Shown here: positions 1-33,428 of the stretch, in pieces
Position numbering within the stretch: the stretch's first letter is position 1
Layout of the letters: each line of letters starts with the position of its first letter
Program-made: the position numbers and the translations under genes
From: Prevotella sp.
GTDB lineage: Bacteria > Bacteroidota > Bacteroidia > Bacteroidales > Bacteroidaceae
NCBI GenBank assembly: GCA_016291915.1
Contig: JAEEZP010000304.1
Span: 1-33,428, forward strand
Length of the DNA: 33,428 bases
Direction of reading: 5' to 3'
Notes under the pieces: generated by a model
Told to the model about the DNA's origin: nothing
The model's input: the letters and a program-made list of their open reading frames with translations, nothing else
The model's database searches: none

Positions 1-933
1 GGTGTCTAACCCTTTACGATGCTGCCAACGGGCGATGGAGTGGGCCGCACGACGTATCTTTCCTTTCATCTTTTGTTTTGTGGCTTCGGAAATGTCGATG
101 GATCTGTCCAGACATTTGAATCCCAGAAAGTCGAAAGGCTCATCAGGAGCATAGATTCTTTCTTTGATAGGGTTGATCTCGAGTCGGTACTTTGACAGAT
201 AGTTTAGCAATGTGGTTTTATAAGACATCAACGTCTCGTAATCCGGAGCAAAGAGGATAATGTCATCAGAATATCGTGCATAGAGAATACCGGCATCAGC
301 GAAATAGCGATCCACTTCCATCAGATAGACATCGGCTAAAAAAGGAGCGGTAGGGGTGCCTGCCATCACTCCCTTCTGTCTGTGAATGATCTTCCCGTCA
401 ACAAGGGTTCGATCATCGGTAAGTATCCGTTCAAAGAAGGAAAACAGTGTAGGATCATCCGATAACAGTTCTTTAAGAATGGGGAGTAGGATGGGGATGG
501 ATATGGAATTGAAGTAATCGTGGATATCCGTCTTATACGCCCACATCCTTTTTCCCCGCAGGATCTTACGAAGTGAGAAGATTGCATCGGATGCCTTCAT
601 TCCACGGCGGAAGGAATAACAATTAGGGGCAAAGTGACTGTCATAGCGATACAACAGATGGGAGATGAGTTTGAGAACCCGTGTCTCATCGGGTGGATAA
701 CAGTAAACAATCCGTTTCTTACCCGTCCCCATCTTATTCAGACGGATGCATTCCGGTATGTCGGGCTTTTCCTGGGTCAGAAAAGCACGTGCCGTAGGAA
801 GATATTGCTCTTCTGCCACGAAAGCATCGGCATACTTGAATAACGGCCAAGTAAACCTGCCCTTCATCAGACGATGAGCAAGGAATTCCTCCCACACCGC
901 TTGGTTCTCTAATTGACTGAGGATGTCTTCCAT
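1..933 (-). CDS. Stand-alone reverse transcriptase, C-terminus cut by left window edge
   Basis: The minus strand is open from an ATG at 933 to the window edge, giving 311 codons without a stop. It reads as an RNA-directed DNA polymerase. Seen directly: motif A KTDIHDYFNSI (catalytic Asp about residue 136); GVMAGTPTAPFLADVYL in the QG-motif region; YARYSDDIILFA with the catalytic YSDD at residues 221-224; and FDFLGF in the following motif. An upstream NCYSFRRG block also fits the fingers of group II-like and 'unknown group' RTs. No IVS-binding or HNH part is visible before the edge. The diversity-generating-retroelement signature (IGNLTSQ-like) is absent and I see no retron VTG motif. By elimination it is likely a group-II-like or UG/DRT-type RT, some of which act in phage defence; the class is an inference. 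It lies downstream of a 175-aa gene and a structured spacer. Confidence 0.9.
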   Translation of the reverse strand, partial: MEDILSQLENQAVWEEFLAHRLMKGRFTWPLFKYADAFVAEEQYLPTARAFLTQEKPDIPECIRLNKMGTGKKRIVYCYPPDETRVLKLISHLLYRYDSHFAPNCYSFRRGMKASDAIFSLRKILRGKRMWAYKTDIHDYFNSISIPILLPILKELLSDDPTLFSFFERILTDDRTLVDGKIIHRQKGVMAGTPTAPFLADVYLMEVDRYFADAGILYARYSDDIILFAPDYETLMSYKTTLLNYLSKYRLEINPIKERIYAPDEPFDFLGFKCLDRSIDISEATKQKMKGKIRRAAHSIARWQHRKGLDT

Positions 934-1086
934 GTTGGTAAAGGAAAAAGGGGAAAGATTTTGAATCCGCAAAATTGCGGATCACGGGAAGGGTACACAG
1001 CCCGGTCGCCTGCAAGACCGTTTAAGGACTATGCTGCCTCCATCGCAGGCGCAAACGCTGTTGCATCCCCTTCTTCCTGAATAAAA
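934..1086 (-). ncRNA. Structured spacer upstream of the RT, candidate RT-associated RNA
   Basis: This is the 153-nt gap between the 175-aa gene and the RT start. It contains several inverted repeats. ATCCGCAA/TTGCGGAT with a 2-nt loop is at 965-982. CGGG/CCCG closes 985-1004. CGGTC/GACCG with an 8-nt loop is at 1003-1020. CGCCTGC/GCAGGCG pairs 1007-1013 with 1045-1051 and competes with the previous stem. Such density is unusual for an operonic spacer. Several defence RTs and all retrons use an RNA encoded just upstream of the RT, so a template or cofactor RNA is plausible. A transcription attenuator or a translational regulator of the RT is the alternative. The RNA assignment is inference. 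Confidence 0.35.
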
Positions 1087-1614
1087 CTACATAAACTTCT
1101 TGAGGCGGCTCACCACATAGCTCCGTTCATTTGGCATCTGTGTGTAGAAATTGATGTAAGGCAGTCCGCATTTCTTGGCATACATCCTGGCAATCAGATA
1201 CTTGACATTGGAATCATGACTATGACCAGAACCCAGCATCACAACAGCCTTAGGTGATGCACCCTCATAAAGCACGAAGGTATATGGCTGGCCCCACTCA
1301 GCCTTGTAAACCTGACGCGGGCGGGTGGTGTACAACTGGAATTCATCTGCCACAAATCCTGCTATCTCTGTCACGGGAACATTTTCACGGATAGCTAATG
1401 CGGGATATTCGCACTGCAGAATCTCCCTGAAATAGGTCTTCCATTCCGCTGCTGTTCTCTCGGGTACTTCGTCAGAGTATGACTGCTGGGGAGCAGCCTC
1501 TCTGATTGTTGGGCGTGTCTTTTCAGACACAGCATTATTGATGGCTGCTTCCACTTCTGAGATGGCTTTTCCAGCCACGGCTTTAAGAATATTCGATAAA
1601 AGTCCCATAAGCAT
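1087..1614 (-). CDS. Hypothetical 175-aa protein in the RT operon
   Basis: I do not recognise a named family. The first 30 residues (MLMGLLSNILKAVAGK...) look like an amphipathic helix rather than a cleavable signal. A low-complexity linker follows (about residues 30-52). The C-terminal two thirds form a compact alpha/beta domain with a strand (YTFVLYEG), a second strand (KAVVMLGSG), a helix with a lysine (NVKYLIARMYAKKCG) and a strand (LPYINFY). It ends in NERSYVVSRLKKFM. That order recalls PD-(D/E)XK nuclease-like folds such as DUF2726, but the acidic catalytic residues are not evident, so any such relation would be distant or inactive. Start: ATG 1614 or ATG 1608, both close to a good upstream promoter. 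It is probably cotranscribed with the RT and could be its accessory or effector protein. Confidence 0.75.
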   Translation of the reverse strand: MLMGLLSNILKAVAGKAISEVEAAINNAVSEKTRPTIREAAPQQSYSDEVPERTAAEWKTYFREILQCEYPALAIRENVPVTEIAGFVADEFQLYTTRPRQVYKAEWGQPYTFVLYEGASPKAVVMLGSGHSHDSNVKYLIARMYAKKCGLPYINFYTQMPNERSYVVSRLKKFM

Positions 1615-1640
1615 TTTTATTAAAAGGTTTATATCATCTG

Positions 1641-1673
1641 CAAATATAATGAAAAGAAATGAAAAGCCTCAAG
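1641..1673 (-). promoter_or_regulatory. Predicted promoter of the 175-aa gene/RT unit
   Basis: Read on the minus strand, TATATTTG (1648-1641) matches the Bacteroidetes -7 element TAnnTTTG. CTTG (1673-1670), one mismatch from TTTG, lies 21 nt further upstream as a -33 element. Transcription would start near 1634, giving a leader of about 20 nt before the ATG at 1614. No other convincing promoter was seen before the RT, which supports one transcript through the structured spacer. Confidence 0.5.
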
Positions 1674-1753
1674 AATAATTAAAAATTATTTACTTTGGAC
1701 AATAGCGAAAACTAAAATAGGGATAAAATAAGTGGTTTTATTAATTTTGTTAG

Positions 1754-1761
1754 TATATTTG
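1754..1761 (+). promoter_or_regulatory. Predicted -7 element (TATATTTG) of the DUF6056 gene
   Basis: TATATTTG matches the Bacteroidetes TAnnTTTG consensus. No clear TTTG sits 19-21 nt upstream. The box ends 5 nt before the annotated ATG at 1767, so the transcript would be almost leaderless, or translation starts at the internal ATG at 1809, which is preceded by GGAAGAAG. Confidence 0.4.
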
Positions 1762-1766
1762 CACAG

Positions 1767-3311
1767 ATGATGGTACGTGTACAACTTTCTGAGTTATGGA
1801 AGAAGCCTATGATAATGCTTCTTCTCCTGTTCGTAATATATACAGTGTCCTTTTATATAATGGACAGTTATGCTATCTCCAACATTGATGACTGGAGATA
1901 TGCATTCTTTTGCGAGCCTGAAGGAGAAAACTATCTATCGGTTTTTAAGGACGGTTTCACCAGAGAGCCGATAACATCCTTTACGGATGCTGTAAAATCA
2001 CAGGAACATGACTATTTTAAGACTAATGGTCGCTTTATCACTCACACACTGACACAATACTTTTGTGGGACATGCTCCATGAAACAGTTTGTCATCATTA
2101 ATACACTTGTATTTGCAATCTTTGTCTTGTGTGTCATCAAGCTGACAAGGCCAAAACAGTTAAATATAAGTAGTCTGCTAATTATACTGATGGGTATCTG
2201 GCTGCTTATCCCATTCAAAGGCATCACTTTTATGGGGAATATCTCACTCAGTATCAACTATCTATGGGCGGCAGCTTTTAATCTGCTCTTTATCATACTC
2301 TATCAACATATATTCAATCGACAGTGCTCCCTCTGGTGGTTGGTATTTATTCTACCATTTGCAATTATCACAGGTTCATTACAAGAGAGTTTTTCTATAG
2401 GTATCTGTGGTGCCTTGTGCTTTCATGCTCTTATCCACTACAAACGTCTCCGTTTTTTTGAAATAGCTATCCTATGTGCTTATGTGATTGGTTCTATGAT
2501 ATGTATTCTTTCACCTGCCAATTTCAATAGAGCTGATGATATTGGAGGATTTGGTTTTCATTTAGGTGGTATCTTTGGACTATTTGCTTCACCCGTTATG
2601 TGGTTGTTTTTAATAACGCTCATCTTTCTTGCCAAAAGAAAGGCTCTCCTTAGCTATTTCCTGAATGATTCCATGATGCTATCAGCAGCCATCATTACCA
2701 TCCTTTTTGTTCTTTTTGTGGCATATAATGGACGACATCAACTGATGTCTGTCAACATATTCATGTTTATCTTCGTTTGTAAGACATGGTTCTCTCTCTG
2801 TAAACAACGAAGGATTTTTCAAGCCGCTGCCATAATGCTTACCATTATATTCCTACTCACATGGTATCCTATATTACATGCCCGAAAGACTTATTATGAC
2901 GCCTATCAACAACTCGTCAAGAGATGTTATGAAAGTCAAGATGGTTATGTTAACGGTCATGATTTTGAATACCTCTCAGCAAAATACTTCAGAAATCTTT
3001 TCCTCAATTACAATTATGTCGGGACATTTACTTTTTTGGATTGGGGACTTCATGATCGTGATTTGTCACTATGGATGACGAAAGGGAAAAACAATACACT
3101 TGTAACTGCTATACTGCCAAATGATAAATCCCTTATTGTAAAGGACTGCAACAAGGAAAACGAGATACAGCCCAATCTGTTCAGAATATCAGATGGCCCT
3201 TTACTGTATTATGTGTTGAAATCATCTGTTTTCGTGGAACCGGAAAGTATTAAGGTCCGTATTCAGGCACCTTCAAAATATATTATTCTCCCGGATGAAA
3301 AGAAAGAGTAA
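1767..3311 (+). CDS. DUF6056 family polytopic membrane protein
   Basis: This 514-residue protein has about ten to eleven hydrophobic segments. The first is at about residues 16-36. A short extracytoplasmic loop carrying SNIDDWRYAFF follows, then a region with KSQEHDYF and NGRFITH. The early DDW loop and the NGRF block are typical of DUF6056, a family near surface-polysaccharide genes with the layout of lipid-linked-sugar (GT-C-like) glycosyltransferases. The enzymatic role is not established. The C-terminal 130 residues after the last helix are soluble and probably outside the membrane. The gene is AT-rich and converges on the polysaccharide operon, so modification of a surface glycan is a reasonable inference. 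The start may instead be Met15 (ATG 1809). The stop overlaps the start of a 48-codon ORF. Confidence 0.8.
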   Translation: MMVRVQLSELWKKPMIMLLLLFVIYTVSFYIMDSYAISNIDDWRYAFFCEPEGENYLSVFKDGFTREPITSFTDAVKSQEHDYFKTNGRFITHTLTQYFCGTCSMKQFVIINTLVFAIFVLCVIKLTRPKQLNISSLLIILMGIWLLIPFKGITFMGNISLSINYLWAAAFNLLFIILYQHIFNRQCSLWWLVFILPFAIITGSLQESFSIGICGALCFHALIHYKRLRFFEIAILCAYVIGSMICILSPANFNRADDIGGFGFHLGGIFGLFASPVMWLFLITLIFLAKRKALLSYFLNDSMMLSAAIITILFVLFVAYNGRHQLMSVNIFMFIFVCKTWFSLCKQRRIFQAAAIMLTIIFLLTWYPILHARKTYYDAYQQLVKRCYESQDGYVNGHDFEYLSAKYFRNLFLNYNYVGTFTFLDWGLHDRDLSLWMTKGKNNTLVTAILPNDKSLIVKDCNKENEIQPNLFRISDGPLLYYVLKSSVFVEPESIKVRIQAPSKYIILPDEKKE

Positions 3312-3441
3312 CACCCAGATGATGTGTTTGAGTTTAATCACTATTATTACTATCTTATCATTAATCCTTGGAGAAATTTCATGGTGTTATCGGTCATTTC
3401 TGAATCAGGAGAGTAACATCCATAGTGTTTTTGCTTTTTAA
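3295..3441 (+). CDS. Possible small single-pass membrane protein (48 aa)
   Basis: An ATG at 3295, inside the last codons of the DUF6056 gene in another frame, opens 48 codons ending at TAA 3439-3441. The product begins MKRKSNTQ and continues with a run of about 18 hydrophobic residues (MMCLSLITIITILSLILG). A short polar tail follows. A basic N-terminus plus one hydrophobic helix is the usual design of small membrane proteins or uncleaved signal anchors. The 17-nt overlap suggests translational coupling with the upstream gene. Length and lack of recognisable family keep confidence modest. Its stop lies 6 nt from the convergent end of the polysaccharide operon. Confidence 0.4.
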   Translation: MKRKSNTQMMCLSLITIITILSLILGEISWCYRSFLNQESNIHSVFAF

Positions 3442-3447
3442 TCATTA

Positions 3448-4017
3448 TCAGAAGATCTTTCCGAAAACGATGTTGATGAATGTTTTGGTGAGAATCTTGA
3501 TGTCGAGCCACCATGAACGATGCTCTAAGTAATACAGGTCCAGTTCCAGTCGGCGCAGCATCTTCTCCAACGTATCTGTATAGCCGTTATAAAGCGTGGC
3601 GTATGAGGTTACCCCCGGTCGTATCTGATAAAGATACACATAACGCGGATCACGCTCCATAATCTGTTTGATGTAATACTCCCGTTCTGGTCTTGGACCG
3701 ATAAAAGACATATCCCCTTTCAGTACATTCCACAATTGCGGCAACTCATCTAAGTGATGATCACGTAGGAACCTGCCAATCTTCGTCAGTCGTGGGTCAT
3801 TGTCAATCTGCCGCAGTTCGATGCCATTCTCTTCTGCATTCGTCTTCATGCTGCGGAACTTATAGATATAAAAAGGTTTACCTCCTTTCCCGATCCGTTC
3901 TTGCTTATAAATAGCCGGACCTCCCGTTAACCTGATGGCCAGATAGCATATCAGCATTAATGGAGAGAAGATGACCAGGCATATGATTGATAATATGATA
4001 TCAAAAGCACGTTTCAT
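3448..4017 (-). CDS. Bacterial sugar transferase (monotopic phosphoglycosyltransferase, PglC/WcaJ type)
   Basis: This enzyme transfers a sugar-1-phosphate from a UDP-sugar to undecaprenyl phosphate at the cytoplasmic face of the membrane, the first step of lipid-linked glycan assembly. The 189 residues correspond to the catalytic core alone, as in PglC, without the extra helices of WcaJ. Seen: an N-terminal membrane hairpin (about residues 4-30), then KQERIGKGGKPF, YKFRSM, the active-site DELPQLWNVLKGDMSF (Asp-Glu pair) and IGPRPE. The ATG overlaps the stop of the preceding WecA-like gene in ATGA, which indicates coupling. It is the last gene of the operon. Sugar specificity cannot be read from the sequence. 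Confidence 0.94.
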   Translation of the reverse strand: MKRAFDIILSIICLVIFSPLMLICYLAIRLTGGPAIYKQERIGKGGKPFYIYKFRSMKTNAEENGIELRQIDNDPRLTKIGRFLRDHHLDELPQLWNVLKGDMSFIGPRPEREYYIKQIMERDPRYVYLYQIRPGVTSYATLYNGYTDTLEKMLRRLELDLYYLEHRSWWLDIKILTKTFINIVFGKIF

Positions 4018-5096
4018 GTGGCGTGACGGATCTTGAGATTAATAATGTAATTAACCACACAGTAGAGAGCAATGTCGATAATGACAATGACGGTCTGTGG
4101 CAGGACGGAGAATAACAAGTAATTAAGAACAATATAACATACTGCTAGTAAGAGTATGCTGATAAGTGCCTGATGCTGTGACAATCCTGCACGCATCAGT
4201 TTGTGGTGAATATGGTTTTTGTCGGCATTGAAAAGAGGTTGGTGATGACGCATACGGTGTAATGTTACCCTTACTACATCCGCCAATGGTATGAAGAGTA
4301 ATGTCAGTGGTACGATGATAGCTTCTTGGCGAGTGGGCCATACGGCGGTATTGTCCATAGCACATTTTACAGCGAAGAATCCTAATATATAACCGAGGGA
4401 AAGACTACCGGAGTCACCCATGAAAATTTTTGTATTGATTTCTGGCTTCCCGAATATATTGAAATAACCGAAAGCTACCAATACCCCCATCATACCTGCA
4501 GCAAGGATACAATAGGTATTTAGGAATACTTCATAGTGTAGGAAATATAACATGAAACCTGCAAGTGCGAGGAGTGACAGACAGGTCGCCAGTCCATCGA
4601 TGCCGTCAATAAGATTGATGGCATTGTCTATAGTGACGATAAGGAATATTGTTAATGGGAAACCGATATAATACGGTATCTCATGTATTCCGAAGAGTCC
4701 GTAGAAATTATTGATATATAATCCTGCTAAAGGGAAAAGAAAGCCGGTGATTATCTGAATAGTGAATTTCGTCTTAGCTCCTAAACCAATCAAGTCGTCG
4801 ACAATACCGGTAGCATAAATCAATACCAGTCCGCATAAGAAACCGAAACTCCACAGATTGATGGAAACGGTATCCTCCTCGGTGATAGAAAGGATCACTA
4901 AGATAGCCGCAAAGGCAGTCAACATGCTGGGTAAGAAGGTGATACCTCCCATCCGTGGCGTGGCATTTTTGTGTACCTTTCGCTCATTGGGGATATCGTA
5001 AAGTCTCCGACGTTTACAGAAGTCAAGAATCATCGGTGTGAACACAAGTCCACAGATTAAACTTAATAAAAATGCACCGAGTAAATATATAGTCAT
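4014..5096 (-). CDS. WecA/MraY-family UDP-sugar:undecaprenyl-phosphate sugar-1-phosphate transferase
   Basis: A 360-residue polytopic protein with about eleven hydrophobic segments. Family landmarks: PNERKVH with PRMGG in the first cytoplasmic loop; IVDDLIGL; DNAINLIDGIDGLA (the Mg-binding Asp/Asn cluster); FMGDSGSLSLG; and the late histidine loop KNHIHHKLMRAG. This is the polytopic phosphoglycosyltransferase superfamily. Outside cell-wall clusters, members usually transfer GlcNAc-1-P or a related HexNAc-1-P to undecaprenyl phosphate to start O-antigen, teichoic acid or capsule. There is a 97-nt gap to the upstream GT2 gene and a 4-nt overlap with the downstream transferase. Having two initiating enzymes side by side is unusual. 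Confidence 0.93.
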   Translation of the reverse strand: MTIYLLGAFLLSLICGLVFTPMILDFCKRRRLYDIPNERKVHKNATPRMGGITFLPSMLTAFAAILVILSITEEDTVSINLWSFGFLCGLVLIYATGIVDDLIGLGAKTKFTIQIITGFLFPLAGLYINNFYGLFGIHEIPYYIGFPLTIFLIVTIDNAINLIDGIDGLATCLSLLALAGFMLYFLHYEVFLNTYCILAAGMMGVLVAFGYFNIFGKPEINTKIFMGDSGSLSLGYILGFFAVKCAMDNTAVWPTRQEAIIVPLTLLFIPLADVVRVTLHRMRHHQPLFNADKNHIHHKLMRAGLSQHQALISILLLAVCYIVLNYLLFSVLPQTVIVIIDIALYCVVNYIINLKIRHAT

Positions 5097-5193
5097 AAAC
5101 TGTAGTCTGCCAATACCATATTATTAACTGACAAACATGGTTATTATTGTGCTGGTTTATTGAAATTTTATGCAGTGGTATGAGCTAATAATA

Positions 5194-5955
5194 CTACCAC
5201 CATTTAAATTCAAAAACCTTAGCAAAATATTTCACACATATAAAGATGAAATTAGTGTACATCCCATTTCTCCTGCAAGCTATCACATCCTCTTTTGATA
5301 TCTGCAACCTACTTCGGATATTGCGGGTGCTGATCCCCCCTATACGCATGGTTACGAAATCAAGATTGATATATTTAGCACGAATCTTATACTTGTAAAA
5401 CAGGCGAACCATCATGTCATAGTCAGCAGCAATCTTATAATCAAGAGCGTATAATCCATAGTTTTCATACACGCTTCTCTTAGCATAAAAAGAAGGATGA
5501 GCCGGCATAAAACCGAACCTCAGTAGCCAGGGACGGAAGATGGCTGATGAATAGTAACGAACACATTTGTCCGGCTTACCATCATGTATGAAATGTACGT
5601 CTCCATAAAGGGCATCTATCCTATTATCTTCCTGAAATTCATAGACAACCCTTTCTAGTATATTATCTGAAGAGTAGTAGTCATCTGAGTTAAGTATCCC
5701 GACGATATCCCCTGTAGCCATACAGATACCTTTGTTCATGGCATCATAAGTTCCCTTGTCAGTCTCTGATATCCATCGCATCTTTCCTTTGAATAACGGC
5801 TCGTATTCCTTTATGATGTTCATGGAATCATCTGTAGAAAGACCATCTACGACAATTAATTCGAAATTGTCGTATGTCTGTCGAAGAATACTCTCAAGCG
5901 TGTCTCCAAGTGTCTTCGCACTGTTAAATGACGCGGTGATGATGGATACTTTCAT
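5194..5955 (-). CDS. Family 2 glycosyltransferase
   Basis: A 253-residue GT-A enzyme. It opens with MKVSIITASFNSAKTLGDTL and the QTYDNFELIVVDGLSTDDS block that binds the nucleotide. DKGTYDAMNKG and GILNSDDYY follow, the last being the DxD-type metal site. Residues KIAADYDMMVRLF match the acceptor-side ED-like motif of WcaA-type enzymes. No membrane segment is evident, so it acts at the inner face of the membrane on the undecaprenyl-linked intermediate. The start lies 3 nt after the upstream GT4 stop. Donor and linkage are unknown. Confidence 0.92.
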   Translation of the reverse strand: MKVSIITASFNSAKTLGDTLESILRQTYDNFELIVVDGLSTDDSMNIIKEYEPLFKGKMRWISETDKGTYDAMNKGICMATGDIVGILNSDDYYSSDNILERVVYEFQEDNRIDALYGDVHFIHDGKPDKCVRYYSSAIFRPWLLRFGFMPAHPSFYAKRSVYENYGLYALDYKIAADYDMMVRLFYKYKIRAKYINLDFVTMRIGGISTRNIRSRLQISKEDVIACRRNGMYTNFIFICVKYFAKVFEFKWW

Positions 5956-5958
5956 CTT

Positions 5959-7188
5959 TTATTCAGTTTGTTTGTCTATGAGCATTCGATAAAGGTTAAG
6001 ATAATCCATATACCGGTCCTGCTCATTGAAATGTGACAGGGCATAGTCGCGGCAGATAGTTAGGTACCTGTTTTTATCCGCACTACATATCTGTCGGATG
6101 GCCGTACATACTTGTTGCAGATCTCCTTGGTTAACAACAAATCCGTTACTGTCGGTGATACATTCGGAACAACCGCCAGTATTGTAGGTTACTACAGGTG
6201 TTCCACAGGCTAAAGCCTCAATATTGGTTGTGGGGAAGGTATCTTCCCAAGTAAGGTTGAGAAACACATCTGCCATACTATATAACGAGGCAAGCTCACG
6301 AATATTGTCTGTTCGTTCAATACCAATAATCCCTTCAGGTAGAGCTTTAAGCTGTTTCTTATTCACTCCTACCATGATGATTGCGTATTTCTCTGGAAGT
6401 GATTTCCTTAGCGAGATGAAATCGTCAAATCCTTTGTTCTTATACCATTTTGAGGCTACTCCAAGTACAACCTTTTTCCCTTGGGGAATTTGATATTTTG
6501 TTCTTACTGATGGGTTGGTTTCCTGTGGACAGAATATGGAAACGTCGATGCCATTGTAAATATGCCTCACAGGATAATATTTCAGGAAAGAAACGGATAC
6601 ATTCTCTTCTAACCATTTGCTGACAGGGATAATAGTCATGTTTCCCACCGAGAGGAAGGTACTTTTCTTCTTGATGAAATTTCTTGCAGACTGATCCATC
6701 CACCAACTCTTGGGATAGGTATGTGTCAACGGACAATTACGACAACTCGTCTGCCATTTTTCACAAGCCTTTGTCATGAAATGAGCACAGTGACCTGTAA
6801 ATGACCAACAGTCATGAAGGGTCCATACTACGGGAGTTCCTGATTCTGCTAAGTATTGAAACAAGATGGGGTAGTTCAGATAGTAACCATGGATGTTGTG
6901 AAGATGGATAATGTCAGGGGATAGCTGACGGATATACTCTACCAACTGGCGTGTAACCCTTTTTGAGCCCAATCCGTGGCTGTCAAAAAGACGGGTCAAT
7001 GCTACATGTCCATATTCATCTGCCATGTTACCAATATGATAAAGATGTGACACACTGGCATTTGCGTATCTACCGTATGCAATATAACTATCCCATCCCT
7101 GACTTATGGCCAGTTTGCCTATACCCTCTGCGATTTTCCCGTGGGAACCCCAGTTTGCTGTGATATTGATTTGCAGTAGTTTGGACAT
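5959..7188 (-). CDS. Family 4 glycosyltransferase
   Basis: A 409-residue GT-B enzyme. The N-terminal domain starts with LLQINITANWGSHGKIAEGI. It carries DIIHLHNIHGYYLNYP and VVWTLHDCWSFTGHCAHF, typical of WcaL/colanic-acid-type transferases. A cysteine cluster follows (KACEKWQTSCRNCPL), often present in this subfamily. The C-terminal donor domain has VLGVASKWYKNKGF, MADVFLNLTWED and TTNIEALACGTPVVTYNTGG. Its ATG shares one base with the stop of the upstream deacetylase (TGATG), so expression is coupled. It probably adds an internal sugar of the repeat unit. Confidence 0.92.
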   Translation of the reverse strand: MSKLLQINITANWGSHGKIAEGIGKLAISQGWDSYIAYGRYANASVSHLYHIGNMADEYGHVALTRLFDSHGLGSKRVTRQLVEYIRQLSPDIIHLHNIHGYYLNYPILFQYLAESGTPVVWTLHDCWSFTGHCAHFMTKACEKWQTSCRNCPLTHTYPKSWWMDQSARNFIKKKSTFLSVGNMTIIPVSKWLEENVSVSFLKYYPVRHIYNGIDVSIFCPQETNPSVRTKYQIPQGKKVVLGVASKWYKNKGFDDFISLRKSLPEKYAIIMVGVNKKQLKALPEGIIGIERTDNIRELASLYSMADVFLNLTWEDTFPTTNIEALACGTPVVTYNTGGCSECITDSNGFVVNQGDLQQVCTAIRQICSADKNRYLTICRDYALSHFNEQDRYMDYLNLYRMLIDKQTE

Positions 7189-7958
7189 CAGTATTGTTTA
7201 TTACAACTTAAGAAATAGTTAACATGACGCAATGGCCAAAATGGTTCAAAATGCCTTCGGTTGATCACTTTACCATCAAAGGAGAAATAGTGCTTGTAGT
7301 CTGACTGGGAGAAAACAAATTTGTAAGTATCGCAGGCGATATCAATAGCCTTACGATTAGCATGCTCAAGTCTCCCATAAGGAAAGGCGAAATAGTCACA
7401 TGGCGTATGAAGGTGACTCTCTATACTATCCTTACAGAGGGCTATCTGCTGATGGAGAATGACGGTGTCGTCGGTATTAATCATATAATGATCCATCGTA
7501 TGTGCCCCGATGATATGTCCCCGTTGTGCTAACTCTTCCAGTTGTGACCATCGCATAGGTCGCTTGTTGGGTGTCATGACAACCTGTTCATTAAAGTGCT
7601 GGATATAATCTTCATCCCCGTCAACGTAGTTCGGATTAACAAAGAACAGGGCATTAACGCTATGTCTTTCCAGCACGGGTGCAAAATATTGGTAGCAATC
7701 CTCAAATCCGTCATCGAAAGTAAATGCTACCAAGGGGTGGTCTGGTTGAATATGCCGTATAATCATGTTGACGGCATCTTCTACCCGGATAAAGGAAACT
7801 TGTTTAGACAACTCATTTAGCAGATGTTCAAAGGTGTCAGGTTCCATCTCTTTATAGGTACGATGTCCATTCAGCAGATGGATGCCATTTGCCGGATGAG
7901 AGAATGCTCCTAAGATATCAAGGACTATTCCTCTTGCGTATGATCTGATAGCAGACAT
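7188..7958 (-). CDS. Polysaccharide deacetylase (carbohydrate esterase family 4)
   Basis: NodB-homology enzyme that removes N- or O-acetyl groups from sugars. Seen: FTFDDGF at about residues 79-85 with the two Asp of motif 1; HTMDH at about 153-157 with the metal-binding HxxxH of motif 2; and FAFPYGR at about 190-196 as motif 3. The metal triad therefore looks intact. The 256-residue protein has no evident signal peptide or membrane anchor. It would therefore act in the cytoplasm, perhaps on a sugar nucleotide or lipid-linked intermediate, unlike the secreted chitin or peptidoglycan deacetylases. Deacetylation would leave free amines and a zwitterionic or cationic glycan. It sits between two GT4 genes with a 1-nt gap upstream and a 1-nt overlap downstream. 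Confidence 0.92.
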   Translation of the reverse strand: MSAIRSYARGIVLDILGAFSHPANGIHLLNGHRTYKEMEPDTFEHLLNELSKQVSFIRVEDAVNMIIRHIQPDHPLVAFTFDDGFEDCYQYFAPVLERHSVNALFFVNPNYVDGDEDYIQHFNEQVVMTPNKRPMRWSQLEELAQRGHIIGAHTMDHYMINTDDTVILHQQIALCKDSIESHLHTPCDYFAFPYGRLEHANRKAIDIACDTYKFVFSQSDYKHYFSFDGKVINRRHFEPFWPLRHVNYFLSCNKQY

Positions 7959-7959
7959 A

Positions 7960-9075
7960 TTATAATTCAGAGATTACTTTTTTTATAACATCTATTTGAT
8001 AGTGAATATTCCATTTGCGGTCAATCTCTTCAAAGGCAGCCATCCTTGCAGTATGTCTTTCTGAGGGGGAGAGGCTGGTCCATTTCTTGATGCTTTCTTT
8101 CAAACTGTTGACATCGTCTTGTTGAAAGAAATCTCCTGTAATGCCTGGTTTAATGGATTCAAACTCGGGCATCTGATCGGGGAAGTTCCCGTGGGTGATG
8201 ACCGGACAACCGAAGGATAGGGCGTGGATGGCCGTAAGCCCCACGTTGCCTGGAGAGACACATACTTGGGCATTATAGAACAGTTCTCCCAAAACTTTCG
8301 CATCATAGCAAGGACCATACATCCATATCTGTTGCTCAATACCTGCCACTCTGGCATATTCCTCAATATGCACACCCTCCACATCTTTACCTACGTAGAT
8401 GACATTTACCGGATAGCCCTCTTGTCTTAACAGTCGTATGCCGTCGATGAGCATCTCCAGTTTTTTCCCTTTTTGTATTCTTCCGCAGTAAATAATGACG
8501 GGATAATCATTGTGGAAATAATCATTATAGACAGAAGTCTTACATAAGTGCTTCCTGATGTCCTTCTCAACATCGGAGTCAAGAGAATTGGCTATGCAGA
8601 ACATCTTCTTTGGATTGATCCCTTCCTTCTTCATAAGAGCAATTGCATACTCACTGTAGATAAGCAGCCGGGTGTGCATGGAGAAGAACACTTTCTTGAT
8701 AACTCTTTTAAGGAATGACTCTCTGCCGTACCAACCATGTGTCCAGGCGATTGTCTTCTTCCCTGTCAGTTTCGACAGCAGCAGAATCACCCATGATGAA
8801 AGACAATAAGGCTCTCCATCCATGATATAATAGGTGTAGGGCTTGAAGAGAAGTCCGACCGATCCGTATTGCCAATAGAAAGGGTGAAAGAAATAATTCT
8901 TCAGTGTTTTCCGATACCCTTTCAACGACTCATACTTGAATGTTTTTATGGGACTCTTCCACTTGTCACCTAAATAAAAGTCACATGGAAGTTCTTCCCC
9001 CATCAAGCTAAATATAGGAAACCGATAATGAGGCCCGATATTGGTGATAAAGCATATCTTATGATCTTGTGCCAT
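7960..9075 (-). CDS. Family 4 glycosyltransferase
   Basis: A GT-B protein of 371 residues from the ATG at 9075 (MAQDHKICFITNIGPHYRFP). A longer reading frame exists to a TTG at 9114 that overlaps the wzy stop, but the family normally begins at KICFITN and GAAG precedes the ATG, so the shorter start is preferred. Seen: YYIMDGEPYCLSSW and KTIAWTHGWYG in the acceptor domain; VIIYCGRIQKGKKLEMLIDG and VSPGNVGLTAIHALSFGCPV in the donor domain. It belongs with transferases of capsule and O-antigen loci that act on undecaprenyl-linked oligosaccharides. Sugar specificity is unknown. Confidence 0.9.
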   Translation of the reverse strand: MAQDHKICFITNIGPHYRFPIFSLMGEELPCDFYLGDKWKSPIKTFKYESLKGYRKTLKNYFFHPFYWQYGSVGLLFKPYTYYIMDGEPYCLSSWVILLLSKLTGKKTIAWTHGWYGRESFLKRVIKKVFFSMHTRLLIYSEYAIALMKKEGINPKKMFCIANSLDSDVEKDIRKHLCKTSVYNDYFHNDYPVIIYCGRIQKGKKLEMLIDGIRLLRQEGYPVNVIYVGKDVEGVHIEEYARVAGIEQQIWMYGPCYDAKVLGELFYNAQVCVSPGNVGLTAIHALSFGCPVITHGNFPDQMPEFESIKPGITGDFFQQDDVNSLKESIKKWTSLSPSERHTARMAAFEEIDRKWNIHYQIDVIKKVISEL

Positions 9076-9110
9076 TAAATCTTCAAGAAAAACTGTCCTA
9101 CAGTATTTGT

Positions 9111-10373
9111 TCAAATATCTTCACCTACTCTAATAACGTTGGTGTCTTTGGAATTATTGTTTTTCTCCCTTTTATTCTTGTAGCCTCCAAACACATATCC
9201 GAAGATTAAGAACAGTTTAAAGGATGAAATCCAGTATCCGCTGAACGCTGCTTGTACGAGGGAACCGAGTAACAGTAACAAAAGAAACATATCGAAGTTA
9301 CTGTTCTTAGAACGGTGAAGCAGACTTATCACCATTCTCGCGATGACAAAGAGCATGATGGTGGTTCCTACTAGTCCCATCTCTGCTAAAAAGTCGGTCA
9401 GGATATTATGAGAATAGAACCCCACTGTCCACCAGATGGACCCAATTCCCCAACCGATGAGTGGTGATTCGGCAAAGGCATTTAGGGCATCTGTCCATGA
9501 CTGCATTCGTAACACATCGGTGGTAAGTCCCTTTGATACTCTTTCGGCTCCTACTGAGTGGAAGATGTCAAAGTAGGTGGCAATGATAACCATCAGGACA
9601 CCGACAATGCCGAGAATAAAGAAATATTTAATCTTGTTCTTTCCCTTGCTTCTCTTGATGACACGATATACAAGATAAATGGTTATTAATACCAGATATA
9701 CGAATGCGCCACGACCGCCCCCGAGAATACAGCCGACGGCACAGAAAAAGATTAGGAAAATGACGATCAGATACTTGATAGTGCTGAGGAGTCCCTTTTT
9801 ATCTTTGTTGTCCTTATGATAAAAGAAAACGTAAAAGAAACTGTAGGAAAAGCAATATGACAGATAGTAGGATGAATTCTGATAATCAAATCCGTCGCCG
9901 GTGCCATTCAGCAAGAAACCGAAGAAAGCACTAAACAAGACCACATAGCCTACGATCAAAGAGACAACAATTAAGAACAGAGGCAGCAACTGCAGCATGG
10001 CTTTCTCATACCCGCCTCTTGCCAGTCGTATTCCAACGTAGGCGGCAGGTATGCTCAATGAACCGTAGGATAGCAGGTAGGCTATATAATTGTTATAGAT
10101 GAATGTGTGAGGGTAGAGAAATCCCGTTAGCACATAAAGTGCTAAAATGATGAAAAGTGTGAGAAACTGAAGGTAGTTTCTGAAAGAAAATCTGTTTTTA
10201 AGAATATCCCACGTCATCATCATATACGCTACTCCCGCTATCAGCATGGCTTCTTTGGATTTCATGCCTGATTCTATGAATATCCCGCTAATCAACAAAA
10301 AGGAGTTGAACAGCTCATCTGAAAAGATGACAAAAAGCGCGAAAAACGGAAAGATATATTTGGATATGTTCAT
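9111..10373 (-). CDS. wzy: O-antigen polymerase/ligase-type membrane protein (Wzy)
   Basis: A 420-residue protein with about eleven to twelve hydrophobic segments. A large extracytoplasmic loop contains GWGIGSIWWTVGFYSHN and then ILTDFLAEMGLVG. The histidine in SHN, followed by an acidic residue before MG, is the hallmark of the Wzy_C/WaaL superfamily. In this locus, which has a flippase, a chain-length regulator and an exporter, a polymerase joining repeat units at the periplasmic face fits best. A ligase cannot be excluded from sequence alone. The C-terminus is a short charged cytoplasmic tail (KNKREKNNNSKD). Confidence 0.85.
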   Translation of the reverse strand: MNISKYIFPFFALFVIFSDELFNSFLLISGIFIESGMKSKEAMLIAGVAYMMMTWDILKNRFSFRNYLQFLTLFIILALYVLTGFLYPHTFIYNNYIAYLLSYGSLSIPAAYVGIRLARGGYEKAMLQLLPLFLIVVSLIVGYVVLFSAFFGFLLNGTGDGFDYQNSSYYLSYCFSYSFFYVFFYHKDNKDKKGLLSTIKYLIVIFLIFFCAVGCILGGGRGAFVYLVLITIYLVYRVIKRSKGKNKIKYFFILGIVGVLMVIIATYFDIFHSVGAERVSKGLTTDVLRMQSWTDALNAFAESPLIGWGIGSIWWTVGFYSHNILTDFLAEMGLVGTTIMLFVIARMVISLLHRSKNSNFDMFLLLLLLGSLVQAAFSGYWISSFKLFLIFGYVFGGYKNKREKNNNSKDTNVIRVGEDI

Positions 10374-10409
10374 ATTCTTCTTGACGTTGTTATCAAAGAC
10401 AATTATTCG

Positions 10410-11537
10410 TTATGGATGGAGAATCCTCTCAACAAAATGTTCTTTTCTCATCTTCTCCTTATATGCAGTCTCTATCAGATAGGGCTCGGCACTCTCCATT
10501 GCTTTTGCTAGTGTTCGTGGAGTGATGCTTTTTAAAGCTATTCCAAGATTGTTCCTGCGGATAATCTTACCGAGAAGACCGTGGGAAGGACCGATGACGG
10601 GCTTGTTGTAATAAGCTGCATAACTTATTACGCCACTGGATTGAGCTTCTGATTCGTAAGGTGCTAATATGTAATCGGCTGTGTAGCAAAGATCAGCAAT
10701 CAGCTCGTTGCTGCAGAAAATATCATAGATAATAATCCTGATGGTGTTTTTTAATTGTTCTGTAACACGGTAGAACGTGTCGTGAATGTCTGGATATACT
10801 TTTCCTGCAAATACGAGAGTCATCTTTTCACGTTGTTCTTGCGGTATCTCATTGATGGCTTCTAAGACGGTGAGAGTTCCTTTGCGTTTGGCTAATCCTC
10901 CAAAATGCAGAAATACTCTTGAGTCATTTGCTATCCCCAGTTCTTCCCTGATGTTCTTAGGTTCATAGTCTATCTCGTTAAAAGGATCTGGCAAAAAGGC
11001 AAAACACTCAGTCTTATATAACTTGTTAAAACATAAGGTTGCCGAATTGTCGTTAAGAATAAATACCTTGTCAATCGCTCTTGTATGAGAGAGCAACCAG
11101 TAGATTATCACACTTTTTGCTTTCCTTAACCAGTTCATCTGTTTCCATTTATATAGATAGATGTGATAGATGATGCCTGAGATCTTCAGATTGGAAGGCA
11201 GGATGAAAAGAATGAAGGGCAGGTAAGCCATCAGGTCAATAAGAAAGATTGTATCCGGTCTGTGTGCGTTTATCTTCTTCTTCACTAACATGGCGTTTCT
11301 CCAGGCTGATTTGATAAGACTCTTTTTAGAGGCTGCATCCAATTCTTTACTAGTGAGGAAGTCAAACTGTATATTATCTGCCTTCGGCCAATGATACTTA
11401 TCGCGTTCTTCTTGAAAAGATTCAGGAATGGCAAAGACGTACTGAACATCATGATCTTCCACCATACCCATGTAGAGATGGTGGATATATTCCAAGTGGT
11501 GCCCTGTGATATCTTTGTCAAAAAAGAACTTTTTCAT
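10410..11537 (-). CDS. GT-B glycosyltransferase (family 4-like)
   Basis: A 375-residue protein. The N-terminal half (KKFFFDKDITGHHLEYIHHL) has the GHHLEY acceptor loop found in some capsule transferases, and a hydrophobic stretch near residues 105-150 may attach it to the membrane. The C-terminal half has the donor-domain signatures RVFLHFGGLAKRKGTL, ADYILAPYESEAQSSGV and YYNKPVIGPSHGLLG. The EAQSSGV segment replaces the more common E-x7-E pair, so it is a diverged member. The gap to wzx upstream is 61 nt and to wzy downstream 36 nt. Specificity is unknown. Confidence 0.8.
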   Translation of the reverse strand: MKKFFFDKDITGHHLEYIHHLYMGMVEDHDVQYVFAIPESFQEERDKYHWPKADNIQFDFLTSKELDAASKKSLIKSAWRNAMLVKKKINAHRPDTIFLIDLMAYLPFILFILPSNLKISGIIYHIYLYKWKQMNWLRKAKSVIIYWLLSHTRAIDKVFILNDNSATLCFNKLYKTECFAFLPDPFNEIDYEPKNIREELGIANDSRVFLHFGGLAKRKGTLTVLEAINEIPQEQREKMTLVFAGKVYPDIHDTFYRVTEQLKNTIRIIIYDIFCSNELIADLCYTADYILAPYESEAQSSGVISYAAYYNKPVIGPSHGLLGKIIRRNNLGIALKSITPRTLAKAMESAEPYLIETAYKEKMRKEHFVERILHP

Positions 11538-11598
11538 ATCTGATGCTATGTGTAAACGATAGAATTCTACAATCTTTCCACGGTATAACCCGTGGTGC

Positions 11599-13002
11599 TT
11601 ATTTTTTCCATATCCCTGTGGCCTTATCGTTGATAATCTTATGAAGCTGTATATTCCCGAAAATACCTTGTGTTAAATAGACCAAGGCAGGGATGGAAAT
11701 GATACCGATGATGCCCCAGCGACATGATAAAACGAACAGGGGCCAAGCGATGAGTGCAAATATGACATACAGTATGGTCTGCAATCTTACATATCCGATG
11801 CCATTGATAAGATACATGTTAATGACACCGTAAGTCTGCACGAAGACACTTATTGCCATCGCGGTGGTCACATCATATGGGATGTCCATGGTGTCTCCTA
11901 TCCAGATGAAATAACAGTATTTGGAGATAAAGATCATCACGATGTGGATGAGGAAGATGACCGACAGTCCGATATATAGTTTTGAATAGACTTTTTTCAT
12001 CCAAGTGAAATCTTTTTTTGTATAGGCATCCGTGAACGCAGACCAGAATGGCGAGATAAGGGCAATCACGCTCATATAAACAACATTGAAATATTTGTTG
12101 GTGATGTTATAGACAGACACTTGTCGGACTCCCAACTCTCTGCTGATGACGATGTTCACGATCTCAAATATAAAGATCATGCAGATGTTGATGATGAAAA
12201 ACTGTACACCAATATTACAGATGCTTCTGATCAACTTGAAATTTACCTCTTTGTAGGTAGGACGGTAGATCTTATATCTGCTAAAACGGAAGGCTATGAC
12301 TGACACCAATAAAACGACGATACATGGTATTCCTGAAAAAAACAGGGCGAGGTAGGTCAGGCTTCCTTCCGTTGTCTTTGACAGGATATAAACGGAAAAG
12401 AGGGAAAGCAATTGTCCGAGTGCCTGAATGATAGATGCCAATCCGATCTTCTGGTCTGCCGCAAGAAACGAGATGAAGATGTTCGCAATCATGTTGATGC
12501 TGGTAAATGTCAGTACGACTGAAAATACAAAGTTAAGTTCTTTCTGATAGCTGTCGCTTACTTTAAGAACATCCGACCAGTTAATGAAACAGTTTGTAAT
12601 AATGGCAACGATGAAAGCGGTCACGACGATTGCGGATAGGGCAAAATAGGTTGTACTTAAATATTGCTTTGCCAGACTTAAGTTTCCGAGTGCCTTTGCC
12701 TCTGCGAAACGATTCCGGAATCCGTTGCTCAAACCTAAATCAAAGAAGGTGATCCATCCGATAATGGAAGATAGCGTAAGCCATATTCCGTATCTTTCCT
12801 GGTTCAGGTAATGAATAGTGAGTGATACAATCAGCAGATGTGAGATGATTGTTATGACGCGTGACAATCCAGAGAGACCTATATTTACCATTGCCTCTTT
12901 GGAGCGATGATCTTTATGGAGAAGCTCTTGGATAGACGAAATGCGTGATTTGTTAGTTGCTCTCACGAATTGCTTTTTTGATAATGTCTTTATTAATGAC
13001 AA
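11599..13002 (-). CDS. wzx: Wzx-type lipid-linked oligosaccharide flippase
   Basis: A polytopic protein of about 12-14 helices in the MATE/MOP superfamily (polysaccharide transporter). It moves undecaprenyl-linked repeat units across the inner membrane. The cytoplasmic N-terminus (KDHRSKEAMVNI) and a DLGLSNGFRNRFAEA block after the second helix are typical of Bacteroidetes members. The start is uncertain. The longest frame begins with TTG at 13002 and overlaps wzz by 50 nt; a GTG at 12966 overlaps by 14 nt; and the first ATG (12891) would cut off the conserved N-terminal segment. The GTG is perhaps most likely. It is coupled to the upstream chain-length gene. Confidence 0.88.
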   Translation of the reverse strand: MSLIKTLSKKQFVRATNKSRISSIQELLHKDHRSKEAMVNIGLSGLSRVITIISHLLIVSLTIHYLNQERYGIWLTLSSIIGWITFFDLGLSNGFRNRFAEAKALGNLSLAKQYLSTTYFALSAIVVTAFIVAIITNCFINWSDVLKVSDSYQKELNFVFSVVLTFTSINMIANIFISFLAADQKIGLASIIQALGQLLSLFSVYILSKTTEGSLTYLALFFSGIPCIVVLLVSVIAFRFSRYKIYRPTYKEVNFKLIRSICNIGVQFFIINICMIFIFEIVNIVISRELGVRQVSVYNITNKYFNVVYMSVIALISPFWSAFTDAYTKKDFTWMKKVYSKLYIGLSVIFLIHIVMIFISKYCYFIWIGDTMDIPYDVTTAMAISVFVQTYGVINMYLINGIGYVRLQTILYVIFALIAWPLFVLSCRWGIIGIISIPALVYLTQGIFGNIQLHKIINDKATGIWKK

Positions 13003-14032
13003 TAGCGGTACATATCATTGCCAGGAAGAGCATGGTAAGTACGAAGGCCATTCTCTTCGGACCGGCAGGGTGTAGTGGCACGGAAGCACCTTTTATGACC
13101 GTAAAGGCGGGAGTTCGCTCCTGCAGTTTTGCCTGAGCCATCTGCAGTTGGTTCTGCATCATGGTATAGGTGTTGAACTTCAGTTGCATGTCATTTTCCA
13201 AATCATTCTGTTTCAGTCTGTAGCTTTCTATGATAACATCCATATTACTATCGGAATAACTACCGTACAGTTGACGTGCCTTCTCATAGTTCTGTTTCGC
13301 TTCTTGGGCAAGTTTCCGATAATGATTAACGTCTATTCGTGACTTGTTCGTACGGTAGTCGATAATGAAATCCTGAAGTTTTGCTCTTACAGAATCTGCA
13401 ATCGTGGCACAGATGAGTGGGTCTTGTTCCTTAACAGAAATCGTAATGGCACCCGTCTTGATGTTGATGGAACAATTTACTTTACTACTGATATCCCCGA
13501 ACACATTATTCTGCTCTTCTGTGAGTTTAAAGGGATTCAAGTCTTTATTGCCACCGGTATTACTGGCATTGTCTTTTTTCGAGGAAAAGAGACTGCCGAT
13601 TGCCCCTCTCATTTTATCCAAAGGAATCAATAGCGGATTCTTTTTCTTGTGCTTGAGGATATATTCGTAATAGGTTGTCTTAATGGAGTGGTCTTGGCTT
13701 TCAATGGGGATGTTGATAAGTTTCTTAATGAAATTGTTCGATTCCAACACCTGTGGGTACAAGTCAGGATAGATAGCATCGCTAGTAAGGGCATTGCCAA
13801 GATTCATGCCCATAGCCGATGTGATGGTCCCCAGCGCTCCTTCACTTCCTGCCGAATTCTCCGGAGCCAGTACAACACTACACTGGTAATAACGTGGTAC
13901 ACAGAGTATGAACAGACTGGAGACAACAGCAGTGATCAATGCAACTTTTATAAAGAGTGACAGTTTCTTACGGCAGTTTGTCAGCACCGTAAAGATATCA
14001 ACATCCGATTTGATTATATCATTATTCTCCAT
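12953..14032 (-). CDS. Wzz-type polysaccharide chain-length determinant
   Basis: A 359-residue inner-membrane protein with the Wzz topology. One helix lies near residues 28-48 (LFIKVALITAVVSSLFILC). A long periplasmic part with a coiled-coil region (about 230-300, YRKLAQEAKQNYEKARQLYG) follows. The proline motif PLHPAGP precedes the last helix (about 331-350). It sets the modal length of the exported polymer, with Wzy. It lacks the C-terminal tyrosine-kinase domain of Wzc, and no separate kinase or phosphatase gene is present in the window. It starts 8 nt after the exporter stop, so the two are cotranslated. Confidence 0.92.
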   Translation of the reverse strand: MENNDIIKSDVDIFTVLTNCRKKLSLFIKVALITAVVSSLFILCVPRYYQCSVVLAPENSAGSEGALGTITSAMGMNLGNALTSDAIYPDLYPQVLESNNFIKKLINIPIESQDHSIKTTYYEYILKHKKKNPLLIPLDKMRGAIGSLFSSKKDNASNTGGNKDLNPFKLTEEQNNVFGDISSKVNCSINIKTGAITISVKEQDPLICATIADSVRAKLQDFIIDYRTNKSRIDVNHYRKLAQEAKQNYEKARQLYGSYSDSNMDVIIESYRLKQNDLENDMQLKFNTYTMMQNQLQMAQAKLQERTPAFTVIKGASVPLHPAGPKRMAFVLTMLFLAMICTAIVINKDIIKKAIRESN

Positions 14033-14040
14033 GGGACAGT

Positions 14041-16542
14041 TTACTTAATTATATTTGCCAATGTTGCGATCATAGTGGCGATGCTTGCCACGCTGGTGCC
14101 GATGGTTAGGATCTCTGCGAGGGTCTTTCCGTCGCGCTTGGGTTTTGTCGGCACAACGATTTCGCAACCAGGTTGCGGTTTTACGTTATGACCCACCTTC
14201 GAGATCTTTCCGTTCATGTAGATGATATAGGTATGACTCTTCTTCGCCCGGTTGCCAAAGCCGCCGGCCTGGTTGATGTAATAATTGACGTTCTTTCCTT
14301 TCAGGTAACCTACCGAGTTAGGATACATCACATCTCCGCTAACCCTCACAGTTCCGTTATACTGTGGGATGATGATACGGTCGTTCTCTCGCAGTACGAT
14401 ATCGTCGTCACTACCCGGATTAGCCAGTGCTTTGTCAAGTTCAATACCCACATAATAGGTGTCACCTAAGTCGAGTTTCTTAATGTCTAAAGTATCCTTC
14501 TCACCACTCTGTGCCTGTGTCATCTTCAGCAAAGACTCCATGCGCAGACGCTCCTCAGGAGTAATATAGCGCAGCAGACGGGCACCCTTCACGTAGGCAC
14601 GGTCGTTAACACCACCGGCTTTCTTGATCAAGTCGCTCAGTCGCTCGTCTTTCTTCGAGAGGGTATAGGTACCTTCAAACATGATCTCTCCTTCCACAAA
14701 CACATTCTCTTGCGTGTGGTATCCGGGACTCTTTCGTACATACACCTCATCGAAAGGCATCAGGTGGAATCCGGATTCTCCATCGACGACAAAGCCGTCT
14801 TTCAAGGCAAACGTAAAGGTCTGAGCCGTAATACTATCTACCTGTACAGCCTTGGGGTTGACGATTCTTCTGGCTACATCCACCTTGACGGTTGAGGCTG
14901 TTTCCTTCAAGCCACCTGCCTGCAGGATAAAGTCCTCGAGTGTTTCATTATCGGCATATTTGTATTTACCAGGGTAGTGAACCTCTCCGTGAATAGTGAT
15001 GGTCCGTTCTTCCATCATCTCTTGTTTAGTAGGGATAAAGAGCACATCATTACTCTGGATAGGAATATCTGCCACGGTGCCGTTCATGATACCTTCCACA
15101 TCTATGGGGATCACCTCCAAGGTGCGGTCTTTCTTCATACGGTGCATCACGGCATGCGCTGTGAATGCGTCTTCTTTCAGTCCGTCAGCCTGTTCCAATA
15201 ACGAGCGGACACTGTTGATGGATCCTCCCACCTGGTACATACCTGGGCGGAATACGGCACCCTTGAGCTCTACCATATTAGAGTAACGTGGCAGGATGGA
15301 GTCAACGGTGACGGAGTCTTCATCGGCCACCTTGAAGGAACCCATCTCGAACTCTCCGATGTTATACACCGATTTCTCTTTTCCGGTCTTTCTGATCAGG
15401 CGCACCGACTTGGTATAGGCATCACCGGTGAATCCACCGGCATATTCCAACAGGGATGTGATGCTCTCGCTCTTCTTCATCTCATAGAACATCGGGCGCT
15501 TTATCTTTCCGGATATGTTCACCAGACAATCGTAAGGACCGACCACGATGACGTCGTTGTCTGCCAGACGGATATTACCGCTCAACTTACCATTGAGGAT
15601 ATAATCGTAGATATCCACAGTGGTGACCAACCGGTTTTGACGGTACACCTCAATTTTTCTCAGAGTACCGATATCGCTGATGCCCCCGGCCATATACAAA
15701 GCATGGAAAACGGTGGCGAATGCCGACAGAGTATAGGTGCCAGGTGTCTTCACTTCACCCATCACGTTTACCATGATGGTACGTGTCTGTCCCACAGTTA
15801 GTTTGATATTACTGCTGGTGTAGCGTGAGCCTACTGTGGAGCGCAACCGGCTGTTAGCCTGTGCCACGGTCAGTCCGCTCAGCTGTACGGGTCCGTAACC
15901 CTCGATGGTTACGGTGCCATCGGGTGAGATGGTTGACTCGATGGTTCTCTGCGAAGCTCCGTAAATCTCGATATACACTGCATCACCGGGACCTAACCGG
16001 TAGTTCTGTGGCGTGGCGATGTTCATGTTTGGCTCAAAAGTCAGATTCTTCTTGTTGAAGATGTCCCGTCCGAACACCTTACGTTTATTCGCATCACGCT
16101 CTTCTATCATTTGTTCTAGCATTCGGGTGGAGTCGGGCATAAAGCCGTTGAGCTCTCGCTGCATCATCAACCATTGCTCGTCGTTCTCGTCGTAGGTATT
16201 GACAGTGCGCTCTCCCTGAATACGGTAATTTGTTGACTTCTGTTGTAACTCACTGTTGTTCTTTCGGGTTCGGTCGTCGATTTTTCCGTCGGTTGCCTTC
16301 TCTTTTACAGAGCCGAGCCCTTGACCTTTAAGGTCACGCTCATATTTTTGTCTAACTTTTTGCAGGCGTGTTACATCCACTCCCCGTTGCATTAGTTTGA
16401 TGACAATCTGTTGCTGAGAGGTTCCTGCCTCTTGCTCTTTCAATACAAAACTGATAATCTGATCATCGGTCATCGACGACTGCGCCTGGATGGTCAGTGT
16501 GCCAATGGCAAACAACAATGCGCCTATAATGAGTTTCTTCAT
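14041..16542 (-). CDS. Wza-like outer-membrane polysaccharide exporter with six SLBB repeats
   Basis: From the ATG at 16542 the product has 833 residues and a signal peptide (MKKLIIGALLFAIGTLTIQA). It has no evident lipobox, unlike E. coli Wza. The polysaccharide-export domain starts near NYRLGPGDAVYIEIYG. Six SLBB-type segments follow, recognised by their starts: VMGEVKTPGTY, ISGKIKRPMFY, LKGAVFRPGMY, IHGEVHYPGKY, VEGEIMFEGTY and VSGDVMYPNSV. Each is followed by an AGG-type loop. A hydrophobic C-terminal segment (about 805-830) could cross a membrane. The family's E. coli member has about 380 residues, so the periplasmic tower is much longer here. The frame extends to a TTG at 16575, but that codon lies inside the -7 promoter box, and AGGA precedes the chosen ATG. 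It is the first gene of the operon. Confidence 0.93.
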   Translation of the reverse strand: MKKLIIGALLFAIGTLTIQAQSSMTDDQIISFVLKEQEAGTSQQQIVIKLMQRGVDVTRLQKVRQKYERDLKGQGLGSVKEKATDGKIDDRTRKNNSELQQKSTNYRIQGERTVNTYDENDEQWLMMQRELNGFMPDSTRMLEQMIEERDANKRKVFGRDIFNKKNLTFEPNMNIATPQNYRLGPGDAVYIEIYGASQRTIESTISPDGTVTIEGYGPVQLSGLTVAQANSRLRSTVGSRYTSSNIKLTVGQTRTIMVNVMGEVKTPGTYTLSAFATVFHALYMAGGISDIGTLRKIEVYRQNRLVTTVDIYDYILNGKLSGNIRLADNDVIVVGPYDCLVNISGKIKRPMFYEMKKSESITSLLEYAGGFTGDAYTKSVRLIRKTGKEKSVYNIGEFEMGSFKVADEDSVTVDSILPRYSNMVELKGAVFRPGMYQVGGSINSVRSLLEQADGLKEDAFTAHAVMHRMKKDRTLEVIPIDVEGIMNGTVADIPIQSNDVLFIPTKQEMMEERTITIHGEVHYPGKYKYADNETLEDFILQAGGLKETASTVKVDVARRIVNPKAVQVDSITAQTFTFALKDGFVVDGESGFHLMPFDEVYVRKSPGYHTQENVFVEGEIMFEGTYTLSKKDERLSDLIKKAGGVNDRAYVKGARLLRYITPEERLRMESLLKMTQAQSGEKDTLDIKKLDLGDTYYVGIELDKALANPGSDDDIVLRENDRIIIPQYNGTVRVSGDVMYPNSVGYLKGKNVNYYINQAGGFGNRAKKSHTYIIYMNGKISKVGHNVKPQPGCEIVVPTKPKRDGKTLAEILTIGTSVASIATMIATLANIIK

Positions 16543-16572
16543 GTTCCTTTTCTTATGTACCTTATTAAATAA

Positions 16573-16580
16573 CAAAAATA
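16573..16580 (-). promoter_or_regulatory. Predicted -7 element of the polysaccharide operon
   Basis: Read on the minus strand this is TATTTTTG, a match to TAnnTTTG. Transcription would begin near 16566, leaving about 24 nt before the ATG at 16542. No good TTTG is seen at the -33 position, so a second factor or another upstream site may be needed. The position argues against the TTG start at 16575. Confidence 0.4.
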
Positions 16581-16661
16581 ACGCCGTTTTGTTGTATCGC
16601 TGGTTCTTTTTTTCTAAATATAACGAATGAACAGTCTTTTTTTTGAAAAATAATTCTTTTT

Positions 16662-16693
16662 TTTGCTTATCACAATTATTTTTGTTATCTTTG
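16662..16693 (+). promoter_or_regulatory. Promoter of the tmRNA gene
   Basis: TTTG (16662-16665), a 20-nt spacer and TATCTTTG (16686-16693) match the housekeeping Bacteroidetes promoter at both elements. Transcription would start near 16700, leaving a leader of about 40 nt before the mature 5' end, to be removed by RNase P. Confidence 0.75.
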
Positions 16694-16738
16694 CAGTCTG
16701 TTCCGTTTTTCGTGGTTGATTCCTGAAGGAACCGTAAT

Positions 16739-17134
16739 GGGGTTGACTGGATTTGACAGCGGGTAGAAATGGTACGTAAGCACGCGGAGCGTCGGCTGTT
16801 TGCTCCTAAATATCAGCGGTCATCAAATTAATTGGCGAAAACAATTACGCTCTCGCTGCTTAATCGAAGTATAGTAGATTTTGAGCTTAATTCCGTCACC
16901 AGGTGATGGAACGAGACGTCGCTCAAGGGATGTTGTCCCGAATCTCCTAGAATCAGCGGCGCAGGTAAATCGGGAATAGTTCAGGCAGGCCCCGATGTCT
17001 GGATGAGATTCAGGGGATAAGGTTGCGGTTGGTGGCTTGGGTCTTGCCGTAGCACGAAAATCAAAACCAAGATAAGCGTGTAGAAAGCGTATGGTTTCCT
17101 CGTTTGGACGAGGGTTCGACTCCCTCCAGCTCCA
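16739..17134 (+). ncRNA. ssrA: Transfer-messenger RNA (tmRNA)
   Basis: This RNA rescues stalled ribosomes and tags the unfinished protein for proteolysis. The ends pair as a tRNA acceptor stem: GGGGTTG at 16739-16745 with CAGCTCC at 17127-17133. A T-arm (GAGGGTTCGACTCCCTC) lies near the 3' end. The resume frame runs from GGC at 16834 to TAA at 16861-16863 and encodes GENNYALAA, the tag type of Bacteroidetes. The terminal CCA is not encoded (CAA follows the discriminator A), so it must be added enzymatically. A weak AU-rich hairpin lies just downstream (about 17135-17151). Confidence 0.97.
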
Positions 17135-17247
17135 CAATATTAAAGATATTGACAATAGATTTTGCCTTCATCTTTCTCGTAATGATTTGATACATTTATC
17201 GTTATGGAAATGTAGGCAAGTCTTTTGTTTTTATAGGCCTTTATATA

Positions 17248-17336
17248 GGTAAAACGACTTGTTTTACTTTAGTTTTAATCACCTTTTCGTATAGAAAAGA
17301 TAGCCTTTTCCAAGGTAAAACGACTTGTTTTACTTT
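17248..17336 (+). repeat. Two identical 23-bp hairpin repeats downstream of ssrA
   Basis: The same 23 bases occur at 17248-17270 and 17314-17336, 66 nt apart. Each contains the inverted repeat GTAAAAC/GTTTTAC with loop GACTT, followed by a T-rich run. The flanks differ, so only the hairpin is duplicated. They could be two terminators after ssrA, or two binding sites for a dyad-recognising protein. Nothing coding is seen from 17135 to 17715. Confidence 0.8.
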
Positions 17337-17381
17337 TGTATAGGTTACTATCGACCGGGCTTTTAGGTACTAAAGCTCTTG

Positions 17382-17480
17382 AATTCTCGTGAGAATTGGG
17401 AAGTAGAGGTGGTTTATCGGAATACCAGTAGGGATCGACTTATATTGATCCGGTACTTCGGGCAGGGATAAACCCTCCTC
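17382..17480 (+). other. Structured intergenic segment (nested inverted repeats)
   Basis: A short palindrome, AATTCTC/GAGAATT, is at 17382-17397. A larger nested structure follows. GAGG (17406-17409) and GGTTTATC (17411-17418) pair with GATAAACC (17467-17474) and CCTC (17477-17480). TACC pairs with GGTA, and GGATC (17432-17436) pairs with GATCC (17447-17451) inside. No T-run follows, so it is not a simple terminator. It may be a small RNA or the remnant of a small mobile element; I recognise neither. Confidence 0.5.
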
Positions 17481-17496
17481 CCCAACCAAAAAATAA

Positions 17497-17528
17497 CCCT
17501 AAACTCTAAACCCTAAACCCTAAACTAA
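17497..17528 (+). repeat. Heptamer array (CYCTAAA)x4
   Basis: Four heptamers in exact phase, CCCTAAA, CTCTAAA, CCCTAAA, CCCTAAA, followed by CTAA. The unit resembles the plant telomere repeat, but here it is a short intergenic tract. The complementary unit appears in the opposite orientation at 31325-31357. Confidence 0.9.
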
Positions 17529-17612
17529 TCATGTCAACCTCATGACAACCTTTGTCAGCCTCCGACAGGTTGCAAAGCCATTACTACAAAGGGTTTTGAC
17601 AACCTTACAACC
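17529..17612 (+). promoter_or_regulatory. Cluster of TGTCA/TGACA-type dyads upstream of the GH31 promoter
   Basis: The near-repeats TCATGTCAACC (17529-17539) and TCATGACAACC (17540-17550) form TGTCA-N6-TGACA. TTTGTCAGCC and TCCGACAGGT follow, forming TGTC-N7-GACA. A further TTTTGACAACC is at 17594-17604. The sites sit 60-130 nt upstream of the predicted GH31 promoter, where an operator could be. The regulator is unknown. Confidence 0.3.
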
Positions 17613-17661
17613 TTTTTTTACAAAACAGAATGGATCGTTTTGTGTTTTTTTGTTAGTTTTT

Positions 17662-17692
17662 TTTGAGTGTTATGATTTTTTTAGTAACTTCG
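17662..17692 (+). promoter_or_regulatory. Predicted promoter of GH31/esterase genes
   Basis: TTTG (17662-17665), a 19-nt spacer and TAACTTCG (17685-17692), one mismatch from TAnnTTTG. Transcription would start near 17698. The mRNA leader would contain the Shine-Dalgarno-like AAAAGGAAAAAG just before the ATG at 17716. Confidence 0.5.
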
Positions 17693-17715
17693 CCTTCTGA
17701 TAAAAGGAAAAAGAC

Positions 17716-20037
17716 ATGAGGAAGATTTTATTCGTGATGTTACTGTGGTCGACAAGCATGGTTGCCTTCTCACAGAATGTAAAGATTGAATTCTTTACAC
17801 CAAGTATCGTGCATGTGGTAAAGGGGCAACCCACGAAGAGTCTTGTTGTTATTGCCAAGTCTCAGCAGGTATCTGTCATACGAAAAGGTAATAATATTTC
17901 AAGCAGTGAACTGACTGTGAAAACAGATGCTAAAGGCAACCTGTCGTTTTTCACATCCAAGGGAAAGTTGTTGTTAAAGGAGAAGGACTGTGATATTACT
18001 CATGCTCGTCAGACGTTCCTTCTTGATAAGGATGAGGCTGTTTATGGCTTAGGCACCGTTCAGAATGGAAAGATGAATCGCAGGGGTGAGAAGATACGAA
18101 TGGAGCAGTCGAATACAGAGGACTACCAGAATGTGTTGCAGTCGATCAAGGGATGGGGTCTCTATTGGGAGAACTATTCCCCGACCGTTTTTGAAGATAA
18201 TGCCTATGGTATGACCTTCGACTCAGAGGTAGGCGAGGGGATAGACTATTATTTTATGTATGGCGGTTCTGCTGACGGTGTAATCGCCCAGATACGTCAT
18301 TTATCCGGTGATGTGCCGATGTTCCCGTTATGGACCTACGGATTTTGGCAGTCTAAGGAGCGTTACAAGAGTGCTGCTGAGACAGAAAGCGTCGTTGATA
18401 GTTACCGTGCGTTGCAGGTGCCGCTCGACGGAATTATTCAGGACTGGCAATATTGGGGTTCCAACTATCTGTGGAATGCGATGGATTTCTTGGCAGAAGA
18501 TTTCAGGGACGGTCCTCAGATGATAAAGAATATTCATAAGAAACATGCGCATTTCATGATCTCCATCTGGGCAAGTTTCGGTCCTCAAACAAAGCAATAC
18601 CGTGAGTTGGAAGAGAAGGGTCTACTGTTGCCTATCGAGACTTGGCCACAGAGCGGTATCTCCCATATCTGGCCCCCGATGATGGATTATCCCTCCGGTG
18701 TGAAAGTCTATGATGCCTTCAGTCCTGAAGCCCGTGATATCTATTGGAAATATCTGAAGCGACTTTTCGATGCCGGTACTGACGCATGGTGGATGGATTC
18801 CACCGACCCCGATTTCTTCAATCCTAAGGAGAGTGACTACGATCATCAGGTATTTGGTGGAACATGGCGATCACAGCGTAATGCCTTTCCGCTGGAAACG
18901 GTACGAGGTGTATATCAGGCACAGCGTAAGGAGGAGAATGACAAAAGGGTGTTTATCATGACCCGGAGCAGTTTTGCCGGACAGCAGCACTATGGATCGA
19001 ACATGTGGAGTGGTGACGTTACCTCTTCGTGGGATATGCTGCGAAAACAGGTACCTGCCGGATTGAGTTTTTCGTTGACGGGAAATCCCAATTTCAATAC
19101 TGATATCGGTGGTTTTTTCTGTGGTTCCTATAATACGAAGGGTGGTGGTTCAGCTCCCCGAAATCCACAGTATCAGGAACTTTATGTGAGATGGATGCAA
19201 TATGGTTTGTTCTGTCCTGTATTACGCAGTCATGGGACGGATGCACCGAGAGAGATATGGCAATTTGGTAAGAAAGGTGAACCCGTTTATGATGCCATCG
19301 AAAAAATGATACGACTGCGCTACCGGTTCATCCCCTATCTCTATAGTGCCGCCTGGCAGGTGACATCGAATAATGGCAGTTATCTCCGTCCGTTATTCAG
19401 TGATTTTGCTGAGGATAAGATGGTGTGGAATATGACGGATGAGTTTATGTTCGGCCGCAATATCCTCGCTGCTCCCATCGTGGATCCTCAATATACGGAT
19501 GAAAAGATTCTCAGAGAAAGAGCTACGGAGGATAAAACGGAAGCAAAGGTGAAGAAGGATTATGAAAAGGTGGACTGGAGTGTTGTGAAGACGACGGAAA
19601 AGTATCTTCCTAAGGGAACCCTCTGGTACGACTTCTGGACGAATAAATCATATAAGGGTGGCCAAAAGGTTATCTTTGAGACAACTCTTGACCGTGTGCC
19701 GATGTTCGTTCGAGCAGGTAGTATCCTGCTTTTGGGACCAGAAATGCAGTATGTGGGTGAGAAGAGTTGGGATTCTCTAGAACTGCGTATCTATCCAGGA
19801 GCAGATGGTGACTTCTTACTTTATGAAGACGAGGGAGATGGTTACGACTATGAGAAAGGCGTTTATTCCACCATTTCATTTAAGTGGGACGATCAGCATC
19901 GTACTTTGTCAATCGGTGAACGTCAAGGCAGCTATCCGGGAATGCTCAAGACCAGAACCTTCATTGTTGTTAGGACGGATGGATCCAGCCAATCCGTTGA
20001 CTATGACGGAAGGGGGAAAATCATAAGAATGAATTAG
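17716..20037 (+). CDS. Secreted GH31 alpha-glycosidase (alpha-xylosidase/alpha-glucosidase type)
   Basis: A 773-residue retaining exo-glycosidase with a signal peptide (MRKILFVMLLWSTSMVAFSQ), so periplasmic or surface-bound. An N-terminal beta-sandwich (about 20-200) precedes the barrel. The nucleophile is Asp361 in DAWWMDSTDPD and the acid/base is Asp434 in NMWSGDVTSSW. IWASFG, TGNPNFNTDIGGFF and RSHGTDAPRE are other active-site loops. C-terminal beta domains carry MFVRAGSILLLGPEMQ and YEDEGDGYDYEKG. The WWMD form of the nucleophile motif is common among alpha-xylosidase-like members in Bacteroidetes, but substrate cannot be fixed from sequence. It probably shares a transcript with the esterase gene 32 nt downstream. 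Confidence 0.93.
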   Translation: MRKILFVMLLWSTSMVAFSQNVKIEFFTPSIVHVVKGQPTKSLVVIAKSQQVSVIRKGNNISSSELTVKTDAKGNLSFFTSKGKLLLKEKDCDITHARQTFLLDKDEAVYGLGTVQNGKMNRRGEKIRMEQSNTEDYQNVLQSIKGWGLYWENYSPTVFEDNAYGMTFDSEVGEGIDYYFMYGGSADGVIAQIRHLSGDVPMFPLWTYGFWQSKERYKSAAETESVVDSYRALQVPLDGIIQDWQYWGSNYLWNAMDFLAEDFRDGPQMIKNIHKKHAHFMISIWASFGPQTKQYRELEEKGLLLPIETWPQSGISHIWPPMMDYPSGVKVYDAFSPEARDIYWKYLKRLFDAGTDAWWMDSTDPDFFNPKESDYDHQVFGGTWRSQRNAFPLETVRGVYQAQRKEENDKRVFIMTRSSFAGQQHYGSNMWSGDVTSSWDMLRKQVPAGLSFSLTGNPNFNTDIGGFFCGSYNTKGGGSAPRNPQYQELYVRWMQYGLFCPVLRSHGTDAPREIWQFGKKGEPVYDAIEKMIRLRYRFIPYLYSAAWQVTSNNGSYLRPLFSDFAEDKMVWNMTDEFMFGRNILAAPIVDPQYTDEKILRERATEDKTEAKVKKDYEKVDWSVVKTTEKYLPKGTLWYDFWTNKSYKGGQKVIFETTLDRVPMFVRAGSILLLGPEMQYVGEKSWDSLELRIYPGADGDFLLYEDEGDGYDYEKGVYSTISFKWDDQHRTLSIGERQGSYPGMLKTRTFIVVRTDGSSQSVDYDGRGKIIRMN

Positions 20038-20069
20038 TTTTATGATAAGGTATTATAAGGTAAATTGAT

Positions 20070-20882
20070 ATGAAAAAGATATTCGTTGTTTTGTTGCTGA
20101 CTGCCTTGACACTGACGGCTGTGGCACAGGGTTACAAGCAGATCAATGACATCTGTTATACCAAGAAGACTGATGTCTATGCTCAAGAGCGTCTGAAGTT
20201 GGATGTTTATTACCCAGAAGGAATGAAAGACTGCCCGGTCATCGTGTGGTTTCACGGTGGAGGACTGGAAGGCGGCAAGAAAGAGATACCCAATAAACTG
20301 AAAGAGAAAGGGTATGTCGTGGTTGGTGCTAACTACCGTCTGTTGCCAAAGGTTTCGGTGGATGAAACCCTTGATGATGCTGCCGAGGCTGTGGCATGGG
20401 TATTCCGTCATGCTGAGGAGTATGGAGGTGATACACGGAAGATTGTTGTCACGGGTCATTCAGCCGGTGGTTATCTGGCGATGTTGCTGGGTCTAAACAA
20501 GGCGTGGTTGAATCATTATGCGGTGGATGCGGATGATGTGATGATGTATGTGCCGTTCAGCGGTCAGGCAGTGACACATTATAATGTGCGTAAAATGAAA
20601 GGGTTGCAGCCGTTGCAAGTGACTATCGATGAGTATGCGCCTATATTCTGGGTGCGCAAGGATTGCCCGCCGTTGGTACTTATCTGTGGTGACCGCGAAT
20701 TAGAGTTATACGGTCGTTATGATGAGAATCAGTATCTTGCCCGCATGATGAAGCTGGTGGGGCATGAACAAACCTATCTTTATGAGATTGACGGTCATGG
20801 GCATGGTAAGATGTTGGAACCTGCTTTCCATATCCTCGAGACACATCTGAGCAGGATGTTAGGTAAGAAAGTGAATCCGTGA
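20070..20882 (+). CDS. Secreted alpha/beta-hydrolase, carboxylesterase type
   Basis: A 270-residue serine esterase with a signal peptide (MKKIFVVLLLTALTLTAVAQ). Seen: the oxyanion HGGG at residues 62-65; the nucleophile elbow GHSAGG with Ser131; a late acidic residue in LICGDRELE; and the catalytic histidine in DGHGHG (His243 or His245). The HGGG-first layout places it with the hormone-sensitive-lipase/BD-FAE-like group. Some Bacteroidetes relatives remove acetyl or feruloyl groups from plant glycans. With GH31 directly upstream, deacylation of the same oligosaccharide is a reasonable inference. Confidence 0.88.
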   Translation: MKKIFVVLLLTALTLTAVAQGYKQINDICYTKKTDVYAQERLKLDVYYPEGMKDCPVIVWFHGGGLEGGKKEIPNKLKEKGYVVVGANYRLLPKVSVDETLDDAAEAVAWVFRHAEEYGGDTRKIVVTGHSAGGYLAMLLGLNKAWLNHYAVDADDVMMYVPFSGQAVTHYNVRKMKGLQPLQVTIDEYAPIFWVRKDCPPLVLICGDRELELYGRYDENQYLARMMKLVGHEQTYLYEIDGHGHGKMLEPAFHILETHLSRMLGKKVNP

Positions 20883-20886
20883 GAAA

Positions 20887-20935
20887 CAATAAACAATTAA
20901 CAATAACCATTAACCAATAACCATTAAACTATAAT
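20887..20935 (+). repeat. Degenerate heptamer array (CAWTAAM)x7
   Basis: Seven consecutive 7-nt units in phase: CAATAAA, CAATTAA, CAATAAC, CATTAAC, CAATAAC, CATTAAA, CTATAAT. The tract starts 5 nt after the esterase stop. The remaining gap to the next ATG is AT-rich, with no clear promoter. Confidence 0.85.
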
Positions 20936-20979
20936 CGGGGTATTGTGAGAGGTTAATAACTATAGAGTGTATTATATTT

Positions 20980-21567
20980 ATGGAAATTATTAGTTCATCC
21001 TATTTCATCGTTTACCTCATTATTCTCAATGTGATGACGTTCTTCGTGTATGGTCTTGATAAATTGAAGGCAAAGCGCAGGAAGTGGCGGATAAGAGAGG
21101 CGTCGTTGTTGCTGTTGGCTGTTCTCGGTGGCAGTATTGGAGCATGGCTGGGCATGAAGGTGTGGCATCATAAGACACAACATAAGAAGTTTAAGTATGG
21201 TGTTCCGCTGATTCTATTGGTACAGATTGTATTACTTTTTCTTTGTTCCTGTAGCAGTAAACAACAGTTGATGAGCGGAACAGAGGTGTTGTCATCAACG
21301 GTTGCTGAGTACTCCCCGACAGTGTTGATCGTGATGTACGACAAAGAGATTGGGAAACAACCGTTGTTGGATGCTATCAAAAAGTACAAGGCTACAATCA
21401 AATACGACTATCATCAGATTCCCGGCATGGCGATACAGAAGCCTGATGACATGACGCTTGAGGAGACAATGGCATTATTTAAAAAGGTAAAAGGTGTACA
21501 GACAGTGGAGTATGATTATGTGCATCGTCTCACGGATCCGGTAAGGCCGCGGCTTGAGACCCGTTGA
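20980..21567 (+). CDS. DUF1294 membrane protein fused to an I9/propeptide-like domain
   Basis: Residues 1-90 are a DUF1294 protein: a first helix (about 8-25), the conserved YGLDKLKAKRRKWRIRE, LAVLGGSIGAWLGM and HHKTQHKKFKYG, and a last helix (75-90). That last helix ends in FLCSCSSK, which also looks like a lipobox. Residues about 113-183 resemble the inhibitor-I9/subtilisin-propeptide fold: a strand (VLIVMYD), YHQIPGMAIQKPDDMTLEE, and a final VKGVQTVEYDYVHRL. Typical DUF1294 proteins stop after the last helix, so the C-terminal domain is an addition. Whether it is cytoplasmic or periplasmic depends on topology. Function is unknown for both parts. It may be an old fusion of a DUF1294 gene with a small lipoprotein gene. 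Confidence 0.8.
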   Translation: MEIISSSYFIVYLIILNVMTFFVYGLDKLKAKRRKWRIREASLLLLAVLGGSIGAWLGMKVWHHKTQHKKFKYGVPLILLVQIVLLFLCSCSSKQQLMSGTEVLSSTVAEYSPTVLIVMYDKEIGKQPLLDAIKKYKATIKYDYHQIPGMAIQKPDDMTLEETMALFKKVKGVQTVEYDYVHRLTDPVRPRLETR

Positions 21568-21670
21568 ACATCTTTTCACCGATGATACCCTTCTATATCG
21601 CCAGAAAAGAAATATTGGTGGTAAAAGTTACTTTTTTTTATTTTTATCACTGATAATCAGATTTTTATTT

Positions 21671-21678
21671 TATCTTTG
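21671..21678 (+). promoter_or_regulatory. Predicted -7 element (TATCTTTG) before the PNPOx-like gene
   Basis: An exact match to TAnnTTTG, with transcription expected near 21684 and about 25 nt of leader to the ATG at 21709. No good -33 box is seen. The frame of the gene extends upstream to a TTG at 21676, but that codon lies within this box, which supports the ATG start. The promoter may also serve the sigma/FecR/SUS genes. Confidence 0.5.
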
Positions 21679-21708
21679 CATGTCTATTACAACAAGATAT
21701 GCAGTAAT

Positions 21709-22224
21709 ATGAGAAGGGCTGACAGAGAGATGGATGCGGCATTTGCCATGGAGGTGTTTGACAAAGCACCCTATATCACGGTGAGTTTTACCCTTCCCAA
21801 CGGAAAACCATACGGTGTGCCGTTGTCATTGGCAAGGACAGACGAGAAAACCTTCTATTTCCATGGAGCCATGGAAGGAAGAAAGTTGGATTGTATTGCC
21901 GCCAATCCGAATGTAGCCTTATCAGCTGTTACCAAGTGTGCTCCCATGGTAGGGCCGAAAGATAATAGTTTTACCCTACAGTATAAATCAGCGATGGCTG
22001 TGGGGGTGGCAGAGGTGGTCACCGACAGACAAGAGAAGATAAAAGGGCTAATGGCTATTTGTCAGCGTTTCCTCCCTCATCACATGGATGTTTTTGATGA
22101 GGCCATCGCCAGGAGCCTGGATCGTACTGCCGTGGTAAGGATTACTTTATCAGACCCTCCGACCGGAAAAAGAAAACAATACGATAACCATGGAGAAGAG
22201 ATGAAATGGGGGCGTAATTGTTAA
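21709..22224 (+). CDS. Pyridoxamine 5'-phosphate oxidase-related flavoprotein (NimA-like)
   Basis: From the ATG at 21709 (MRRADREMD) the protein has 171 residues and the split-barrel FMN-binding fold. AYAxxxF-like segments are replaced here by APYITVSFTLPNGKPYGVPLSL, then FYFHGAMEGRKLDCIAANPNVALSAV. Both blocks are standard for the family that includes NimA nitroimidazole reductases and heme- or F420-related proteins. A late Cys-containing region and KRKQYD close it. The substrate is unknown; a small-molecule reductase is likely. It sits 25 nt upstream of an ECF sigma gene and could be read on the same mRNA. Confidence 0.85.
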   Translation: MRRADREMDAAFAMEVFDKAPYITVSFTLPNGKPYGVPLSLARTDEKTFYFHGAMEGRKLDCIAANPNVALSAVTKCAPMVGPKDNSFTLQYKSAMAVGVAEVVTDRQEKIKGLMAICQRFLPHHMDVFDEAIARSLDRTAVVRITLSDPPTGKRKQYDNHGEEMKWGRNC

Positions 22225-22249
22225 TAGGAAAAGGATATAACGAAGTACA

Positions 22250-22816
22250 ATGGAAACCCAAATGATGATAGATAAGCGAGCTGAGAATGCTCATCTTGAA
22301 TTCAAGAAGCTTTATGGGAAATACTATAAAGCGTTGGTTATCCGTGCCTTCCAGTTTGTGTCTGACCGTGCCGTGGCAGAGGATATCGTGCAGGAAGTGT
22401 TTGCCAGTATGTGGGAGCGTGACGTGGATATCAAATCAGCGTCAGCCACACATATATATCTGTATAATGGTGTGCGCAACCGTTCGTTCAACTATTTGGA
22501 GCATCAGCAGGTAGAGCGTTCGTATATACAGAAGAAAATGCAGGAAATTCCTGAGTATGACATCAACGGCAGTGATGAAGAATTACGGATCACGGAAGCT
22601 ATCTTCGATCGTATCTTCACCTATATCGATCAGTTGCCTGAGAAGCAGCGTCAGGTAATCAGACTGATGTTGGAAGGAAAGAAGTTTGGTGAGATTGTGC
22701 AGGAATTGCAGTTGTCTGCCTCCACGGTGAAGACCCATCGCAAGCGTGCGATGACTTTCTTAAAATCTAAAATGACAGCTAAAGAATACCTGTTGTTTTT
22801 GCAGTTTTTCATTTAA
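22250..22816 (+). CDS. ECF-type RNA polymerase sigma factor
   Basis: A 188-residue sigma-70 family factor of the extracytoplasmic class. Region 2 (about 16-85) has FKKLYGKYYKALV and AEDIVQEVFASMWE. Region 4 (about 125-178) has LPEKQRQVIRLMLEGKKFGE and the DNA-binding helix SASTVKTHRKRAM. It belongs with the Bacteroidetes sigma factors paired with FecR and SusC genes, where it is held by the anti-sigma factor until the receptor binds substrate. It starts 25 nt after the flavoprotein gene. ATG at 22250 is assumed; 22262 and 22265 are possible. Confidence 0.95.
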   Translation: METQMMIDKRAENAHLEFKKLYGKYYKALVIRAFQFVSDRAVAEDIVQEVFASMWERDVDIKSASATHIYLYNGVRNRSFNYLEHQQVERSYIQKKMQEIPEYDINGSDEELRITEAIFDRIFTYIDQLPEKQRQVIRLMLEGKKFGEIVQELQLSASTVKTHRKRAMTFLKSKMTAKEYLLFLQFFI

Positions 22817-22899
22817 AAATATCATTTTATTCACTTTTTTTATTTTTCCTGTCATCTTTTTTATGAATTGTCTGTCTGAAAATAAAAAAGAAGACAATT

Positions 22900-24090
22900 A
22901 TGCATAAACAAGAAATAACGGATATCATTATTCGTTGTCTTTCGGGAGATGCATCGGATGCTGATCAGCAACAGTTAAAAGAATGGTTTGAAGCAGATGA
23001 GAAGCATCAGATGTTCTTTGACCGATTGGCAGCTACCCAGGATGTGGATGCACTTTATGATATCCATCATGAGGTGGATGTTGATAAGTCATGGAAGAGT
23101 TTCCTCCAGAAGTACAACTATCAGGAGCCCCAGACGAAAAAACGTAATTGGTGGCGATATGCCGCCACGATCCTATTGCTGTTTGTCGCTGGTGGTGGCT
23201 TATGGTATTTACAGTACACAAAAGTGGTTCCTCCAGTAATCTCTGAGGAGGTACAGCATGCTATGTATCAGAGTAAGGAGAGTGGCAAGCAGGCGGCAGA
23301 AGTAGATGTGCTCAGCGAGGAACTGAATAGTATTGATGAGCCGTTCGCTGTAACAGATGTTGTTTCGCAGTCCAACTCAAAGAAAGATCATTCTTCAGCC
23401 TTTACCCTTCAATCTTCTCTTTCCAAGGAGCAACTCCTAACGGCCCGCCGTATCACCACGAAACATGATAAGGAGTTTTGGGTGACTTTGGATGACGGTA
23501 CCTTGGTGCATCTTAATTACAACACTCGTTTGATTTATCCGGAGAAGTTCGGTAATTACAACCGTAATGTGATCCTTGAGGGCGAAGCCTATTTCATGGT
23601 GGCTAAGGATAAGAGTCGTCAGTTTGTTGTTCATACCCCCCAAGGAGACATCCAAGTATATGGTACAGAATTCAATGTGAAGACAATTGGATTCGAAGGA
23701 GATGAAAACGGGCTTTCCGAGACAAATATTGTTTTAGTGAAGGGTAGTGTGGGTGTCACTCCACAGAATGGCAAGGAGTTGATGATGAAGCCCGGTGAAC
23801 AGTGTAAGATCTCCGATACGCAGTGCGTGGTGGAGAATGTAGATGTAGAGCCTTATGTGGCATGGAACACCGGAACCTTTGTCTTTGAAGACTGTCCATT
23901 GGAGACTGCACTGAAGGTGCTCTCCCACTGGTATGGCTTCAATGTGGTTTATCTGAATGAGGATATCAAAAAGGAGCGTATCACCGGTGATTTCGATAAA
24001 TATATCAAGCCTAATCAGCTGTTGGATGCTATCAGTAAGTCATCCGGATTGATGATAAGAAGAGAAAATAACACCATATTTATTAAATAA
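22900..24090 (+). CDS. FecR-type anti-sigma factor
   Basis: A 396-residue single-pass inner-membrane protein. The cytoplasmic N-terminus (about 1-80, CLSGDASDADQQQLKEWF) would bind the sigma factor. The helix is at about 86-106 (RYAATILLLFVAGGGLWYL). Periplasmically, the FecR domain (about 175-290) contains EFWVTLDDGTLVHLNYNTRL and VILEGEAYFMVAKD. A DUF4974-like C-terminal domain (about 320-395, FEDCPLETALKVLSHWYGF) contacts the SusC STN domain. It lies 83 nt after the sigma gene and 10 nt before SusC. Its length and order are normal for the family. Confidence 0.95.
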   Translation: MHKQEITDIIIRCLSGDASDADQQQLKEWFEADEKHQMFFDRLAATQDVDALYDIHHEVDVDKSWKSFLQKYNYQEPQTKKRNWWRYAATILLLFVAGGGLWYLQYTKVVPPVISEEVQHAMYQSKESGKQAAEVDVLSEELNSIDEPFAVTDVVSQSNSKKDHSSAFTLQSSLSKEQLLTARRITTKHDKEFWVTLDDGTLVHLNYNTRLIYPEKFGNYNRNVILEGEAYFMVAKDKSRQFVVHTPQGDIQVYGTEFNVKTIGFEGDENGLSETNIVLVKGSVGVTPQNGKELMMKPGEQCKISDTQCVVENVDVEPYVAWNTGTFVFEDCPLETALKVLSHWYGFNVVYLNEDIKKERITGDFDKYIKPNQLLDAISKSSGLMIRRENNTIFIK

Positions 24091-24100
24091 CCTAAAAATT

Positions 24101-27100
24101 ATGGAGAGAATGCAGAAAAGCAAAAGCAGAATGCTGTCTGTATTATTATCAATTGTCTTAATGTGCGTGGCTTTCCCCTCGCATGTTCAGGCGCAGAATA
24201 ATCAGACAGGGAAGAAAGATCTGGTGACTCTCGACATGAAGTCAGCAACCGTCACCCAAGTATTCCGACAGATTAAAGAACAGACGGGATACCACTTTGT
24301 GATCAACAGTGATCTTGCCTCCTCATTGCCAAAGGTTAATGTGCAGGTGAAAAACAAGTCAGTGCCTGAGGTACTCGACATTGTTTTGGCCAACCTTGAT
24401 TGTGCGTATGAGATCAATGGGAACATGATCACTGTGTATAAGAAGTCTGTTCCCAGAACAGTGACTAGTGTACCGGCGACCACCAACCCAACTGGCAGAA
24501 GGGTGGCCCTGCGTGGTGTCGTTTCCGATGACAGTGGTAATCCACTGCCGGGTGCAACCGTTAAGGTTGACGGCGGAAACGAGATGACGGTAAGCGATGC
24601 CGACGGTAATTACACCCTTTATGTAGATGCCAACGAGAAGCGCAGTATCGTTTATTCGTTCGTCGGCATGGAGGACAAGAAAGTACGTTACAATGGACAG
24701 CGTGTACAGGATGTTCGCCTACGTGACGACAGTCATGTACTCGGTGAGGTAGAGGTGTTCGGCAACGGTATCTTCAAGCGCCGTACCGAGAGCTTTACCG
24801 GTAGTGCAGCAACGTATAACCAGGAGGACTTAAAGAGTGTGGGTAATGCCAATATCCTGAAGAGTCTTGCCGACCTGGATCCGTCGTTTATCCTTGAAGA
24901 CAACGTGCTCAACGGTAGTGACCCGAATGCTCTGAATGACATCACCATCCGTGGTAATGCATCGTTTGCAGGCTTGCAGGGAGAATATTCCGGTAACCCG
25001 AACTCACCGCTCTTCATCATCGACGGTTTCGAGTCATCACAACAGCAAGTGTTCGACCTCGATATCAACCGTGTGGAGAATGTGACGATTCTGAAGGATG
25101 CTGCTGCCAAGGCTATCTATGGAGCCAAGGCTGCTAACGGTGTCGTGGTTGTTGAGACCAAACAGCCGGAGGCAGGACGTATCCGTCTGACTTACACCGG
25201 TGATGTGAATGTCACAGCTCCTGACTTGAGCAGTTATGACCTGACAAATGCTGAGGAGAAACTGCTTGTGGAAAAGAACTCCGGTCGTTATGACGCCAGC
25301 TCTCCTTCTTTTGCACAGAGTTATCGTGAGCAGTATAATGAGATTCAGAAGAATATCTCTCGCGGTGTGGACACTTATTGGTTGGCAAAACCACTTCGTA
25401 CAGGTGTCGGACATAAGCATACTATTTATATGGAAGGTGGTGACGACAGAATGCGTTACAGTGGAACAGTTTCTTACAACGGTGTAACCGGTGTTATGAA
25501 GGGTTCTGATCGTAGAACAGTCTCCGGAAATATCCAGTTGAGCTACCGCTATAAGACATTGCTCTTCCGTAACTCACTGAGTATTACCTCTAATAAGGCA
25601 GACAACTCTCCTTACGGATCCTTCTCCAGCTATTCTTCAGCTAACCCTTATTTCTCACCATATGATGAGAACGGTAACCTGGTAAAGGTGCTGGGATATT
25701 TCCAAAATCCAGGAACAGGTGGTTCACGTACCACTTACTACAATCCATTATATAATGCCACAATCGGCACAAAGGATTTCTCAAAATACAACGAATACAC
25801 CGAAAACTTCTATATAGAGTGGCGTCCCACCAAGCAATGGACCTTCTTAGGACGTTTCGGTTATACACATCAGGATAACCAGAGTGATGTGTTCTATCCC
25901 GGTGACCATACACGATTCACTGAGTGGACGGGAGACAGATACTTCCAGCGTGGATCTTACTCCATGACAAACGGTAACAGTGAGAATATCTCTGCCGACC
26001 TTGCAGGTACCTATACCGGCAGATGGGATAAGCACTTGCTCATTGCCAATGCTGCATGGAGTATGAACTCCAGTTCTTCTTATACCCACGGTATGGAAGC
26101 ATGGGGATTCCTCAACAACCATGTTGACTATATCAACTTCGCTAAGCAGTATGCAGAGAATGGTCGCCCGTCAGGTTCTGAGGCTAAGACTCGTTCACTG
26201 GGTATCACAGGTACTGCCAACTATTCTTATGATGAGCGTTATCTCTTTGACTTCTCCGTACGTTACAACGGTTCTTCCATCTTCGGATCTAACAACCGCT
26301 GGGGTACTTTCTGGTCAACCGGTATTGGTTGGAATATCCATAACGAGAAGTTCGTGAAAGAGAATATGCGTTGGATTAATCAGTTTAAGATCCGTGGCAG
26401 TTATGGACTTACCGGTAGCCAGAACTTCAGCCCATATCAAGCATTGGCTACCTATCAGTTCTATGACAACATCGTTTATGACAATATCGTAGGTGCTTAC
26501 CTGATGGCTGTCAACAACGATAACCTGAAGTGGCAGCAGACAGCCGACCTGAACTTCGGTGCTGATATCCGACTGTTTAACTCACTTAGTCTGAGAATCG
26601 ATGTCTATAACAGCACGACGAAGGATGCGCTCCTCGCCATGACACTGCCTACCTCTACTGGATTCAACTCCTATCAGGAGAACCTCGGTAATATCGTCAA
26701 TAAAGGTTTTGACGCATCTGCCAGCTGGCGCTTCTTCCACAAAGGACATAACTATATGTCATTGAATGGATCAGTAAGCCATAATACGAATAAGGTGAAG
26801 GAGATTAACGACGCCCTCCGCTCATTCAATGAGACACAGGATGCAACAGGTGTTACTACCCCAATCATCCGTTATGAGGAAGGACAGTCAATGTCTGTCA
26901 TCTGGGCCGTTAAATCACTGGGTATCGACCCTGCAACCGGTCAAGAGGTATTCGTGAAGAAAGACGGTAGTACAACCTATAACTATTCTACCGACGACTA
27001 TATCGTAGCCGGTGACAGTAATCCTAAATGGCGTGGAAATTTCGGTTTGAGCGGTGAGTATGAGGGTATCGGACTGAACATATCATTCCGTTATCGTCTG

Positions 27101-27478
27101 GGTGGTGATGTTTACAACCAGACCCTCGTTGACCGTGTGGAGAATGTGAATGTGGCTAACAACGTTGACCGCCGTGTGCTCAAAGACACTTGGCATCAGG
27201 TAGGCGACGTGGCAACCTTCAAGCGTATCAGATACACGCCGTCAACAACGTATGCTACCACTCGTTTCGTGGAACGTGATAATATCCTTGAGCTTGCATC
27301 ACTTTCTGCATACTATGACTTCAAGTATCAGTCATGGCTGCACAATCTGAAGATGGAGCGCCTGCGCGTACAGTTCTATATGAACGATATCTTCCATCTG
27401 TCAACGGTGAAGCAGGAGCGCGGTCTCTCTTATCCGTATGCCCGCAGTTTCTCGTTCTCGATATCCGCAACATTCTAA
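24101..27478 (+). CDS. SusC/RagA-type TonB-dependent receptor with N-terminal STN domain
   Basis: An outer-membrane importer of 1125 residues. In order: signal peptide (to about residue 32, ending HVQAQ); an STN signalling domain (about 40-112, LVTLDMKSATVTQVFRQIKE); a carboxypeptidase-regulatory-like domain (about 133-215, VALRGVVSDDSGNPLPGATV); a plug with IIDGFESSQQQ and ILKDAAAKAIYG-type sequence; and a long beta barrel ending in aromatic ATF. The STN domain is present only in transducer-type receptors and matches the sigma/FecR pair upstream. The imported substrate is unknown; SusC proteins carry oligosaccharides, peptides or chelated metals. Confidence 0.97.
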   Translation: MERMQKSKSRMLSVLLSIVLMCVAFPSHVQAQNNQTGKKDLVTLDMKSATVTQVFRQIKEQTGYHFVINSDLASSLPKVNVQVKNKSVPEVLDIVLANLDCAYEINGNMITVYKKSVPRTVTSVPATTNPTGRRVALRGVVSDDSGNPLPGATVKVDGGNEMTVSDADGNYTLYVDANEKRSIVYSFVGMEDKKVRYNGQRVQDVRLRDDSHVLGEVEVFGNGIFKRRTESFTGSAATYNQEDLKSVGNANILKSLADLDPSFILEDNVLNGSDPNALNDITIRGNASFAGLQGEYSGNPNSPLFIIDGFESSQQQVFDLDINRVENVTILKDAAAKAIYGAKAANGVVVVETKQPEAGRIRLTYTGDVNVTAPDLSSYDLTNAEEKLLVEKNSGRYDASSPSFAQSYREQYNEIQKNISRGVDTYWLAKPLRTGVGHKHTIYMEGGDDRMRYSGTVSYNGVTGVMKGSDRRTVSGNIQLSYRYKTLLFRNSLSITSNKADNSPYGSFSSYSSANPYFSPYDENGNLVKVLGYFQNPGTGGSRTTYYNPLYNATIGTKDFSKYNEYTENFYIEWRPTKQWTFLGRFGYTHQDNQSDVFYPGDHTRFTEWTGDRYFQRGSYSMTNGNSENISADLAGTYTGRWDKHLLIANAAWSMNSSSSYTHGMEAWGFLNNHVDYINFAKQYAENGRPSGSEAKTRSLGITGTANYSYDERYLFDFSVRYNGSSIFGSNNRWGTFWSTGIGWNIHNEKFVKENMRWINQFKIRGSYGLTGSQNFSPYQALATYQFYDNIVYDNIVGAYLMAVNNDNLKWQQTADLNFGADIRLFNSLSLRIDVYNSTTKDALLAMTLPTSTGFNSYQENLGNIVNKGFDASASWRFFHKGHNYMSLNGSVSHNTNKVKEINDALRSFNETQDATGVTTPIIRYEEGQSMSVIWAVKSLGIDPATGQEVFVKKDGSTTYNYSTDDYIVAGDSNPKWRGNFGLSGEYEGIGLNISFRYRLGGDVYNQTLVDRVENVNVANNVDRRVLKDTWHQVGDVATFKRIRYTPSTTYATTRFVERDNILELASLSAYYDFKYQSWLHNLKMERLRVQFYMNDIFHLSTVKQERGLSYPYARSFSFSISATF

Positions 27479-27505
27479 TATCACCTATTACAATATAGAA
27501 GCAAT

Positions 27506-28933
27506 ATGAATAAGAATATATATTATATAGTATTTGCACTCATGCTGACATTCAGTTTGTCTGCTTGTAACGACTGGCTTGATGTCAATCCTGAGTCACA
27601 GGTAGAAGACAACGAGCTGTTCGAGTCTGAATCTGGTTTCAAAGAGGCATTGGCAGGCGTATATTCGGGAATGGTCAGCGAAGCTACCTATGCCAAGGAA
27701 GCCCTTTATGGAGCATACGCTGTATTAGCACAGGAGTGGATCAACGTACCGACAAGTTATCAGGATCTGATAGCTTACAACTATGATGCTACGTCACCCA
27801 CCAATCTGTTTGCCAATATCTGGCGTTCCAATTACAATGCCATCGCTAACGACAATAACCTGTTGAAAGCCATTGATGAGAACCGTTATAAGTTCAGTGG
27901 TAACAACTACAACATCATCAAGGGTGAGGCACTTGCCCTGCGGGCATTACTTCATTTCGACCTGCTCCGCGCTTTCGGTGTGAGCTATGAGGTGAACGCC
28001 AATATGCCGTCTATTCCATACAGTACGGAGTTGTCTTACCGTGTATTCCCACAGTTGAGCGTAAGAGATGTGGCAGAGAAAGTCATTGCCGACCTGAAAG
28101 AGGCTGAGCAACTGCTCAAGGTGGATCCTATCTATACCGGTGAGGAGGTGACCGAGTCTGATGACAATGGTTATCTGATGCACCGCACACTTCACATGAA
28201 CTACTACGCTGTGAAAGGTTTGGAGGCTCGTGTGTATATGTGGACAAAACAGTATGACCTTGCCAAGGCTGCCGCTGAGGAAGTGATCAACTCCGGAAAG
28301 TTCTCTTGGGCAACACCACCGGCAATAATCAGTCAGGGAACAAATAATTATCCTACAACCAGTGAGCATCTTTTTGCACTCGACGATGTGAACCTGAGCA
28401 ACCGTGCGGACAACTACTTCAACGAGAATGTGAACACTTCCAGTTTCTCTCTCGATGCTACCACGCTGCTCGACTATTACGATAGTGAGACAACGGATTA
28501 CCGTTATCTGTATCAGTTTGCCAGCGGAACAAACTACGACTACGTAGATAACCGCTATAGTACAAAATATTGGTCACCGAGTTCCAGTTCTTCAGGTGGT
28601 GCCAATCGTCTGCCGATCATTCGTCTGAGTGAGCTTTATCTGATTCTCTCAGAAATTGATTATCGCAATGGTGGAACGGGTCTTGACCGACTCAATGAGT
28701 TACATAGCGCACGTGGAGTGGGTGATTTGGACATGGCGGTTGATTACTATGATACACTGATTCGTGAATACCGTCGTGAGTTTATCGGTGAGGGACAGTT
28801 GTTCTTCCTCTATAAGCGTCTTAACTATGCAACGATTCTCCGTAGCGACGTAGATCCTATTGCAGAAAAGATTTATACCTTCCCGTTACCGCAGAGTGAG
28901 ACATCTGCCGCACAGCGTGAAGCTAACCGTTAA
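27506..28933 (+). CDS. SusD/RagB-type surface substrate-binding lipoprotein
   Basis: A 475-residue lipoprotein. The signal ends in a lipobox (TFSLSACNDWLDV, Cys about residue 21). The N-terminal DWLDVNPESQ, the TPR-rich helical part (KGEALALRALLHFDLLRAFG, HMNYYAVKGLEARVYMW) and the C-terminal SEIDYRNGGTGLDRLNELHS and YRREFIGEGQLFFLYKRL are standard for the family. It caps the SusC barrel and captures the substrate at the cell surface. It starts 27 nt after SusC. Confidence 0.97.
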   Translation: MNKNIYYIVFALMLTFSLSACNDWLDVNPESQVEDNELFESESGFKEALAGVYSGMVSEATYAKEALYGAYAVLAQEWINVPTSYQDLIAYNYDATSPTNLFANIWRSNYNAIANDNNLLKAIDENRYKFSGNNYNIIKGEALALRALLHFDLLRAFGVSYEVNANMPSIPYSTELSYRVFPQLSVRDVAEKVIADLKEAEQLLKVDPIYTGEEVTESDDNGYLMHRTLHMNYYAVKGLEARVYMWTKQYDLAKAAAEEVINSGKFSWATPPAIISQGTNNYPTTSEHLFALDDVNLSNRADNYFNENVNTSSFSLDATTLLDYYDSETTDYRYLYQFASGTNYDYVDNRYSTKYWSPSSSSSGGANRLPIIRLSELYLILSEIDYRNGGTGLDRLNELHSARGVGDLDMAVDYYDTLIREYRREFIGEGQLFFLYKRLNYATILRSDVDPIAEKIYTFPLPQSETSAAQREANR

Positions 28934-28937
28934 CATA

Positions 28938-29723
28938 ATGAAGAAGATGGATATGAAAAAGGTATTTTTCTATATACAGGCAGCACTGCTGATGGTATTG
29001 TCATTAGGCAGTTGCAGTGAGAATGAAACACCTGTTTATGACACCAGCCTATCTGCATTGCATATATGGGTGGGTCGTCAGGCTATTCCTTCTGATCAGG
29101 TGATCTACAACTACTCGTATACCATGGGTACCGACAGCGTGGTGTTCTACGCACGTGTACTCGGCATGCCGGCAGATCATGATCGACAGTTCACCCTCGA
29201 AGCCTTCGAAGGAAACATACAGGAGGCAGCAGGCAGTTATACGATAGGTACATACACTATTCCTGCAGGCGCTATTGAGGGTAGTTTCCCGATCTATTTC
29301 AATACGGCAGCCTTGTCTAACCCAGCCGCTTTTTCAACAAGCGATGGCGAACTGCATCTCCGACTGGCTCCCAACAGCGAGTTTGAGACAGGTGCTACGG
29401 AACTGAGTGTTATCAATATTGTTTTGCGTAATTACCTCTCTAAACCCGAAGACTGGGATGCCGCTGTTTATCCGAACCGGCCTTATCTCAATTATTTCGG
29501 TGCTTACAGCAAGGTGAAGTATCAGTTTATGATTCAGACGATAGGACTAGTTGACTTCCATATCTCATGGACACAGTCTGTCAACTACAATGAATCAACA
29601 AACACCGTTTCTGATCCCTATGCTCAGTATCTCCGCCAGCAGCTTGTGGTTGCACTTGAGGAATACAACAGTACACACAGTACTCCGTTGACCGATGAGA
29701 ATGGTACTATCGTAACGTTTTAA
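28938..29723 (+). CDS. DUF4843 domain lipoprotein
   Basis: From the ATG at 28938 (MKKMDMKKVFFY) the product has 261 residues. The reading frame is open further upstream but overlaps SusD there. The lipobox is LSLGSCSEN. The DUF4843 body has YTMGTDSVVFYARVLGMPAD and the later YLSKPEDWD and YFGAYSKVKYQFMI. DUF4843 proteins accompany certain SusC/SusD pairs as a third surface lipoprotein; the role is unknown, probably substrate capture. The gap after SusD is 4 nt, so the genes are coupled. Confidence 0.88.
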   Translation: MKKMDMKKVFFYIQAALLMVLSLGSCSENETPVYDTSLSALHIWVGRQAIPSDQVIYNYSYTMGTDSVVFYARVLGMPADHDRQFTLEAFEGNIQEAAGSYTIGTYTIPAGAIEGSFPIYFNTAALSNPAAFSTSDGELHLRLAPNSEFETGATELSVINIVLRNYLSKPEDWDAAVYPNRPYLNYFGAYSKVKYQFMIQTIGLVDFHISWTQSVNYNESTNTVSDPYAQYLRQQLVVALEEYNSTHSTPLTDENGTIVTF

Positions 29724-29742
29724 CTAATTAATTAATCCGATT

Positions 29743-31323
29743 ATGAACAGATTAAGATTATCCTTATATACTTTTGCAGTTGTTTTGTTCTGTATGTGTG
29801 TTACAGCATGTTACGAAGACAAGGGCAACTACGATTATACTGAACTGACAGAAGTCAGGATCGATACGGTGGGTACAGGAATTCTGGATTTTTACAGTGT
29901 GCAGCGTTACGATGTGTTGACACTGGCTCCCAACGTATATTATGATGGCAGACTGGCTACCGACAGTGATCCGCTGGATTATGTGTGGACGATGTATGCA
30001 ACGGCCACTAGTGCTATCACTGACTATACGGTGGACACTTTAGGTACTGAGCGTGTTCTGAGTGCTCCCATCACCCGTAAGGCTGAGTCGTATGCTTTGC
30101 AGTTGACTGTTACCAACCGTGAGGATCTCACCCAGACTTATTTCCGTACGAGTCTGCGTGTGGATGAGGTGATTGCCGGTGGTTGGGTGGTATTCTATGA
30201 ATGTGCCGATGAACCTGGCAAGAGCGATGTGGGTGTGGTGATGAATAATCTCACCAAGAGGAATCTTGTCAAGGACCGTGAGTTCTGGGATCTTTACACA
30301 GCCTCCAATGGAGAGCATCTCGACGGTGTGCCGGTGAGAGTACGTAAGACCGTGGTGTCTCTGGCCGATGACCCCATCACAATGGTAACCGACAAGGAAC
30401 TGGTGCTGGTTAACAATGCATCGTTCGTCAATACCTTTAATTTTGAAGACTTCTTCTTCGATGCTCCTTCTGTCCGCAAGATAGCGTTCTACGGAAATAC
30501 GGGTATGGCAGCACGTGGTGAGTTGCTCATCAATGATAATAAGGTATACACCACTTCGTGGAACGGTTTGAGTCGTACAAACTCTTTCGGTGTGGGCTCT
30601 TATGGTGATTACGGTGAATTGGCTCCATGGGCAAGTGACATCAAGGGACAGAACTTCAACTCGGTGGTTTATGACCAGACCAACAAGCGTTTCATCAAAC
30701 AGAACTATGGTACGGTAGAGATGACTCCTTTCGCTGCTCAGGATGAGGATGTGGCCTTCGACGTGAACAATGTCGGCGGAACAATGCTGATGGGTGACTA
30801 TGGTATGGGTGCCTCTGTCAACATGCCTTACGAATATCATATCTTCAGTAATGGTAACGAGCGTTTCCTTACCATCAGCAACTTTGCGAATACCAATGCT
30901 GCTTCTACACGTGTGGGTATGAACAAGTATGATATCACGGCTTCTCCTGGAATTCAGCAGGCTACAACCATGGCAGCTGCCAGCTTGGGACAGTATGTGC
31001 TCTATGGCTCAGGCAATAAGGTTTATAACCTGCAGTACAACCGCTCAACGACTGCTGATGTTTATTGGACAGCTCCATCCAGTGGTGAGGAGGTCGTTTG
31101 CATCCGTATGCAGAAATTCTACTTCTTCACGCTCCACAGAGCTATGCTCCCGAACGCCGACGCTGTGGTTCATATCGCAACCTGGAATGAGTCCACGAAG
31201 GAGGGTAAGGTTTATATGTATCAGATCAATCCTGCCAGTGGCGCTTTCGTAGGTGATCCGTATATCTACACTGTGCCCGGCAAGGTGAAGGATATGTGCT
31301 GGAACTCTATCATGGGTGGATGA
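29743..31323 (+). CDS. PKD-like family lipoprotein
   Basis: A 526-residue lipoprotein whose mature start is C-YEDKGNYDY, the signature of the PKD-like family in SUS operons. The lipobox is CVTAC, near residue 23. The N-terminal third has immunoglobulin-like beta strands (APNVYYDGRLATDSDPLDYV). The rest has repeated beta-rich blocks that may form a propeller. No catalytic motif is seen. It follows the DUF4843 gene after 19 nt and presumably lies at the cell surface with SusD, but its ligand is unknown. Confidence 0.88.
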   Translation: MNRLRLSLYTFAVVLFCMCVTACYEDKGNYDYTELTEVRIDTVGTGILDFYSVQRYDVLTLAPNVYYDGRLATDSDPLDYVWTMYATATSAITDYTVDTLGTERVLSAPITRKAESYALQLTVTNREDLTQTYFRTSLRVDEVIAGGWVVFYECADEPGKSDVGVVMNNLTKRNLVKDREFWDLYTASNGEHLDGVPVRVRKTVVSLADDPITMVTDKELVLVNNASFVNTFNFEDFFFDAPSVRKIAFYGNTGMAARGELLINDNKVYTTSWNGLSRTNSFGVGSYGDYGELAPWASDIKGQNFNSVVYDQTNKRFIKQNYGTVEMTPFAAQDEDVAFDVNNVGGTMLMGDYGMGASVNMPYEYHIFSNGNERFLTISNFANTNAASTRVGMNKYDITASPGIQQATTMAAASLGQYVLYGSGNKVYNLQYNRSTTADVYWTAPSSGEEVVCIRMQKFYFFTLHRAMLPNADAVVHIATWNESTKEGKVYMYQINPASGAFVGDPYIYTVPGKVKDMCWNSIMGG

Positions 31324-31324
31324 T

Positions 31325-31386
31325 TTTAGTTTAGAGTTTAGGGTTTAGAGTTTAGAGTAATAACTCGTTTACTCGTTAACTTGTTT
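31325..31386 (+). repeat. Heptamer array (TTTAGRG)x4 followed by an octamer array
   Basis: TTTAG is followed by four phased heptamers TTTAGAG, TTTAGGG, TTTAGAG, TTTAGAG (31330-31357), the complement of the CYCTAAA unit at 17497. Then come three 8-nt units ACTCGTTT, ACTCGTTA, ACTTGTTT (31363-31386). The tract fills most of the 74-nt gap between the PKD-like and thioredoxin-like genes. Confidence 0.9.
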
Positions 31387-31397
31387 ACTAATATAAC

Positions 31398-32555
31398 ATG
31401 AAAAAACCGATTTTGTTAGTTGTAATGCTCCTGTTCCTTGTGCTTCATGCACAGGGACAGGGCATGGTTTTTGAACCGCAGGGAACCCTCTTCAAAGATG
31501 CTGTTGCCAAAGCACAGCAGACCGGTAAGAAGATTTTCCTGGATTGCTACACTTCCTGGTGTGGTCCTTGTAAGATGATGGCTCGCGATGTGTTCCCACA
31601 GGAGAAAGTGGGGGCTTTCATGAATGCCTCGTATGTCAACATCCAGATTGACATGGAGAAGGGTGAAGGCCCTGAGCTGGCTAAGAAATGGGAGGTTTCC
31701 GCTTATCCCACCTTTATTATCTTCAACAGCAACGGCCAGGAGATTGGACGATTCCTCGGTGGCAGTAATGCCGACGAGTTTATCAAACGTGTCGGTGATC
31801 ACAGTATCGACAAAGGCTCTGATGTGATGGATCAGCGCTGGAACAATGGTGAACGCAGTGAGGCATTCCTCTATGAATACCTTGCTACGCTGAGTAACAC
31901 CTACAAGCACAACCAGTGTAATCTCGTGGCTGAGGCATTGCTGAAGGGTAAGGCAGAGACATTCGCCAGTGATGAGAATCTGCGTAATGTCTTCATGCAG
32001 CATCTCACCAATCCGCTGGATCCTGCTTTCATCTATACTGCCAAGCACCCTGAAGCCCTAAAGGCTGCATTGGGTGACAGACAGGTAGATGGTAAACTCT
32101 TCCGTGTATGGAGCACCTTCGGTCGTGACCTGATCATCGAGGAGGGTGGTAAGGTATGGCTCGACCAAGAGCGCTTTGACAAATGGGTGGCGCTCATGAA
32201 TGAGTGTAATGTCATGGGAAGAGATTCCTATCGACTGAATACGCTTATCAAACTGGCTGAGCGGCAGAAAGACTGGCGTTCGTATGTGAACTGCTGCACA
32301 GAGTATTTCAACCATCCTGACTTGGATATCTCTGACCTTGAATTGCTGAAGTGGATGAACCCACTGATGAAGGAGTGTAATGATGCAGATCTCAAGAAAG
32401 AAGCTGCGGCCTTATTGCAGACACGCTATGATGATATCCAGAGTGGTAAGCGTCAGGCTCAGACACGTGCCGGTGCTATGACCATGTCAGGTAATCTTAC
32501 TGCAATCATGCCGCGTATCATCGCTGCCCTCAAAGGAGAGCGCACCGGCTTTTAG
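31398..32555 (+). CDS. Periplasmic thioredoxin-like protein
   Basis: A 385-residue secreted protein with a signal peptide (MKKPILLVVMLLFLVLHAQG). The thioredoxin fold spans about 25-135, with the redox site SWCGPCKMM (CGPC, residues 55-58) and the cis-proline in SAYPTFIIF. The remaining 250 residues are mostly helical and resemble no catalytic domain that I can name. Family members act as thiol-disulfide oxidoreductases or reductants in the periplasm. It is the last gene of the SUS operon, so it may keep the operon's proteins or a cysteine-containing or metal-bound substrate in the right redox state; that role is inferred. Confidence 0.9.
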   Translation: MKKPILLVVMLLFLVLHAQGQGMVFEPQGTLFKDAVAKAQQTGKKIFLDCYTSWCGPCKMMARDVFPQEKVGAFMNASYVNIQIDMEKGEGPELAKKWEVSAYPTFIIFNSNGQEIGRFLGGSNADEFIKRVGDHSIDKGSDVMDQRWNNGERSEAFLYEYLATLSNTYKHNQCNLVAEALLKGKAETFASDENLRNVFMQHLTNPLDPAFIYTAKHPEALKAALGDRQVDGKLFRVWSTFGRDLIIEEGGKVWLDQERFDKWVALMNECNVMGRDSYRLNTLIKLAERQKDWRSYVNCCTEYFNHPDLDISDLELLKWMNPLMKECNDADLKKEAAALLQTRYDDIQSGKRQAQTRAGAMTMSGNLTAIMPRIIAALKGERTGF

Positions 32556-32588
32556 TAGATCATAGTTACGTTTAGTTATTGATTGTTT

Positions 32589-32679
32589 CCATAGCATTCC
32601 CTCCAAGTGGAGGGGCTATGGGATGGTGAAAAGCCTCTTTGGTTCTTTCCCTTGGGAAGAGAAAGAATGAAGGAGGCTT
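32589..32679 (+). terminator. Tandem terminator-like hairpins after the SUS operon
   Basis: The first hairpin (32589-32621) has two stacked 7-bp stems, CCATAGC/GCTATGG and CCCTCCA/TGGAGGG, with a 3-nt bulge and a 2-nt loop. The second (32631-32679) is closed by AAGCCTC/GAGGCTT with TTCTTTC/GAAAGAA inside and is followed by CTTTCT. The first lacks a T-run. Together they probably end the operon transcript. Confidence 0.6.
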
Positions 32680-32760
32680 CTTTCTGTGACGTTTCTACAA
32701 GAAGGAAGAAGGTACAGAAAGAAAAAAACGAATGAGATGTGGTTTTTCATTTTTTTTTCG

Positions 32761-32768
32761 TATTTTTG
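32761..32768 (+). promoter_or_regulatory. Predicted -7 element (TATTTTTG) of the DUF3667 gene
   Basis: TATTTTTG matches TAnnTTTG. A T-rich stretch sits about 20 nt upstream where TTTG is expected, but the match is imperfect. The leader would be about 50 nt to the ATG at 32824. Confidence 0.45.
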
Positions 32769-32823
32769 CAACGATATTTTATAGTTTTGTATATCCTCAT
32801 TTGAAGAATTCCATCTGAAACAC

Positions 32824-33428
32824 ATGCAGCTACTCCATAGAATCAGCGAGTGGTGGCGGCGGCTTGACGAACGGCAGCAGCAGCCCACGATGCACACGGT
32901 GATCACCGACGAGCAGCATACGTGTGCAAACTGCGGAACGGTGTTCGTGGGGCGATTTTGCCCGCAGTGCGGCTTGCGTGCCAACCGTCAGCGTATGACG
33001 GGTAAGAACGTAGCGCAGGGGTTTCTCGATATCTGGGGCATGGGGTCTCGGCCGATGATGCGTAGTATCCACGAGCTATTCTGGCGTCCTGGCTATATGA
33101 TGCGCGACTACCTGAACGGTCATCAGCCGCTCTACTTCCCGCCTTTCAAGATGCTCATCATCATCACCCTTTTCTTTGCCCTGGTGTGCTCGCTGCGCGG
33201 CATGTCGCCGAATGCAGAGGATGCCTTTGTATATGGCGATGTGTTTCAGCGTTATGGGGATACACCATGGGTGATCAATTTATTTGCACGTATCGATAAG
33301 GTGTTGGTATGGCTGCATACCCATCCGGCTTATCAGACCATTGTGGCAGGCATTTTCTATATTCTTGCTTCATGGCTTGTTTTTCTGCGGCGGATGACAT
33401 TCTTCGAGGTGTTTTTCTCACAGATTTA
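32824..33428 (+). CDS. DUF3667 family membrane protein, cut by right window edge
   Basis: The first 201 codons are present. A zinc-ribbon-like segment comes first (CANCGTVFVGRFCPQCG, four cysteines, about residues 37-53). RMTGKNVAQGFLDIWG and WRPGYMMRDYLNGHQPLYFPPFKM follow, then a hydrophobic helix (LIIITLFFALVCSL). At the window edge a further helical segment begins (AGIFYILASWLVFL). The order zinc ribbon, RPGYMMRDYLNG, then membrane helices is typical of DUF3667. Function is unknown. The gene is GC-richer than its neighbours to the left. Confidence 0.88.
   Translation, partial: MQLLHRISEWWRRLDERQQQPTMHTVITDEQHTCANCGTVFVGRFCPQCGLRANRQRMTGKNVAQGFLDIWGMGSRPMMRSIHELFWRPGYMMRDYLNGHQPLYFPPFKMLIIITLFFALVCSLRGMSPNAEDAFVYGDVFQRYGDTPWVINLFARIDKVLVWLHTHPAYQTIVAGIFYILASWLVFLRRMTFFEVFFSQI

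Follow-up and report, generated by a model that had tools for sequence, protein, structure and literature searches.

The window analysed here, a 33,428-nucleotide stretch of Prevotella sp. DNA (contig JAEEZP010000304.1), carries a gene in which a DUF1294 membrane domain runs on into a domain resembling subtilisin propeptides. Is such a gene real and, if so, what does it specify? The first-pass annotation had placed a DUF1294 and inhibitor-I9-like fusion at 20980-21567, and we confirmed these exact coordinates: the frame is open on the + strand from an ATG start to a TGA stop and, at 195 aa, exceeds the ~90 aa of stand-alone DUF1294 proteins. Our main reading, to which we give a probability of about 0.5, is that the gene encodes a two-part precursor that is cleaved into a DUF1294 protein and a subtilase-inhibiting I9 lipoprotein. 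Its features are listed below.

20980..21567, + strand: whole fusion gene, 195 aa plus stop; homologous full-length fusions are known
21028..21192, + strand: DUF1294 domain (PF06961), residues 17-71; profile match with E 2.6e-25
21160..21201, + strand: basic loop VWHHKTQHKKFKYG, residues 61-74; putatively cytoplasmic by the positive-inside rule
21202..21249, + strand: hydrophobic helix 3 of DUF1294, residues 75-90; seen by hydropathy and conserved in relatives
21241..21252, + strand: lipobox L88-C89-S90-C91; Cys invariant in intact I9 fusions and stand-alone lipoprotein relatives
21253..21309, + strand: flexible linker, residues 92-110; pLDDT ~50 or lower
21310..21519, + strand: I9-like domain, residues 111-180 (~106-185 in wider bounds); beta-alpha-beta-beta-alpha-beta
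21520..21534, + strand: VHRLT, residues 181-185; probable position from ungapped extension of the alignment
21535..21564, + strand: C-terminal extension DPVRPRLETR, 10 residues; past the P1-equivalent position

The window assembly is fragmented (308 contigs), which speaks for an assembly or frameshift artefact that joined two genes. A survey for the same fusion nevertheless recovered it in many other assemblies, with ~25 intact, mostly independent loci in Prevotella and in four or more neighbouring genera (g10, g17, g19 and g21); other copies come from contigs 80-260 kb long, in part from genomes that are 99% complete. One relative, found in the rumen of water buffalo, shares 87% identity with the window protein over its full length, and dN/dS between these two copies is ~0.11 in both halves, each of which is under purifying selection. 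Because the same junction recurs in many unrelated assemblies and both halves are under purifying selection, the artefact was rejected as extremely improbable, and we regard the fusion as real with near certainty. The first-pass suggestion of a merged pair of genes stands in an evolutionary sense: the I9-like part also exists alone as an ordinary lipoprotein, and its most distant relatives are unfused under midpoint rooting. The view that the fusion had no prior description also held for the papers searched.

The DUF1294 half is complete. PF06961 scored 88.9 bits (cut-off 25) with all 55 positions matched, the first helix begins near residue 4-9, and all conserved motifs and the three hydrophobic segments are in their normal places. 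Stand-alone DUF1294 is common within the family, and sampled DUF1294 frames from other families of the phylum were nearly all short, with 2 long open frames; unlike these stand-alone-like frames, the window copy runs on into what would be exported cargo. Unfused DUF1294 proteins mostly end 11-23 residues past P76 (median 17). A cut at C91 would leave 14 residues after P76, and it is the only way in which the window protein regains a typical DUF1294 length (90 residues). Judged from titles and the first parts of abstracts, the literature on DUF1294 held no paper concerning its function.

The first-pass annotation had likened the downstream domain to subtilisin propeptides. The fervidolysin N-terminal prodomain-like family (PF22148) matched the window copy at 24.4-26.4 bits, above the curated cut-off of 21, and matched 16 of 21 relatives at E up to 0.1. 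Peptidase inhibitor I9 proper (PF05922) had no match listed for the window copy and was found in 7/21 relatives (best E 2.6e-5). An AlphaFold2 model built from 40 related sequences gave the domain a pLDDT of ~97. The top PDB match of the modelled domain was 2z2y_B, the Tk-subtilisin propeptide (probability 1.00, target TM-score 0.83); the best matches were all Tk-subtilisin propeptides, and those of subtilisin BPN' and fervidolysin stood lower in the list. The domain profile also matched Tk-SP from sequence alone (E 4e-4). The C-terminal part is thus predicted to have the subtilisin-propeptide (I9) fold, as the first reading had proposed.

With the propeptides of fervidolysin and Tk-subtilisin, and with the free I9 inhibitors YIB2 and POIA1, the domain shares this fold and a conserved G-V-x-x-V-E-x-D end, and its distant relatives place their C-terminus identically. 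Unlike subtilisin propeptides it is not joined to an S8 catalytic domain, a profile search having found none in the fusion ORF, and none was recognised alongside; unlike either group it is attached to a membrane protein by way of a lipobox and has an additional C-terminal decapeptide. We considered and rejected a subtilase propeptide of Prevotella as the source of the domain, profile A2 giving strong matches to I9-like genes only and weak ones to short parts of other long frames. The NCBIfam 'lipo-invert' C-terminal anchor was rejected likewise (16.4 bits, cut-off 37).

Each half also occurs without the other. Where the I9-like domain stands alone it is secreted or is a lipoprotein, and its N-terminal signal is of the usual kind (L014, L146, L148, L149 and L151, and further L154, L156, L158 and L160), and in L014, L158, L159 and L160 the signal is an ordinary lipoprotein signal followed by a mature start resembling that of the fused copies. 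A tree of the domain, with a midpoint root only and weak support, placed all 25 fused and six unfused copies in a group of 31, with the distant unfused copies outside. Three of those six (L053, L006/L040 and L008) have lost the DUF1294 core and retain helix 3 and the lipobox as an N-terminal signal peptide, which is the strongest evidence that this helix works as one. The tree built for the DUF1294 half had too few columns; in it, fused copies were scattered among unfused ones, and this suggests repeated loss, gain or recombination, and the tree does not tell which. In the pair that gave the dN/dS values, the window gene and L031:4197-4781, pS was 0.50 in the C-terminal half and 0.25 in the DUF1294 half, a gap that suggests module exchange or recombination.

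The last DUF1294 helix ends in FLCSC (residues 87-91), in which the first-pass annotation had seen a lipoprotein signal. The resemblance is real and the Cys conserved: none of the intact I9 fusions lacks it (the tree set holds 25), whereas a Cys at this position after S/A/G/T was seen in 1 of 91 unfused DUF1294 rows. The single exception seen among the fusions, L049, reads TSY, with Tyr in place of the lipobox Cys, and its I9 domain is truncated too. The window copy has an unusual residue at position -2 (C89; T in most relatives). As in bacterial lipoproteins generally, a basic n-region, a hydrophobic stretch and a lipobox Cys are followed by an unstructured linker; the difference is that the signal of the fusion is internal, downstream of two other hydrophobic segments, although it is N-terminal in L053, L006 and L008. 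At the mature N-terminus the Cys is not followed by the K-(D/E)2 motif for surface export, and a lipoprotein facing the periplasm is therefore predicted as more likely, the motif having been defined in genera other than that of the host (PMC5080379).

We propose the following route. On inserting into the inner membrane, DUF1294 would leave its basic loops on the cytoplasmic side, in keeping with the positive-inside rule. Strong basicity marks residues 28-40 and 61-74 but not the N-terminus, so both loops are best placed in the cytoplasm and helix 3 would run outward. The middle hydrophobic segment, which the model breaks at residue 50 with modest confidence, would then be a short hairpin. Helix 3 (residues 69-91 in the model) would act as an internal type II signal peptide, with residues 61-74 as its n-region and 75-90 as its h-region. 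The downstream domain would be exported, C91 would be lipidated as residue 1 of the mature lipoprotein, and signal peptidase II (LspA) would cut before it. The products would be a DUF1294 protein of 90 residues and a ~105-residue lipoprotein with a subtilisin-propeptide fold, which would most probably inhibit an envelope subtilase in the manner of free I9 inhibitors. Topology, lipidation, cleavage and protease inhibition are all inferred. Export of the C-terminal domain is very probable, and lipidation with cutting by LspA somewhat more probable than its opposite.

Action of a signal peptidase on such a precursor has a precedent in LtaS of Staphylococcus aureus, in which SpsB cuts after the polytopic part and so parts an extracellular domain from it (PMC10865820). 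SpsB is a type I peptidase and releases an enzyme, whereas a type II peptidase and a lipoprotein are proposed here. In the papers searched, action of a type II signal peptidase at the final helix of a protein that crosses the membrane several times was undescribed, and our scheme predicts that the enzyme is capable of it. The bc1 polyprotein of B. japonicum is a further precedent, to which we attach no weight here; the literature searched yielded nothing usable on it or on internal lipoprotein signals.

Other cargoes follow DUF1294 in the same way. These are SBP_bac_3 (L011, L046, L051 and L173); a class A beta-lactamase resembling subclass A2, from two genera (L143:792-1964 and L175:1512-2735); a GH42/GH35-like enzyme with DUF5597 (L015/L176); YccF, an inner-membrane domain (L168:24-635); and two unnamed domains. 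One of these, with the motif GGWYN...YYFDSTR, follows a DUF1294 lipobox (L007:832-1800, L009:1078-1833, L043:5971-6900 and L157:431-1474), precedes the I9-like domain in L007, L043 and L157, and had no Pfam or NCBIfam match in the copies tested. The other (L069/L164/L167; L164:2266-2856, L167:2271-2915) comes without a conserved lipobox Cys, and in genome G570 a fusion of this type lies ~11 kb from an I9 fusion. The named cargoes, YccF apart, belong to families expected to act outside the cytoplasm. The beta-lactamase is a natural topology reporter, since its fusions make sense only with the C-terminus outside, and through such reporters DUF1294, whose function is unknown, gains a testable topology. 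A Cys near the lipobox position was seen in L143 and none in L175. Because L175, L176 and L164 all lack the lipobox Cys, helix 3 can also precede cargo that is uncleaved or differently cleaved, and it may by itself anchor these few. We advance only tentatively the wider view that in Prevotella and its relatives the last DUF1294 helix is a reusable internal lipoprotein signal, that exported domains of unrelated kinds were attached to it time and again, and that LspA splits each chimera into DUF1294 and a lipoprotein, which would make a natural polyprotein platform of DUF1294 genes.

These cargoes bear on whether the fusion is cut at all. If it stayed whole, DUF1294 would tether the I9-like domain to the inner membrane on its periplasmic side, much as the first-pass annotation had imagined in proposing a membrane-anchored inhibitor; the ability of helix 3 to anchor alone before Cys-less cargo and the conservation of both halves in one frame are what this would lead one to expect. 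It would nevertheless leave the invariant lipobox Cys without a role, and the core-less copies retain signal and lipobox, so that the anchor is dispensable. A membrane-anchored inhibitor is thus possible, but an internal cleavable signal is favoured over a permanent DUF1294 anchor because a cut at C91 gives two products of normal length and because three relatives dropped the DUF1294 core and kept helix 3 at their N-terminus. We consider the uncut form rather unlikely. Separate translation of the I9 lipoprotein from an internal ATG at M59 is still harder to credit: MKVWHHKTQHKKFKYGVPLILLVQIVLLFLCSC does resemble an ordinary type II signal, and the N-termini of stand-alone copies are similar, but M59 lies within GAWLGM, a DUF1294 motif conserved whether or not the protein is fused, and is for that reason no evidence of a start.

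Cleavage at C91, which we prefer, leaves the role of the released domain to be judged from its fold and C-terminus, on which the inhibitor reading is based. A subtilase propeptide inhibits by means of its C-terminal tail, which occupies the active site much as a product would, and the potency of YIB2 and POIA1, two free inhibitors from fungi, changes when their C-terminal residues are replaced (PMC10580911). VHRLT may be the counterpart of that tail: by ungapped extension of the alignment, T185 would pair with the P1 residue that ends the processed propeptide of Tk-subtilisin, and 7 of 11 distant relatives terminate exactly at the T185 equivalent, as does the processed propeptide. The DPVRPRLETR-type extension is conserved in the fused clade and absent from most distant relatives, and ten residues beyond P1 are atypical for an I9 inhibitor. 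This tail, the lack of a recognised linked protease, the sparse match to I9 proper and the fusion of one relative to a GH53 glycosidase would all suit an I9-fold domain with another job, such as peptide binding or aiding the folding of envelope proteins, cleaved or not. That the top fold matches are all subtilisin propeptides, and that distant relatives stop precisely where a processed propeptide does, argue for inhibition instead. On balance we put subtilase inhibition at even odds and another job at a substantial minority chance. Should the inhibitor reading hold, free I9-like lipoproteins of gut and rumen Prevotella become candidate envelope protease inhibitors.

A partner protease was sought nearby and in the host genomes. 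Inspection by eye, in which not all neighbours were profiled, recognised no protease gene beside the fused or stand-alone copies examined, and gene neighbourhoods differ between loci. The only S8 match in the host genome sits on another contig, and its propeptide did not match profile A2. An S8 subtilase is encoded in 29 of the 30 genomes searched, all of them carriers; because subtilases are so common in these genomes the co-occurrence says little, allowing the inhibitor idea without testing it.

The I9-like domain gave a strong match in ~24 of 301 sampled genomes of the family, one per genome, and no match in the other 296 sampled across the phylum; among the sampled genomes the fusion, too, was seen only within the family. 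Nothing convincing in the way of direct repeats or a cassette structure was seen around the gene. Three I9 fusions (L045, L048 and L049) are in decay. In L044 the fusion is preceded, ~1.7 kb upstream, by a separate SBP_bac_3 gene. At L152:1007-2407 the I9-like domain forms the C-terminus of a GH53 glycosidase. By eye, window positions 22250-27478 encode consecutively an ECF sigma factor, a FecR-like anti-sigma factor and a SusC-like receptor; upstream of this row are a GH31-like enzyme and an esterase, and the region looks like an ordinary polysaccharide locus. Finally, in L115 and L132 a DUF1294 with the lipobox CSSC continues for just ~25 residues, like a miniature lipoprotein.
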